Shown here: piece after piece, positions 1-52,321 of the stretch
Numbering within the stretch: position 1 is the first letter of the stretch
How the letters are laid out: each line of letters opens with the position of its first letter
Source: a virus
Direction: 5' to 3' (one strand)
DNA: 52,321 bases
Virus record (IMG/VR): IMGVR_UViG_3300032160_000011
Location: 1 to 52,321 of that record
Notes under the pieces: generated by a model
What the model was told of the DNA's origin: nothing
Databases searched by the model: none
The model's input: only the letters and a program-made list of their open reading frames with translations
Position numbers and translations under genes: made by a program

Positions 1-120
1 AGGGCCTGGGGAAGGTCCTAGGCCCTGGGGAAAAGGTCCCTAGGCCCTGGGGAAAAGGTCCCTAGGCCCTGGGGAAAAGGTCCCTAGGCCCTGGGGAAGG
101 TCCCTAGGCCCTGGGGAAGG
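1..120. repeat. Tandem repeat, about six 20-22 bp units
   Basis: CCTAGG recurs at 17, 39, 61, 83 and 103, a period of 22 bp (20 bp for the last unit), after a partial unit at 1-16. Each unit reads roughly CCTAGGCCCTGGGGAAAAGGT. The array ends just before the first + strand gene. The last unit runs into GGTAGAAAA, and this combination recurs almost exactly on the - strand at 29479-29503 upstream of another phage gene, so the array may be regulatory. There are no spacers of unique sequence, so it is not a CRISPR. Confidence 0.85.
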
Positions 121-181
121 TAGAAAATCGCAGGAAAAGGAATGACAGGTAACCATAAAGACCGTAGGAGAAGCGCGAACC

Positions 182-415
182 TTGCTCGGCCCAGGAACCC
201 AGGTGTACTGGCGGCCGGACAACGTGCCCTGCAAATTGCCATTGAGTGATAAGGATTGTGCCAGGGCCATTCACGTCTCGACACCGGAAGATGTGAGCGC
301 GGCAATCGCTGGGCTAGGCCGCGATGCGATGATGGCTGAGAGCCGCGGTGATCACGTTGACGTGGCGGCTGCTCGCCAGCGGATCGTAGCGCTGAGAGAG
401 GTAGTGACAACGTGA
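182..415 (+). CDS. Small hypothetical protein, first gene of the modification operon
   Basis: A 77-residue protein with a TTG start. A GGAG motif at 167-170 lies 11 nt upstream, and the stop overlaps the GTG start of the next gene (GTGA), as expected for translational coupling. No family is recognised. The N-terminal part resembles a short beta-strand segment (GTQVYWRPD), and the C-terminal half is helical with Ala and Arg, ending RQRIVALREV. The overlap and the SD motif are the main reasons to accept it. An upstream alternative start cannot be excluded. Confidence 0.55.
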   Translation: MLGPGTQVYWRPDNVPCKLPLSDKDCARAIHVSTPEDVSAAIAGLGRDAMMAESRGDHVDVAAARQRIVALREVVTT

Positions 416-2739
416 TTCCCATCTTCATCCTAAGTTATAACCGTGCTGGGAACACCCGTACCACGAAGTTGCTTGACGCATGTGGGGTGACCGGCTACAA
501 GGTCGTCGTCAGACCAAGTCAGTACGACGATTATGCGCGGTACCTTAGGCGAGAGAATCTGCTCAAGCTGGACGCCGAGGAGGGGCTTAGTTACGCTCGA
601 GAGTTCATCCGAAAGCGAGTCAAACGCGGTGAGTGGTGCCTTCACATGGACGACAATGTGCTGGGCTTCTACGTGTGTGATGAGAAATTCTACCAAGCAT
701 ATGACAACTTCGAGCGTGGAGAAGGTGGACTGACTGAGATCAATCGACGGTGGGACCCCATCATAAAGAACCCACCAGGAAAAGATTTTGCAACGTTCTA
801 TCGAATCATCGTTCAAGATACCATGCGCGAAGCCGACAAACGTGGTGCCGTGTTGTGTGGATTTACCGCACAGAACGCTGCGGCAATGCGTCCTCATAAG
901 TGGATGGACGTCGGCTACGTATGTGGCAAGGTGATGCTCATGAAGAACGTTGGCTTTCCGTGGCGCCACATTTCTGTCAGCACTGGCGAGGACTACGCGC
1001 TTACCGCGGCACATCTTCTCGAATTTGGCCGCGTGCTGATCAACGGGTGGGGGCATCCTCGTCGGAAGCATTACGCACCTGGTGGCTGTGGCACTTACGA
1101 GGAGCGGCTCCCGGAGATGATCAGAACAAGTGCTGAGTTAATGGAACGCTACCCTGGCCTGCTGCGTATGAAAACGCCAGGACCGCGTGGCATCGAAAGA
1201 TTCGAGGGTGAGCTTCGTCTTCGCCTTCACACCGTAGAACAGATCGCTAAGTGGCGCGCCAACTTCGGAAAAGAGCCACAGGTGAGTACGCATGACAGCA
1301 CACCGCACGTTGCAGAGAAAAACAAGGGGATGAACGTCGTTACGATCAACACCTACGGTGGGTCACTCCTTCTTGGGGCAAAGATGATCAAGGCAAACAT
1401 CATTGCGACCATGGAAGATACCGGCTATGGGTCGAAGTTGCAAGCGCTGAACTTTCCAGCCGTACCACGCTATGAGCGACTGGCTGACTGGCCGGAAAGG
1501 TTTGCCATTCCCTGGTCAACGATCAACGTAATCGCTCATCCCCCATGCAAATCGTTTAGCTTGATGTCAGCGAGTTGTAAAAATAATCGTGGTACGGAAT
1601 CGGAAGGATTCCAGTGCCACCGCAACGTTATCAATTACTCCCTGGGACATCACTGCCGCAGTCTGGCCATCGAGTCCGTGCCCGGCGCCTACGAGGGTGG
1701 ACACGAGGCTTATGAAGAACTTGCCAGGCAGTACAGGTATCGAGTAACTTATATCACGCTTAACGCGGTCAGCTTCGGAATACCACAGTGGCGCCCACGG
1801 GTTTGGATTCTCTTTCACCATACGAAACAATTTCGCGTTGAGTTGAAACCGCGCTACACCTTGCTTCGTGATGTGCTGAACCCAGGAAAGAATCCAGTGC
1901 CATTGTTCAGCTGCACAAAGACCTTATACGAAAAAACCCGCACGGTGTTGAAGGGGACACATCCTCGAGGACACATCTTTTCATTGCTTCGTCAGCACTT
2001 CGGTTTATCAAGCGACGAAGAACTAAGAGCGAAGTTTCCTGACGATACGAAGGGTTATCTTTCCGGTTACGTCAGGTTCCTGGACCCTGACGGGTTTGCC
2101 ACCACGCTCTTGGGCGACACCTCTTGGGCCGTCGATGATCGCCTTCTTACCATCGAAGAGTACTGCGGCATCATGGGGTTTCCACGCGACTATAAGTGGA
2201 ATCTTAGCGAATCGCCAAACAACGCCAACAACGCGCGTGCCTACTTGTCGCGTGGTGTCTGCCCTCCTATCGCCGCCTGGATTTTGAAGACCCTCGATCG
2301 CAACACATCAGGGTGGGCAGGTACGTTCACACACGAAGAAGCTGACTTTGGTGGAGTCATCGACCTTTGTCCGAAAAAGGCGGACGCCCTGGCCATAGCA
2401 CGTGGTGAGAAATTACCGCCGAAACTAACGCCTCAGCGCGTACAACCTGCGCTGCCGTTTGGCGCGGTGATCAAGGCGCGGGAGACGCCTCCAATTCCTC
2501 GAGCACATCGCTACACACTCATTGACGAGTCGCGAGCCTACGCGCCAGGGTCGCCCCAGGCTGAGTTTATCATAACCGCGCTGAAGAAAGAGGGGCGACG
2601 TGGTTTGAACCGCCACGAGGTCGTGGCCAAGGCCATCGCCGACCCGGTAAGATTCCCGACCAACCAGCCACACGATCGCGCCGTTGGGTTCTGGCTATCA
2701 AAGTTAAAGGGGCAGGGCGCCTTGAGGTTCGCGGAATGA
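412..2739 (+). CDS. Glycosyltransferase fused to a cytosine-C5 methyltransferase-like domain
   Basis: A 775-residue bifunctional enzyme. Residues 1-260 resemble the TET-associated glycosyltransferase (TAGT) group found in phage base-modification loci: opening IFILSYNRAGNT, a DDN motif in CLHMDDNV near residue 79, then a GEDYAL block. Residues 300-630 resemble a cytosine-C5 methyltransferase: motif IV HPPCKSFS with candidate catalytic Cys379, motif VI as ESV (usually ENV), motif VIII IPQWRPRVW, and motif X near LTIEEYCGIMGFP. The AdoMet-binding motif I is divergent (NTYGGSLLLGA instead of FxGxGG). The last 130 residues are helical with a wHTH-like look. It starts with GTG overlapping the previous stop. 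It probably flips and decorates cytosine or hydroxymethylcytosine in phage DNA. The order of reactions and the sugar are unknown. Confidence 0.8.
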   Translation: MIPIFILSYNRAGNTRTTKLLDACGVTGYKVVVRPSQYDDYARYLRRENLLKLDAEEGLSYAREFIRKRVKRGEWCLHMDDNVLGFYVCDEKFYQAYDNFERGEGGLTEINRRWDPIIKNPPGKDFATFYRIIVQDTMREADKRGAVLCGFTAQNAAAMRPHKWMDVGYVCGKVMLMKNVGFPWRHISVSTGEDYALTAAHLLEFGRVLINGWGHPRRKHYAPGGCGTYEERLPEMIRTSAELMERYPGLLRMKTPGPRGIERFEGELRLRLHTVEQIAKWRANFGKEPQVSTHDSTPHVAEKNKGMNVVTINTYGGSLLLGAKMIKANIIATMEDTGYGSKLQALNFPAVPRYERLADWPERFAIPWSTINVIAHPPCKSFSLMSASCKNNRGTESEGFQCHRNVINYSLGHHCRSLAIESVPGAYEGGHEAYEELARQYRYRVTYITLNAVSFGIPQWRPRVWILFHHTKQFRVELKPRYTLLRDVLNPGKNPVPLFSCTKTLYEKTRTVLKGTHPRGHIFSLLRQHFGLSSDEELRAKFPDDTKGYLSGYVRFLDPDGFATTLLGDTSWAVDDRLLTIEEYCGIMGFPRDYKWNLSESPNNANNARAYLSRGVCPPIAAWILKTLDRNTSGWAGTFTHEEADFGGVIDLCPKKADALAIARGEKLPPKLTPQRVQPALPFGAVIKARETPPIPRAHRYTLIDESRAYAPGSPQAEFIITALKKEGRRGLNRHEVVAKAIADPVRFPTNQPHDRAVGFWLSKLKGQGALRFAE

Positions 2740-2751
2740 AAGGAGAAGCTT

Positions 2752-2961
2752 ATGCAACTAGGAATGTTTGATCACGCACAGTTTCCAGAACGTATTGCAC
2801 CAGGTGGGTGTTCTTGGTGCGGAGGATCATTACGTGTTCGCATACAGAATGATGGTGGTGAAGTTCGCTATTACGACTGCGATCATTGCAACGGTACTGG
2901 CGTTGAACCACCGTCAATGTGGCAACTAATCAAATCATTTTTCAATGATCGCTCACAATGA
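2752..2961 (+). CDS. Small zinc-ribbon protein
   Basis: A 69-residue protein preceded by AAAGGAG 6-8 nt upstream of the ATG. Two pairs of cysteines, CSWC near residue 20 and CDHC near residue 43 with an NGTG turn, form a likely zinc ribbon like the small DnaJ-type zinc knuckles common in phages. The C-terminus is a short amphipathic helix. Its stop overlaps the kinase start (ATGA), so it belongs to the operon. Function unknown; it could be an accessory subunit of the neighbouring enzymes. Confidence 0.75.
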   Translation: MQLGMFDHAQFPERIAPGGCSWCGGSLRVRIQNDGGEVRYYDCDHCNGTGVEPPSMWQLIKSFFNDRSQ

Positions 2962-3860
2962 CGACAATAACAAAGGTGATCATCCTGGAAGGACCGGACG
3001 GCTCGGGAAAGTCTACCCTTGCCGCCCGGTTACGCGATCAACACGGTTACCAGATCGTCAAGTTTGGGCCGCCACGCCCCAGGGAGGACATGCTGGTCAC
3101 TTACACCAACTCGCTGCTCACAGCGATCGCCAGCAAGCGGCCAACGGTCATCGATAGGCATTATCTCGGTGAGTCCGTCTACGGTCCACTGCTCAGGGGC
3201 GAGGACAGACTCGGGGCTCAGGGGCGTGATCTCATCGAGCGGCTCATCGCTGCGCGTGGGGTGAGGCTGATCATCTGTAGCCCACCGTGGAAGACGTTAG
3301 TAAAAGCGTGGAAAGCCAAGGACGACCTGCTCAAGCGGGTGGATCAGCTCTGTCATGTTCGGGCCGCCTACCTGGCAGAAGCGAAGAGATTACACCTGGT
3401 GGTTTATGATTGGACCCAGGGGCAGCCACCCAGCCTTGAGACCACACCTACGCTGCCTGAGGGGGTGACAGGGTACCAGGAAGCTGATACCCTCTGGGTG
3501 GGTGAACGGCCAGGCAAGAAACATGTTAAGTGGGACCTGCCCTTTCACGATACAACCAACTCGGCCCGTTACCTTTGGGAATCACTCCAGGGTGTCAGGG
3601 GGTGGCGGGAACGGCGTGGGGCCTGGACCAATGCCTGGGACGCCGAGGGAGAGCCTAGAGACCTGTTCGGGATCGTTAGCGCGCTGCCCAAGGTGACACG
3701 GGTGATCCCGTTGGGAGACGCAGCTACTGATGTCTGCAATCATATGAGATTGGACCTGGTTTGGCAGATCATGCCCATGCCACACCCCCAGTACTGGCGG
3801 CGATTCCATCATCACGATCAGAAAGGTTATACCGCGCTGCTGGAGGCGGCGCTGCGATGA
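2958..3860 (+). CDS. Nucleotide kinase fused to a uracil-DNA-glycosylase-like domain
   Basis: A 300-residue protein. Residues 1-150 are a P-loop kinase of the thymidylate/dNMP kinase type: Walker A in EGPDGSGKSTLAARL near residue 10, and a DRHYLGESVYG block near residue 68 typical of nucleotide-binding kinases. Residues 160-300 carry motifs like the uracil-DNA glycosylase superfamily: WVGERPG (compare GEAPG), TNAWD, VIPLGDAA, and MPHPQYWRRF in the place of the HPS loop. The kinase would phosphorylate (hydroxymethyl-)dCMP. The second domain could recognise a modified base or nucleotide. The kinase assignment is firm; the UDG-like one is a motif-based inference. ATGA overlaps occur on both sides. 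Confidence 0.75.
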   Translation: MTTITKVIILEGPDGSGKSTLAARLRDQHGYQIVKFGPPRPREDMLVTYTNSLLTAIASKRPTVIDRHYLGESVYGPLLRGEDRLGAQGRDLIERLIAARGVRLIICSPPWKTLVKAWKAKDDLLKRVDQLCHVRAAYLAEAKRLHLVVYDWTQGQPPSLETTPTLPEGVTGYQEADTLWVGERPGKKHVKWDLPFHDTTNSARYLWESLQGVRGWRERRGAWTNAWDAEGEPRDLFGIVSALPKVTRVIPLGDAATDVCNHMRLDLVWQIMPMPHPQYWRRFHHHDQKGYTALLEAALR

Positions 3861-4687
3861 GATACGACAACTTTGCGTTAGCCTGGTTCGACCTGCTCTA
3901 CTCGCTCTATCACACCGGGAAGCCGGTATCACCTCGTGGGTTCGAGACCCACGAGCTCATCGGTGTGAAGGTGCATGTCACGGACCTTACCCAGAACATC
4001 CTCGTCCATCCGGCCAGGGCACTCAACTACCGCTTCATGATCGCCGAGTGGCTTTGGATCGCGGCGTATCGCAATGACGTCGCCACCTTGGCCAGGTACA
4101 ACAAGAAGATGGCAGAATTCTCTGACGACGGGGTGACCCTGGCTGGCGCCTACGGACCGCGGATGGCAGACCAAGTGGATTATCTCCTGGAGCAGCTCAA
4201 GAAGCCAGTGTCGCGCCAGGCGGTGGCGACCATCTGGCGGCCGTGCCCAGCACCGTCGAAGGATATTCCTTGCACGGTGGCGTGGCAATTACTCGCCAGG
4301 GAGGGAAAACTTCACGGAATCGTGACGATGAGAAGTTCTGACGTGTGGCTGGGATTGCCGTACGATTTTCACGCGTTCACCCAGCTCACTTCCGGGGTGG
4401 CTGGTGAGATGAATCTGGAACCAGGCGGTTTGACCTTCAACCTTGGCAGTTCGCACTTGTACGACCGGGACCGGGAGAAAGCTTTGACCGTGTTGAGCCG
4501 GCCTGACGAGCTGCGATGTGTGCGATCGCCGCGGCTGCCTGGCAGGCCGCCGGCGGACGCAATCCTCGATTGGAGCGATGATCTGGTTCATCCCTGGTCG
4601 GTTTACCGCGACGTGCTCAAGGCGACGACGAGCCTGGAAGCGCTGAACAGATTGGAGAATCTCGATGCTGCAACGACCAAGCCTTGA
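3857..4687 (+). CDS. Thymidylate-synthase-family enzyme, probable dCMP hydroxymethylase
   Basis: A 276-residue protein of the ThyA/deoxynucleotide hydroxymethylase family, which transfers a C1 unit from methylenetetrahydrofolate to pyrimidine C5. The nucleophile is Cys139 (DIPCTVAW). The phosphate/base-binding block is RSSDVWLGLPYDF with Arg159 and Asp162, and the HxY pair is His200/Tyr202. Asp170 stands where thymidylate synthase has the Asn that reads dUMP. In T4 dCMP hydroxymethylase and in MilA an Asp at this place selects cytosine, so 5-hydroxymethyl-dCMP is the predicted product. The start chosen is the ATG overlapping the kinase stop. The length matches the family. Confidence 0.82.
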   Translation: MRYDNFALAWFDLLYSLYHTGKPVSPRGFETHELIGVKVHVTDLTQNILVHPARALNYRFMIAEWLWIAAYRNDVATLARYNKKMAEFSDDGVTLAGAYGPRMADQVDYLLEQLKKPVSRQAVATIWRPCPAPSKDIPCTVAWQLLAREGKLHGIVTMRSSDVWLGLPYDFHAFTQLTSGVAGEMNLEPGGLTFNLGSSHLYDRDREKALTVLSRPDELRCVRSPRLPGRPPADAILDWSDDLVHPWSVYRDVLKATTSLEALNRLENLDAATTKP

Positions 4688-5621
4688 CGATTACTACCTC
4701 GCCCTGCTACCCCTCATCGCGTCCCGGGCGACCTGCCCTCGGCGCCGGGTGGCGGCGATCCTGGTCGATGCCGGTGGGAAGCTGGTGGCCATCGGTTATA
4801 ACGGTGTTCCGAGTAAAATGCCTCACTGCATCGATACACCGTGCCCTGGAGCGATAGACCAGCCTGGGGACACGACCAGGTGCATTGCAATCCACGCTGA
4901 GATGAACGCTTTATCCCAGGCAAGGGCCTCTCGCCGCTTGCCGCATACACTCTACTGCAGCACCACGCCGTGCTTCGACTGCGCCAAGCTCCTCGTCACT
5001 GAGGGTGTGAAGCGGGTGGTGGCTAGGGGCGAGTACGCTGACCGGCGTGGGGTGGACCTGCTGGGCCAGGCAGGCATCAACGTCGAGATCATCACCACAA
5101 GGGAAGAAGAAGCTGTGAGCTATCCACATCTTAGTACCGAGTGCCAGGAGCACCACGACCTGGTGAGGGACTTTCACAACGTCGCCGGAATGCGGCCGAC
5201 GATCATCTGCCTTTGCGGATCGACGAGGTTCCGCGATCAATTTGCACAGGCCAACTATCGAGAGACGCTAGCTGGCAACATCGTCCTGAGCGTGGGATTC
5301 TACGTTCACATCGCGGATGAATGCCCTAACTGCGACGCATCGCAGAGCTTCGCGGAGGAGCAGGGAGCGAAAGGCCAGCAGGGAAAGTGCTGGCAGTGCG
5401 GCGCTGACCTGGGCTGTACACCGAAACAGAAGATCGCCCTCGACAAGCTGCACAAGTGGAAGATAGACCTCTGCGACGAGGTCTTCGTCCTCAACGTGGG
5501 AGGCTATGTCGGCGACTCGACGCGATCCGAGATCGCCTACGCCGTCGCTCGCGGCAAACCGGTACGGTACCTGGAGGTCGTCAATACTGCCGACGGTGTA
5601 AAGGAGAAAGAGGTAGAATGA
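4665..5621 (+). CDS. dCMP deaminase fused to a deoxyribosyltransferase-like domain
   Basis: A 318-residue protein. Residues 1-150 are a zinc-dependent dCMP/cytidine deaminase: HAE at 77-79 in CIAIHAEMNAL and PCFDC with Cys103/Cys106. It would turn dCMP into dUMP, removing unmodified cytosine nucleotide and feeding dTMP synthesis. Residues 170-308 resemble nucleoside 2-deoxyribosyltransferases: ICLCGSTRFRDQF at the start, then VGDSTRSEIAYAVARGKPV. This half contains an inserted pair of cysteine motifs (CPNC and CWQC) that may bind zinc. The start overlaps the hydroxymethylase gene by 23 nt and has GGAG upstream. Confidence 0.85.
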   Translation: MLQRPSLDDYYLALLPLIASRATCPRRRVAAILVDAGGKLVAIGYNGVPSKMPHCIDTPCPGAIDQPGDTTRCIAIHAEMNALSQARASRRLPHTLYCSTTPCFDCAKLLVTEGVKRVVARGEYADRRGVDLLGQAGINVEIITTREEEAVSYPHLSTECQEHHDLVRDFHNVAGMRPTIICLCGSTRFRDQFAQANYRETLAGNIVLSVGFYVHIADECPNCDASQSFAEEQGAKGQQGKCWQCGADLGCTPKQKIALDKLHKWKIDLCDEVFVLNVGGYVGDSTRSEIAYAVARGKPVRYLEVVNTADGVKEKEVE

Positions 5622-5935
5622 AATTTGAACTCACGCTTCCAGATCAGGTGATCAGCGAAGAACCGGAGATGAAGTGTTTCCTGGAAGCACTGCAACTCCT
5701 GGTAAACAGAATGGCAACGTCGCACTTCAAATACGGTTGCATGAGTGACACTTACCCGGATAACGCGCATGCGATAGACTCTGCGCAAAAACGCATGACG
5801 ATGTACAGCGCTTCTGGCAACACTGAAAATTGTTTGGACGCGGCAAATTTCTTGATCATCGAGCATCTGTTTCCGTCGCATCACACGGCTCACTTCAGAG
5901 CGCAAAGCTCAAAGGAATCACCAGGCATAGTCTAG
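5618..5935 (+). CDS. Small hypothetical phage protein
   Basis: A 105-residue protein. The ATG at 5618 was chosen because it follows AAGGAG and AGG motifs and overlaps the stop of the deaminase gene; a longer reading frame upstream is merely open. The sequence is acidic and helical in the middle (residues 15-45), followed by a Gly/Asn-rich stretch and FLIIEHLFPSH. I do not recognise a family. Its place between the deaminase and a pyrophosphohydrolase suggests a role in nucleotide handling, but nothing in the sequence shows it. Confidence 0.7.
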   Translation: MKFELTLPDQVISEEPEMKCFLEALQLLVNRMATSHFKYGCMSDTYPDNAHAIDSAQKRMTMYSASGNTENCLDAANFLIIEHLFPSHHTAHFRAQSSKESPGIV

Positions 5936-5957
5936 AAGGAAGAAAAGGAGAAAGGCA

Positions 5958-6584
5958 ATGACCACAAGTGAAACGGTTGCCGAGTTCATGCGGCATATCG
6001 GGATGGAAACTCACACCATGCCAGCGAAGCGGCCACTAGAGGTTGGTGAAACCAGGGTGCGGATGATCGTCGAGGAGTTTGCCGAGACGATCGTCGCCGC
6101 TAACGATGGCAATATCATCGAGCTTGCCGATGGCCTGGCTGACCTGCTCTACGTTATCGTCGGTGCTGGGGTCGCCTACGGTGCTGAGGTGCCGATAGAA
6201 TTCATCTCACCGAGCATTACACCGTATCGTCCCAGTGCGATGTCTATCATCAGGTTCACGCGCGCTTACGCTGAACAGCTCGTAGATCTTACCATCGCCA
6301 TCGCTAATGACAGCATGCGACATCTCGGTGACGCGCTGGCCTTGCTTGGTGGGGTGGTGACAGCCTACGCCGCAGTATGGGGCATGCCGTTACGAGAGCT
6401 GTTCATCGAAGTCCATCGTTCCAACATGAGCAAAAACCCGGGGCAGATCATCGGCGCTGCCAAGTACGGGCCTGGTGGTGGGAAGGGGCCAACCTACTCG
6501 CCGCCGGACATCGCTGGCATCCTGGCTAAGGCCCGGGAACAGATCACCGTAACGGCCGCGAGAACCCAGTCCCATAGGCCTTGA
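5958..6584 (+). CDS. MazG-like nucleotide pyrophosphohydrolase
   Basis: A 208-residue all-alpha NTP pyrophosphohydrolase-type protein. The metal-binding signature is visible as EEFAET (Glu39, Glu40, Glu43) and ELADGLADLLYV (Glu55, Asp58, Asp62), as in MazG and dCTPase/dUTPase helical families. The part around 130-175 (EVHRSNMSKNPG) also matches the end of this fold. A segment of about 45 residues between helices makes it longer than a minimal MazG domain. In this operon a plausible job is to hydrolyse dCTP to dCMP, which feeds the hydroxymethylase and keeps unmodified cytosine out of phage DNA. Substrate choice is inferred. The SD is AAGGAG. Confidence 0.78.
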   Translation: MTTSETVAEFMRHIGMETHTMPAKRPLEVGETRVRMIVEEFAETIVAANDGNIIELADGLADLLYVIVGAGVAYGAEVPIEFISPSITPYRPSAMSIIRFTRAYAEQLVDLTIAIANDSMRHLGDALALLGGVVTAYAAVWGMPLRELFIEVHRSNMSKNPGQIIGAAKYGPGGGKGPTYSPPDIAGILAKAREQITVTAARTQSHRP

Positions 6585-6713
6585 AATGCCCTCACCGAAC
6601 CACCCAGGATGCCCTCAGAACTGCAGATAGGACCTCGGCCTAGGTTTACCCAACCTGGGTCTGTTAATTCAATAGGTAAACTAAGTTCAATACAGAAATT
6701 TGCAAAACCAGAC

Positions 6714-6754
6714 GCAAAAATGGCCCTCAGCGCCAGCAACGCGGCACTGAGGGC
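6714..6754 (-). terminator. Rho-independent terminator for the late operon
   Basis: GCCCTCAG at 6723-6730 and CTGAGGGC at 6747-6754 form a perfect 8 bp stem. Read on the - strand it is followed by CCATTTTTGC, giving the T-run of an intrinsic terminator at the end of the long late transcript. The + strand operon ends at 6584, so this is the meeting point of two convergent transcription units. Nearby GTTTACC/GGTAAAC (6644-6681) is a weaker inverted repeat that might act on the + strand. Confidence 0.75.
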
Positions 6755-6773
6755 GCACAAAAGTTGAGTGAAC

Positions 6774-7358
6774 TTACTTGATCTGCTCTGCCGCAGCTTT
6801 CAACGCCGCGCGTCGTGCGATCATTCGTTTCATGGCAACGCTCTTCGCTGCGCTGGGGTTGAAGTAATAGGCCAGGCCCGTGGTCATCTCAACAGCGTTC
6901 TTCGATCCTACGCGCAGGTAGTGGAAGTCGATCGTTGACCACTCCAGGTTTGGCGTGATCCGGTAGGAAGCCCCACCGCCGGCCAGGAGCACCACCTGGT
7001 TCCCAACGGTGAAGGTAGCGACACCACCTGCGCCCTGGATGAACAATTGAAAGGAACTTGCAGGCAGGTTGGTCTTGTTCATCAGCGATGAGATGTCTGG
7101 TGTCACCCTGATCCCGCCAAGGTATGCGTTAAACGGTGTAGCTGTGATCTCATGACCTTCAAGAGAGAGGTTACTACCCTTGACCGTCCCCCAATCGATA
7201 AGATCCAGGGACTCCGTGGTGTGTGTTGCCGCACCCCATGACCCGCCATAGTTCAGCGCCGTCGCCTCAGCGCTCGTTGAAAATACTAGGCCTGACTGTG
7301 CGACAGCAGGGAGACAAAAAAGCAGAGCGATGCTCAGAACACTAAGCAACTTGTTCAT
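6774..7358 (-). CDS. Secreted or outer-membrane-like protein, last late gene
   Basis: About 194 residues from the ATG at 7358. A GTG four codons upstream is possible, but the GGGGGGA motif favours 7358. A classical signal peptide (NKLLSVLSIALLFCLPAVAQ) ends in AVA before Gln. The rest is rich in alternating polar and hydrophobic residues like a small beta-barrel or porin-like protein, with a basic Ala/Lys tail. No family is assigned. Its place after the lysis genes suggests a surface or cargo function, such as superinfection control. Confidence 0.7.
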   Translation of the reverse strand: MNKLLSVLSIALLFCLPAVAQSGLVFSTSAEATALNYGGSWGAATHTTESLDLIDWGTVKGSNLSLEGHEITATPFNAYLGGIRVTPDISSLMNKTNLPASSFQLFIQGAGGVATFTVGNQVVLLAGGGASYRITPNLEWSTIDFHYLRVGSKNAVEMTTGLAYYFNPSAAKSVAMKRMIARRAALKAAAEQIK

Positions 7359-7370
7359 CTTTCCCCCCAC

Positions 7371-7976
7371 CTATTGCAATTGCAAGTGAGCGTAGCCATG
7401 AAGCGCAAAGACCGCGTTAATGCCATACTTGACGGTCGCAGCGTTGGGTGGTGATACCTTGCCACTGACCGCCGCTGAAACGGCACGTGCTGTTACCGCC
7501 ACTGGCGCGGCCCCGGGGATGATCGCCTGGATGCTGGAAAGGGTCAGGATCACCGTCCCCAGCGCGGCGATGATTACCAGCACTACGTTAGGATCGACGC
7601 TCCCAGCCGGCAAGGCAGTGACAACACCCTGCACGTCGTTCTGTGTCTTGGTAAGCGCTGCGATCATGGCGGCCAGGTTGCCGTCCGACTTGTCGGCGTT
7701 GTAAGCATTAGCCACATCCTGGAAGGCATTGAGTGATGCGACGGCAGCCTTCATCGCAGCGGATAGGGCGGCAGCGACGTCAACCGGCAACGTCCCATTG
7801 CCTGTAGCTTCACCGATAACACTGACCACGCTGTCCGCGATGTTGATCACCACAGGTATGTTAGCGATGACTGTGGTGATCCACGAGGTTGAGCAGCCGG
7901 TCGTCCCTGCCGTTCCCACAACGGCAGCGCTACCAGCCAATACGAGAAACGTTCTGCGATCAAGCGTTGCTTCCAT
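7371..7976 (-). CDS. Putative lipoprotein with Tat-like leader
   Basis: A 201-residue protein. The ATG at 7976 follows AAAAAGGAG. The N-terminus has DRRTFLVLAGSA, then a lipobox-like TTGC at about residue 27, resembling a Tat-dependent lipoprotein signal. The body is almost entirely Ala/Val/Ile-rich helix (about 40-201). It sits between the papain-like protease and the surface-protein gene. Function unknown. Confidence 0.7.
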   Translation of the reverse strand: MEATLDRRTFLVLAGSAAVVGTAGTTGCSTSWITTVIANIPVVINIADSVVSVIGEATGNGTLPVDVAAALSAAMKAAVASLNAFQDVANAYNADKSDGNLAAMIAALTKTQNDVQGVVTALPAGSVDPNVVLVIIAALGTVILTLSSIQAIIPGAAPVAVTARAVSAAVSGKVSPPNAATVKYGINAVFALHGYAHLQLQ

Positions 7977-7990
7977 GATGATTCTCCTTT

Positions 7991-8809
7991 TTACCGTGCT
8001 ACCTTGGGCACCCACGGCTTGCCCATGTGCCCAGTCCACGAATCGGCGGTGTCGTTCCCGCCAACCGCGTCGTAATAATCGTAGGGAATGCGCAGGTTGC
8101 CATTTATCCCCCAGCTGGCACCCCAACTGTTTCGTACCAACTCCGCGCCGAGTGACGAACCGATCTTGATCGAATCGTCATATCCGTAGACCAGCAGCTC
8201 ATGACCACCAATGGGGGTTTCAAGTTGTGACGGGATCGGTAGCAGTCCAGTCGTCGCAACCTCGTCAGATTGGATCGCCTTGTAAACCGGAATGCCAATG
8301 GTACGGCAATAGCTGGAAGCCAATACCGATTTTGCCGTTGCCAAACCGGTGTCGAAAAGCACGCGGTGATAGGCACCGATCTTGAAGTTCTCAGCGTCAA
8401 CGTCCATCGCTGGGGCGGGCATTTTACTGATAGCACCGTCAGAATACGGGTCGTCGCTATCAAGGCAAATGCCAATCTGATTAAGCACCTGCATCAACGT
8501 GCGGCTGTCAGATCCAGCGTCGTCAGGAAAGGTTCCATTCTTGATGCGCTCCTGTGCGTAGAGGAACAGCGCTGAAAACTGGACCACACCAGCCACCTTT
8601 TGTGCAAAGAATTGTGGGAAGGTGAGGTAGAGCCAATCCATGAACCCACCGCCGCTCTGCCCGGTGCAGCTGCCAGCACTGCCTTGGTCGCGCACCGGTC
8701 CGAGCTTGGCGCTTAGATCGACGAGCGTTGGAAGGGTGACAACGGAAGGTGCGGCCAGGTGGTCGCGTACGTCGAAGACGTCCTTGCGCAGGTTGAGAAT
8801 GCGGGGCAT
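7991..8809 (-). CDS. Papain-like (C1A) cysteine protease
   Basis: A 272-residue protein with all C1A landmarks. The active-site Cys48 is in VRDQGSAGSCTGQS, with the oxyanion Gln at 42 preceding it. His203 is in IGGHELLVYGYDD. Asn227 is in LVRNSWGASWG. There is no signal peptide and no obvious propeptide; residues 1-35 may be a short one. C1A proteases are uncommon in phages. Next to endolysin and holin it may help lysis by attacking cell-envelope proteins, or act in the virion or host. The SD AAAGGAG overlaps the stop of the upstream gene. Confidence 0.87.
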   Translation of the reverse strand: MPRILNLRKDVFDVRDHLAAPSVVTLPTLVDLSAKLGPVRDQGSAGSCTGQSGGGFMDWLYLTFPQFFAQKVAGVVQFSALFLYAQERIKNGTFPDDAGSDSRTLMQVLNQIGICLDSDDPYSDGAISKMPAPAMDVDAENFKIGAYHRVLFDTGLATAKSVLASSYCRTIGIPVYKAIQSDEVATTGLLPIPSQLETPIGGHELLVYGYDDSIKIGSSLGAELVRNSWGASWGINGNLRIPYDYYDAVGGNDTADSWTGHMGKPWVPKVAR

Positions 8810-8814
8810 TGGCC

Positions 8815-9201
8815 TTACTCCTTTGCGGCTGGCGGCTCGTTAAGTTTCAGCACAGGTGGAATTTCTTTTGCTCCAGCTTGTAGCGCTCCAGGCATGGGCG
8901 GCGCAACCAACAATCTGTAAGACACTTGTTGCAACACCCACTGAGAGCCAAACCGCCAAGCGAAGTGCCGCAGGGCAACCAACGTCAAACCGGAGATGGT
9001 CAACACGCCACCAGTAGTGTCAAAGCTGACTACGATGCCGGCCGAAGCGGCAAACGCAACCAAGCCACCAACCCAGCGGTTGAGCTTTTGGGATTCCATG
9101 GTGATCCACGGGAACCACTTACTGCTCTTGATTTTTTGAATGGCCCAGCTTGAAACTGCAGCCAGCACTAGCTGGCCGGTCAACGCGCTATCTGGCGTCA
9201 T
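8815..9201 (-). CDS. Holin-like membrane protein
   Basis: A 128-residue protein with two hydrophobic segments, about residues 7-22 and 44-76, and a Pro-rich soluble tail. It lies directly beside the endolysin gene, where holins usually sit, and has a strong SD (AAAAGGAG). The membrane topology and position support a holin role; no motif proves it. Confidence 0.6.
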   Translation of the reverse strand: MTPDSALTGQLVLAAVSSWAIQKIKSSKWFPWITMESQKLNRWVGGLVAFAASAGIVVSFDTTGGVLTISGLTLVALRHFAWRFGSQWVLQQVSYRLLVAPPMPGALQAGAKEIPPVLKLNEPPAAKE

Positions 9202-9217
9202 GATTTACGTTCTCCTT

Positions 9218-9733
9218 TTATGCTTCTGCGCGCGCCATCCAGCCCGCGCGGTCCGGCTCGTCCTCTGGGTGTCTGGCAAGTATCTCGTCGTAGAACGCTA
9301 CACTTTGCTGACGGTAGGCAGCCAGCAGCGAGTCTGGATCGGCAGCGTTAGCCGCGGCTAGGGTGAGCGGGCCGACCGTGCCATCCTCTAGCAACGCGCC
9401 GGGCTTCAGCATGTTAACCGCGCGCTGTAAGATCAAGACAGCCTCATGAAAGTAAGCGTTAACCGCTAGAGCCAACACCCGATTAGCGATGTCCTGAGAT
9501 TCCAGGCCGCCCAGCAACAGTGGTGTCCAGAACTTTGCCAGGTAGAACTGTGCCACTGCCGCCCCACGCTGCGCCGTTGGCAAGGCGGCTACAACTGCTT
9601 CATCCCCAGGGTAGGACCTTGAGTTGATACCGGCGATCACCTTGCCGCCGTTGTTGTCTACCGTTTCTACGTAGCTGCGCGGTCGGTCTTCAAAGTTAAG
9701 CAGGTAGTCAAGTGCTGGTGGGAACTGGGCCAT
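9218..9733 (-). CDS. Endolysin, GH108-like lysozyme
   Basis: A 171-residue protein resembling the glycosyl hydrolase 108/N-acetylmuramidase family: a Glu (Glu15 in LLNFED) at the catalytic place, then NNGGKVIAGINSRSYPGDE where GH108 enzymes have the GG-T-x-GI block, followed by a helical C-terminal PG-binding-3-like part with LEDGTVGPLT. It would cleave peptidoglycan at lysis. There is no signal peptide, so it depends on a holin. The spacing of 15 nt to the next gene fits a lysis cassette. Confidence 0.75.
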   Translation of the reverse strand: MAQFPPALDYLLNFEDRPRSYVETVDNNGGKVIAGINSRSYPGDEAVVAALPTAQRGAAVAQFYLAKFWTPLLLGGLESQDIANRVLALAVNAYFHEAVLILQRAVNMLKPGALLEDGTVGPLTLAAANAADPDSLLAAYRQQSVAFYDEILARHPEDEPDRAGWMARAEA

Positions 9734-9748
9734 AAGTAGCTCTCCAAA

Positions 9749-10000
9749 TCAATGGCGAAAAAGTAGTGCTAAGATACTTATAACCAGGCTGGCTAAGCTG
9801 GTTCCAAAAATCAGCTTCAGCAATCCCAGTTGCGCTTCCCGACGTTCACTAAGGCCGACCAGCCCGTGCTCTTCTGTAAAGGTACCGTCAGCCTTTCTGC
9901 CGTACACCGTGAACATCAACGATGAATGATCGCTTTTCATAACTGCGACCTCGTCCCGCGTCAATCCAACCTTGCAATCGCCGCATGGCTCCGTAGTCAT
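9749..10000 (-). CDS. Small C-terminally anchored membrane protein (XhlA-like)
   Basis: An 83-residue protein: an N-terminal soluble part with a CGDC motif, a charged middle, and one hydrophobic segment at 60-81 near the C-terminus. This shape matches haemolysin XhlA-like proteins that accompany phage holins. Its position upstream of the endolysin in the transcript supports a lysis accessory role. Confidence 0.6.
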   Translation of the reverse strand: MTTEPCGDCKVGLTRDEVAVMKSDHSSLMFTVYGRKADGTFTEEHGLVGLSERREAQLGLLKLIFGTSLASLVISILALLFRH

Positions 10001-10060
10001 TTTGCCACCTTGGACCCTACATCATTCAGCAAACCGTCCTTCCAGACGGGCTGTGGGTGC

Positions 10061-10603
10061 TTACCGATTAAGGTTTACTGTCGGTCGGCCTACAATCGGA
10101 ACGAGGTTACTCGCCATCAGATGCTCAAACGCTGCATTCGGCAACAACGGTGGCGCCAGCGCTGCCGTAGCGACAACGGTAGGCTGACCCGGTGTACCTG
10201 GGTAAACAGACACTAACTGCGCAGCAGAAGGCTGTGATGGCGCTCCAGTGATAGGCGCACCGCCAGTCGGCGTCATTACGAACTGAACCGTGTAAGCTAC
10301 GTAAACACCTGTCGGTGGATTAGAATCAGTGAAACTTGTGCCAGCAATAGCCGTCGCTGCGGTCTGCAATGCCGTGTAAGGACCGGGGCCGGGATTACCG
10401 GGTGTGGGGCAGCTTGTAGCTGTGGAACATACCGCAAAGCTCACGATGTAGCCGTTGCATGTGTAGCCCGTAGCCGGGCAAGCAACCGCAGGCCAGCTTA
10501 CAGTGTTGGTGGGTTGTGGCGTCACTGGGGCCTGACCGTGACAGCCGCTCGTAATCAGGCTGCTCAGGGCGATGACAAAAGCCAAAAGAAGATTTCTACG
10601 CAT
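10061..10603 (-). CDS. Secreted lipoprotein with Fn3-like content
   Basis: About 180 residues from the ATG at 10603, chosen because GAGG lies 6 nt upstream; an ATG at 10615 overlapping the upstream stop is the alternative. The signal peptide ends in a lipobox (LITSGC). The body is beta-rich with many Pro/Thr/Gly, in the style of an Fn3/Ig domain (YVAYTVQFVMT). It follows a gene coding for another secreted Fn3 protein. Likely surface-exposed or periplasmic; function unknown. Confidence 0.65.
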   Translation of the reverse strand: MRRNLLLAFVIALSSLITSGCHGQAPVTPQPTNTVSWPAVACPATGYTCNGYIVSFAVCSTATSCPTPGNPGPGPYTALQTAATAIAGTSFTDSNPPTGVYVAYTVQFVMTPTGGAPITGAPSQPSAAQLVSVYPGTPGQPTVVATAALAPPLLPNAAFEHLMASNLVPIVGRPTVNLNR

Positions 10604-10611
10604 GCCGCACC

Positions 10612-10980
10612 TCATGGACTTGTTGTTACTGTTGGTCGTGCTGGAACTGGAACATTGTCGAGTGGGATGGTAGCCGTCGCTATATTCGATGGTGCACTTT
10701 CCACACCCTGTGCGTCAACACTCTTCACAATGTAGTCGTACGACCCTCCCAAAAGAACGGAGGTATCGTTATAGGCCGCTGAGCCGATCACCGTTGAATT
10801 AAGAACTTGCCACGCGCCAGCACCGGAAGGTGAGCGATAGGCGTTGTAACCGGCTACCGGATCAGGGGAACTTAACGGGGCGGCCCAAGTGAGGCCGACG
10901 TAGTAGGTAGTTACCTTGGCTTGCGCAGTAGCTAATGGTGAGATGAGTAGCAGAAATAGGATGGTGAAAAGTCGCCTCAT
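10612..10980 (-). CDS. Secreted fibronectin-type-III domain protein
   Basis: A 122-residue protein. The signal peptide RRLFTILFLLLISPLATAQ is followed by one Fn3 domain: VGLTWAAPLSSPDPVAGYNA, then SYDYIVKSVDAQGVESAPS, which are the Fn3 W and Y-x-Y landmarks. The stop overlaps the next gene by ATGA. Phage Fn3 domains usually bind carbohydrate or surfaces, but they normally lack signal peptides; here export is expected. Confidence 0.75.
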   Translation of the reverse strand: MRRLFTILFLLLISPLATAQAKVTTYYVGLTWAAPLSSPDPVAGYNAYRSPSGAGAWQVLNSTVIGSAAYNDTSVLLGGSYDYIVKSVDAQGVESAPSNIATATIPLDNVPVPARPTVTTSP

Positions 10981-10995
10981 CAGTTTGCAACCACA

Positions 10996-11082
10996 CTAAG
11001 AACATTCATCATTGTTTACCTGCGTACCGCTTCCACCGCTGCCGCAAGCACCCGCAGCCTGCTGTTCCATTTCGGGGTCCAT
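10996..11082 (-). CDS. Very small hypothetical peptide
   Basis: A 28-codon frame with ATG at 11082 and an AAAGGATC motif upstream. It is Gly/Ser/Gln-rich with two Cys and no hydrophobic segment. It fills most of the 173 nt gap between the large fibre gene and the Fn3 gene. There is no homology to judge it by; it may be chance. Confidence 0.35.
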   Translation of the reverse strand: MDPEMEQQAAGACGSGGSGTQVNNDECS

Positions 11083-11153
11083 TTTGTGATCCTTTCTTGG
11101 TCGTTACTGCGTGAAGTTAGTCCGCTGTCTCCGTCTTTGCTTCCCTACAGCCG

Positions 11154-14100
11154 TTAATTCTTCCCGTAAATGGCACAGGTTGAACCGGCAATATAATTTC
11201 CCGCACCAATCGTGTTGGTGATTGACGTAATTGCAGCCGTCGAGTTCCACATTCCAGCACTGGTATATATGAACTGGTTACCCGCAGCAAGACCAGTTGT
11301 ATGACTACCTGACGCGAATATACGTTTAGTAAACGTAGTGCCTGCGTAGTCCTGAATTGAAAGCGAGCCTCCGCCGCTCATGTTCGCAGTGGCCGAAGCA
11401 TCAGAGACGTACCAGAGGAGGGCACTCGTCTGACCTTGGGCGCTGCCCGTGGCTATGGTTGTGTTAGTGGCGTAGTTGCGCTGCACATAATAGTTGCCCG
11501 CCGTATCCCCATTGAAAGTGAAGTCAGCGTCGTCTCCACCGTTTGAAGCCGATCCACGGCCTTCACATTGGAAAATCAGCTCCGCGTAGGTGCCCGGGAT
11601 GCTTGAGGCGGTGATCGCCGGGCCGGGTGTACCCACAGTAAATACGCCGTTGGCAAACGAACCAGAGCCAGAACTCATCGACCAAGTAACGGTACTACCT
11701 AGATTGACATAATTCCCGCTAGAACCCCCACTCGGTGCATTAGCAATCGGCCCCATTTCCCAGTTGGTGCCGTCATAAGTCATCACAACCTGAGAGCTTG
11801 CAGCCAGATCACCTGCAGCCAGTGTCGTGGTATTTTGCCACTTGGCAACCGACTTCGCGCCTAGTGAGTTGACATTGATCGTGAGTCCTGTCCCGGTGTT
11901 CGCAGTCGTCGTTGTGTAAACAATCACGCTTCCCGCTGCGGGCACAAAGGATGGCGACGTTGTGCAGGATTGCACCGTGCCGGAACCGGAGGTATCGGCG
12001 CAGGTTGGGACCGACGCGGCGCTCGCTGGTGTCGCCCATTTGACGCCAAATGCCTGTGTGGAGTCGGCGGTCAGCACCTGCCCATTTGAGCCAACTGGGA
12101 TACGGTCGTTGGCGGTGTCGTAACCCCACAGATCGCCCTTGGTGGTTAGCGGGGAAGAGCCCCCCGTGCCACAATCTGTCGCCGTGGGTGTGATCTCCCC
12201 GGTCGGCGAAATATGCGTACAGTAGTAGCCGCTACTCGGCAAGCTAGGAAGATGAGGAAAATAAACGTAGCCGTTACCATCCCACTGCAAAGCTGTTGAT
12301 GCTCCGCGCAAGCCTAGGGAACCGTTGTTAGTCGTAGACCCAGCACCGAGATAGTTGAAGACCATTTGAATCGTATTGTTAGTGCTCTGATCATGGCCGT
12401 ATTCCCAATAAGGCGAGCTACCTGTAGGTTGATTTGAGCCGTACGACCATATCCAAGGATTATTCAACGCGCTAGAATTCGATGACGTCTCGTTAACACC
12501 TAGGATATTGCCTTTAGCCGTTGACCCTCCGCGGTCAGCGTCGTTAAAGGTGTTGGCGTTGCCAGTACCTTGCCCATCAGAGTTAACTGTTAAAAACCTG
12601 TAGCCAAAACTGGTCCCCAGCGTCATAACTGGCTGCCAGCCGTTAGCAGCTGAGTTAAGCCATTGGTAGGCATAGATCGCATCCGTACTTGGTGTATAAA
12701 CGTAGCCGTTACCATTACTGTCGCCAGTACCGGCATACTGGCCAAAGTACGCTGCCTGTTGCGGCATAGGCGTACCGGTACCGGTAATCATAGCCTGGGC
12801 CGTAGCACCGCCCGCCATCTTCGCTCCAGTGATACCAAAACCACCATTGCTTGCTATAAGGTTAGAATTAAGCGCGTCATTCAGAATAGCGTACAATGGC
12901 GCAAGTAGATCCCAATATTGGCCGCTGGCAGCGTTAGCATCAGTCTTGCCCAGCGTCTGTATCCATTGAGCAAGTTCGAAAAACTCCAGTTGTGGCGCAA
13001 CTGGAAACGTGCAAAACCCAGCACCGTAAGCTTGGCTGATATTGTACGCCTGTCCAGTAGTCGCAACTACCACAAAGCCGTCAGTGTGTGCCTTCTGAAA
13101 AACTGAGGCCATGTAGCCTTCAATGTTGGATACGGTGTCACACAATCCAATGTCATTCTCAAAATTGTTAATGATAAGGTACGCGGGCTTACCAGTTACA
13201 GCCGGACTGAAAGGGTGAATAACCGTAGCATAGTCCGTATTCAGATTTTGCAGCGTCGGCCCAGGCGGTAACTCTATGTAGGTGTTCGCAAGAGCCGTGG
13301 CCGGCATCTGAGGTGCTGAGGTAGTGACAAACGGGTAAAAATTCATCGCGGAATAGGCATTGCCGCAAGATGAAGGGCACGCCAACACCCCTACGCTGCC
13401 CACATTCACCTCAAACTGTGTGCCGCTTAGACCCGTAGAAAGAACTTGAAACAAACCGCCCCCAGTATTAGGGCTGGCCCCGGAGTACGACGACCAGTTT
13501 GTCAAGTACCAAAGAAAGACCCAATCATCAGCACTAAGCCCGTTCGTACCAGTATTCGTAAACGTCACCACGCCTGAAGCGGGCGCTGTATAAGAAGATA
13601 CAACGATTGCAGGAGACAATACGTGATCATCGTCAAGATTGACGGAGTTGCCGCTAAAAATGAAGTTAGCATTAGCTGGGATAGGGCCCACGCCAGTACC
13701 TGGCGCCCAAGCTGAGCACGCACCACCCGATAACGTTACACAAGTAAGGTTGTCTCCCAAAACTGCTGGTGTGACCGACACATCAGCCATATTGGAAAGC
13801 GCCAGTGGGACGCCGTTAACCTTATACGCCTGCGTGTCAACAAGTACATCACTTATACTAGTGCCATCAGGAAACGGGCAAGATATGCCGGAACAATTTA
13901 TAGCTATACCGGTAGCGCCTTCGGCCCCGAATAACGTCAGATGAAGCCCGGTGTAAGAACCAGATGTAATGACGTCACCAGAACTATCCGTGGAAACCAA
14001 ACTTGGGCCCAGCGTAATGGTCCCCGTATACTGAGGAACTTGATTCGTCATACCAGGACTAATAGTGCCGCCGCCACTACTACTGGTTTGCTGCCAGCCA

Positions 14101-14501
14101 CTTAACGTACACGCGTATTGATGAAATCCGGTAATGTCTGTATCGGGGCGACCTAAACTGTAAAACGACAACGTGACGCCGCTAGCCGTAGCCGTAGCTG
14201 CGTTGCTTAAAGTTACCTGGTTGGTCAAGGTGTTGATAGCGGTAACGATAGTGCTGGTTGGAATGCCAGAACCTACGACGGTTTGGTTCTCCAGTAACCC
14301 ATTAACACTGAGCACCGTAACCGTGTAGCTAAGATTACTAGTCGACGCTGTCGTAGCGTACGGGCAACCACCAGACGGCGCGCCATTACTGGTAACTTGC
14401 GTCCAGTTGACCTGACTAATAGGACTGATTTGAGTCTGTCCACGCGCTTTTACGCAGTACGTACTCAAAGCTAACAACAAGACTCCAAGCCACAGCTTCA
14501 T
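11154..14501 (-). CDS. Large tail-fibre-like protein with signal peptide
   Basis: About 1115 residues from ATG at 14501 (GGAG 9 nt upstream; earlier starts are open but lack an SD). The leader KLWLGVLLLALSTYC looks like a signal peptide. Near 45-110 is a beta module also seen in the cement and DUF4054-like proteins. The middle (about 420-560) resembles an SGNH-hydrolase fold by the block LIINNFENDIG and a following helix, but a GDS block is not seen. Around 780-820 lies the common fibre motif SPLTTKGDLWGY...GSNGQVLTAD. The C-terminal 200 residues form a beta-rich, lectin-like domain. It is probably a receptor-binding or depolymerising fibre. Export of a fibre would be odd. Confidence 0.75.
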   Translation of the reverse strand: MKLWLGVLLLALSTYCVKARGQTQISPISQVNWTQVTSNGAPSGGCPYATTASTSNLSYTVTVLSVNGLLENQTVVGSGIPTSTIVTAINTLTNQVTLSNAATATASGVTLSFYSLGRPDTDITGFHQYACTLSGWQQTSSSGGGTISPGMTNQVPQYTGTITLGPSLVSTDSSGDVITSGSYTGLHLTLFGAEGATGIAINCSGISCPFPDGTSISDVLVDTQAYKVNGVPLALSNMADVSVTPAVLGDNLTCVTLSGGACSAWAPGTGVGPIPANANFIFSGNSVNLDDDHVLSPAIVVSSYTAPASGVVTFTNTGTNGLSADDWVFLWYLTNWSSYSGASPNTGGGLFQVLSTGLSGTQFEVNVGSVGVLACPSSCGNAYSAMNFYPFVTTSAPQMPATALANTYIELPPGPTLQNLNTDYATVIHPFSPAVTGKPAYLIINNFENDIGLCDTVSNIEGYMASVFQKAHTDGFVVVATTGQAYNISQAYGAGFCTFPVAPQLEFFELAQWIQTLGKTDANAASGQYWDLLAPLYAILNDALNSNLIASNGGFGITGAKMAGGATAQAMITGTGTPMPQQAAYFGQYAGTGDSNGNGYVYTPSTDAIYAYQWLNSAANGWQPVMTLGTSFGYRFLTVNSDGQGTGNANTFNDADRGGSTAKGNILGVNETSSNSSALNNPWIWSYGSNQPTGSSPYWEYGHDQSTNNTIQMVFNYLGAGSTTNNGSLGLRGASTALQWDGNGYVYFPHLPSLPSSGYYCTHISPTGEITPTATDCGTGGSSPLTTKGDLWGYDTANDRIPVGSNGQVLTADSTQAFGVKWATPASAASVPTCADTSGSGTVQSCTTSPSFVPAAGSVIVYTTTTANTGTGLTINVNSLGAKSVAKWQNTTTLAAGDLAASSQVVMTYDGTNWEMGPIANAPSGGSSGNYVNLGSTVTWSMSSGSGSFANGVFTVGTPGPAITASSIPGTYAELIFQCEGRGSASNGGDDADFTFNGDTAGNYYVQRNYATNTTIATGSAQGQTSALLWYVSDASATANMSGGGSLSIQDYAGTTFTKRIFASGSHTTGLAAGNQFIYTSAGMWNSTAAITSITNTIGAGNYIAGSTCAIYGKN

Positions 14502-14526
14502 AAGCCGTATCTCCATGATGGCCGCG

Positions 14527-14925
14527 TTACGATGAGTAAAAGTAAACCGCAAACACCTTGTCAGTAGACGAAGTTAAATAGTTCAAGGTCACGATGTTGG
14601 CTGTCAACGTGTAATCAATACCATAACGTTGAACTACACCATTAACTGTAAACTGAAGCATTTGAGCTGGTGTTGGCGTGTGACTAAGCGTGTACACGGT
14701 ACCAGGTACAGTCCCAGCAGGTGTCTCCGCAATAGATGGCGGCAATACAAAATCCCCAGCGTTGCCTGCCGTTAGCACCTTGACCCACAAGGCTGGCACC
14801 TCTACCTGGCCGCCAAAGATGAGGTCTAACAGATTCCAGTTATAGTTAGTAGGTACCTGCCAGTTAGCCTGATCAAAGGCCGCGATCTGCAGCCCAATGT
14901 TCGGCGTGGTAGTCTCGCTAGGCAT
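14527..14925 (-). CDS. Fibre-associated protein with Ig-like module
   Basis: A 132-residue protein. Residues 1-60 contain a helical fibre-attachment-like part (TPNIGLQIAAFDQANW). Residues 67-132 are a beta module with GTVPGTVYTLSHTP, VNGVVQ and DYTL. The same module is inserted in the neck protein (27.3-27.5 kb) and the DUF4054-like protein (28.7-28.9 kb). It is likely a small fibre or fibre-connector subunit. Confidence 0.65.
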   Translation of the reverse strand: MPSETTTPNIGLQIAAFDQANWQVPTNYNWNLLDLIFGGQVEVPALWVKVLTAGNAGDFVLPPSIAETPAGTVPGTVYTLSHTPTPAQMLQFTVNGVVQRYGIDYTLTANIVTLNYLTSSTDKVFAVYFYSS

Positions 14926-14926
14926 A

Positions 14927-15922
14927 TTAGTACCCCACCGCCTTCCAATTCACCTGTATAGCCGCACTGTTACTAACGTTAAGATAGCAGCCCGTTGTAC
15001 TAACCTGATCGCCACCAGAATTGTCATTCAAAAAGCAAATACGCGCCGTACCACCATTTACAAACTGTTGGATATGCATCACGCTAACGCTAGCAGCGTT
15101 CGTGAACGGCGTCGGAAATATAAGATGACCAGGCGCATTGAAGTTGTTGCCCCACTGTCTAATCAGCCCGCTAGGGTCCTTCTGCCAGTAGCCGTTCGCG
15201 TTAGACCCAGACGTGTAACCCGGTGCAGCTACCGGTACGTAGCTGACGCCATTGCCCGTCAGTACTTGCCCATCCGGGGCAGCACCAGCCACCTGCAACG
15301 TACTGAAGTTACCCGGCGCTGGGTTGAAGCTGCCAATAGCCACGCCGCCCATACCGTTGACGCTCAACACAGGGCCAACAGCGTCCAAGTTGCCCGCAGC
15401 GTCTACCTTAAACAACTGCGCGCTTAGCACATTGGGCGTAGGATCAGACTGGGCGCCACCATTGACGTTACCAGGGAACGTAACCGTCCACCCACCTGTG
15501 CCGTCCTGAACCCATAGCAGGCAAATAATCTGGCCCGCCGTTTGGCCGCTGATAGTAAAGGATAACGCGCCAGCAAGTGCTATTTGAAACCCGCTATACT
15601 TAGTAGCATTCAATGAAATGGTAGGCGACCAAGCTACACTTTGTAGGCCACCAGGTATATCAACCGTAGTGAGTATGTTGGCCAACACCGCCGTCAACGT
15701 CGCCGGATCGGTGTCCAGCGTTGTGAACCCCTTACCAGCCATCATTTCCATAATGGCGTACATGCCGCAGGTAAGCTGGTACAGCGTCTTGTTGGCTGAA
15801 GGACTGAGCCAGAGTGCGTCCACGCCAGCACCACCAGTACGCGTGGCATCGGTTAGGTACTCAGCGTCTGTCTCTTGGTTCGCCTGCGTCGGATTGAAGA
15901 GCAGAAAGTTCGTTGAACCCAT
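14927..15922 (-). CDS. Tail fibre protein (gp53-like C-terminus)
   Basis: A 331-residue protein starting at the ATG that forms TGATG with the upstream stop. The N-terminus (STNFLLFNPTQANQETDAEY) resembles baseplate-attachment ends of fibres. The middle has Gly/Ala-rich beta repeats. The C-terminus carries GYWQKDPSGLIRQWG followed by FPTPFTN, the signature of short fibre tips related to the gp53-like family. It probably binds the host surface. Confidence 0.8.
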   Translation of the reverse strand: MGSTNFLLFNPTQANQETDAEYLTDATRTGGAGVDALWLSPSANKTLYQLTCGMYAIMEMMAGKGFTTLDTDPATLTAVLANILTTVDIPGGLQSVAWSPTISLNATKYSGFQIALAGALSFTISGQTAGQIICLLWVQDGTGGWTVTFPGNVNGGAQSDPTPNVLSAQLFKVDAAGNLDAVGPVLSVNGMGGVAIGSFNPAPGNFSTLQVAGAAPDGQVLTGNGVSYVPVAAPGYTSGSNANGYWQKDPSGLIRQWGNNFNAPGHLIFPTPFTNAASVSVMHIQQFVNGGTARICFLNDNSGGDQVSTTGCYLNVSNSAAIQVNWKAVGY

Positions 15923-16554
15923 CAGATTGCCCACTTTCCAACGTCAAAACCAGCTACGTAGCTGTTGTCAAGGTCAAAACCAAACGCCGGCAGTTCAGCA
16001 AAGTCGTAAGTGTACTCCACACCCTCCGGCCGAGGGACGATGAACCCATTGGTGATCAAGTCCTGGATAATAGACGTGAAGCTGCCGCTAAGAAAGATCG
16101 TCGCTGTCATATTTTGGTTGTCAGCAATGATGATGCTACCGCTGGGGAACAAGTACTTCCAGATGGTAAACAAACTGGTGATCGTACCGTCCCATTGATT
16201 CTGCGCTATCTTGGCTTTAATGTAGATGCGGTACGTGTTGTCGTCCAGTACAGGGCTTACGCCGCCCATCGGCTGAAAGTTAACGGTACGGCTAGCCCCG
16301 GCGATAGCCCCCAGCGCGTCTAGCTGCGGCCCTACGGCGCTGTCCAAGTCAAATGCTGTGTCAAACTTAACTAGGCATTCACTGACATCATCAAACTTTT
16401 TCAGTAGCACATACAACAACGCATTCAGCTTAGGGCTGTTGACGTATTGAGATATCAATAATGATTGGTAGTAGCCCATCGGCAGATTTTCAATAGGCTC
16501 GTTACCATAACCTGCCTGTCCATAACCGCCCGTACCATAACTTGGATTTGGCAC
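15922..16554 (-). CDS. Baseplate wedge protein, DUF2612/gpI-like
   Basis: A 210-residue protein. A Gly/Tyr-rich N-terminus leads to a helical region (LNALLYVLLKKFDDVSECL), then FDLDSAVGPQLDALGAIAG, a phrase typical of DUF2612 tail proteins, and a beta region with YRIYIKAKIAQNQWDGT. It follows the J-like gene, as gpI does in P2-like phages, and links the baseplate to fibres. Confidence 0.8.
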   Translation of the reverse strand: MPNPSYGTGGYGQAGYGNEPIENLPMGYYQSLLISQYVNSPKLNALLYVLLKKFDDVSECLVKFDTAFDLDSAVGPQLDALGAIAGASRTVNFQPMGGVSPVLDDNTYRIYIKAKIAQNQWDGTITSLFTIWKYLFPSGSIIIADNQNMTATIFLSGSFTSIIQDLITNGFIVPRPEGVEYTYDFAELPAFGFDLDNSYVAGFDVGKWAI

Positions 16555-16556
16555 AG

Positions 16557-18020
16557 CTACACCGCCGCCACTTGGATGTTAGCGGGCACACCTTGCGCCG
16601 CCTCATAGAACAGCAGCGCCAAATCAACAGCCGTAATCGGCTGAACCGCTACAATGTTCACCTGAGCGCTACCGCTACCGCCACCGCCAGTCGTAGCCAC
16701 GCCGCTAGCTACCGCAAAACCGCTACCCGGCGTCGTCACCTGCGGGTAGATGCCCGTAATACCACCTAAGCCATCCACACTACTAACCGTCACCGTACCA
16801 CCTGCGCCGCCCGCCAACGTCAGCACGTCGTTTACTGCGTAGCCAGCACCAATCACCGTGCCCGGTACCACGGTAAATAACCCCGTGGCCGCCGTGCCTA
16901 GCGTTACGGCTTTGATACTAAACTCAGGCTGAGATGGATTAGGCATTACGCTAAGGGCCGCGCCGTACAGCGAAGAATGTACCACTTCCTCGCCAATAGC
17001 TAGCGAGTTAAGATATGCTACGATGGCAGCCTGAACCGCCAAAACAGTAGCTGAAGTGAAGCCAGACAAGCCGTATAAGTACATCCCCACAAAAGGCTGA
17101 ACGTAAGTTGGCCGGTAAAAACTGATCGTCTCTTGGTAGCCTGTATTAGGGTCAGTCACAAGACTTGATGTCGTGCCATTGGTGAAACAGCCTATGGTTT
17201 TCTTCAGGTAGATACTCAAAGCCACAGCCGCGTCCGTACCACCTTCAACAACCATCGTGATACTGTGCGCCGGATTGCCCCAGGGGCTGTCTACCGCACC
17301 TGTAGGGTTCTCGATGGAACTGCCTGGACCGCCCGGCGTAGGGTAGCCTGGGGCCGTACGCGTAACCCCCAGCGTGGCCAACACAGCAGCAACCGTAGCA
17401 GCGATAGGCGTAAGCGCTGGCAGTGCCACGCTGATAGCCTGCCTAGCCCGTAGCGCACTATCTGCCTCTACCGGGTCGCCAGGTGTAGCCGCCGCTACAT
17501 TGTTCACACTAGCCCAACCACTAACCGGGCTAGCCTTAATATTGATGGTGCCCGGTTCAGCCGTAATGTTACCCGGTGTTGTGCAGGTAGCCGTAACCGT
17601 AACACTACCACCAGTGAGCGTCACGGACGCCGGTAGCGCCCAAAGGTTGCCTACTTGATCTTGAACAAAGCCATTGCTAATTATCAGTCCTGGCGTACCT
17701 GTGCAAACCACTGGGCAGGTAGAATACGTGAACGCTAAACGGGCCAGGCCGTTCATCTTTACCACGCGATCAAGCCCAGCACCAACAGCGGTTTGCGGAG
17801 AACTCTGATTATAGTCCAATTGGAGCGCCGCATTTTGATCAGCCTGCTTAAGACTGAGTATGCTAAGTATTTGATAGATGGCGCTGTCCGGCGCTACGTA
17901 TTGATTGGCGCCGTAGATATTTAGAAAAGCCTGAAGGTTATCCGCCAAAATGCTGGCGTAAGAATTGACAATTAAACCGCCCGGCCCCACAGAAGGCGGG
18001 GCATACGGAGGTGTGGACAC
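16557..18020 (-). CDS. Baseplate J-like protein
   Basis: A 487-residue protein with the layout of gpJ/gp6-type wedges: an N-terminal helix, a beta domain with TPGNITAEPGTINI (170-185), a DSALRARQA block near 215, and the EGGTDAAVALSIYLKKTIG block near 290. Residues 395-465 form an inserted Gly/Thr-rich beta module (GAGYAVNDVLTLAGGAG) like one in the sheath protein. It forms the ring of the contractile baseplate. Confidence 0.85.
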   Translation of the reverse strand: MSTPPYAPPSVGPGGLIVNSYASILADNLQAFLNIYGANQYVAPDSAIYQILSILSLKQADQNAALQLDYNQSSPQTAVGAGLDRVVKMNGLARLAFTYSTCPVVCTGTPGLIISNGFVQDQVGNLWALPASVTLTGGSVTVTATCTTPGNITAEPGTINIKASPVSGWASVNNVAAATPGDPVEADSALRARQAISVALPALTPIAATVAAVLATLGVTRTAPGYPTPGGPGSSIENPTGAVDSPWGNPAHSITMVVEGGTDAAVALSIYLKKTIGCFTNGTTSSLVTDPNTGYQETISFYRPTYVQPFVGMYLYGLSGFTSATVLAVQAAIVAYLNSLAIGEEVVHSSLYGAALSVMPNPSQPEFSIKAVTLGTAATGLFTVVPGTVIGAGYAVNDVLTLAGGAGGTVTVSSVDGLGGITGIYPQVTTPGSGFAVASGVATTGGGGSGSAQVNIVAVQPITAVDLALLFYEAAQGVPANIQVAAV

Positions 18021-18037
18021 GGCTAGGCCTCGCTTTC

Positions 18038-18430
18038 TTAGAATCCCGTAGCTAGCGCGGCCCCTAGGGCCGGTACGTTGCTGATCGTTACAGAACCAAA
18101 TACGGTCTCTGCCGTAGCAGTGTAGGTCAGCTTGCCGTTTGTAAAGCTGACCTCTACGTTGGACACAGCAGTAACGTATGGCGTAAAGCCCGCAATGTTC
18201 TGCTGGATAGCAAGCTGCATAGCCTTAAGCCCACTCTGGCTACCAAGCTGGCCCAGCATTTGTTGAAACACTGGCAGGCCTAGATTCAAGTCTTCCCACC
18301 ACTCACCCAAGAACAGTTTAAGCCGCGTCAAGATGGCCTGTGCTACCGCCGCGCCGTTAGTGAGCGCCGTGTTATCGGCAAAAATGGGATCGTAGCTACT
18401 GTCTAGCTGAAGGTACGCAATTGTTGCCAC
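18038..18430 (-). CDS. Baseplate wedge gp25-like/DUF2634 protein
   Basis: A 130-residue protein in the position and length range of gp25-like proteins, which join the sheath to the baseplate. The EWWEDLNLGLPVFQQML stretch (about 43-60) matches the family's conserved helix, and the C-terminal half is beta-rich (VEVSFTNGKLTYTATAETVFG). It lies next to the J-like gene as expected. Confidence 0.78.
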   Translation of the reverse strand: MATIAYLQLDSSYDPIFADNTALTNGAAVAQAILTRLKLFLGEWWEDLNLGLPVFQQMLGQLGSQSGLKAMQLAIQQNIAGFTPYVTAVSNVEVSFTNGKLTYTATAETVFGSVTISNVPALGAALATGF

Positions 18431-18434
18431 TGAT

Positions 18435-19232
18435 TTACTGTCCCTTCAATACTGACGTCTCACTACCTACCGGTATGCTAGGGCCGGCATAGCCCTTAGA
18501 CACAAGGAATGGCTGAATGTTTGTAGCGTACCATTGGTAGAAAGTATCGTTCATCAACTTTTGCGCCGTACCGCTGATCGCGTTAACTGAAACCGCTGGG
18601 GCTGTTAGCTGCACAGCCGTGCTAGCATTCACAGCTAAATTTTCACCCGTAACCGTTACGCCGTCCTCCGCGACATCAACTACCGTTGCACCATCATCTG
18701 AGCGAACTTGCAAGGAATTCGCTGAGTAGTTAGCCAGCACGTTAGGCTGGCTCCACAACCCCGGATAAAATCCACAGTCATGAATGTAATGTCGTCGTAC
18801 TTCGTTTTGCCGCTGACTGCCACTACTAACACCGGTGTTGTCCGCTACAGGGCTGTTCGTTTGACCGTTAGCCCACCACAAATCAATACAGGCGTCACAA
18901 AAGATAACCATGCCTTCATCGCCTTTTTTCAAAGGCAACGTAACACTGTAGCCACCACCACGCGGTACCATGACAGGCACGAAAACAATAGGCGGTACGT
19001 CCCACCACTGAGCTTTTAAGCTGCTGACCACGCGTACCCGCTCCTGGATAGCTAACTGAACAGTAACAGTCTGTTTGCCAACATCCATGTCCTCCGTTAA
19101 GAATCCAGGGCAAGCATAACGCGCCTCCGTCAAAACCTGGCGCAAAATCTGACGCCATTGCTCACTCTGCGCGGCGATAACTTGGCTCGGTGTTAGCGTT
19201 AATAACGGATTAGGGCCGGGTACGGTAGACAT
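18435..19232 (-). CDS. Baseplate spike protein, gp138-N-like
   Basis: A 265-residue protein. Residues 15-130 match the N-terminal OB-type domain of gp138-like membrane-piercing spikes (VPVMVPRGGGYSVTLPLKKGDEGMVIF, quoted in part: PLKKGDEGMVIFCDACID). Residues 170-230 are repetitive beta (VTGENLAVNASTAVQLTAP), like a short spike beta-helix. It would sit at the tip of the tail tube. Its place between the hub and gp25-like genes supports this. Confidence 0.8.
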   Translation of the reverse strand: MSTVPGPNPLLTLTPSQVIAAQSEQWRQILRQVLTEARYACPGFLTEDMDVGKQTVTVQLAIQERVRVVSSLKAQWWDVPPIVFVPVMVPRGGGYSVTLPLKKGDEGMVIFCDACIDLWWANGQTNSPVADNTGVSSGSQRQNEVRRHYIHDCGFYPGLWSQPNVLANYSANSLQVRSDDGATVVDVAEDGVTVTGENLAVNASTAVQLTAPAVSVNAISGTAQKLMNDTFYQWYATNIQPFLVSKGYAGPSIPVGSETSVLKGQ

Positions 19233-19235
19233 GAA

Positions 19236-20297
19236 TCATCCTGTGAACATGTTCAACAAAGTTTGCGCGTAAATTGTACTGAAACCTATCACCTCAGTCT
19301 GCCAATCATTACCCCGCGTGTCGCCCGTATGACGTACCTGGCTGACGTAAAAGGTAAGGTTAGAACTATCTGCCGTAGCTAGCAGGGTGGGCAGCTTACT
19401 GTTGACGCTAGGCTCGTACGCTAACTGCGTAATGTTAGTGCGTACTAACTGGACTAACTGAGGCGGCAAGTTAACTTTGAGCCTTGGGTCTAGCAGCACC
19501 GTAAAGATTACACCCTGCTGTATCTGCTGTGGCGTACCGACAATGCTTTGGTTTACACTGGGCGGCAGCCCATTTGAATTTTCAACGCCTCCAGGTGGGA
19601 AAGCTGGACTGTAAATTAAACTCGGTGTGATAACCCCGCTAGCCACCTCGCTAATGTAGGCCTGCTGGCCGTCATTCCAAGCTTGAACCTGGTTGCTATC
19701 TGATACTTGAGTAAGGAACTTACTAACCTTACCAAACACCGTGTTACCACGAGGATACTGCGTGGCTAGCATGCGCTGCCGGGCCACCTGGCCTAGTTTC
19801 ACGACTAAGGGTGATGGATTAGCTCCAGCATTGTTTTCAGCAATCATACGCTGAATCAACTGCAACTGGCTACTGAACTGACCCATAGAAAAACTAATCG
19901 TATCGCTGAGCGCGCCCGGCAGCGCTATGCAATGAAGGGTCAGCTTCTGATCAACTACATTCTCCCTGGTGTAGATAGGCTGAAACACCGGGCCATCCCA
20001 GATGATCGAGCTCAACTGCGGGCCGAACTGGAAGCCGGCCTTGAGCGTGACCCAGGTAGCGTTAACCAATAAGTTCTGCGCTGTCTGATCATCCAAATTG
20101 TAGACGCTGATATCAGCGTACCATAGCGGCGCGCTGTTCATGGACTGCTGAATTTCAAACGTTACGCGTAGCGCCTCAGGCTGAAACCGGTTAGACCCTA
20201 CAGTCACTACCTCTGCGCCGCCACCCTTGGTAACGTAAGTAATTGCCAGTTCCCACGCCTGCCCCCAAAGCGGTATTCCAGACGTAGGTGTGCTCAT
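19236..20297 (-). CDS. Baseplate hub protein, gp27/gpD-like
   Basis: About 353 residues from ATG at 20297 (ATGA overlap with the upstream gene, GGAG 7 nt before). Beta-rich N-terminus (LRVTFEIQQSMNSAPLWYAD, residues 42-61) with a long beta-hub style body, HCIALPGALSDTISFS, then a C-terminal RHTGDTRGNDWQTEVIGF. This fits the hub that caps the tail tube above the spike. Family membership is inferred from layout and position. Confidence 0.75.
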   Translation of the reverse strand: MSTPTSGIPLWGQAWELAITYVTKGGGAEVVTVGSNRFQPEALRVTFEIQQSMNSAPLWYADISVYNLDDQTAQNLLVNATWVTLKAGFQFGPQLSSIIWDGPVFQPIYTRENVVDQKLTLHCIALPGALSDTISFSMGQFSSQLQLIQRMIAENNAGANPSPLVVKLGQVARQRMLATQYPRGNTVFGKVSKFLTQVSDSNQVQAWNDGQQAYISEVASGVITPSLIYSPAFPPGGVENSNGLPPSVNQSIVGTPQQIQQGVIFTVLLDPRLKVNLPPQLVQLVRTNITQLAYEPSVNSKLPTLLATADSSNLTFYVSQVRHTGDTRGNDWQTEVIGFSTIYAQTLLNMFTG

Positions 20298-20629
20298 ACG
20301 GTGTCTCCCCACAGCAAGCTAAACTGAGTCAAATTCAGCTGCCCCGGATAGTCAGCCGGCGAATTGCTGGTGTTCAGCAAATAGGCACTACCAATTTTAA
20401 GATACTGATATTGAGCCAGCAAGTTAGCTGAAGGATACTGACCCGTGATGAGCGGCACACTGGCCACTAGCAAATTGTTATTCTCATCAGCGATACTAAG
20501 CTGCCAATAGCCAGCCATGGCTGAGTAAGCTAGCGTAAGGTTTAACGTAAGCGGCTGGCCATCGATAGTCAATTGAACGGCGAACGTCTGATTGTTGGCC
20601 GTGGTGAGTGGTACTAGCTGATCACTCAC
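20294..20629 (-). CDS. Baseplate plug-like protein (DUF6983-like)
   Basis: A 111-residue beta-rich protein: VQLTIDGQPLTLNLTLAYS, then YWQLSIADENNNLLVASVP and a hydrophobic end. It resembles the small plug domain (DUF6983, cyanophage Pam3 gp18) found between Dit-like and hub genes in minimal myovirus baseplates. It overlaps both neighbours by 4 nt. Confidence 0.65.
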   Translation of the reverse strand: MSDQLVPLTTANNQTFAVQLTIDGQPLTLNLTLAYSAMAGYWQLSIADENNNLLVASVPLITGQYPSANLLAQYQYLKIGSAYLLNTSNSPADYPGQLNLTQFSLLWGDTV

Positions 20630-21597
20630 GGCAGCACCGCACCCAAAGCATTAACTGTCGTTTGGCCCACCACACTGGAATAGAACCCAGCACCGGGAAC
20701 GTTGACCACGTTGTTGTACACATCGATCGCGGCGTTAACCGGCCCAGACGGCGTAGCCGCCACCACCGGCGGATATTGGAACTGCCGCTGCGTAATAGAC
20801 GGCACCGCACTCGGATTCACCTGGCCAAGCCCAGTTTGCTGCGTAGCGTCTGGGCGGGCGCTAAGCGCCGTCAAAGAAGACAAAGGACTAGTAACCGCGG
20901 ACACGGCTGTAGTGGCCGTGAAAATTTGCTCAAACTCAACCCGTACGCGCAGTCCGGCTATCGTCTTGTAATCTTCGCGCGGGTTGATACTCGTAATCAA
21001 CATATTGGCGTACGTACGCAGCCTTGTAGTGACGGTCAAAGGTTGCCGCGCTAACTGAAGACTAATCAGCGTTTGGTAAGCATTGACGCTCTTACTCGTA
21101 CTGCTACCACTGAACGGCGTCACATTGTCTGGCGTAGCGCTACCGGCAGTGTTAGCGTTGTTAGCCCCACTAGCATAAGCATCCATCGCATCACTCATAC
21201 CGATAAATAAAACCAAGCGCGGCGGCATGAGGTAAGCATGACTGCTAATGTCAGCACCCGTTTGAACTGGATGACGTGTTTTTTCAAGCCGCTGATCGTG
21301 CTCCAATTCCAACACAGCGTCAAACACATACGTCGTTTGCGTACTGCCACTAGCCACAAAGTTAGCCGTCTGAGTACCGGCCAGCGGCCCCGTAACCGGT
21401 ATGGCTGTACCCGGCACGTAGTTAGCCGCCGTTACGGGTAACGCCCCCGGAACATTGCCTACAGCCTGCCCCTGCGTTGGTACCTGTGTGATGCTAACCA
21501 TAGCCGGGCCGCGGGCCCACTGGGGAGGACGGTAAGCCACGGCGGCCTTCGGACTAGTAGCTGGAAGGGCAGTACCTGGTACATAAGTGCTAGCCAT
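20626..21597 (-). CDS. Dit-like tail/baseplate protein
   Basis: A 323-residue protein. Residues 90-225 contain YVFDAVLELEHDQRLEKTRH, LMPPRLVLFIGMSDAM, and LRTYANMLITSINPREDY with a RVRVEFEQI strand, the pattern of the Dit-like N-terminal domain of myovirus baseplate cores. The N-terminal 85 residues and C-terminal 80 residues are low-complexity Pro/Ala/Thr. It forms the ring that connects tube and hub. Confidence 0.78.
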   Translation of the reverse strand: MASTYVPGTALPATSPKAAVAYRPPQWARGPAMVSITQVPTQGQAVGNVPGALPVTAANYVPGTAIPVTGPLAGTQTANFVASGSTQTTYVFDAVLELEHDQRLEKTRHPVQTGADISSHAYLMPPRLVLFIGMSDAMDAYASGANNANTAGSATPDNVTPFSGSSTSKSVNAYQTLISLQLARQPLTVTTRLRTYANMLITSINPREDYKTIAGLRVRVEFEQIFTATTAVSAVTSPLSSLTALSARPDATQQTGLGQVNPSAVPSITQRQFQYPPVVAATPSGPVNAAIDVYNNVVNVPGAGFYSSVVGQTTVNALGAVLP

Positions 21598-21612
21598 AAC
21601 GTAGTCCGCCTC

Positions 21613-23250
21613 TCAGTAGCTGTATGACAGCTGACTGAATTCCTGAAGGTTGCGCTGAACCTGCTTAGCCGTTTCGCTAGCCGTCTTGCGCGCAATCTCA
21701 TCGGCACTAGCGCCGGGCTGAGTGATGTGGATGGTGATTCCTCCAATGTTCACATCCCCGGTCTTACCTGAACGCCCCAATACCTTGGCAATGTACTGCT
21801 GCGTCTCACTAGGTAGCGTAGCTTTGCCAGCCAAGAAAGCATCCATACGCCCTGGTCCAGCGTTGTAAGCACCCAGCGCTTCTGCCACATTGCCGCCATA
21901 GCGCTTCAACATCTGATTGATATAGGCCGTACCACCAGCAACGTTCTGCGCCGCATCGTAAGGATTTACACCCAGCGCTGCCGCCGTTGGCGGCATAAGC
22001 TGCATAGTGCCGATTGCACCCTTAGGGCTGCGTGCCGCCATACCTAGCGCACCAGACTCTTGCGCCTGCATAGCCGCAATCAACGCTGCATTTGCCGAGC
22101 CGCCAGTAGCCAGATCACCAAAGTTAGCCCCTAGACCACCCGCGATAATTGGATGACGGCCTAGCAACCCAACGCCCTTGGCAGCTAAACGAGCAAAAAA
22201 GCCCGGCGCAACCGCCTCAGTAGCTTCGGCCCCTACACCCGCAGCGCCAGCTGCTTCAGCTTCCTCTGGCAGCAACTCTGGAGCCAAAAATGCCGACGCC
22301 ACCATCACACCCGCCCCAATGGTACGAGCGTTAATATCCGCCAAGCTGGCCTTAAGTTCTTGCCCCGCGCCCTTGAAGTTACCTGTAGCAATATCCACCA
22401 GGGCGCTAATGAGGTGTGCCAGCAGGTCCTCGATGTTGGCCACGGTCTCAGCAAACACAGCAAAGATATGACTAACTTTTTGAACTGCCAAGCCGAACTT
22501 TTCCAGGCTATCCGTAGACTTAGTAATAGCCGTGTCGCCGGTAAGCAGCCCAATAAGGTTACTGAACGCGTCAGCCGTATCTTTCAACGCCGTACCAGTA
22601 GCCTTGAACACGTCCTTAATGTCGTACCAAACAGGCAGGAACATATCAGACAACTTTTGAGAAATCGTCGGCATGTTGTGCGTAATCCAGTCGTTAATGC
22701 TACGCAATTTCTTCAGTAAATCGTCCGGCCCAAGACCTAACGACCGCATGAAGTTAGTAACCACATTCATGCCAAGATATTTTAATTCCACCTCCATGCG
22801 AGTGAACTCAAAACGTATGTCGCGTATTTTACGCATTTGTACTTCAAAATCACCACCAGGCGCCATAGCCTTTTGGTCAGCAATAAGCTGCCGCGTGCGC
22901 TCCCGTAGTTCCGCGTCCCAGGCTAGGTTTTCCAGCGGCTGACCGAGCGCATCCATCGCTACCTTAAGACTACGCGCTGCGTCCTTACTCATGTACATGT
23001 GAAGCGCAAACAGCCGGTACTCTTGATCAGCCATGGCCACTTTGTCAGCCAGGCCCAAAGCGGCCCCACCAATGGTAGCGAACCCACTAACAATTTCCGT
23101 CTGAGCCTTAAAGAAGGACTTAGACATGCCAAAAGCTGTGGCGTCTACCGTGGCGCTAGCCTCGGTAAGTGCCCGTTGAAAGCTGGCCATGCCGCTCTGG
23201 TCAACAACAGCGCCAAGCTTAATGAGATATTCATCAAGGATGTTCGGCAT
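21613..23250 (-). CDS. Tape measure protein with lytic transglycosylase domain
   Basis: About 545 residues from ATG at 23250, preceded by GGAAGG; a TTG six codons upstream is open but less likely. The N-terminal 300 residues are helical with tape-measure character. A hydrophobic stretch at 320-380 may cross the membrane. Residues 390-490 are an SLT transglycosylase: AMQAQESGALG with the catalytic Glu, GTMQLMPPTAAALG, then LGAYNAGPGRM. The tape length suggests a short tail. The enzyme opens peptidoglycan during DNA entry. Confidence 0.87.
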   Translation of the reverse strand: MPNILDEYLIKLGAVVDQSGMASFQRALTEASATVDATAFGMSKSFFKAQTEIVSGFATIGGAALGLADKVAMADQEYRLFALHMYMSKDAARSLKVAMDALGQPLENLAWDAELRERTRQLIADQKAMAPGGDFEVQMRKIRDIRFEFTRMEVELKYLGMNVVTNFMRSLGLGPDDLLKKLRSINDWITHNMPTISQKLSDMFLPVWYDIKDVFKATGTALKDTADAFSNLIGLLTGDTAITKSTDSLEKFGLAVQKVSHIFAVFAETVANIEDLLAHLISALVDIATGNFKGAGQELKASLADINARTIGAGVMVASAFLAPELLPEEAEAAGAAGVGAEATEAVAPGFFARLAAKGVGLLGRHPIIAGGLGANFGDLATGGSANAALIAAMQAQESGALGMAARSPKGAIGTMQLMPPTAAALGVNPYDAAQNVAGGTAYINQMLKRYGGNVAEALGAYNAGPGRMDAFLAGKATLPSETQQYIAKVLGRSGKTGDVNIGGITIHITQPGASADEIARKTASETAKQVQRNLQEFSQLSYSY

Positions 23251-23907
23251 TAGCAGCCTTCCATTCAACGTAGCGCCGATTGTTTTCTTCCTTCACGTCT
23301 AAAAACTCCAGCACGTCACAAAGATCTTGGACATCATAAGTACCGTCAAACATTTCATGTTGCTGCCATAACCCAGCAGCTACAGGCCGCCACACCAGCG
23401 GATTCAACGTAGGGAAGGCAGCAGGCTCCCAATCTAGGCGGCCTGGCTCGACCGGCCCGGTCCGCTCTCGGCTAAAAAAGGCAGCAAACTAAATACTAGC
23501 GCCTCCACTGTGAGCCTTGTCACCAGCATAGGATCCTCTTCCAACAGAGGGCACGCCCACCGACCATCAGTTAGCATAACCGGCATGGGCTGCTCTGGTT
23601 GGCCCGCTAGAGTTTCCATGTGGCTGGTAACTAGCATAGCCGCGCGCTGAGCAAAGCCCATATCTTCCCGACTAAGCTGAAGGAAAGCTATGCCACACAG
23701 CGTACGCAACCGCTCTTCCGGCGTAGCCTTAGCAACGGCCTCCTCCGCCCGTCGTTCTGAACCAGCTTCGCTCTCTTTTACCGGATGATCATCTTGGGCT
23801 TTGTATACCGCGTTCATTAGCCGTTGCCAGATGTAGCTACCGTCTAACGGTGTCATTTTATGAATTTGCCACCTGGAACCTGACACTTCAACTACCGTTT
23901 CCCTCAT
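23234..23907 (-). CDS. Tail assembly chaperone, -1 frameshift product
   Basis: At 23479-23473 the zero-frame codons TTT TTA preceded by T form a perfect slippery heptamer. Slipping back one base opens a frame of 79 further codons to the TGA at 23234-23236, giving a protein of about 224 residues. The added part reads through PTLNPLVWRP, WQQHEMFDGTYDVQDLCDVL and EENNRRYVEWKAAN, which looks like real protein. It ends 17 nt inside the tape measure gene. This matches the G/GT chaperone arrangement of many tailed phages. Confidence 0.8.
23434..23907 (-). CDS. Tail assembly chaperone, short (zero-frame) form
   Basis: A 157-residue protein between tube and tape measure genes. It begins RETVVEVSGSRWQIHKMTPL and is mostly helical, with LFSLLPFLAE near the end. 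This is the place and style of the G-type tail chaperone. A T TTT TTA slippery heptamer near the end allows a longer product. A strong SD (AAGGAGGG) precedes it. Confidence 0.8.
   Translation of the reverse strand: MRETVVEVSGSRWQIHKMTPLDGSYIWQRLMNAVYKAQDDHPVKESEAGSERRAEEAVAKATPEERLRTLCGIAFLQLSREDMGFAQRAAMLVTSHMETLAGQPEQPMPVMLTDGRWACPLLEEDPMLVTRLTVEALVFSLLPFLAESGPGRSSQAA
23473..23479 (-). promoter_or_regulatory. Programmed -1 ribosomal frameshift site
   Basis: TTTTTTA on the - strand, in frame as T TTT TTA at codons 144-145 of the chaperone gene. It is the same slippery heptamer used in HIV-1 gag-pol. A GC-rich stretch (GAGAGCGGACCGGGCC) follows and could form a stimulatory structure. Confidence 0.75.
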
Positions 23908-23932
23908 AAGCCCTCCTTGCAGGGCGACTCAC

Positions 23933-24388
23933 TTACATGTTAACAACGTTAGCCGCTAGCAGCGCCCAGCGGACCCTGGTACCTGCCGCAGCGTAGGGCT
24001 TATCCGGTATTTTACCGAAGCCAACACCAGTCAGCACGTGCGTAGACCCATCAAGCAACGTGCGGAAACTGATTGTAGTTGCCAACCATGGCAGTAGATC
24101 ATCAGCGTTGGCCGAATTGACGCAAAGATTGTAAAGGCTGAGCAGCGCATGATGAAGCGGGCTAGTTTGCTGAACTTCTAGGTCTATGTGGCCATTATCA
24201 CCAGCCACGTAGCTGCCCATCACCGTACCATCTGCCGCCACATCCATCACGGTGCGCTCTGTAGTCATAGTGATCGTCACCGAGCCCAGTCCAATGTTGC
24301 CGCCAGTTAACGGCAAACTGACGCCAAACAGCGGGTTGACTAGAACGCCAACCAAGTCTTTGAAACTGTAAGTTCTGCCAAGACCCAT
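23933..24388 (-). CDS. Tail tube protein, DUF3277-like
   Basis: A 151-residue protein. It starts GRTYSFKDLVGVLVNPLFG and continues GLGSVTITMTTERT, then DVAADGTVMGSYVAGDNG. These phrases and the length match DUF3277 phage tube proteins. It lies directly after the sheath gene in the transcript, as usual for myoviruses. A GGAG SD sits 9 nt upstream. Confidence 0.85.
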   Translation of the reverse strand: MGLGRTYSFKDLVGVLVNPLFGVSLPLTGGNIGLGSVTITMTTERTVMDVAADGTVMGSYVAGDNGHIDLEVQQTSPLHHALLSLYNLCVNSANADDLLPWLATTISFRTLLDGSTHVLTGVGFGKIPDKPYAAAGTRVRWALLAANVVNM

Positions 24389-24438
24389 CTCACTACGCTC
24401 CTTAAACTACAATGTTCATTTTGAAATCAACCCTAGCG

Positions 24439-26517
24439 TTACAGTTGTGCGTAGACGCCAATGACCAGACTTTGAACCGCTCCCGCCGTAGTAATTGCGC
24501 AGTAGATAGGCATCGCCTTACCAGCCGCCCGGTCGTTAGACGACTGCTGACTATAGGGCTGCGCCTGGTTCAAGTAGCCGCCTGGTATAGCTTGGCCATC
24601 TACCAGTTGGACGCCCGGTATGTTAATTGTCACGCCTTCCCAAATACCGTCAGCCAAGAATCCAATTGTCGCAGATTGCGCGCAAGCATTATTAGCCGCT
24701 TGAATCAGCTTATGCTCGTCAGAATTGGTTTGGCCCACTACCGGGTTGCCAGTAAGCACCGCCATCTCCTCCAGCTGCAAGAAGCTAACCAGCATAGCCA
24801 GGTTCAGCCAAAGATAGCTAGGTATGCCGTTAGACATAAAGCCCGGCTGAACATTTTGATACGGGCTGAAGTTAGCATAAACGTTGAACCTGGCACCGAC
24901 AATGTTTGTATACTGCGTTTGGGATAGTGGCTCTGGCGCAATACCTATGATGGACTTATAAGCCACCGTAAAGAAGCTACTGGCCAACCCGGTATTCAGC
25001 CCCATTTCTACGCCCATCAACCCCGCCGCCGCGTAAATATTGTTGGGGTACAAACCGCTCTGCGTCGTAGCGTAGATGCCCAGTACCCGCAGCTTAAGTG
25101 CTTGCAACTGCAGCGCAACATTGCCGACCACCCCGTTAGCAATATTAACGTTGCTGGACCACGGATAGTAGCGCGTTGTTTGCCACAGCGAATCAGCCCA
25201 CTCACTAATGGCTAAGTTGTCCGCGTCTGCCGGGTTGTTGACAGCCAGCCCGTACCAAGTAGTACTTGCCAAGCGGCAAGCCTGACTGGCTTGAAGCAAA
25301 GACTCGCCAGCCGTTATGTTTACCGTTAGCCCGCTGCCAGCGCCACCGCTTACACTAAGTCCGGTAGCCGTTGAGTAACCGGTGCCCTGAGTGCCCGGTA
25401 CCGTACCCAACGTCAATGCCTGCCCAGCTTCGCCCACCGTCAGCACCGTAAGGTAGCCGTAACTAGCGTTAGTCTGCGCCACAAGTACTACATCACCAGC
25501 CTTGTAGCCATGGCCCACAGCACCAATACTAGTCTGCGCCGCCGTCACGCTGGTTAAGCAACTGGCAGCCAACACAGCCACATCCGTACTTGTCACGGAA
25601 GCGATAGTGGTTACCAAGTCTGCACCCGCCGTACCAGCGCCTGCCACGCGGATGACGGCCCCTACATCGCCAGCTTGGAAATTCGCCATCAGTGAAGCAA
25701 GGAAAGTATGGGCCGTGGTAGTAGACATGACGCCGTCAGACGCCGATCGACCAATGGTCACCTCAGCACCAGACACCGTGGTAAGACAGGGGCTGTTGAG
25801 CACTGCCTCTGTACCACTGTTGATAGATTGGATGGTCGTAACCAGGTCCACGCCAAGCGCACCGGCGCCAGCTACGATGACCGTTTTGCCGATATCAGCC
25901 GAGACAAAGGCCGCCGTTGCAGAATCCAAATACGTTGGGTTGACGCTAGACGACATATCACCGTCAGCCACAGCTCGCCCGATGACCACCTTAGCGGCAG
26001 TCACGCTGGTGGCACAACTTGCAGTGAGCACCACTACAAAGCCGTTTATCACGGACGCAATAGTCGTATTGAGGTCCGCCGCGCCCACGCCTGCGCCCTT
26101 CACCGTTATTGCTGCACCGACATCAGCAGCGGTAAAAGCCGCCGTGGCCGATACCAGATAGGCCGCGCTAGCCGTAACCGACATCACGCCGTCATTAACC
26201 GTGCGCCCATTAGGCAGGGCGCTGCCAATGGCAGTAAGGTCTTGGCGCCCGATCCAAATGAATTGCGGGGCTGGCGTCTGGCTGAAGTAAATCTGCGCTG
26301 CGATGTACTCCGACGAATTCACCGTAAAGCCGTCCGCCAACATAGCCGTCGTGGACGGATACTGACGAAGCCTGGGATTGACCCCATAACTCGGAATAGC
26401 GGTACTAGGCCCGACAAACAGCCCCTGATTGAACGTAGGAGCTACAACTGCGGCCGGGCTTACGGTAACACTGATGTCAACTAAGTTGCTGAGCGCCAGA
26501 GGCGGCACAGTAGACAT
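24439..26517 (-). CDS. Tail sheath protein, DUF3383-like, with repeat insertion
   Basis: A 692-residue contractile sheath protein. The N-terminus (LSNLVDISVTVSPAAV, FNQGLFVGPSTAIPSYG) and the C-terminal half (TTRYYPWSSN, GVEMGLNT, SFLQLEEMAV, GVTINIPGVQLVDGQ) match DUF3383 sheaths, which are usually about 450-500 residues. The extra length is three tandem beta repeats (109-333) plus a Gly-rich module (334-405). These insertions would project from the sheath surface. A strong SD (AAAGGAG) precedes the ATG. Confidence 0.87.
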   Translation of the reverse strand: MSTVPPLALSNLVDISVTVSPAAVVAPTFNQGLFVGPSTAIPSYGVNPRLRQYPSTTAMLADGFTVNSSEYIAAQIYFSQTPAPQFIWIGRQDLTAIGSALPNGRTVNDGVMSVTASAAYLVSATAAFTAADVGAAITVKGAGVGAADLNTTIASVINGFVVVLTASCATSVTAAKVVIGRAVADGDMSSSVNPTYLDSATAAFVSADIGKTVIVAGAGALGVDLVTTIQSINSGTEAVLNSPCLTTVSGAEVTIGRSASDGVMSTTTAHTFLASLMANFQAGDVGAVIRVAGAGTAGADLVTTIASVTSTDVAVLAASCLTSVTAAQTSIGAVGHGYKAGDVVLVAQTNASYGYLTVLTVGEAGQALTLGTVPGTQGTGYSTATGLSVSGGAGSGLTVNITAGESLLQASQACRLASTTWYGLAVNNPADADNLAISEWADSLWQTTRYYPWSSNVNIANGVVGNVALQLQALKLRVLGIYATTQSGLYPNNIYAAAGLMGVEMGLNTGLASSFFTVAYKSIIGIAPEPLSQTQYTNIVGARFNVYANFSPYQNVQPGFMSNGIPSYLWLNLAMLVSFLQLEEMAVLTGNPVVGQTNSDEHKLIQAANNACAQSATIGFLADGIWEGVTINIPGVQLVDGQAIPGGYLNQAQPYSQQSSNDRAAGKAMPIYCAITTAGAVQSLVIGVYAQL
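25519..26193 (-). repeat. Three tandem protein repeats within the sheath gene
   Basis: Three copies of a module of about 76 residues (228 bp): each has DG-x-M, a YL.SATAAF-like strand, a (V/I)G..I.V.GAG..G.DL.TTI.S(V/I) core, and a C..(S/T)V..A closing strand. The copies span residues 109-184, 185-260 and 261-333. They are diverged at the DNA level, so the array is not a fresh duplication. The pattern resembles beta-helix units of phage fibres. Confidence 0.85.
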
Positions 26518-26537
26518 TTGCTTACGCTCCTTTGGGT

Positions 26538-27158
26538 TTAAGCTTCCACCGTGAAGTCCGCCACTGGATCACTTGGCGAACCGTCATAAACCTTAACCTC
26601 AACGCTAGTCACAGCGCTGTCTTGAATCGTTTCCGTCACGTTCTCGTACATGGTAATGGCGAAGTCACACCGCTCCCACCACTCCGCGTTGATAAGCTCC
26701 GGCACGCGCATCGGCTCAGCCGGGTCCGGCACTGGGAAGAGATTGCTCTCGTTGAGCTGGTCATTGAAGTAGTCCAAGAACATTGCAGACCAGATCTGCC
26801 GCGCCCGGTCCAAGCTATTCGGCCCATACAGCGTCCAAGCAATCCGCCAAATGCGCGTGTAGGTCCAGCTTTCCATCAATGGGTCATCCGTGGACCCCAT
26901 TCCGCTGAGCGTCTTATTGCGCACCTTGTTATACAACCCATCCTCAAGCGTGCAAGCGAGGTAGCACACGTCCTGCTTAGGCGTCACCCCGAACGGCTGG
27001 CCCTGGGTAGGCCACTCAACGCGCACCTGGTTAGCGTCTAACGGACCGAGCCCCATCATCCCACAAGTCAACGGCTGAATAACATCGTTGATCTGCTCTA
27101 AGGTCAGCGCGTTACTGACCAGCGTCTGGCCGTTAGGATAAGTCGTAGAGGTGCCCAT
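26538..27158 (-). CDS. Tail terminator / neck protein, LIC_12616-like
   Basis: A 206-residue protein. The stretch YNKVRNKTLSG, SWTYTRIWRIAWTLYGPNSL and ARQIWSAMFLDYF is typical of the neck or tail-terminator family found just before the sheath gene. The C-terminal tail is acidic and beta-like. It caps the tail tube and joins it to the head. SD AGGAG, 5 nt spacing. Confidence 0.8.
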   Translation of the reverse strand: MGTSTTYPNGQTLVSNALTLEQINDVIQPLTCGMMGLGPLDANQVRVEWPTQGQPFGVTPKQDVCYLACTLEDGLYNKVRNKTLSGMGSTDDPLMESWTYTRIWRIAWTLYGPNSLDRARQIWSAMFLDYFNDQLNESNLFPVPDPAEPMRVPELINAEWWERCDFAITMYENVTETIQDSAVTSVEVKVYDGSPSDPVADFTVEA

Positions 27159-27168
27159 TGATCTCCTC

Positions 27169-27759
27169 TTAAGCAGCCGTCAACCGCGTTCCCAGCGCCT
27201 TCCAGTACCCACCACCGAAGTCGTGATAAACCTGCAGCACCCGGTACTGCAAACCCTTATACGTCAGCACATCGCTATAAGCGGTCTGCACATCCACCGT
27301 GATAGGCCAAGTAAAATAAAGGCTGGCCCCGACCGGTGTGGCTACGTTCATGTTGATCTGCGCACCGCTTAGCGTATAGTCCAAGTTCACCGTCTGCAGC
27401 AGACCATTGACGTACAAGCTGCCAACGCCACCAGGTGGGACAGAGGTAAGATCGTAAACCGTGCCTGGTACCACACCACCAGGCACCTCGCCGTGGACGC
27501 CAGGCACCGGGGCCGTAGCTCGCGTAAGATAGATCGGGACCGTAGCCCAGAAGGACCGGATCGAGCCGACCCTGTCAGCCTCGGACAGCATTGCGATCTC
27601 GCGGTTACTAGCTTGTTGCACCGGACCGAAAAGCTGGAACGTAGCGGTGCTCAACGGTTGAAAGACCCCGGTCACCCACTCACCAGTGGTGCGTTGAACG
27701 GTAAACGGTTCTGGCGCGATCAGGTCCGGGTCAAGCACGACCTCCTCAACACTGATCAC
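27169..27759 (-). CDS. Head-tail joining protein with inserted Ig-like module
   Basis: A 196-residue protein with a GTG start and GGAGGAG upstream. The outer parts (1-85 and 153-196, ending LTYKGLQYRVLQVYHDFGGG) look like a neck/head-completion protein. Between them, about residues 90-152 (27303-27492), is the GVVPGTVYDL...DYTL module that also occurs in two other virion proteins here. The SD lies within the end of the upstream gene. Confidence 0.72.
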   Translation of the reverse strand: MISVEEVVLDPDLIAPEPFTVQRTTGEWVTGVFQPLSTATFQLFGPVQQASNREIAMLSEADRVGSIRSFWATVPIYLTRATAPVPGVHGEVPGGVVPGTVYDLTSVPPGGVGSLYVNGLLQTVNLDYTLSGAQINMNVATPVGASLYFTWPITVDVQTAYSDVLTYKGLQYRVLQVYHDFGGGYWKALGTRLTAA

Positions 27760-27760
27760 G

Positions 27761-28315
27761 TTACTCCTCCTTCACCACCCCGACGATAGCAGCGCGTAAC
27801 GCCCCCGTATCGATCAATGGGCGATCGCTGCCCTTGGCTTTAATGGTCGACGGCGCATTGGGCACCCAGTGATTCCGCGGATCAGTGAAAAAATTACGTG
27901 CCGCGTTTTGACCCGCTAGGGCTGCCCGCTTCATCTTGTTAAGTGCCCGCTGGCCGTTTCCAGCTAAGTTAGCCTTAACGCTGGCGCTAAGCTCGCTGGC
28001 GATAGCCTGACGGTTACCATCAGCCTCTACGGCAGGCTCTAATACGGGCCGCGCCGGTATATGACGCACAGGGCTACCCTTAGTATGGATAAACAACAGT
28101 TCGGCATTGGTAACGTCTGATCCAGCGGCCTTCTCCAGCCGCACTCTCTTCTTGCCGCGCGCCTTGCCAGCCATAGCCAACAATTGAGTTTTGCGATCAC
28201 GCTTGCCAGCCGCCGGGATACCCACGTAAGCCGCCAACTTAGTCAACCCGGCAACCCGCTTGGCAAGGGCCGCCGCGCCGCTCTTACGCGCCAGCACGAT
28301 GCGAGGTGCGGTCAT
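27761..28315 (-). CDS. Neck protein, HK97 gp10/gpG-like
   Basis: A 184-residue basic protein. It has FIHTKGSPVRHIPARPVLEP (about 75-94) and a closing IDTGALRAAIVGVV, both typical of the HK97-gp10/Mu gpG neck family. The N-terminus is rich in Lys/Arg/Ala. ATGA overlap with the upstream gene. Confidence 0.82.
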   Translation of the reverse strand: MTAPRIVLARKSGAAALAKRVAGLTKLAAYVGIPAAGKRDRKTQLLAMAGKARGKKRVRLEKAAGSDVTNAELLFIHTKGSPVRHIPARPVLEPAVEADGNRQAIASELSASVKANLAGNGQRALNKMKRAALAGQNAARNFFTDPRNHWVPNAPSTIKAKGSDRPLIDTGALRAAIVGVVKEE

Positions 28316-28464
28316 AGGGATTTCTTTTCCGCAGGTGGCAGCGCCTTACCGCACTTACTGCAGACCGTAGCACCCAGCTGATACGGGTAGCCGCAGGTAT
28401 AACGCCAAGGGTAGTACGGTATGTCCGTAATGTTAGGGCAGCGTAACACCAACTGAACTGTCAT
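28312..28464 (-). CDS. Small zinc-ribbon protein
   Basis: A 50-residue protein from the ATG at 28464, which forms TGATG with the upstream stop; a longer frame is open but lacks a reason. CPN, CGYPY and CSKCG suggest a single zinc site. It overlaps the next gene by ATGA. Such short ribbons are common between neck genes; function unknown. Confidence 0.7.
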   Translation of the reverse strand: MTVQLVLRCPNITDIPYYPWRYTCGYPYQLGATVCSKCGKALPPAEKKSL

Positions 28465-29453
28465 CACCAGATCACCATCGGCCCGCTGCCGATCACCCGG
28501 GCCATCGTAGCCAACGTCTGGCCATAGCGAGTAAGGTTCCAAGCACCCCAATCCTTCAATGATTCAAGCACCTGATAACCGACACTTACGTCACCAACGC
28601 TCTTCGAGGTCTGGATGCCACCGGCCAAACCTTGTGCTGCGATGGCCGCCCCACTTACCGGTGACACTGAGGTGAACGTCTGCTGTTGCACCGGCCAGGT
28701 GACGTACAACTTGGCACCACCAGGTGTGGCCACCGCAAAGGTGATCTGATTCCCGACCAACGTGTAATCCACGCCAGGAACCTGGAACACACCGTTGACG
28801 GTAAGTGACTGAAGCGAACCACCAGGCGGCGCACCGCTTAACGCGTAGACCGTACCCGGAACCGTACCCACCGGTATCTCACCGTGGATGGCCGTCATCA
28901 GCTGACTGAGCACCTCGGTGGCATCACTTTGCGCGTACAGGGTAAGGTAATGTGCGATGAACAAGCCCATCCCAACCAGCCATTGTTCCTGCCACCGTGC
29001 GAACTGCAAGCTGGCGTAGGCCAGGTTCAAATAAAGCTGGATCACCGTCATCGGAACTGGTGGTGACTGGTACACCTGCAGTGCAATGATGCCACTAACG
29101 GTGGCGACGTTGTTCACCGTAATCGTGTTATTGCCCAAACCGGTAACGACCGTTCCTGGCGGAAAATTTTGTGACCGCAAGAACTGGCCGAGGACGAAGC
29201 CGGTCAAGCTAGGTACGACGATCGTGCTTGATCCGGCCACCGTTACGCAGTTGGCAACCGTCGTCGGCAAACCAAAGAACTTTGGGTGGAAGCTCAAAAA
29301 GTCATCCAGTGCGTAGGGTGGGTTCTGCCCGAAGACGAGATTGGTGCCGGCGTTGATCAGGCTACCAGGACCGGCAGACCAAAACTCCTGCCCGGCCCCC
29401 CAGGCGGTCTGGAGCCACGCTTGAAAGTTGGGCCAGGTGTTCCAATTACCCAC
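28464..29453 (-). CDS. Head-tail adaptor, DUF4054-like, with two inserted modules
   Basis: About 329 residues from the GTG at 29453, chosen because AAGGAG lies 7 nt upstream. The core matches DUF4054 adaptors: LDDFLSFHPKFFG, LNLAYASLQFARW, GMGLFIAHYLTLYAQSD, then SVGDVSVGYQVLESLKDWGA. Two extra beta modules interrupt it. The one at 29064-29261 resembles a segment of the cement and large fibre proteins. The one at 28686-28883 is the GTVPGTVYAL module. Ordinary DUF4054 proteins are about half this size. Confidence 0.8.
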   Translation of the reverse strand: MGNWNTWPNFQAWLQTAWGAGQEFWSAGPGSLINAGTNLVFGQNPPYALDDFLSFHPKFFGLPTTVANCVTVAGSSTIVVPSLTGFVLGQFLRSQNFPPGTVVTGLGNNTITVNNVATVSGIIALQVYQSPPVPMTVIQLYLNLAYASLQFARWQEQWLVGMGLFIAHYLTLYAQSDATEVLSQLMTAIHGEIPVGTVPGTVYALSGAPPGGSLQSLTVNGVFQVPGVDYTLVGNQITFAVATPGGAKLYVTWPVQQQTFTSVSPVSGAAIAAQGLAGGIQTSKSVGDVSVGYQVLESLKDWGAWNLTRYGQTLATMARVIGSGPMVIW

Positions 29454-29474
29454 GATGCGGCTCCTTTCCACCTT

Positions 29475-29535
29475 GGTAGGTTTCTACCCTCCCCAGGTCC
29501 TAGAAATGCCCCTAAGTGGCTGTGGTGCCACTAAA
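29475..29535 (-). promoter_or_regulatory. Repeat element upstream of the adaptor gene
   Basis: 29479-29503 reads on the - strand as CTAGGnCCTGGGGAnGGTAG plus AAA, matching the end of the left tandem array (104-126 on +) with two differences. A small palindrome GGTAGGTTTCTACC (29475-29488) overlaps it, and a hairpin AGTGGC/GCCACT lies just upstream (29515-29532). It may be a phage promoter, operator or RNA-processing site; no standard -10/-35 pair is obvious. Confidence 0.45.
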
Positions 29536-29558
29536 AAGCCCCTTTAAGGCAGATCTTG

Positions 29559-29927
29559 CTAGGCTGCCACGACTCCCTTGCCCCTGCCCTTACGCGAGAA
29601 GCCCTCACCGATTGGTTTCTCAGGTTGGATGCCCAGTGGCAGAGGTGGCGCAGCCCGCTGCGCTTCGGCCGCGATCTCATCCTCGGTCTTGCCAGGCGCC
29701 GTGGCCTTAAGCTCCGCCTCCATCGCCTTCCTGGCCGTCTTGGTTGGCGGGGTGAGATTGATAATGCTCTTGTCCTTGATACCATGCGCATAGGTAAGTG
29801 TGTTGACGACCCAATCAGGGACCGGCACCGGGCCGTTGCCACTGGGAATGGCGTTGTACCGCTTGCTTATACCGTCAGTGGTAGTGAAGAGAAAAAGATG
29901 CGATCGCTTGAAGAATAAACTCAACAT
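29559..29927 (-). CDS. Hypothetical protein after the major capsid gene
   Basis: About 122 residues from ATG at 29927 (GGAGGG 9 nt upstream). The N-terminal part has TDGISKRYNAIPSGNGPVPV and WVVNTLTYAHGIKDKSI, then a basic, Ala/Pro-rich tail ending KGRGKGVVAA. Similar short proteins often follow DUF2184 capsid genes, but their role is not known to me. The 158 nt gap to the capsid gene is GC-rich with weak inverted repeats only. Confidence 0.7.
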   Translation of the reverse strand: MLSLFFKRSHLFLFTTTDGISKRYNAIPSGNGPVPVPDWVVNTLTYAHGIKDKSIINLTPPTKTARKAMEAELKATAPGKTEDEIAAEAQRAAPPLPLGIQPEKPIGEGFSRKGRGKGVVAA

Positions 29928-30085
29928 GGTAAGGTTCCCTCCTTGCAGGGGTGTTGCTGCCGCGCAGGCACGGGGCTGACACTCCCAGCCCAACGAAAGG
30001 CGGCAAGGAGCGCTTCGTTAAGGGCCAGGGTCCTGAAACGCCCCGGCCCGCGCGACGGGTTAAGCACGCAAAGCGCGCGCGAAGT

Positions 30086-31162
30086 TTAGATTCCATCCGC
30101 GTAGAGCATCGTGGTGGTCCGCTTGAAGATCACCTGTCCGATGCAGCCCACGTAGGCTGTCTCGTAGGCGCCACCGGCGCGGGTGGTGGGAACGGTCATG
30201 GCCTTGGTCATCACCTGGGGAATGCGGAGATACAAGGACTTCTTGCTGTTCTTGTAAAACACCCCGCGGTCCAGGCCGTTACCAAGTTGACCCACCGGTG
30301 AGGAGTTGCCGTAACCCTGACCGGTGATCCAGGGATTTGGTAACGAGTTGATCTTGAAGGCCACACCATGATGCGGTGCGACGCAGTTCTTCTCCACGTA
30401 CTCGATGATGGACATCGCCACAGGCACGCCGGCAATAGCCTGCGGCTGAGTGAGAACGGCAAACTGCGCGTAGGGTATGAGCAAGCGGTCAGCCATGCCC
30501 TCCTGCGCCGCGTAGCCGCTGTTCTCCACGGTGTTGTTAAGAGCCGTGTTGATATCCGTGAGAATTTCACCGGGTGTCTTCTTGGCCCACGTAGTGAAGG
30601 TGCTCGCCCCCGCCGGCACGACGGTGGAAGGCACGTAGGGATTGTTGATCAGCGCGGCGCCGCCCAGGAATCCTGCATAAGTGACGAAGTCCAGAGCCTT
30701 GACCCAGTTGGTCTCGACCGCGTTCTCGTACAGCTCCTGCAGACTGAAGGGTGGTGCCTGGCCGGTGCGGGTTGCGAACTCCATGCGCTGGAGGTCCACC
30801 CAAGTAATGGTGATGCCCATGGCCCAGATGTACGTGTTCCAGATGCCCTTCTGGATGTCGGCTTGCGCCTCAGGCAGTTCGGTGTTGTTGGTTCCTTGGA
30901 GGCCATAGAACTGTGTGCCCGTGGTGCCATAGTTGCTGGCCCACGCACTGAGGAACTGCGGGAAGCCGCCGCCCGTCTCCACCGTGATGTCCCGGGGATG
31001 AGTGACGGCCTGCAGCGGTTCTACCAGGTCCGTGTCGATGAGCTCCAGTTGGCTCTGAAGGAAGGCCATGCCGGAAGCGCCCGCAGCGTCGAACGCCTGC
31101 GCACGATTCCCGCCCGGATATCCGTAAGAGCCACGAGTAGGTTCAAGCATTTTACGTGTCAT
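30086..31162 (-). CDS. Major capsid protein, DUF2184-like
   Basis: A 358-residue protein with HK97-fold capsid character of the DUF2184 group: GASGMAFLQSQLELIDTDL near the N-terminus, QFYGLQGTNNTELPEAQAD, WVDLQRMEFATRTGQAPPF, DRLLIPYAQFAVLTQP and the closing ETAYVGCIGQVIFKRTTTM. It is preceded by cement and protease/scaffold genes. A strong SD (GAGGAGAA) fits high expression. Confidence 0.88.
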   Translation of the reverse strand: MTRKMLEPTRGSYGYPGGNRAQAFDAAGASGMAFLQSQLELIDTDLVEPLQAVTHPRDITVETGGGFPQFLSAWASNYGTTGTQFYGLQGTNNTELPEAQADIQKGIWNTYIWAMGITITWVDLQRMEFATRTGQAPPFSLQELYENAVETNWVKALDFVTYAGFLGGAALINNPYVPSTVVPAGASTFTTWAKKTPGEILTDINTALNNTVENSGYAAQEGMADRLLIPYAQFAVLTQPQAIAGVPVAMSIIEYVEKNCVAPHHGVAFKINSLPNPWITGQGYGNSSPVGQLGNGLDRGVFYKNSKKSLYLRIPQVMTKAMTVPTTRAGGAYETAYVGCIGQVIFKRTTTMLYADGI

Positions 31163-31189
31163 GGTTCCAGGTTCTCCTCGTGTCTAGGG

Positions 31190-31996
31190 TTAGGCCGCTT
31201 GGCGGACCTTGATGGTCACTTCCAAGATGCTGTTGGCGTCGACGTAGCCGGTGCGCGCGACCACGGTAGGCAGCGCGACCAGGTTGCTGAAGGTGACAGC
31301 CTGCCCAGCAATTACGTCCAGGATAAGGGCCTTGCTGAGCGTTGCTGTGCCGGCGGTGTACACCGTCACGTAGGTGCCTGGCGCGATGCCCAAGCCGCTT
31401 ACCACCTGGCCAGCCTGGATGTTAGCGTTGGTAATAGTCAGCGTGTTGGTGTTCACGGTCCCAGTCGGGGTGACGTCCGTAAACAGGTCGGTCGCCACAG
31501 GGGTGGCCTCCCAATCACCAACGAGACCGGCGGTAACGGCAGTGTTCAACACGACGCGGGTATAGATCTGGCTCCCCGCCACGGGCGCGCCGACGGACAA
31601 GAGGATGGTGGCCGAGCCACGCTCCAACACCTCAGCCATCTGGTTTGGCGCGTAGTAGCCAACCTGCAGAATGCCTGGTGTTTGCCCCGCAGGGTACGCT
31701 AACTGCGTCTGGACCTCACGCACCGCCATGCCACCAAACTGCGCAGCAACCAGTGCAATGTTACTGGCGGCGGCATTGACAAAATCAGCTACCGAGGCCC
31801 AGTAACCACCCGAGTTGTTCTCAATCAACACGGCCGGGTCACCGAAGTTGAGGTTGAAGGTGCCTGAGACGCTCTGCTGCACGAGCTGGCGTGCCGCAAT
31901 GACGCGCTCACCGAACCTGCTTACCGTGCCCGGAAAACCGAGATTGACACCAGTAACAGGAATGACTTGACCGAAGCTAACTGGATTCGGCGACAT
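31190..31996 (-). CDS. Head cement/decoration protein, gp24-like
   Basis: A 268-residue protein between protease/scaffold and capsid genes. PVTGVNLGFPGTVSRFGERV and the following FGDPAVLIENNSGG match the structural cement family. Residues about 174-238 contain an extra beta module (ANIQAGQVVSGLGIAPGTY) also present in the DUF4054-like and large fibre proteins. It would stabilise the capsid at threefold or quasi-threefold sites. Confidence 0.8.
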   Translation of the reverse strand: MSPNPVSFGQVIPVTGVNLGFPGTVSRFGERVIAARQLVQQSVSGTFNLNFGDPAVLIENNSGGYWASVADFVNAAASNIALVAAQFGGMAVREVQTQLAYPAGQTPGILQVGYYAPNQMAEVLERGSATILLSVGAPVAGSQIYTRVVLNTAVTAGLVGDWEATPVATDLFTDVTPTGTVNTNTLTITNANIQAGQVVSGLGIAPGTYVTVYTAGTATLSKALILDVIAGQAVTFSNLVALPTVVARTGYVDANSILEVTIKVRQAA

Positions 31997-31999
31997 GGT

Positions 32000-32962
32000 C
32001 TACTTACCTCCCTTTGCGCGCTCATCGTAGTACGCTTGCACCTTTTCATCGCGCGTTGACTGGCCGCTGCGCGCATCTGCCGCACGGCGGCGGTTAAGGT
32101 TGGGGTCCGTGCCCACGCTGCGATCACGTGCACGTGCACCGTCAGCAAAGGCGCCGTAACTACCGGTCGTGGCCCGGCTACGACGGCGCAGTGTGCCCAG
32201 CGCAGTGTTGAACGCCCGCCGTACCGCCTGATCGTTGCTCCGAGCCACGAAGGGCCGAAGCATCTTCAGGGTCGCGGCTATGCCGTCGGCCGCACGAGCG
32301 CGGTCGTCAGCCCTGGCCCTGGGCTTACGGTCTGTGCAGCCACAGGCTGGGCAAGCCTCCTCGTCGTGGGCCGTGCCACAGTGCGCGCACTCCATCCCAC
32401 CTTCCGAGGCGTCCTCGAGTGTGGCCTCACCGGATTCCAGGACCTTCTCCCCTGGTTGGGCCTCGGTGTCATGCCCGCGATCTTCAGCGTCCGGTTCCTC
32501 ACCGGCACCGAGCAGCTCTTCGAGCTCGGCCGGATCGGCGTCCTCTTCCTGATGCTCAGGCTCGCCCTGCTCCTCGGTGAGAAGCTGGTCAAGCAGTCCA
32601 CGTAGCGCCGGGATGTCGGTGTCCCGGCCACGCCGCCCACCCATGGCGTCGAGCAGGGTGTCCAGCGCATCGTGAGCAGCCTTCCGTTTGTCGTCGGTAC
32701 GACGGTCATCTGACGGCCCCTGGTCCTGATCCACCGGGTCCATCTCGGGTGCGTCCTTACCACGATGACGGTCGCGGCTGGTTGTAGTTTCAAACAGGTC
32801 CGGGCTGGTATCCCGGACCCTGTCACGGGTATGGCGGTCATCACTCTCGGCTGGAGGCACCTGGTTGACAGCCTCAGCCGCCTCCGCCAACTTCTCTGGC
32901 TCTGCGTCGGTCGCGTACTGCTTAAGTCCCAGACCGAGCAGGTGCTTCAAGATGTTTGACAC
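32000..32962 (-). CDS. Nested scaffold protein (internal in-frame start)
   Basis: A GTG at 32962 is in frame with the protease gene (codon 248) and has a perfect AAGGAG 9 nt upstream. It would begin SNILKHLLGLGLKQYATDAE and give 320 residues of charged scaffold sequence. Nested scaffolds within protease genes are known in lambda-like and other phages. This one is inferred from the start signals only. Confidence 0.6.
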   Translation of the reverse strand: MSNILKHLLGLGLKQYATDAEPEKLAEAAEAVNQVPPAESDDRHTRDRVRDTSPDLFETTTSRDRHRGKDAPEMDPVDQDQGPSDDRRTDDKRKAAHDALDTLLDAMGGRRGRDTDIPALRGLLDQLLTEEQGEPEHQEEDADPAELEELLGAGEEPDAEDRGHDTEAQPGEKVLESGEATLEDASEGGMECAHCGTAHDEEACPACGCTDRKPRARADDRARAADGIAATLKMLRPFVARSNDQAVRRAFNTALGTLRRRSRATTGSYGAFADGARARDRSVGTDPNLNRRRAADARSGQSTRDEKVQAYYDERAKGGK

Positions 32963-33703
32963 GGGTTGCTTCTCCTTCTTCAAGGCGGTGGTTAATGGTG
33001 CGGTTGAGACGGACAACGATGCCGTCCCAGCATCTACGACAGGCTGGTCCGGCGGCGGTGACTCGGTAGCCGGGCTGGCGGCGGCATCCATGATCCGGAC
33101 GTCATCACCAGCCCGACCCTTGGGAACGACGGCAAGGTGGTTACCAACCATGCCGACCTGCAAGATCTTATCGCCATCCTTGGCGATGCTGTAGTCGTAG
33201 CCCAGCGAGTTCTCACGGGCAAGCTTGTCCCGCACTTTCGCAACCAGCGGCTCACCGGAGATCACCAGGTCGGCAAGCAACGGCCAATCGCCAGAGGGCA
33301 GCGGCTCATCACCGCGGTGAACGTTCTGGATGTGACCCTTGGCGTACTGGTTGAAGGTGCCGGGCGTGATCCAGCTCGGAGGATGGTTGTCGCAGATGGG
33401 CCTGCCCTCTAGCGAGGCTATGAACTCAGGGGCGAAGACCTCTTCCTCGGGCCGATAGAGGTCGATGTTGGCGCTAGGATTGGACAGATCGACGCCCAAC
33501 CGCCGCGCCGCCTCCTGGGGAAGGTCGCGAACCGCGTATTGCTGCCACCCGGTCCTGGCGATAGGACAGTTCTCGATCACCAGGCTGCCGTCATCCATTT
33601 GCCGGATGTTATCGGTCAGGGGCGAGGCCAGGTAGCCGTGGCCGGTGATCTCCAGGCTGTCGTCCTCGCTGGGGCCGACGTCAAACGCTAGGGTCTTAGG
33701 CAT
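32000..33703 (-). CDS. Prohead protease fused to scaffold, DUF2213-like
   Basis: A 567-residue protein. Residues 1-215 match DUF2213 proteases: GHGYLASPLTDNIRQ, LASLEGRPICDNHPPSW-type block (EGRPICDNHPPSW), and GYDYSIAKDGDKILQVGMVG with NHLAVVPKGRAG. The candidate His (in DNHPP) and Ser (in NSLGYDYS) are present. Residues 220-567 are a highly charged, helical scaffold-like region with a zinc ribbon (CAHC, CPAC) near 460. An internal start at 32962 could make the scaffold alone. Several [KR]D[AS] sites occur. The protease matures the capsid. Confidence 0.82.
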   Translation of the reverse strand: MPKTLAFDVGPSEDDSLEITGHGYLASPLTDNIRQMDDGSLVIENCPIARTGWQQYAVRDLPQEAARRLGVDLSNPSANIDLYRPEEEVFAPEFIASLEGRPICDNHPPSWITPGTFNQYAKGHIQNVHRGDEPLPSGDWPLLADLVISGEPLVAKVRDKLARENSLGYDYSIAKDGDKILQVGMVGNHLAVVPKGRAGDDVRIMDAAASPATESPPPDQPVVDAGTASLSVSTAPLTTALKKEKQPVSNILKHLLGLGLKQYATDAEPEKLAEAAEAVNQVPPAESDDRHTRDRVRDTSPDLFETTTSRDRHRGKDAPEMDPVDQDQGPSDDRRTDDKRKAAHDALDTLLDAMGGRRGRDTDIPALRGLLDQLLTEEQGEPEHQEEDADPAELEELLGAGEEPDAEDRGHDTEAQPGEKVLESGEATLEDASEGGMECAHCGTAHDEEACPACGCTDRKPRARADDRARAADGIAATLKMLRPFVARSNDQAVRRAFNTALGTLRRRSRATTGSYGAFADGARARDRSVGTDPNLNRRRAADARSGQSTRDEKVQAYYDERAKGGK

Positions 33704-33721
33704 TTGCTTTATGTCCTTCGA

Positions 33722-35815
33722 TCAAAATGATGGGCTGTAGATGCAATCGGTGGCAGGGGAGGCGTCCTTCGCCGGAACCAATGAATCTTCGTTCCAATAG
33801 CGGCCTTCGACTTTGTACCGTGTCGGCCCGCCGTTCGGATCGTATCGAATATGCGTGATCTTACCGAAAATCTCCAGACCTCTAACCTTGACTCGCTCGC
33901 CAATCTCAAATTTGCCAACGTCTTTCACCCTTCCAGCGACACTTTTCTTTGCCAGGCCCGCGGCGCCATACTTCTTCCTGCCGATGGAGGCGACTAGCGC
34001 GGCCGGGTCGGAGACACCTTTGCGGTGGGCGAGGGAGCGCTCCAGTTTCTGGAAACCCTCGTGCTCGTCGTGTGCCGGGCGAATATCTTTGGCGTATTTA
34101 CCGTTCTTAAGATACGCCGTATACGATCTGGTCGGGGTCTCAGCCGTGTGCCAGTCCGGCGTCGACTCCCCACCTAGTGAATTAATCGCATTGCAAACGC
34201 GCGTGATCTGTGCCGGGTTAGTGCTATAGTTGCCACGACATCCGCACATGCAACCAGGTTTGCCAGAATACACCCGGCTTACTTCTTTGGGATTGACAAC
34301 GTCCCTCACCTCTACCGGTTCCAGTCCGTCGGCCACTCCGCCCTCCGCTCTCAGGTCCTCGTTCCGGACCGCCGTGCCGTGCTCGTCCCCGTTGAACCTC
34401 ACCACCGTCCAGCTGGCGCCGGCGGTGACGACAACGCCGTGCTTCCCCAGGTGCTTCCCAGCGACGGCCTGGACCCGGGCGCCCTCGGAGGCGTCCTTCG
34501 CCGGTTTTGTCACGATAACGGTAACACCTTTGCGCCCACCGAGTTCATACCCGGTGCTACGCCTGACAGTCACCGTCAAGCCTTGCTTCTTTGCAGCGTC
34601 GATAAAATCGTGCGGATAATCGCCTGCCACGAAATCATATTCACCAGGCTCTATCTTCATAGTGTCCTTCGCTGGTGAAGGGTACACGCCATTAGGATCA
34701 AACTCCGCGCGAAGACTTTTCAACGCGCGCATTGCCTCAGCCCTGTTTGTAATATGCTCACAGAGTATCTCACCAGCCTGTTTAATCAAAAACTCAGTTC
34801 CAGCATTGTTTGAGTACAGCATCACGCGACCCTTTGGGATATCAACGTAAACGCCCTTAGCAACCTTGCGTAAGGTGTCAGCGTCCTTCCCAAAGCTCAG
34901 CCCCAGCTTCTGGAAGCCCTCGCGCTCATCGTGTGCCGGGCGAATATCGTGGACCCGGGCGCCCTCGGAGGCGTCCTTTGCCTTCTTGAAACCTTCTTGT
35001 TTCGCCTTCCAGTATTCGTAATCGGCAATGGCAACCGGTGAGTGATTGGGATGTGACTTACACTCCAGGCACCTATTACACGGTTGATTTCGACGATTGC
35101 CAGGCATTGGCGCAAACTTGTGCGGCACGGTGTCCTTCCCGAATGCCTTACCCAGCTCCTTCATCGTGTGCGGCCGGTAGATCTCACCGGCCCGCTCCGG
35201 GGAGAGGAACGCCGGGCCGGTGAGGGGCCGCGGCCTGGACGGCGGTGGCGCGTACTTGGGCTCGGCGTCGGAGGCGGTGGGAACCGGCTCCAGGGAGTCG
35301 TCGTGGCCGTACTTCCGCCGGTCGCAGACGACGCAGTAACCGGGCCGCCGCGGGCTGTCCACGTAGGGGTGGGAGGCGGCGTCCTTGGCGAGGGGGACTG
35401 AGGAGAGAGCGTCAAAACTGTGCTTGATGCCATGCTCGCGCCGTAGAAAGGTCTGAGCAGCCTCCGGCGTCCCATCGAACTTCTTTATACCATTGACTTT
35501 GACGATCACCCGACCATGACTTCCTTCAAGACCGCGGTACTCAACCTCGATATGCGGCTTCTTTGAGTTTGCGCCGGGCACGTACTCCTTGACCGTACCC
35601 TTATAGTATCCCTCACGATCTGGTTTATCGTAGGTGACTGGCGTGTAACGATCGGCGTCACCGACGGGGACCGGAGCTGGGAGGGCGTCCTTCCCCTTCT
35701 TGGGTACCCCCGCGGTGCGTAGCGCGATGGCCACGGCCTGGTCGTGCGGCTTGCCGTGGGCCTCTTCGACCTCAATGTTGTGCCCGATGTTGGACTTGCC
35801 CTTCAAGAGTGGCAT
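33722..35815 (-). CDS. Large modular protein with small domains and KD-type junctions
   Basis: About 697 residues from the ATG at 35815, where the typical PLLKGKSNIGHNIEVEEA start lies; four codons upstream another ATG is open. It is a string of small modules: GKPHDQAVAIAL at the start, a beta module with KPHIEVEYRGLEGSHG, a zinc motif (CVVCDRR), another (CNRCLEC), two DIRPAHDExEGFQKL linkers, a KOW/SH3-like unit (VVRFNGDEHG), IGRKKYGAAGLAKKS, and a final SH3-like unit (IGERVKVRGLEIFGKI). Modules are often separated by (A/G)KD(A/T). Probably head-associated; possibly processed by the neighbouring protease. Confidence 0.7.
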   Translation of the reverse strand: MPLLKGKSNIGHNIEVEEAHGKPHDQAVAIALRTAGVPKKGKDALPAPVPVGDADRYTPVTYDKPDREGYYKGTVKEYVPGANSKKPHIEVEYRGLEGSHGRVIVKVNGIKKFDGTPEAAQTFLRREHGIKHSFDALSSVPLAKDAASHPYVDSPRRPGYCVVCDRRKYGHDDSLEPVPTASDAEPKYAPPPSRPRPLTGPAFLSPERAGEIYRPHTMKELGKAFGKDTVPHKFAPMPGNRRNQPCNRCLECKSHPNHSPVAIADYEYWKAKQEGFKKAKDASEGARVHDIRPAHDEREGFQKLGLSFGKDADTLRKVAKGVYVDIPKGRVMLYSNNAGTEFLIKQAGEILCEHITNRAEAMRALKSLRAEFDPNGVYPSPAKDTMKIEPGEYDFVAGDYPHDFIDAAKKQGLTVTVRRSTGYELGGRKGVTVIVTKPAKDASEGARVQAVAGKHLGKHGVVVTAGASWTVVRFNGDEHGTAVRNEDLRAEGGVADGLEPVEVRDVVNPKEVSRVYSGKPGCMCGCRGNYSTNPAQITRVCNAINSLGGESTPDWHTAETPTRSYTAYLKNGKYAKDIRPAHDEHEGFQKLERSLAHRKGVSDPAALVASIGRKKYGAAGLAKKSVAGRVKDVGKFEIGERVKVRGLEIFGKITHIRYDPNGGPTRYKVEGRYWNEDSLVPAKDASPATDCIYSPSF
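34471..34978 (-). repeat. 28 bp perfect direct repeat in the modular gene
   Basis: 34471-34498 and 34951-34978 are identical over 28 bp (GGACCCGGGCGCCC... to GCGTCCTT on +) and encode the AKDASEGARV linker in both places. A second pair (34058-34090 and 34917-34946) encodes DIRPAHDE(H/R)EGFQKL with a few differences. This is direct evidence of module duplication. Confidence 0.85.
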
Positions 35816-35861
35816 AGATCTCAGCATCCTTTCTGCGCAAGTAACGTGTGGCGGTTACGTT

Positions 35862-36179
35862 TCAATTCCCTGAGGTGAGGTTCACCGGGCTGCCGCTCTG
35901 GATCAGACCTTGGCCCAAGGCGCCACTGACGATCATGGCGATATAGCTCATCCCCGCCGAGCCGACGATGAGGCTCTGCCCTGGGTTCACAGCCATGCCG
36001 GTACCGGTGGTGACGCTCACGGCTGAGGTTGTGCCCAGCTTGAAGAACAAGGTGCACGACCCCAGGTTGACGATGTAGAGCAGCGCGTCTGATGGGTTGG
36101 GCAGCGCAACGGCGGCTGACACCGGGCCGGCAAAGGCCCCCGCGCTTACGTCCGGGGTGAAGTATTGAATGTTGGGCAT
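35862..36179 (-). CDS. Small beta-rich decoration-like protein
   Basis: A 105-residue protein with SD AAAGGAG. It is rich in Ala/Gly/Val/Ser and predicted all-beta: LLYIVNLGSCTLFFKLG, then VTTGTGMAVNPGQSLIVGS. The size and character fit small capsid decoration or fibre-knob proteins. No cysteine-rich or catalytic motif. Function inferred from context only. Confidence 0.65.
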   Translation of the reverse strand: MPNIQYFTPDVSAGAFAGPVSAAVALPNPSDALLYIVNLGSCTLFFKLGTTSAVSVTTGTGMAVNPGQSLIVGSAGMSYIAMIVSGALGQGLIQSGSPVNLTSGN

Positions 36180-36254
36180 GTCTGATCTTTCTCCTTTAGG
36201 GCTAGAACTTCATCGCTTTGCGCGCCGTTGTTGAGATCGCCTAGGACGTCTCCT

Positions 36255-36355
36255 TCATTGAACCAGCTGCGCGGTGTAGGGCACAATCAAGATCACGGTG
36301 CTGTGAAGGAGCAGCCGAGCAGGAGCGCGAAGATGAATAGCCTTTTCATTTGCAT
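36255..36355 (-). pseudogene. Remnant of a deleted secreted fibre gene
   Basis: A signal-peptide start (ATG at 36355 or 36349: KRLFIFALLLGCSF) with an SD runs into a stop after about 18 codons. In another frame the next 50 bp encode STVILIVPYTAQLVQ followed by a stop, nearly identical in DNA to the end of the 37054 fibre-like gene (STVILTVPYTVQPVQ). So a related secreted fibre gene has lost its middle, leaving both ends out of frame. Confidence 0.7.
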
Positions 36356-36386
36356 TTCCTTGCCCATCCCTCTCCTAGAACCCTTT

Positions 36387-37022
36387 CTACCAGTTCATTC
36401 CCACTCCAGCTCGCACAACCTGCTCCATCTGTATCTTGGTGTAGCAAGTAGGATCGCCATAACAGCCTTGCTTGGCGATAAAATAGTTTTCTCCGCCACG
36501 GGCAAAGATGCGGTTATTGATTTTGTAGATAAATCCCCATCCTACTACGACAGCGGGGGAGGCGGTCCACCCGGAGTTACTGTATCCATTCGTAAGAATT
36601 AAGCCCGGACCTTCGTTCACGTAGGGGGACCAGCGCCATCCTTGATTGAACTGCTGTGTTTCCAGTATCGCGAGATCGTAGCGCATCTCCGGCCAGATAT
36701 AATTGATTGGCCCATGTGATGTAGTAACCACCAGCTTGCCATCGGATGGGTTCTGATCGAAACCTAAACCAATGGCGTTGCATAAAGCTACAACTGAGAT
36801 AGAGCATTTCTTCGCGCCGTTCCAGTAACGTCGATATTCCAATCCGTATCCTAGTGAGGATTTGTTGTCTCCCAATACTAGAGTTGGATCATTAGTAGGG
36901 ACGCCTGATCGTGTATACGCGCCAATATAAACGTTGTAAGGCCCGTTGAAGTTACCCATTGCAAACACAGAGAAGTCATTCTTCTGTGCCGGAAGATAGC
37001 AGCAACAAATAACTGCAAGCAA
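36387..37022 (-). CDS. Outer-membrane-like secreted protein, unusual start
   Basis: About 211 residues from the TTG at 37022. However, the frame continues upstream as IKSIVVSLLAVICCCYLPAQ, a complete signal peptide whose first codon would be ATA at 37043, with GGAG 6 nt before it. ATA start or a mutated ATG are both possible. The mature part resembles a small beta-barrel (YGLEYRRYWNGAKK, WSPYVNEGPGLILTNGYS) ending VRAGVGMNW with a terminal aromatic, as in outer-membrane proteins. Its base composition is lower in GC than its neighbours, suggesting acquisition. Confidence 0.65.
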   Translation of the reverse strand: MLAVICCCYLPAQKNDFSVFAMGNFNGPYNVYIGAYTRSGVPTNDPTLVLGDNKSSLGYGLEYRRYWNGAKKCSISVVALCNAIGLGFDQNPSDGKLVVTTSHGPINYIWPEMRYDLAILETQQFNQGWRWSPYVNEGPGLILTNGYSNSGWTASPAVVVGWGFIYKINNRIFARGGENYFIAKQGCYGDPTCYTKIQMEQVVRAGVGMNW

Positions 37023-37053
37023 AGATACAACGATACTTTTTATCCTCGTCTCC

Positions 37054-38358
37054 TCACTGAACCGGCTGCACGGTGTAGGGCACGGTCAGAATCACGGTGC
37101 TGTTGGGCGGCGTGATGGAAGTAATGTCGATGGCTGCCCCGGAGCCAATGCCGGTGGTAGTGCTTAGGGTGTTTCCTGTGCTGACGAAACATCCGATTCC
37201 AAGCGTGTCTAACGCATAGGTCGTAATTAAGCCGTTGCCGTCCACTGCGGTAACGTGGCCCGTAGGGGATATGTTGCAGCCGCCAGCCACCTGAAACGTG
37301 TCGCTTACCCGATAGGCCGCGCCGACCGTTAGCACGTCCAATTGAAGATTTCCGTCTCCTCCTCCAGTGGTCGCTTGACCCACGCCGGTAGTGCAGCCGC
37401 CTCCAGCGCCGGAAGCCGTTTCGTGGTAAGTCAGAACGGCTCCGGTTACACCATCCACGGAATCCACGTAAAACGTAGCGCCACAGGAAAGAGCGGGCGT
37501 ATCTCCGATTGAATAGAGAAGCCCCGCGTGGCCGCTGGTAATCTGCGAGGTATTCACGCCATCCGCAGCGCCGCCGGGATTAAGAGCCGAGGTTGCGATA
37601 CCGCCCGTCGTGCCGAGATTCATGGAGTCGTAAATCGAAAAAGCGCCGTCTGCCATTTGTGAAACACTCCCGCCATAACCATAAACTGCTGGAGCAATCA
37701 TAAATTGGCTTTGCAACTCAAATGGAACATTAAACAGCCAACTACTGCCAAAATTATATGTGCCTATAAGAGCACGCAGATCACCTGTTAAATCAAATGG
37801 TACTGTGCTTGCTGGACTGTCTGCCGTGACAGTGGAAAACTCCGGCACGATCACTTTTCCCGATCCCGGCGCGCTGACAATAGCGATGGCCGTCGCGGCA
37901 GTCCCGTCGAACTGCGCTAAATCCGCCGCGGTCAGCGTGAATACGCACACCGCTGGAGCGTAGTTGGACACTGTGGAAGCGTCGCAGGTTTGCCTTGGGC
38001 CACTGCTACTAATAACACTTGCGACTCCTGTGCTCCCATCAACGGCTATAGTGGTGCCATCGGGTTTGATTCCCCCAAGCACTGTGGTAGTGGCGATGGG
38101 TAGCGTGTAACTGCCGCCCGATACGATCAGGTTCCCGTCGGCGTCGCACGCCAGCGGGTAGTACGTCGAGCCGTTCAACCCGTAAAGGGCAAACGACGCC
38201 GGGGCCGCGGTGGCGGCCGGGCCCGAAGCCGCGACGGCGTGGATCGTTACCCAGGCCGACCCGCCGGCGTACCAGCACTTGCCTAGAACGGCGGACTGTG
38301 CTGCTACAGCCAAGGGTGAAAGCAACACCGCAAGCAAGGCCAAGATGCGTAGCTTCAT
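37054..38358 (-). CDS. Secreted fibre-like protein
   Basis: A 434-residue protein. The signal peptide KLRILALLAVLLSPLAVAAQ ends A-x-A before Gln. Then comes a fibre-like beat of Gly/Thr/Ser: ATTTVLGGIKPDGTTIAVDG, a phrase common in fibre trunks. The C-terminus reads VILTVPYTVQPVQ. Translation is coupled to the upstream gene by ATGA. A related partial copy lies at 36255-36355. It is either an exported adhesin/decoy or a virion fibre with a puzzling leader. Confidence 0.7.
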   Translation of the reverse strand: MKLRILALLAVLLSPLAVAAQSAVLGKCWYAGGSAWVTIHAVAASGPAATAAPASFALYGLNGSTYYPLACDADGNLIVSGGSYTLPIATTTVLGGIKPDGTTIAVDGSTGVASVISSSGPRQTCDASTVSNYAPAVCVFTLTAADLAQFDGTAATAIAIVSAPGSGKVIVPEFSTVTADSPASTVPFDLTGDLRALIGTYNFGSSWLFNVPFELQSQFMIAPAVYGYGGSVSQMADGAFSIYDSMNLGTTGGIATSALNPGGAADGVNTSQITSGHAGLLYSIGDTPALSCGATFYVDSVDGVTGAVLTYHETASGAGGGCTTGVGQATTGGGDGNLQLDVLTVGAAYRVSDTFQVAGGCNISPTGHVTAVDGNGLITTYALDTLGIGCFVSTGNTLSTTTGIGSGAAIDITSITPPNSTVILTVPYTVQPVQ

Positions 38359-39347
38359 CGTATTCCTTTCACCTTCACATAATCCAGCGCCCCGTAGCGA
38401 CGGCGGTCAGCGGGCACCAGCGGCGCACCGCGCTCCAGTTCCATCGCGTCGTGATATCGTACGAGCGCAACGTCTGCTTCCTGGTCAGCAAATCTAGCGG
38501 CCCGCTCCAAGCTGCACCGCCGCGCGTCGTCCGGCTCCCGGCTGGCGGCGAGGCCGAGGGCCTGTTCTTTTTGCCGAGCGCGTTGATAGGCAGCGCGGAG
38601 CCGGTCAACATTCAGATCGTCGTCGACCGAGACAGGGGCAAGAGAGTCCTTGCCGTAGGCGTGGCTCACCTTCCAGCAATCGACGCTTATACTTCCAGAT
38701 AACGTCTTGACTGTAATCTTGCTACCAGGTCCGAGCTTTGTGATAACACCTGGCGTTGGATCAGGGTCAAAGACGACAACCTTTTCGCCAAACTTGTGCT
38801 CATACAAAGCGCCGTCCTTCGCCCTTCCCGTCATTGCCACCGTTACCACCTCCCCCGTGGTCGTGGACACGTGCCACTCCGGTTCGCCGAAGAGGTTCTT
38901 GGCCGTCGTGACCTTGGACACGACGGCTCGCTTCTTGGTCCCTGGCAACACGATCCTGTCACCGGGAGCGTAGGGCGAGGCGGAATCAGTGGTATAGCCA
39001 GTCAACGGTAACAATAATCCATAATATTCCACCGTGGTTAGACCATTGCCGGTACCGTCCGGCCTATGCGGGTCGAATATCAATCGGCCATTAAATGCGA
39101 CACAAGCGTGTAGACCGCCGCGAGGACTAATACCCTCTATCGTCGTCCACCCCACTGGATTCACGTCATCGACTGGTACCTGTTGGTACCGCAAACCACG
39201 CTTCGCCAACCAAGCCGTCATACGCTGGTCATATTCAAGATCAGACGCCAACCCAAACTCAGGTAATGATGTCTCGCAGATGGAGGCTAGACAGGCGGCC
39301 AGACAATTACCAGTCTTGCCAATTCGCGTTTGATAAACAGGAATCAA
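38355..39347 (-). CDS. C39-like cysteine peptidase domain with SH3-like modules
   Basis: A 330-residue protein with TTG start overlapping the homing endonuclease stop (TTGA). Residues 1-115 resemble a papain-fold, C39-like peptidase: Cys15 in TGNCLAACLASI, His80 in GGLHACVAFNG and Asp92 in LIFDPH. Residues 125-240 hold two beta modules with VVSKVTT and GVITKLGPGSK, and junctions AKDG and GKDS as in other modular proteins here. The end is helical. It may be a head-packaged peptidase. The enzyme class is inferred from motif spacing. Confidence 0.68.
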   Translation of the reverse strand: MIPVYQTRIGKTGNCLAACLASICETSLPEFGLASDLEYDQRMTAWLAKRGLRYQQVPVDDVNPVGWTTIEGISPRGGLHACVAFNGRLIFDPHRPDGTGNGLTTVEYYGLLLPLTGYTTDSASPYAPGDRIVLPGTKKRAVVSKVTTAKNLFGEPEWHVSTTTGEVVTVAMTGRAKDGALYEHKFGEKVVVFDPDPTPGVITKLGPGSKITVKTLSGSISVDCWKVSHAYGKDSLAPVSVDDDLNVDRLRAAYQRARQKEQALGLAASREPDDARRCSLERAARFADQEADVALVRYHDAMELERGAPLVPADRRRYGALDYVKVKGIR

Positions 39348-40351
39348 GCCGCCGCCTTTCTACGTGCCCAGGTCGCTTTCAACGTTCTAGATCGTTGTGC
39401 GCGCGTTTTCTCCGAATCAGACGGCCTATTACGCAGAACTTCTAATATACGTGCGCGAAACTCAGGATTGTGCGCCCAGTTCCACTTAGTTCGCGCGGCT
39501 ATCTTTGCGTTAGTCGCGGCACTCATAGGTTGCTCAGCAAAACGTCTATACTGCGCCGCAGAAGATACACTGTGCGCCTTTGAACTTCTATATCTACGCA
39601 ATTGACCGTCTGAAATCTTCTTGCATTCCAGCGGGTCCTTAAATCGTTTCAATTGCGCGCATGTCATATTACGACGCGCTTCTAGTGTATATCGATCGGT
39701 ACCGTTTTTACGCCTTACAGCCCACCCTAGCTTAGAAACTTTTGACTTCGCCTTTCGTGCCGCTTTGCTAGACCACTGCTTCGTCGCCTTCTCAGAAAGT
39801 CTCTGCGCTATGGACGGATCACTGGCGAACTGGCGCCGTTTAAGTTTTGACATCTTCTCACGTTTCGCCGCATCGTAACTTTCCGACACAACCTTCGATA
39901 GGTGGGCACGCACCACAGCGTCAGACATTCGCGCAGAACTCTGCGCCCCAATAGCGAGACGATGTTCAGGATTCTGTGAGTAGTACCTAATCAGAGAGCT
40001 ACGTATTTTCTTAATCGAACGCCTAGACAGCCTGAAGCAGTTGCCACCAGTAGTAAGGTTGTAACCCCAACCATCATCGATGAACGTATCACATCGCTTT
40101 ACGAATTGCATTTCCGCTGCATTTAACTTTGACTCTACGCAAACGTGTAATACGTGACCAACAAAATTATGAAAACCATATTTTCGCATAGCCGTATAAA
40201 GCGGTCTTCTGTTTCCACTCAACGCCGCTTTTACATGCTCAGCCCATCGCATTTTGACATATGGCTTAATTGTCTGCCCAACGTAACCTTTGCCATTTAC
40301 AAGACAAACCAAGATGTAAATAAACCCAACGCGGTCTTTCTTCTTATTCAC
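39344..40351 (-). CDS. GIY-YIG homing endonuclease
   Basis: A 335-residue protein with a GTG start. GFIYILVCLVNGKGYVGQT at 9-27 is the GIY-YIG core, followed by the conserved Arg (KMRWAEH) and a later Glu (AAEMQFVKRCD). The C-terminal 200 residues are basic helical repeats like NUMOD-type DNA-binding segments. It lies alone between structural genes and is slightly lower in GC, the mark of a mobile free-standing endonuclease. It would cut a cognate site in competing phages. Confidence 0.85.
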   Translation of the reverse strand: MNKKKDRVGFIYILVCLVNGKGYVGQTIKPYVKMRWAEHVKAALSGNRRPLYTAMRKYGFHNFVGHVLHVCVESKLNAAEMQFVKRCDTFIDDGWGYNLTTGGNCFRLSRRSIKKIRSSLIRYYSQNPEHRLAIGAQSSARMSDAVVRAHLSKVVSESYDAAKREKMSKLKRRQFASDPSIAQRLSEKATKQWSSKAARKAKSKVSKLGWAVRRKNGTDRYTLEARRNMTCAQLKRFKDPLECKKISDGQLRRYRSSKAHSVSSAAQYRRFAEQPMSAATNAKIAARTKWNWAHNPEFRARILEVLRNRPSDSEKTRAQRSRTLKATWARRKAAA

Positions 40352-40385
40352 GGCGTTTCATCCTTACGCAATCACCCTACGTTGA

Positions 40386-40442
40386 TTGAGGGAAGCGCAG
40401 CGGATGAATTCCGCGCTTATCGGGAGCTACCCTATCCCTCAA
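40386..40442 (-). other. Stem-loop upstream of the homing endonuclease
   Basis: An outer inverted repeat TTGAGGGA (40386-40393) / TCCCTCAA (40435-40442) encloses a second stem AAGC..GCGGA-TGAA-TTCCGC-GCTT (40393-40418). The structure lies 35-90 nt before the endonuclease GTG. In T4, hairpins near homing endonuclease starts delay their translation; a similar role is possible. The 130 nt between genes contains no other feature that I can see. Confidence 0.5.
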
Positions 40443-40482
40443 CTTTACGCTGTAGACACCACTTCGCGTTAAAGGTTTATTG

Positions 40483-40578
40483 TCATCTCGCCCCCAAGAG
40501 CAAAAGCATCGCCATCACCACACCACCGACGAACCAAAGAATCAGCAACTGAGTGGAACGGTTCCTTACGACGATCAT
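40483..40578 (-). CDS. 31-residue single-pass membrane peptide
   Basis: ATG at 40578 overlaps the previous stop (ATGA). The peptide is basic at the N-terminus (IVVRNRSTQ) and then one hydrophobic segment (LLILWFVGGVVMAMLLLLG) ending in Arg. It is too short for ordinary gene finding, but the 4 nt overlap and clear membrane segment support it. Function unknown; lysis or membrane-adaptor roles are possible. Confidence 0.5.
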   Translation of the reverse strand: MIVVRNRSTQLLILWFVGGVVMAMLLLLGAR

Positions 40579-40667
40579 GAAAGGTCACCAGCGATCCACA
40601 TCACAAACAGTGTGGCCAAGATACCCAGAAGCACAAACCATAGCGTAGTCTTAGCTTGTTCAGTCAC
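40575..40667 (-). CDS. 30-residue single-pass membrane peptide
   Basis: GTG at 40667 overlaps the stop of the DUF551-like gene (GTGA). The peptide reads TEQAKTTLWFVLLGILATLF and continues to a short polar tail, so it has one membrane segment. It overlaps the next tiny gene by ATGA. The chain of three 4 nt overlaps argues that both are real. Confidence 0.5.
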   Translation of the reverse strand: MTEQAKTTLWFVLLGILATLFVMWIAGDLS

Positions 40668-40882
40668 CGCACACACTCCAACGGGTCAGCCCACCATACC
40701 ACCGGTAACCTAGCGATGAGACGATCATCGCACATCATCGTCCAGGTTCCACCATCATCGAACGTGTACTCAGCCTCGACGTCATTCTCACCAGCTGGTG
40801 GCCACAACCGCGTCAGATACCGGCCCTCGCTTTCCGGCCTTTCCGCCGGCCAGGGATGCCACACCACGCTAACGGCGGTCAT
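40664..40882 (-). CDS. Small DUF551-like protein
   Basis: A 72-residue protein overlapping the portal stop by 14 nt. HPWPAERPESEGRYLTRLW, then WTMMCDDRL and a final VVWWADPLE resemble the DUF551-type fold, a beta-rich phage accessory with paired Trp. Function unknown. Confidence 0.65.
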   Translation of the reverse strand: MTAVSVVWHPWPAERPESEGRYLTRLWPPAGENDVEAEYTFDDGGTWTMMCDDRLIARLPVVWWADPLECVR

Positions 40883-43073
40883 AGGCCGTCGCAGCTACCG
40901 AGGCCGCTTCCTCACACGCCGGCAGGGCTGGGTCCCGCGCCGCCAGCCACATCTTAAAGTCTTCGACGGGCATGCTGGTCCAATCCATCAGCACGTCCTT
41001 GGCACGATGATGCCCAGCATCGTACGCAGCCAGCGCGTCCTTTTGGCAAGTGAATCCCAGCATCGCCTTAGTCTCGTCGAAACCATGCTTTGGCGGGAGG
41101 TGGCGCTGGTCGAAGAGGAACACGTACTGCGCACCTTGCGGGTCTGGCCCCACGTAGACGTCAAGGCTGTCGCCATCGGCGCCGGGCTGATTCTCCAGGT
41201 AACCGTAGTCGGCGGGCATAACCACCCGCCAAGGCTCACCGTCAGCGGTACGACCGTGACGCGAAAAACCCTTGGGCGTCTCAATCTGAATGGTCAAGCC
41301 ATGAACGTGATACACGCCCTGTTGAGGACCGTCCTCGTCATGCGCAACACTGCGCGCTCGGTGCCCATTGCCGTTGCCTCGATCAGCAGCGCGCGCAAGA
41401 TTGTAAAGGTAGTTCTCACTCAGGACGCCATCACCACGGCGGTAGGTATGCGTATCCGCGGCTGACTCATCTTCGTCAACGTCAACCGGCTTCAAACCGT
41501 CTTCGCGCTGTGGTGCAGCCTGTTGTCGTTCCTTCCCAGCACGGTTCTCTTCCTTCAGCACCTTGGCGGGTGAACCTGCCGGGTTTAAGCCTCCACTACC
41601 AGCACCACCGAATAGCCCCTCACCTACCTCACCCTCACTCTGCGGCTGGTCACTCAGCTGCTCAATCCCAGCATCTGTAATGTTGGTAAACACGCCGGTC
41701 TTAGGGCTGGTTTGCTTAAGCTCTTTGGCGCCAGTTTGTGGACTGATCAGCCCAGCATTGAGTGCCACGATAACGGTATCAGTTACGCTCTTAGCTAACT
41801 CAGCCTTGTCCTTGTCATCAGGCACAGCCAGGGACGGAAAGTTCAAGTCAAGGTCGTCCGGCACCTCGCCAAGCTCCGAGGCGCAAAGGATCGGGAATAA
41901 CTTTTCCAGTTGTGGCCGTAGGTAGGCGTCCTGATCCGTGGCGATGCGCTCAACGTAGATCTTTTCGTCGCCATCACCAGACTGGCCCAAGCCCGTGATG
42001 GTCCGGCCCCAAAGCCGGCTGACCGGGATCTGGGCCGCACCGGAAATGTCCAGACAGAACTGGGTGTAGATCTCGCCCAGGCCGGCGAAGGAATACTGCG
42101 TCGACTCAATCGAACCGTTTTCAGGCAGTGGCACCAAGGACTGGTTGGAGATGAGATGATTGAGCGCAGCCATTTGTTGCTCAAACTTCTGACTCGCCTG
42201 GTTAGGCATGCCCAACCCGGAAAGCAGCGCTGCCAGGTCCGGGAACTTCATGCCCAGGATGTTGGCCCGGAACGTGAGATTGGCGATGTTCCAACTGACG
42301 TTGTCTCGCTTCTTCAGTTCTTGGAGCACAGGCTCGATCACCGAGATGCCCCACATCGAGTAGGCCTCACGCTCTGGCGTTGGCACCGTGGGGCCGGTGA
42401 ACCTCAGGATGCGACTGGCGTGAACCCGGAAACTGGCCCCACCGCTAGCCCGCACCTCGTAATCTTCGGGCAGGTTGAAGTCCAGCGGCTTGTTCACATC
42501 AGTACAGATCTTGGTGCCCGGATAGATACCCGACCACCGGTCGAAGGGACATAGGCCGAGGAAGCTACCTACCTCGACGTCGTCCAGATCAAGTGGTTCG
42601 TCAAGCTTATTCTCGTGACCCTTGATCACCATCAACGCCCCAGCACCGCCAAAGAGCCGGCCCCAGATCATCGCGGTAAGCAGCTGGTTCTTAGCATTAG
42701 TACGACGAAGGGCACGATCGACGCGGGCCAGATCCTCCGGCGCAATGTCGCTGGTCAGCGTGGGCCAAGCCCGCACCATGTCTTGCGCCGGCACGTCGAC
42801 GATGCGACGCGGTATCCAACCGCCCTCATACAACGAGATCAGCTGCCAGTAGTTATAGGTGACCCGCACCAGCGGGTACTCAGCGCTCTCAACTAAGTTG
42901 GGGCTGCCAAACCCCGTGCGCGCTGCGAGGTTGGCGAAGAAGTCCATAGCCTGCGCCGATACCCGACCCTGAATACCAAGTGATGACTCAGTAAATGTCG
43001 GCCTAGTGCGCTTACTGGGTGGCGGCGCCGTACGCCCATCTCCGACAGCACGCGGCTGTCTAATCTTACGCAT
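40869..43073 (-). CDS. Portal protein with C-terminal pyrophosphatase-like domain
   Basis: About 734 residues from the ATG at 43073 (AAGGAGGG 4-6 nt upstream). Residues 1-470 match DUF1073 portals: YNYWQLISLYEGGWIPRRIV, WGRLFGGAGALMVIKG, RILRFTGP and QIPVSRLWGRTITGLGQSG. A low-complexity link (480-580) follows. Residues 590-700 resemble the inorganic-pyrophosphatase-like (InPase) domain of polyvalent phage proteins: IQIETPKGFSRHGRTADG, ADYGYLENQPGADGDSLDVY, then FDETKAMLGFTCQKDALAAY. Polyvalent domains are often carried in the virion. A fused portal is longer than usual. Confidence 0.82.
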   Translation of the reverse strand: MRKIRQPRAVGDGRTAPPPSKRTRPTFTESSLGIQGRVSAQAMDFFANLAARTGFGSPNLVESAEYPLVRVTYNYWQLISLYEGGWIPRRIVDVPAQDMVRAWPTLTSDIAPEDLARVDRALRRTNAKNQLLTAMIWGRLFGGAGALMVIKGHENKLDEPLDLDDVEVGSFLGLCPFDRWSGIYPGTKICTDVNKPLDFNLPEDYEVRASGGASFRVHASRILRFTGPTVPTPEREAYSMWGISVIEPVLQELKKRDNVSWNIANLTFRANILGMKFPDLAALLSGLGMPNQASQKFEQQMAALNHLISNQSLVPLPENGSIESTQYSFAGLGEIYTQFCLDISGAAQIPVSRLWGRTITGLGQSGDGDEKIYVERIATDQDAYLRPQLEKLFPILCASELGEVPDDLDLNFPSLAVPDDKDKAELAKSVTDTVIVALNAGLISPQTGAKELKQTSPKTGVFTNITDAGIEQLSDQPQSEGEVGEGLFGGAGSGGLNPAGSPAKVLKEENRAGKERQQAAPQREDGLKPVDVDEDESAADTHTYRRGDGVLSENYLYNLARAADRGNGNGHRARSVAHDEDGPQQGVYHVHGLTIQIETPKGFSRHGRTADGEPWRVVMPADYGYLENQPGADGDSLDVYVGPDPQGAQYVFLFDQRHLPPKHGFDETKAMLGFTCQKDALAAYDAGHHRAKDVLMDWTSMPVEDFKMWLAARDPALPACEEAASVAATAYDRR

Positions 43074-43329
43074 GCTGCCCTCCTTCATCTTTGCGCTCTA
43101 AGTCTGACTCCGCAATCCAAATCAATTGTCGCTCACTGTAGGCTACGGGCTGAATGCTGCCTTCCGGGCCACGCACGAACCCCCACAATACGCGCTTATC
43201 GGGATTAAGCAGACCCAAAAGTATAGCGGCATCCAGCTCGTAGCCGTTGACCACTAGCACGTCCGTTGCCCGCACCACTACCCTGCGCCGCTCAACTGAC
43301 ATGACATCAGAATGACGGCGTAGGTTCAT
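43066..43329 (-). CDS. Small hypothetical protein before the portal
   Basis: An 87-residue protein; the ATG at 43329 forms TGATG with the upstream stop. It is compact and beta-rich: VVVRATDVLVVNGYELDAAI, then WGFVRGPEGSIQPVAYSERQ. The stop overlaps the portal start by 8 nt. No family recognised. Confidence 0.65.
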   Translation of the reverse strand: MNLRRHSDVMSVERRRVVVRATDVLVVNGYELDAAILLGLLNPDKRVLWGFVRGPEGSIQPVAYSERQLIWIAESDLERKDEGGQHA

Positions 43330-43637
43330 CAGGGTTTGGCGGCAGGCGGCTTGCTATCAGCTTTCTTCGGTTGCGGCGTAAGCGTCTGGATCATGTCCTG
43401 GCACTCATTGATGCGCCCAATCAGGACGTTAAGGTTGGCAACAGCCTGATCACGCGCTTGTTGTAAGTCATTTAAGCGCGCCTGCAATTGCTCCATAGTC
43501 AACGCTGGCTTAACGTTAACAGCGGGCACTGTGGCGTTGGCGGCTACGGGCGCAGCAGCAGGCTTTTTAGCTTGCTGCGCGCTCAGCGTGACTACTAAGA
43601 TGAAAAGAACGATGATGACCCTTGCCATCTTCATCAT
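43329..43637 (-). CDS. Exported coiled-coil protein
   Basis: A 102-residue protein. The signal peptide ARVIIVLFILVVTLSAQQ is followed by an Ala/Pro-rich linker, a coiled coil at 47-85 (LTMEQLQARLNDLQQARDQA) and a Lys/Pro tail. It may be periplasmic, like a spanin-type protein or a stalk, but there is no transmembrane anchor beyond the leader. It shares the exported style of its upstream neighbour. Confidence 0.65.
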   Translation of the reverse strand: MMKMARVIIVLFILVVTLSAQQAKKPAAAPVAANATVPAVNVKPALTMEQLQARLNDLQQARDQAVANLNVLIGRINECQDMIQTLTPQPKKADSKPPAAKP

Positions 43638-43651
43638 TGGCTGTCAACCTT

Positions 43652-44494
43652 TCAAAGCGCTGTGCAGAGTGGGATCCAGTAACTGGTGCCGTCAATCTTT
43701 ACCGGGATGGCCTTTGCCGCCGTCAGCCCGGCTTGCGCGCACTGCCCAGCGCCGGTCCCGACCGTGGTCTTCGCAAAACCCGGTCCTGACTGCATGCTGA
43801 AGTCAAAAACCAAGTTGGAATTGAAGATCGCCTTAACGATGGAGTTCACCGGCCCGGTACCGGACTCCAAGTACAGGCCATCAATGTTGCTTGACGCCGG
43901 CAGGTTCTGACCAGATAAGATACCGATGGCGACGTGGCCGCTGGTAACCGTGGTACCGCTGGCTGACATCTGGCCGTAGATGCCAGCCACATGAGCGCTG
44001 CCAACCGCGACCGTGGCCCCATCCAGGATGACCTTGCCCTGGGTGCCGTAGACGTAGCCGGAGTTCAACGCGCTGCCACTGTTGACGGTAACCGAGCCAC
44101 GCACGCCAGTGATTGGGTTCGATCCCGCTGCGATGGTGGCACCGCTCAACGTAAGGTTGGACTGAAACAGCCGGTCAGCCGCCGAGATGGTCGTGGACGA
44201 GTCCGTGCGCGTCACCGAGTTGTAGTTGGTAAAGGCGTTGACGTTGGCCAGCTGCACACCGGTAACGCTGCCAATCTGTGCCCAGGTGCCATTGTGGCAC
44301 TGATAGATACCTGACGTGTTGGTCGAAGTGTACACCACCATCAAGGGCGGCAAGCCCTGTAAGCTGGCACATGACCCGGTAACAACTGTGTTTTGCGCGT
44401 AGACGGTCTCAGCCTGAGGTGGATACTGAGCATGAAGGGCGAGGGGCAGCACCATGAGGGCCACCGCCAGGATTGCGAGAATGCGCTTCCGCAT
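43652..44494 (-). CDS. Secreted fibre-like protein
   Basis: A 280-residue protein. The signal peptide RKRILAILAVALMVLPLALH ends before AQ. The body is a repetitive beta structure with units like SGATIAAGSNPITGVRGSV and DGATVAVGSAHVAGIYGQM, then a small C-terminal domain with two Cys (GQCAQAGL, WIPLCTAL). It resembles phage fibre trunks, but the leader predicts export. A strong SD (AAAGGAGAA) precedes the ATG. Confidence 0.7.
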   Translation of the reverse strand: MRKRILAILAVALMVLPLALHAQYPPQAETVYAQNTVVTGSCASLQGLPPLMVVYTSTNTSGIYQCHNGTWAQIGSVTGVQLANVNAFTNYNSVTRTDSSTTISAADRLFQSNLTLSGATIAAGSNPITGVRGSVTVNSGSALNSGYVYGTQGKVILDGATVAVGSAHVAGIYGQMSASGTTVTSGHVAIGILSGQNLPASSNIDGLYLESGTGPVNSIVKAIFNSNLVFDFSMQSGPGFAKTTVGTGAGQCAQAGLTAAKAIPVKIDGTSYWIPLCTAL

Positions 44495-44524
44495 GACGTT
44501 GTTTCTCCTTTTATAAGTGCTGCG

Positions 44525-45391
44525 TTACGCCGCGCGCCGTTCCAGGCTTACGGCGATCTGACGGAATTGCTGCTTATTCATGTGATGCACAGCCCCGTGC
44601 CAATACACGCGCGCTGGAAATTTGGCATCATCAAGCGTGAGTACTACGCGCTGGGTACACCGACAATTGGGGCAGTCACCAGCGTGATAGTGACCCAACG
44701 TGCTGCGGCCCTGGCCTACCGGGAACAGCGTGTCTGGCGCGGGCGGCTCCGACCACGGTGTCAATACGCCGTTCATCTTTGCGTGGCTGTGCCGTACGCG
44801 AGCGTCCTTACTACTGAGCCATACGTACCAATCGATGTTGAGCTCTTCACAGCGCGCCTGGGTAAGCGCCGTGCTGGCCTTAGCCGTCTCCGTACGACTG
44901 ATAAGATGAATGCGGCTACTAAGCAATTCAGAAAACCGCTGCCGCATCATCTTACTGACGGTACCGGGCCGCGCCCCGGCCTGCTGAGCCTTACGCACTT
45001 CATCAACCAGCGTACGAGCCGCCTCCAGCGGTACTGAGGAAATGTACCTTGCGTTGTCGGCAATCAATCGTTGAACGCGCAGACCCACCGGCCCCGCCAT
45101 CTCACGCTGAAGCAGAGCGTAGAGCTGCCTGGACTGTTGACTACGGGCCGCCGCTTCGCGCCAAGTACGCGCGTTCTTGATATCCTGCCAATTCACCATG
45201 CGGCGCGCCAACAGTTCGCTAGCCTCTTGAACGTCAGCGTGCTGCGTGCGCTCAGCCAACTCCTGAAGCCAGCCCTCTAACGTTTGCCCGGCGCCAATGG
45301 GTGGCAATACGCGACGGACGATGGCGTTGATCCCGCGAGCGTAGGCGCGCTGGAGCCGCTGCGTGGGGCCGAACCTTGGAGGGGAGGGCAT
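44525..45391 (-). CDS. Minor head protein, MuF-like
   Basis: A 288-residue protein. The C-terminal half has the MuF/head-morphogenesis signature: ISRTETAKASTALTQARCEE, WVWLSSKD-type core (WYVWLSSKDARVRHSHAKMN), then GDCPNCRCTQRVVL. The N-terminal half is helical. It is expected near the portal, and may be ejected with DNA. Here it lies upstream of the portal gene, separated by secreted fibre genes, which is unusual. Confidence 0.85.
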   Translation of the reverse strand: MPSPPRFGPTQRLQRAYARGINAIVRRVLPPIGAGQTLEGWLQELAERTQHADVQEASELLARRMVNWQDIKNARTWREAAARSQQSRQLYALLQREMAGPVGLRVQRLIADNARYISSVPLEAARTLVDEVRKAQQAGARPGTVSKMMRQRFSELLSSRIHLISRTETAKASTALTQARCEELNIDWYVWLSSKDARVRHSHAKMNGVLTPWSEPPAPDTLFPVGQGRSTLGHYHAGDCPNCRCTQRVVLTLDDAKFPARVYWHGAVHHMNKQQFRQIAVSLERRAA

Positions 45392-45397
45392 GGGAAG

Positions 45398-46864
45398 TTA
45401 GACCGGCAGCACGCCGCAGTCGAAGCAGTCGGCGGGGACGGCGTCCTTCGCTTTTGAGTACGGCGCATCTTGCGGTTCAAGATTGAACAAGCGATGACGC
45501 ATCTGCTCCACGGTCTCGCTCGACGAGATCGTGTACTTCGTATAAGCAGGCAGCACCTGCCTAACGGCAACACTTTGATCCTGCAGACTAAAAAGTCTGT
45601 TGCGCATCTCCCGTACCGTTGGTTCGGCGGCGTCCCTCGCCACACCAACGTGTTTGATACCACCACCAGGCGTTAGTATTGAGTAACCTTTCTTCAGAAG
45701 ATCAAGCTGCGCTTCAGCGGCGCCTTTGTCCGCCCAACTGGCGCTAGCTACCGCGCCTTTGAAGATCAAATGCCAACCATCGCGAAGTTGGAACACTTCA
45801 GTACCACCAAACACACCGCCAGCGTCCTGAACGATAGAACCGATCTTTTTCGATTTACCGGCAAGCCGCCTCAGCACCGCCTCGCGGTCTTCTTCCCAGC
45901 CGCGAATATCCTTCAGAGTGTCGACCCTCTCGTAATAACCTTGAGGCTTCTTCAACTTGGATTTCAGATAGACGATCGTGCTGTCGATATTCTTCAGGCG
46001 CTGCTCATCGGAGACGGCGTCCCTCGCCCTTCCCCTCCGCGCGTCCAATACAGAGTCCAAGGCACGATGAAGGCGGGCGCGGCGGTCGGTGGCCTTTGCC
46101 ATATCCATAGCAGATTCATGAACTTGATTCTTAGGCTTCACGCGTTTTTCCACCCACGCTTTAGCCTCTTCCACAGTTTTGAAATGTGGACTTGACGATC
46201 CGTAGTCATATTTATCACCAAAACCTGGCATTATGTAGCCAGTATATTCAGGCACATGACCAGGCCACTCGCCAATTGCAGCGGCAATTTCACCTTTTAC
46301 CTTGTACAAATCACTACTCCATGTGCCTATTCCGTCGTTCGTCGGAACATAATCAAGCACAGAGTCCAGGGCGCGATGAAGGCGGGCACGGCGGTCGGTG
46401 GCATGATCGTCACGACTCTTTAGCGGCTGCCAATAACGCAGCTCGAAGTTAGAGCCAAGACATCGCTTGCCGGTCTTTTTGTTTGTATGATGATTCAAAA
46501 CAAGCTTGTTGTACTCCCAGATTGACTTCCTCGCTCTTACAACAGCCTTACATACAGGACAAAGAGCCATTTCGGGCAGGTCGAAGTCCAGCGGCTTGTT
46601 GTCATTGGGCGCTCCGTCCCTCGCCCTTCCCTTCCGCGCATCCAATACAGAGTCCAGGGCGCGATGAAGACAGGCGTGGTGGTTAGAAGCATCTTTTCCA
46701 AACTCACGTTCGTACTGACGCGCTTGGCGCTTAATCTCCTCAACGCTGTGTATCTTAGCGGCCCGTTTTTGGCCACACCGCCAACACGCGTCAAACTCTT
46801 CCGGATCACGCTCAAACTTATGCGCCCCTTCCGTTATCGCGTCCACCGCACAACGGTCAGTCAT
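45398..46864 (-). CDS. Modular repeat protein with LHRALDSVLDAR units
   Basis: A 488-residue protein. Three copies of a unit centred on LHRALDSVLD(A/Y), two of them followed by R(K/R)GRARD, lie near residues 67, 160 and 275. Between them are a zinc motif (CWRCGQ), another (CPVCKAVVRARKS), and a beta-alpha unit (GEWPGHVPEYTGYIMPGFG). The C-terminus has two R(N/H)RLFxLxxQ copies. Junctions FGKDAS, RARDA, VARDAA and AKDAV resemble those in the other modular proteins. Probably head-associated; function unknown. Confidence 0.7.
   Translation of the reverse strand: MTDRCAVDAITEGAHKFERDPEEFDACWRCGQKRAAKIHSVEEIKRQARQYEREFGKDASNHHACLHRALDSVLDARKGRARDGAPNDNKPLDFDLPEMALCPVCKAVVRARKSIWEYNKLVLNHHTNKKTGKRCLGSNFELRYWQPLKSRDDHATDRRARLHRALDSVLDYVPTNDGIGTWSSDLYKVKGEIAAAIGEWPGHVPEYTGYIMPGFGDKYDYGSSSPHFKTVEEAKAWVEKRVKPKNQVHESAMDMAKATDRRARLHRALDSVLDARRGRARDAVSDEQRLKNIDSTIVYLKSKLKKPQGYYERVDTLKDIRGWEEDREAVLRRLAGKSKKIGSIVQDAGGVFGGTEVFQLRDGWHLIFKGAVASASWADKGAAEAQLDLLKKGYSILTPGGGIKHVGVARDAAEPTVREMRNRLFSLQDQSVAVRQVLPAYTKYTISSSETVEQMRHRLFNLEPQDAPYSKAKDAVPADCFDCGVLPV
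46036..46690 (-). repeat. Three direct repeats of about 40-50 bp within the modular gene
   Basis: CAGAGTCCAAGGCACGATGA (46051), CAGAGTCCAGGGCGCGATGA (46360) and CAGAGTCCAGGGCGCGATGA (46648), each with flanking similarity, encode the LHRALDSVLD units. The second and third copies are nearly identical and imply recent duplication or gene conversion. Confidence 0.85.
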
Positions 46865-47034
46865 GTCGTAGGCTTTCTGCCGCCGTACTGCTTCTTATAT
46901 TCCTCTTTGAACTTTGCAGTTAGTACGGCGATCTTCGTCTTGTCACCATTAACTTTTGCCTCATCAATCTTTTCGCGAAGCTCATTCAATTTTCTATCTT
47001 GATTGATAGATGCCTGAATCGTAAGTTGACGCAT
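46861..47034 (-). CDS. Small charged coiled-coil protein
   Basis: A 57-residue protein with ATG at 47034 forming TGATG with the upstream stop and ATGA with the downstream gene. It is helical and highly charged: RQLTIQASINQDRKLNELRE, then KIAVLTAKFKEEYKKQYGG. Its overlaps on both sides support it strongly. Function unknown. Confidence 0.72.
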   Translation of the reverse strand: MRQLTIQASINQDRKLNELREKIDEAKVNGDKTKIAVLTAKFKEEYKKQYGGRKPTT

Positions 47035-47417
47035 CAATGCACCAACGCCCCTCTGCGCCCATCAACACTAAGCGCCTGCAAGTGTTCTGGCGGCAGCCAG
47101 ATGTAACGAAAACTGGCATCCCCAGGTTGGCTGCGCAGCTTAAAGATCTCACCCCTGCTCAGCTTCCTGTGCACCGCGCCCTCAACCGGCGCGCCCGCAG
47201 CCTTGAAACGCTCCAACAAGAACTGAGCGAACTGGTAGGGGCCGGCGTGATCGGCGAAGAGCCTGGCTACGTCGTAGCCGGCGACGCGGATGGCGATTGG
47301 CTTGTCCTTGGTAGGCTCGGGCCTGGTAGGCGTGGGCAGCGCAGCGTTGGGGCCACCGAGAATACGGTCGCCCCACTTACGCATATTGACCTCAGGCAGC
47401 TTGTTATTCTCCGGCAT
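47034..47417 (-). CDS. Hypothetical protein
   Basis: A 127-residue protein with SD GGAG. Pro-rich start, then AIRVAGYDVARLFADHAGPY and FAQFLLERFKAAGAPVEGAV, and a compact C-terminus with RYIWLPPEHLQAL. No family recognised. It is in the block of small head-region genes. Confidence 0.65.
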   Translation of the reverse strand: MPENNKLPEVNMRKWGDRILGGPNAALPTPTRPEPTKDKPIAIRVAGYDVARLFADHAGPYQFAQFLLERFKAAGAPVEGAVHRKLSRGEIFKLRSQPGDASFRYIWLPPEHLQALSVDGRRGALVH

Positions 47418-47419
47418 AA

Positions 47420-47698
47420 TTACTCCACAAAACTGTACTGCGGCACTACGCTGATACTGAGCGAGTGCGTAGTGCCCAGTTCTGGGTGCTGGTAGTCCTT
47501 GTTGCTCTGACTACCGCTAGCGCTCACCTGTACTACCGTGGCATCATGTGTAGCGGCCAGCACACTATCCAACAGCTGAGCCGTACCTTGCCTCAACGAT
47601 TCTTCAGGTTCCGCGCACTTACCGCCACGTACGAACTGTGCAGCAATCTCCTTGCGTACTGCTGGGGCCTTACCAATGGCCGCTACACTCCAACTCAT
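47420..47698 (-). CDS. Small hypothetical protein
   Basis: A 92-residue protein from ATG at 47698 (AAGGAGATC); the longer frame reads through a terminator and is unlikely. SWSVAAIGKAPAVRKEIAAQ opens it, and VQVSASGSQSNKDYQHPELG with a beta end VVPQYSFVE closes it. The beginning resembles small phage head-region proteins of unknown function. Confidence 0.72.
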   Translation of the reverse strand: MSWSVAAIGKAPAVRKEIAAQFVRGGKCAEPEESLRQGTAQLLDSVLAATHDATVVQVSASGSQSNKDYQHPELGTTHSLSISVVPQYSFVE

Positions 47699-47715
47699 GA
47701 TTGATCTCCTTAGGT

Positions 47716-47773
47716 AAAAAAGACGGCGCGCGGACATCCCATTCCCTATTGGGTCGCACATACCACGCGCCGT
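47716..47773 (-). terminator. Intrinsic terminator inside the late operon
   Basis: ACGGCGCGTGG (47773-47763) and CCGCGCGCCGT (47733-47723) on the - strand form an 11 bp, GC-rich stem, followed immediately by CTTTTTT (47722-47716). It separates the upstream head genes from 47698 downward. It is either a real partial terminator or a site of antitermination. Confidence 0.75.
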
Positions 47774-47858
47774 TTCTCCGTTCAAAGCATTCTTGGTTTG
47801 GGTTGATAAGTAGCCAGGTCGTACCGTTTCAACAGCCCTCACCATATACCAGTTCAGC

Positions 47859-48045
47859 TCACCGCCAGATCGGGTGTGCCGCCAGCGGCAGCAGCTCTTC
47901 GATCAGCCAAATGAGAACGATGATCCCGACGATGGCCTTGATGATGTTCAACCAGGGCTGCGCGATGGGCAGCAGGCTCAGGAACCCAGAACGCGACGGC
48001 GACGATCAGGACGACGATCAGCAGCGTGATGAGCAACGAGATCAC
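47859..48045 (-). pseudogene. Small Thivi_2564-like membrane protein, frameshifted
   Basis: From GTG at 48045 (GTGA overlap) the frame gives SLLITLLIVVLIVAVAFW and then becomes non-sense. One base downstream in another frame it continues FLSLLPIAQPWLNIIKAIVG, a second hydrophobic helix, and ends at 47859. Together the two parts look like a small two-helix phage membrane protein. The +1 shift lies near GCGTTCTGGGTTCCTGAG. It may be a lesion, a sequencing error or a programmed event. Confidence 0.6.
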
Positions 48046-49004
48046 CAGGTTCTCCTTTTCGGCTGGTAGGTGCTTAGGTCGTAGTCCAGCGGCTCCGTGG
48101 GACGGTCGTGGAACCAGGCGAGGATGGAGATCAGGGCGGCCAGGGCGGCGAGAGGGGTGGAGAGGGAGTCCCTCACCGTGTAGCGCAGCTCCCGCGTCCC
48201 GTCCGGGACCGGGTCCAGGGTCACGCGGTCCTTAGCGCTCCGCATGATGTCCGCCGGCTTCTCGCCGGCGTCGAGCCGCCGCATGCAGGAGTTGCAGTAT
48301 TCAAACGGGTGACCATTGGGCAGCCGCTTGCTGCACAGGCCACAACGCCGTGTGTCCTTCTCCTGCGCGTCCTCCCCGTTGGCCCGTCGCGCCCAGCGCT
48401 TGTACACCGCACGGTTATCCTGGGCCACGGGCACAGGCATGAGGTCTTGGTTCACAAAGGTCTCCATACCATCTTTCGCCCCACCACGACGCAGGTCCAA
48501 CCCAGCATAGTCTTTAGCGGCCACCGCCCCTTGCCGCCGCGCGCAGCCGTCACACAACCACGACCGCCATGTTGACGATACGCTCTTATACTGCTTATCC
48601 GTCGTGTTGGGGCACCGGCCCTTAGCGTGGCGACAAGTCTCATCCTCGCACTCACAAAAGTGAGCCCCAGCATCCCGCACCGGTTCTGCAGTCATTGGGT
48701 ACGGCCCAAGTTCTGGCACCGGGCGCAAGGCGTCCTTCACTACCTTGCGATAACCGCGCGGCCCGCTTACCCCACCGTGAACGATCTCCTCGCTACCATC
48801 ATCATACTTTACCTTGGCGCCCAGTGGCACTTGAGACCACTTTACCGTACCCACCTTGCCTGAAGGATGACGCACGCGGTCACCAGTACGCCAGCCAGAA
48901 GGGTCGTCGTCAGCGTAGTGGCCGGACCACTGCGGCGGCCCTTGCTGCTCTTCTTCGTCATCATAAGCCACCGCACGACTACGCAGACGTACAGTTCGGC
49001 TGCC
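48042..49004 (-). CDS. Modular zinc and SH3-like protein
   Basis: About 320 residues from ATG at 49004; an earlier start at 49037 is open. An acidic start is followed by a KOW/SH3-like unit (GDRVRHPSGKVGTVKWSQV) at 40-100, a zinc cluster (CECEDETCRH, CDGC) at 125-165, a second ribbon (CGLCSKRLP, CNSC) near 230, and a short hydrophobic end. Junctions VKDA, VRDA, AKDG and AKDR recur between units. It may be a head-packaged, processed protein. Function unknown. Confidence 0.68.
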   Translation of the reverse strand, partial: GSRTVRLRSRAVAYDDEEEQQGPPQWSGHYADDDPSGWRTGDRVRHPSGKVGTVKWSQVPLGAKVKYDDGSEEIVHGGVSGPRGYRKVVKDALRPVPELGPYPMTAEPVRDAGAHFCECEDETCRHAKGRCPNTTDKQYKSVSSTWRSWLCDGCARRQGAVAAKDYAGLDLRRGGAKDGMETFVNQDLMPVPVAQDNRAVYKRWARRANGEDAQEKDTRRCGLCSKRLPNGHPFEYCNSCMRRLDAGEKPADIMRSAKDRVTLDPVPDGTRELRYTVRDSLSTPLAALAALISILAWFHDRPTEPLDYDLSTYQPKRRTW

Positions 49005-49230
49005 CATAGGCACGCTCGTGGTCCGAGTATTCAACAATAGGCTCCCCCTTTGCCGCCCTTGCAGCCCAGGCAGAATCTACCAGACGGCGGCGCTGCGCGT
49101 GAAACCAGCTTACCGTCTCCTCCACGCGCAGCCTGCCGTTGTAGTACACCATGTGGCACGACCTACCAGGTACCGCGCCACACAAGGGACATAACTGACT
49201 AAGCGGTCCGTTTTGCATCGCGAACTTCAC
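48979..49230 (-). CDS. Small zinc-finger protein
   Basis: An 83-residue protein with GTG or ATG start. CPLCGAVPGRSCHM then WFHAQRRR gives a C-x2-C...C-H-type cluster followed by His/Arg, the pattern of a small phage zinc-binding domain found near terminases. It overlaps the next gene. It may help DNA binding during packaging. Confidence 0.7.
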   Translation of the reverse strand: MKFAMQNGPLSQLCPLCGAVPGRSCHMVYYNGRLRVEETVSWFHAQRRRLVDSAWAARAAKGEPIVEYSDHERAYGQPNCTSA

Positions 49231-49234
49231 ATTA

Positions 49235-49732
49235 CTAACTTATCTGAACAAATTGTCCGCCGGTGACGTCGTCAACGATGCCCTCCTCGGTAAGGGTGCC
49301 GGTAACCGTGGCCACCGTGCCGTCCTCATTGGTGTAGGTCCAGGTGACCGTGATGGCCTCGCCGCCCGTGGGTATGACGACGCCAGGGGCCAGGGCGATG
49401 ACGAACGTAGTACCGGTGGGGTCATCGGTGAGGTCGATGGAAGCAGGTGCGTTGACCGTGTCGCTGGTCGTGACCGCCGCCTTGGTGCCGTCGAGGGTAA
49501 AGGCCGCGCCACTAAACGTGGGCGTGACCAGGAACTTGGGGCTTTGCCCCGGTTGAATAGGTACGAGAGTCATATCATCTCCTGAAGAAATTTGGTGAAA
49601 CGTGCCGCCAAGGACGCGGTCCGCGGATTTCAATCGATGCAAGATGGCGCGCAGCAGATCTATCTGCTCCTTGCCTTGCCGCTCCATCCTACGGAGAATT
49701 ACCAAAATCTCGTTGGCCAGTATGTCATGCAC
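49235..49732 (-). CDS. Beta-sandwich protein with helical N-terminus
   Basis: A 165-residue protein, GTG start with GGAG 8 nt upstream. Residues 1-45 form a helix (LVILRRMERQGKEQIDLLRA-like). Residues 54-165 form an Ig-like beta domain: TLVPIQPGQSPKFLVTPTFS, ALAPGVVIPTGGEAITVTW. An internal ATG at 49573 with GGAG could express the beta domain alone. Ig-like domains are common decoration of phage heads. Confidence 0.7.
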   Translation of the reverse strand: MHDILANEILVILRRMERQGKEQIDLLRAILHRLKSADRVLGGTFHQISSGDDMTLVPIQPGQSPKFLVTPTFSGAAFTLDGTKAAVTTSDTVNAPASIDLTDDPTGTTFVIALAPGVVIPTGGEAITVTWTYTNEDGTVATVTGTLTEEGIVDDVTGGQFVQIS

Positions 49733-49747
49733 TGGGAAAGCTCCTCG

Positions 49748-51013
49748 TTACGCAGCCAACCGGTAAGAATTATGAAACACATCGTTTGAAATGTAGCGCC
49801 CAGCATCAGGCGCATGGTCGCCACGCTTCACCGGCTGCTCCTCACCACGCTTGGCCGCCTTCTCGTCCCAGGCGTAGTTGACGTGCTCACGGATGGCGTT
49901 GGGACACCGCGTCTTATGATACCTGATCTTCCGCTGCTGCAAGGCGCTGGCCACGCGACGGATGCCATCCAGCACCTCGTTGTCAGCCGCGCAAACCCAC
50001 AACCCATCCCGTCGCAACAGCTCTTCCTTGAAGCTTGCCGCCGAAGGGTCGAGAAGAATCTTCGGCGCCATATCCTTGGGAATGTTCGACTCAGCGATAA
50101 ACTTGATCAGATCGTCAGCATATTCCGCGTCGGTCTTGGCCCGCATCCGTTTCACGCTATCCCAGTAATACTCATTGTCAAACCAGAGCGTGGTGCCATC
50201 ATCAATGGCGTGAAGGAACACGCAGGGATTGGTGGTGCCGTAGTCGATGCCGATGTAGTGCTCAGCCCTTCGACCAAGGTTGTAAAGACCGCCGGGCCGC
50301 GTCTTGTCGTCGTAGATGGTCCACTCACCCCAGACGCTGCCATAGCAGGCACCACCCACCATGTTCCACTGGCCCAGGATCATCCGGTCGTAGAACACCC
50401 CGGTATACAGTTTCTTCTGGCTGGCCACGTAGTCAGGATCAAGGTTGGGATTGTCATCCATGGTGAAGGTATCCCACCATAGGAGACGATCCTTCCGAAG
50501 CTCTTCGTTGTCGAGGTACTGTTTCTTCAACCAGTGTTCGCTGTTGTCAGCGTTGGTCGAGCCATACACCCTCGAACCACGCGGCGAGGTCCTAGTCAAG
50601 AGCATCTGGAAGTAAGACTGGGGCATGAGCACAACCTCGTCGCAGACGGCCGCACCGATGGTGGCGCCGCGAAGGTACTTCTCAGACCCCTCGTCGTGGG
50701 CACCGTAAACGATCCAATCCGTGTTGAAAAGCCTAAGCTCTCCGGACTGGGAGTTGTACCTGTAGTTATTACCACCAATGAGGTTGAACAGATCCGTAAG
50801 CACGTTGGTCTTGATGGACGCCTTGCTCACCCCGGTCAGAAGCCGCCGGCCCTCCACCTCGTAGTCACAAAGGTACATGATCTTGGAGTGAAGACACCAG
50901 GTCTTACCGCTCCGCACCGCGCCAACCAGCAAGTTGATCTTCGCGTCCTGTTCCGGAGGACGCATCGCAAACCGCTCCATCCTGGGTCCATAGTTCAGCT
51001 TAATCCTTGTCAT
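49748..51013 (-). CDS. terL: Terminase large subunit
   Basis: A 421-residue protein from the ATG at 51013, overlapping the small subunit by 14 nt. The ATPase half has Walker A LLVGAVRSGKTW near residue 28-40 and Walker B AAVCDEVVL. The nuclease half has GIDYGTTNPC (RNase H-like) and a closing DHAPDAGRY. This is the PBSX/Terminase_3 type. It packages DNA into the prohead. Confidence 0.92.
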   Translation of the reverse strand: MTRIKLNYGPRMERFAMRPPEQDAKINLLVGAVRSGKTWCLHSKIMYLCDYEVEGRRLLTGVSKASIKTNVLTDLFNLIGGNNYRYNSQSGELRLFNTDWIVYGAHDEGSEKYLRGATIGAAVCDEVVLMPQSYFQMLLTRTSPRGSRVYGSTNADNSEHWLKKQYLDNEELRKDRLLWWDTFTMDDNPNLDPDYVASQKKLYTGVFYDRMILGQWNMVGGACYGSVWGEWTIYDDKTRPGGLYNLGRRAEHYIGIDYGTTNPCVFLHAIDDGTTLWFDNEYYWDSVKRMRAKTDAEYADDLIKFIAESNIPKDMAPKILLDPSAASFKEELLRRDGLWVCAADNEVLDGIRRVASALQQRKIRYHKTRCPNAIREHVNYAWDEKAAKRGEEQPVKRGDHAPDAGRYISNDVFHNSYRLAA

Positions 51014-51683
51014 CGCGGTCAAGCTCAGCACTGCGTTCTCGGAAGGCGCCAAGCAGGTCCTTCAGCGCGTCGTTGTTCTCCAAGGTCACAGGCTGGAGGC
51101 CGTACTTCTTGGGACGAAGCTTGGAAAGAAGCCACTGCTGCGTGCTGACCATCAACTTGGCTCGCTCCACGTTGTCCTGAACGCGTTCCTCCTTGACGTT
51201 GACAATACGACCACGCTTCGTGACCACCTCACGATTCACCGTGATCACGCCACGAAGCGCGTTAGCCGCTGTTCTATTCAGCGCTTCAGCTTGAATGTCT
51301 GCTTGAATCTCCCGGGCGCGGGTGTAAGATTTGTATAGATCGGGGTGCGCATCTAACCAGTTGTAGAACGTCCAAACCGTTGGCATTAGTGGATCAGCAT
51401 TGAGAGATGCCAGACTCATTTCGTGATCAGTTGCAAATTTTTGGCAGATTGAATTTGCCAGCACTTCGTCGTACTCCGTTGGACGTGGCTGGCCGTCAGT
51501 TTTCACAACAAGAATTGAACCACTATTATGCGCACGCTTTACCTGTGGCCTCGCAGCAGCAGCTTCATCACGTACCTGCTTGTATAGAGCCTTACGTGCT
51601 AAGCTTTTTTCCCTCAGTGTCAACTTCTTCTGGTGCACCGGCTCGGTGGACGCTGGCGCGCCCTTCCTCTTAGCGGTGGCCAT
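51000..51683 (-). CDS. terS: Terminase small subunit
   Basis: A 227-residue protein upstream of terL with SD GAGGAG. Basic N-terminus, then ANSICQKFATDHEMSLASLN and PLMPTVWTFYNWLDAHPDL, a helix-turn-helix recognition unit, and AREIQADIQAEALN typical of small terminases. The C-terminus carries RPKKYG, also typical. It recognises the packaging site. Confidence 0.88.
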   Translation of the reverse strand: MATAKRKGAPASTEPVHQKKLTLREKSLARKALYKQVRDEAAAARPQVKRAHNSGSILVVKTDGQPRPTEYDEVLANSICQKFATDHEMSLASLNADPLMPTVWTFYNWLDAHPDLYKSYTRAREIQADIQAEALNRTAANALRGVITVNREVVTKRGRIVNVKEERVQDNVERAKLMVSTQQWLLSKLRPKKYGLQPVTLENNDALKDLLGAFRERSAELDRDDKD

Positions 51684-51717
51684 GTGATGATGTCTCCTCT
51701 TCTAAAATAGACGCACG

Positions 51718-51749
51718 AAAAGGCCCGACGGCATTAAGCCACCGGGCCT
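51718..51749 (-). terminator. Intrinsic terminator after the tmRNA
   Basis: On the - strand AGGCCCGGTGGC-TTAAT-GCCGTCGGGCCT forms a 12 bp stem with two G-U pairs, followed by TTTTCG. It lies directly after the tmRNA-like gene and only 35 nt before terS, so terS needs its own promoter or antitermination. Confidence 0.8.
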
Positions 51750-52073
51750 CTAACGTGACGGAGCTGGCAGAAAAGGGTGGAAACGTGTCGCTCCACACCA
51801 GGACGCGCACCCAACGTGGTCGAGCACCGCTTTCCAGCTGCCGCGCCGTAAACTTTATGCCGAGATTCTGTTCCCAAGCTCCCGGCAAGCTCGGACTGTT
51901 TTAAGCAGCCATCTGAAGAGTAACCTCAGTGCGAGGCCGGAAGGCCAGCACCTTGGTACCCCTCATACCGTCACTATGAGTAGTGGCAGTTTCTGTTCAG
52001 TTCTCGTCACGGTGAGCACCAGTCCCGGCATGAAACTGCAGATCATCAATCCCGTCGAAACCTGTACAGGCCC
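51750..52073 (-). ncRNA. ssrA: Probable tmRNA (ssrA-like) with a long tag
   Basis: The - strand has GGTTTCGACGGGATTG near the 5' end, then CATGCCGGG 22 nt after TTCGAC (23 in E. coli), both hallmarks of tmRNA. AACTGCC follows at the resume position, and from GCC (51987) a frame of 28 codons ends TLQMAA then TAA at 51901. A terminator follows. The tag is longer than the usual 8-15 residues; long tags are known in some phage tmRNAs. The 5' acceptor could be GGGCCTG. I did not find a convincing T-arm or CCA at the 3' end, so the 3' boundary is uncertain. Confidence 0.62.
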
Positions 52074-52227
52074 ACCAACAACGTTAGGCAAGATCAAAAG
52101 ATCATGGTGTATCGATCACCTCTGCAGCTTCACAGCTTTCGAACCATGAGGCGTCAGCTGATGGTAGTGGGTTAGTTTAAAATCCACAGACGCACGCTGA
52201 CTAGGCGATTCATGTCATTATTCAGGT

Positions 52228-52321
52228 ATGGCTAAAACCGCAGGCCGGAAGCGTGACTTTGTGGAGCTTGCTCGCGGAGTCGTAGAGCAAGCCATTGGGG
52301 AACAGATGGGCGGGGGTCCGC
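52228..52321 (+). CDS. Partial gene running off the window
   Basis: ATG at 52228 opens a frame to the window end, starting AKTAGRKRDFVELARGVVEQ, a helical, basic sequence. Short proteins with this kind of start are widespread in phages and bacteria, often with Gly/Lys-rich tails. It is divergent from the tmRNA and terminase and probably starts the early region. The 150 nt upstream (52074-52227) hold no other gene, only weak inverted repeats and possible promoter sites. Confidence 0.5.
   Translation, partial: MAKTAGRKRDFVELARGVVEQAIGEQMGGGP

Follow-up and report, generated by a model that had tools for sequence, protein, structure and literature searches.

Organization of the gene cassette

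The window, by which we mean the whole stretch of 52,321 nucleotides analysed here, is a linear 52 kb fragment of an uncultured tailed phage in which replication genes are absent, and no polymerase, ThyX or sugar-nucleotide gene was found within it. As the record is a fragment, genes missing here say nothing about the whole phage. A compact cassette, whose genes are mostly joined by overlapping stop and start codons, occupies one end of the window (Table 1). The five enzymes that the initial annotation had named there, namely a thymidylate-synthase (TS) relative, a MazG-like pyrophosphohydrolase, a dCMP deaminase, a nucleotide kinase and a glycosyltransferase/C5-methyltransferase fusion, are all present where it had placed them, on the + strand.

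Table 1. Features of the cassette and of the adjoining contig edge
Positions	Strand	Feature	Basis or remark
1..118	.	22-bp tandem repeat, 5.6 copies	Tandem Repeats Finder; contig edge, adjoins cassette
182..415	+	Small ORF, 77 aa, no family match	First cassette gene as delimited in the initial annotation
412..1320	+	TAGT glycosyltransferase domain, N-terminal part of 775-aa fusion (412-2739)	PF20691, phrog_842
1330..2736	+	Divergent C5-cytosine-methyltransferase domain and C-terminal helical tail	PF00145, AF2, Foldseek
2752..2961	+	Small zinc-ribbon-like protein, 69 aa	Weak Pfam/PHROG zinc-ribbon matches
2958..3860	+	Nucleoside monophosphate kinase (candidate hm-dCMP kinase) and UDG-fold-like domain	phrog_761, PF03167
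3857..4687	+	Asp-type TS-family enzyme, predicted dCMP hydroxymethylase	PF00303, MilA match
4665..5621	+	dCMP deaminase and C-terminal deoxyribosyltransferase-like domain	PF00383, phrog_174
5618..5935	+	Small protein, 105 aa, no family match	Open reading frame
5958..6584	+	MazG/PRA-PH-type nucleotide pyrophosphohydrolase, candidate dCTPase	PF01503, phrog_671

Two related contigs, L018 and L003, show the cassette gene order again, and 67 viral contigs have it in part, so that the arrangement is not a matter of chance. The decorating enzymes vary among these 67 contigs.

A cytosine-type thymidylate-synthase relative

The enzyme encoded at 3857-4687 matches PF00303 (E 1.3e-22), and the Asp that had been proposed to select cytosine lies in the stretch GLPYDFHAF, exactly at the position of Asn177 in E. 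coli. Together with Asp177, the substitutions H147T and Q165M (E. coli numbering) form the cytosine signature of proven hydroxymethylases. The Asp177/Thr147/Met165 set is common to this enzyme, T4 gp42 and MilA, which upholds the claimed specificity for cytosine rather than uracil; ThyA and SPO1 gp29 have Asn177. The catalytic Cys (C146), the phosphate-site residues R166 and S167, H207 and Y209 are all kept, and the C-terminal PVAI of TS is missing. The best PDB match is MilA, the CMP 5-hydroxymethylase of the mildiomycin pathway (E 1.8e-21) and the closest solved relative (34% over 241 residues), although MilA serves antibiotic synthesis with CMP as its substrate, rather than DNA modification with dCMP, and has Ala at S167.

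Asp177 sets the specificity for cytosine, not the product, and T147, M165 and D177 are also found in the 5-hydroxy-dCMP synthase of phage RB69. Moreover, the N229D mutation described by Liu and Santi in 1992 reportedly, going by the title of their work, turns thymidylate synthase into a dCMP methylase. Another C5 mononucleotide product, either 5-methyl-dCMP (Xp12 type) or 5-hydroxy-dCMP (RB69 type), is nevertheless quite unlikely in our view. D169, G173 and Y209 are kept in the window enzyme and lost in that of RB69, which has N and V at the folate-site positions 169 and 173; with residues that differ in this way, the RB69-type product was set aside. The nearest characterised enzyme, MilA, is a hydroxymethylase, and W80 and W83 are absent from the window enzyme as they are from MilA and SPO1 gp29, both hydroxymethylases. 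A hydroxyl handle is further implied by the presence of a glycosyltransferase and other decorators. The 3857 product is predicted to be a hydroxymethylase, the similarity to MilA and gp42 and the loss of W80 speaking indirectly for a hydroxymethyl rather than a methyl product.

The Asp type prevails among TS-family ORFs (80 of 84), the other four being the Asn-type enzyme of contig L002 (counted twice), SPO1 and ThyA. The TS of L004 groups with the SPO1 type yet has Asp, which is an independent N-to-D switch within the same cassette. In the TS tree the window enzyme groups with that of L003, while T4 gp42, a very long branch, and MilA are not placed. It is plausible that the pathway was assembled independently of T4, as the initial annotation had suggested.

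Nucleotide-level enzymes and cultured relatives

The kinase has a P-loop and matches phrog_761 (E 5.7e-13); additional NACHT/AAA matches were discarded as P-loop noise. Residues 175-288, in its C-terminal part, are UDG-like by a PF03167 match that falls below the cut-off (E 0.0025), and the kinase gene lies directly upstream of the TS gene in most relatives. Assignment of the dCMP deaminase is sustained by PF00383 (E 9.6e-18) and phrog_174 (E 4.4e-43); its C-terminal domain, which has no Pfam match, appears deoxyribosyltransferase-like in our own reading. The MazG-like protein matches PF01503 (PRA-PH/MazG-like; E 2.6e-14) and phrog_671 (E 2.4e-23) and would act as a dCTPase.

At the level of family names this gene set is the same as that of the dTMP pathway, and homologous genes of the Stenotrophomonas phage AXL3 and the Pseudoxanthomonas phage PW916 have been read as thymidylate metabolism (PMC7504290, PMC9414467). 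Nonetheless, we regard a plain thymidylate pathway with a normal TS, dTMP kinase, dCMP deaminase and MazG as extremely improbable. Relatives of this type have Asp at the pyrimidine-selecting site, and the PVAI terminus is lost. We rejected this reading on account of Asp177, of the co-occurrence with ThyX, which 8 of 25 related records contain (AXL3 and the two nearest cassettes, L003 and L018, among them), and of restriction data on AXL3. Among 37 restriction enzymes tested, only two A/T-only enzymes cut AXL3 DNA, which resists all 35 with G/C sites (PMC7504290).

AXL3, a cultured phage, carries the D-type TS, the kinase-UDG fusion, MazG, dCMP deaminase and ThyX, and PW916 is alike (the gene set was checked in AXL3). 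Unlike the window, both have a Methyltransf_23 SAM methyltransferase as the candidate decorator, with no TAGT and no C5-methyltransferase of the window's subfamily; AXL3, having neither glycosyltransferase nor C5-methyltransferase, supports the core of the pathway only. Similarly, TS, PRA-PH and dCMP deaminase co-occur with a 5hmC carbamoyltransferase on the modified-cytosine contigs found by MetaGPA (PMC8670742), where the decorator is that carbamoyltransferase instead of TAGT and C5-methyltransferase.

A TAGT glycosyltransferase domain

The glycosyltransferase half of the fusion, also proposed at the outset, can be specified as TAGT, a family that includes a known hmC glucosyltransferase. 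Residues 2-86 match PF20691 at E 1.3e-7 (32.3 bits against a curated cut-off of 27.5), a match that spans about half of the Pfam profile; L018 scores 36.9 bits and T6 ggt 35.8 bits. The domain also matches phrog_842 (beta-glucosyl-HMC-alpha-glucosyltransferase; E 8.6e-11). T6 ggt, the T6 hydroxymethylcytosine glucosyltransferase, belongs to the same Pfam and has the DD, ED and APGGC motifs in common. Aligned by hhalign against T6 ggt alone, four TAGTs gave no significant result; placement in the family therefore depends on the Pfam/PHROG match that both sides have and on these motifs. The AF2 model, with pLDDT <50 over much of the domain, was dropped for fold assignment; this low confidence and the half-length profile match count against our main reading. 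The transferred sugar may be glucose.

Standalone TAGT homologues are found in L018 (71% identity), L002 and L084. In L002, TAGT stands beside the Asn-type TS and a 5hmdU-DNA-kinase-like protein. Sister cassettes carry another decorator family, whose GT-B structural model resembles the T4 beta-glucosyltransferase.

A C5-methyltransferase fold with a rebuilt cofactor pocket

The other half of the fusion is indeed a C5-methyltransferase fold: PF00145 matches residues 317-628 (E 2.9e-9), AF2 models most of the domain at pLDDT >90, and Foldseek retrieves M.HhaI (E 1.9e-14). It belongs to a phage-only subfamily found on 30 contigs, and a pattern scan of 84,980 genomes returned no prophage or host relatives. 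All 25 subfamily relatives having any thymidylate-synthase gene carry the Asp type. In some phages the domain is fused to a glycosyltransferase or to a SAM methyltransferase.

The base-attacking residues (PPC Cys, motif VI Glu and QxRxR) are kept in 30 of 30 members. The AdoMet pocket, in contrast to that of canonical enzymes, is rebuilt in all of them: YxGS replaces FxGxGG, the W41/aromatic position holds Asp (28/30), D60 is absent and the motif X GN is lost. None of the 29 members that reach the site retains Asn304 of motif X: 20 have Lys and 9 have Arg, the window copy being one of the latter. In the HMMER alignment the Lys falls on HhaI N304 with no gap between. Given these substitutions, the domain is unlikely to be an ordinary 5mC methylase. 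The initial annotation underplayed it, both in its tie to the Asp-type TS and in its rebuilt cofactor pocket.

A route through TET would assume just such a methylase: a TET enzyme encoded outside the contig would oxidise 5mC and TAGT would glycosylate the product, as in known TET phages, leaving the TS relative as a side player. TAGT was named after its association with TET, the PF00145 match lies above the cut-off, and a TET gene could be missing from a fragment. We consider this route very unlikely. TET_JBP (PF12851) was detected in none of nine records (the window and eight related ones, as fragments), TAGT occurs without TET in L002, the pocket is altered throughout the subfamily, and every relative with a TS gene pairs the methyltransferase with the Asp type. 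The window resembles TET/TAGT phages in having TAGT and C5-methyltransferase and differs from them in that the hydroxyl is expected from a TS-type enzyme at the nucleotide level.

The Lys/Arg occupies the position of R350 in CmoX of the Synechococcus phage S-B43 (PDB 8YF3), also a C5-methyltransferase fold in phage DNA hypermodification; this residue and the engineered M.MpeI N374K set the use of Cx-SAM (PMC12783734). A CmoX-like domain might draw on host carboxy-SAM to convert some cytosines to 5-carboxymethylcytosine, either in addition to hmC or in its place. This is decidedly doubtful and, however tempting for the Lys/Arg, the assignment was not adopted. CmoA is found on none of the 30 contigs (fragments, where host CmoA could serve; the S-B43 control was positive), and neither F48 nor D69, the remaining CmoX cofactor residues, is conserved. 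Unlike the window, S-B43 has CmoA, an amide ligase, a canonical AdoMet pocket and no PF00303 TS. Moreover, DNA with hmC in place of C would offer such an enzyme no C5-H.

C5-methyltransferases act in vitro on hmC with thiols. Speculatively, and on balance improbably, the domain might be non-methylating, attacking C6 of 5-hydroxymethylcytosine in phage DNA, expelling the hydroxyl and attaching at the C5 methylene a group whose carboxylate the conserved Lys/Arg would hold. If true, this would be a DNA-hypermodifying enzyme of a new class, with the product of the hydroxymethylase as its substrate.

Proposed pathway

The findings presented here make it likely that the cassette produces hypermodified cytosine, with hmC in place of C and a sugar added afterwards, and its reading as T-even-type cytosine hypermodification in a new form is well supported. 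The Asp-type TS relative would transfer CH2OH from methylene-THF to C5 of dCMP, and the kinase would carry hm-dCMP towards hm-dCTP. The MazG-like enzyme and dCMP deaminase would lower dCTP and dCMP and supply dUMP for the synthesis of dTMP, a step that a separate ThyX performs in several relatives. After incorporation of hmC by the polymerase, the TAGT domain would add a sugar to hmC in DNA. The fused C5-methyltransferase-fold domain would act on the same DNA, probably flipping and attacking cytosine or hmC to add a second, or a targeted, modification from a cofactor that is not plain AdoMet. The dCTPase activity, the identity of the sugar, the order of steps and the role of this domain are what we infer.

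The glycosylated-hmC pathway claimed initially is upheld in part: cytosine specificity, hydroxymethylation, the dNTP-cleaning and kinase set and a DNA glycosyltransferase from a family with an hmC glucosyltransferase are supported. The C5-methyltransferase domain is out of keeping with a simple T4 scheme, since DNA in which every C is hmC offers a normal C5 methylase no C5-H, and its presence is a point against our main reading. The evidence from this phage lies in its genes, on a fragment: the cytosine-type active site, the hydroxymethylase (not hydroxylase) residues, cassette conservation and TAGT family are sequence-based, and the AXL3 DNA resistance is published.

Compared with the T-even pathway (T4 gp42, dCTPase, gp1 kinase and alpha/beta-GT; T6 ggt), the window shares an Asp-type cytosine TS, dCMP deaminase, dNMP kinase, a nucleotide pyrophosphatase role and a DNA glycosyltransferase, T6 ggt being of the TAGT family. 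It differs in a TS only ~24% identical to gp42, in MazG/PRA-PH for the T4 dCTPase, and in fusions of the kinase to a UDG-like domain and of TAGT to a C5-methyltransferase-fold protein.

Cytosine hypermodification protects phage DNA against restriction and CRISPR. Our results suggest a mix-and-match family in which one nucleotide-level hmC core is combined with exchangeable DNA-level decorators (TAGT, beta-GT-like GT-B, SAM methyltransferases and the rebuilt C5-methyltransferase), and the cassette could account for the restriction resistance published for AXL3-type phages, in which these genes had been taken for a thymidylate synthesis set. The rebuilt C5-methyltransferase, so far found in phages only and tied to dCMP-hydroxymethylase-type enzymes, points to a novel DNA-base reaction.

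Cassette edges and small proteins

The assembly probably breaks at the tandem repeat that adjoins the cassette; L003 likewise begins within a tandem repeat. A protein that by eye resembles the 105-aa product is encoded at L006 5707-6066.

Cassette and proposed pathway

The enzymes that the initial annotation named for 182-6584 were all recovered on the plus strand by ORF calls and family profile searches. Together they most likely form a T-even-type cytosine hypermodification pathway that relies on fusions and on enzyme families unlike those of T4. The thymidylate synthase (TS) relative would convert dCMP to hm-dCMP, which the kinase and then the host would raise to hm-dCTP, while the MazG-like protein and the deaminase would remove dCTP. 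The polymerase would insert hm-dCTP, the TAGT glycosyltransferase would then transfer sugar in DNA, and the methyltransferase-fold domain would work in DNA on the same bases. The proposal that the cassette was independently assembled is plausible: its kinase, phosphohydrolase and glycosyltransferase families differ from those of T4, although the TS tree does not place T4 gp42.

Features of the window and of related viral contigs
Sequence	Positions	Feature
Window	1-118	22-bp tandem repeat, left edge
Window	412-2739	TAGT/C5-methyltransferase fusion, 775 aa
Window	~2500-2736	C-terminal tail of fusion (FPTNQPHDRA..GF.LSK..GAL.FA)
Window	2958-3860	Kinase
Window	3470-3857	UDG-fold-like part of kinase
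Window	3857-4687	TS relative
Window	4665-5621	dCMP deaminase
Window	5618-5935	Small protein (TGNTE..L..ANF)
Window	5958-6584	MazG/PRA-PH-type protein
L002	1986-6072	TAGT, Asn-type TS and neighbors
L003	1-127	Short tandem repeat
L004	8771-10243	Unrelated protein with the tail at its C-terminus
L004	12706-13764	TS
L006	5707-6066	Small protein, as in window
L006	6200-6964	Short UDP-glucose/GDP-mannose dehydrogenase-like gene
L011 (AXL3)	5640-6002	UDG-fold-like part of gp29
L097	6819-9341	C5-methyltransferase-fold fusion, 840 aa

Substrate of the TS relative

The top PDB match is MilA, a CMP 5-hydroxymethylase (E 1.8e-21). Aligned with references (ThyA numbering), the window enzyme keeps Glu58, Cys146, Arg166, Ser167, Asp169, His207 and Tyr209, and shares Asn177->Asp, His147->Thr and Gln165->Met with T4 gp42 and MilA; SPO1 gp29, a dUMP hydroxymethylase, and ThyA retain Asn177. 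W80 and W83 are absent from the window enzyme, MilA and SPO1 gp29, T4 gp42 having a Trp aligned at W80. The RB69 enzyme, a 5-hydroxy-dCMP synthase by activity (PMC13390438), has T147/M165/D177 and has lost D169, G173 and Y209. Given these losses, the window protein looks like a folate-using hydroxymethylase, a sequence-level assignment that cannot prove a hydroxymethyl rather than a methyl product. In alignment and tree, the L004 TS clusters with SPO1-type enzymes but carries Asp177, which marks a second, independent Asn-to-Asp switch to cytosine inside the same cassette type.

A family of cassettes

Scanning viral contigs yielded 65 loci with this TS; after deduplication, and with the window and earlier loci added, 67 contigs were tabulated. 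Since flanks were 8 kb and contigs are fragmentary, gene counts are lower bounds: kinase at least 59, dCMP deaminase 41, MazG 40, C5-methyltransferase 16, SAM methyltransferase 14, GT-B family 12, ThyX 10 and TAGT 2. Decorators thus vary around an unchanging core. Asp177 occurs in every TS compared except the Asn-type L002 contig and the references SPO1 and ThyA. L018 is a split twin of the window, with TAGT, C5-methyltransferase, kinase, TS, deaminase, ThyX and MazG as separate genes. The small protein of the window and L006 looks shared by the two cassettes.

Stenotrophomonas phage AXL3 encodes a kinase-UDG, Asp-type TS, MazG, dCMP deaminase and ThyX. Only 2 of 37 restriction enzymes cut its DNA, both with A/T-only sites, and its authors interpreted these genes as dTMP synthesis (PMC7504290). 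The resistance is better accounted for by the Asp-type active site than by dTMP synthesis. ThyX, found in 8/25 related records including L003, L018, L009 and AXL3, gives these phages a separate dTMP source. A proven 5hmC carbamoyltransferase co-occurs with TS, PRA-PH and dCMP deaminase in a metagenome selected for modified cytosine (PMC8670742).

A rebuilt C5-methyltransferase domain

Subfamily search placed the C5-METHYLTRANSFERASE domain subfamily on 29 contigs (30 members in residue tables). A PF00303 TS accompanies it on 25 of these, all 25 Asp-type; the remaining four contigs are fragmentary (13 to 43 kb). As a baseline, any TS match occurs in ~4.5% of phage records (2261/50,697). The fusion had no tblastn match in cultured phages, where the L006 protein had only a weak one, to a methylase of Gordonia phage GMA2. 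A pattern-limited scan of 84,980 bacterial and archaeal genomes found no relative of the subfamily. The open-access literature searched yielded no description of this domain or of its tie to dCMP-hydroxymethylase-type enzymes.

The fold is M.HhaI-like, and the base-attacking residues (PPC, Glu of ESV, QxRxR) are intact in 30/30 members. At the cofactor site, YxGS stands in place of FxGxGG, Asp60 is gone, and Trp41 is Asp in 28/30 (M.HhaI numbering). As hmC has no C5-H and the pocket is altered, we doubt that the domain is an AdoMet-dependent 5mC methylase. Asn304 is replaced by Lys (20) or Arg (9), HMMER's own alignment pairing it with Lys without gaps; CmoX Arg350 and engineered M.MpeI N374K, both using carboxy-SAM, occupy the same position (PMC12783734). 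Carboxymethylation of residual C is a possible reading, against which CmoA was found on 0/30 contigs (S-B43 control positive) and the remaining cofactor residues of CmoX are not common to the subfamily. The domain may instead act on hmC itself or serve in base flipping and targeting.

In L097 the C5-methyltransferase-fold domain is fused to a SAM-methyltransferase decorator, paralleling the TAGT fusion. The fusion's tail recurs on an unrelated L004 protein and is thus a mobile domain, possibly DNA-binding.

Decorators

At its N-terminus the fusion carries a TAGT domain (PF20691). The same Pfam includes T6 ggt, whose annotation is second hmC glucosyltransferase and which has DD, ED and APGGC motifs in common with the window domain; the AF2 model of the latter was unusable. 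Sister cassettes carry a different family near the TS, whose AF2 model (pLDDT 83) has a GT-B fold; structural hits to this model (E 4e-6 to 2e-5) include T4 beta-glucosyltransferase and the selenosugar synthase SenB. The Methyltransf_23 protein of AXL3 and L009 is a candidate third decorator.

In L006 the dehydrogenase-like gene adjoins the GT-B gene, so the sugar donor of this phage may be a uronic acid. The L002 locus combines a standalone TAGT and Asn-type TS with a PF18723 protein (5hmdU-DNA-kinase helical domain, E 1e-45) and a radical-SAM/SPASM protein, and is a candidate for thymine hypermodification bearing a sugar.

Window layout

The record is linear virus DNA of 52,321 bases, probably a fragment. 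The minus strand encodes the structural components of a myovirus (terminase, portal, capsid, sheath, baseplate), and the scanned proteins included no replication genes. The window's repeat adjoins its cassette and that of L003 likewise opens the contig right upstream of its own; both assemblies probably broke at these repeats. The kinases of the window and AXL3 are fused to a UDG-fold-like domain (GERPG..., HPQYWRRF motifs), and this DNA-glycosylase-like part of a candidate hmC kinase perhaps serves nucleotide discrimination.
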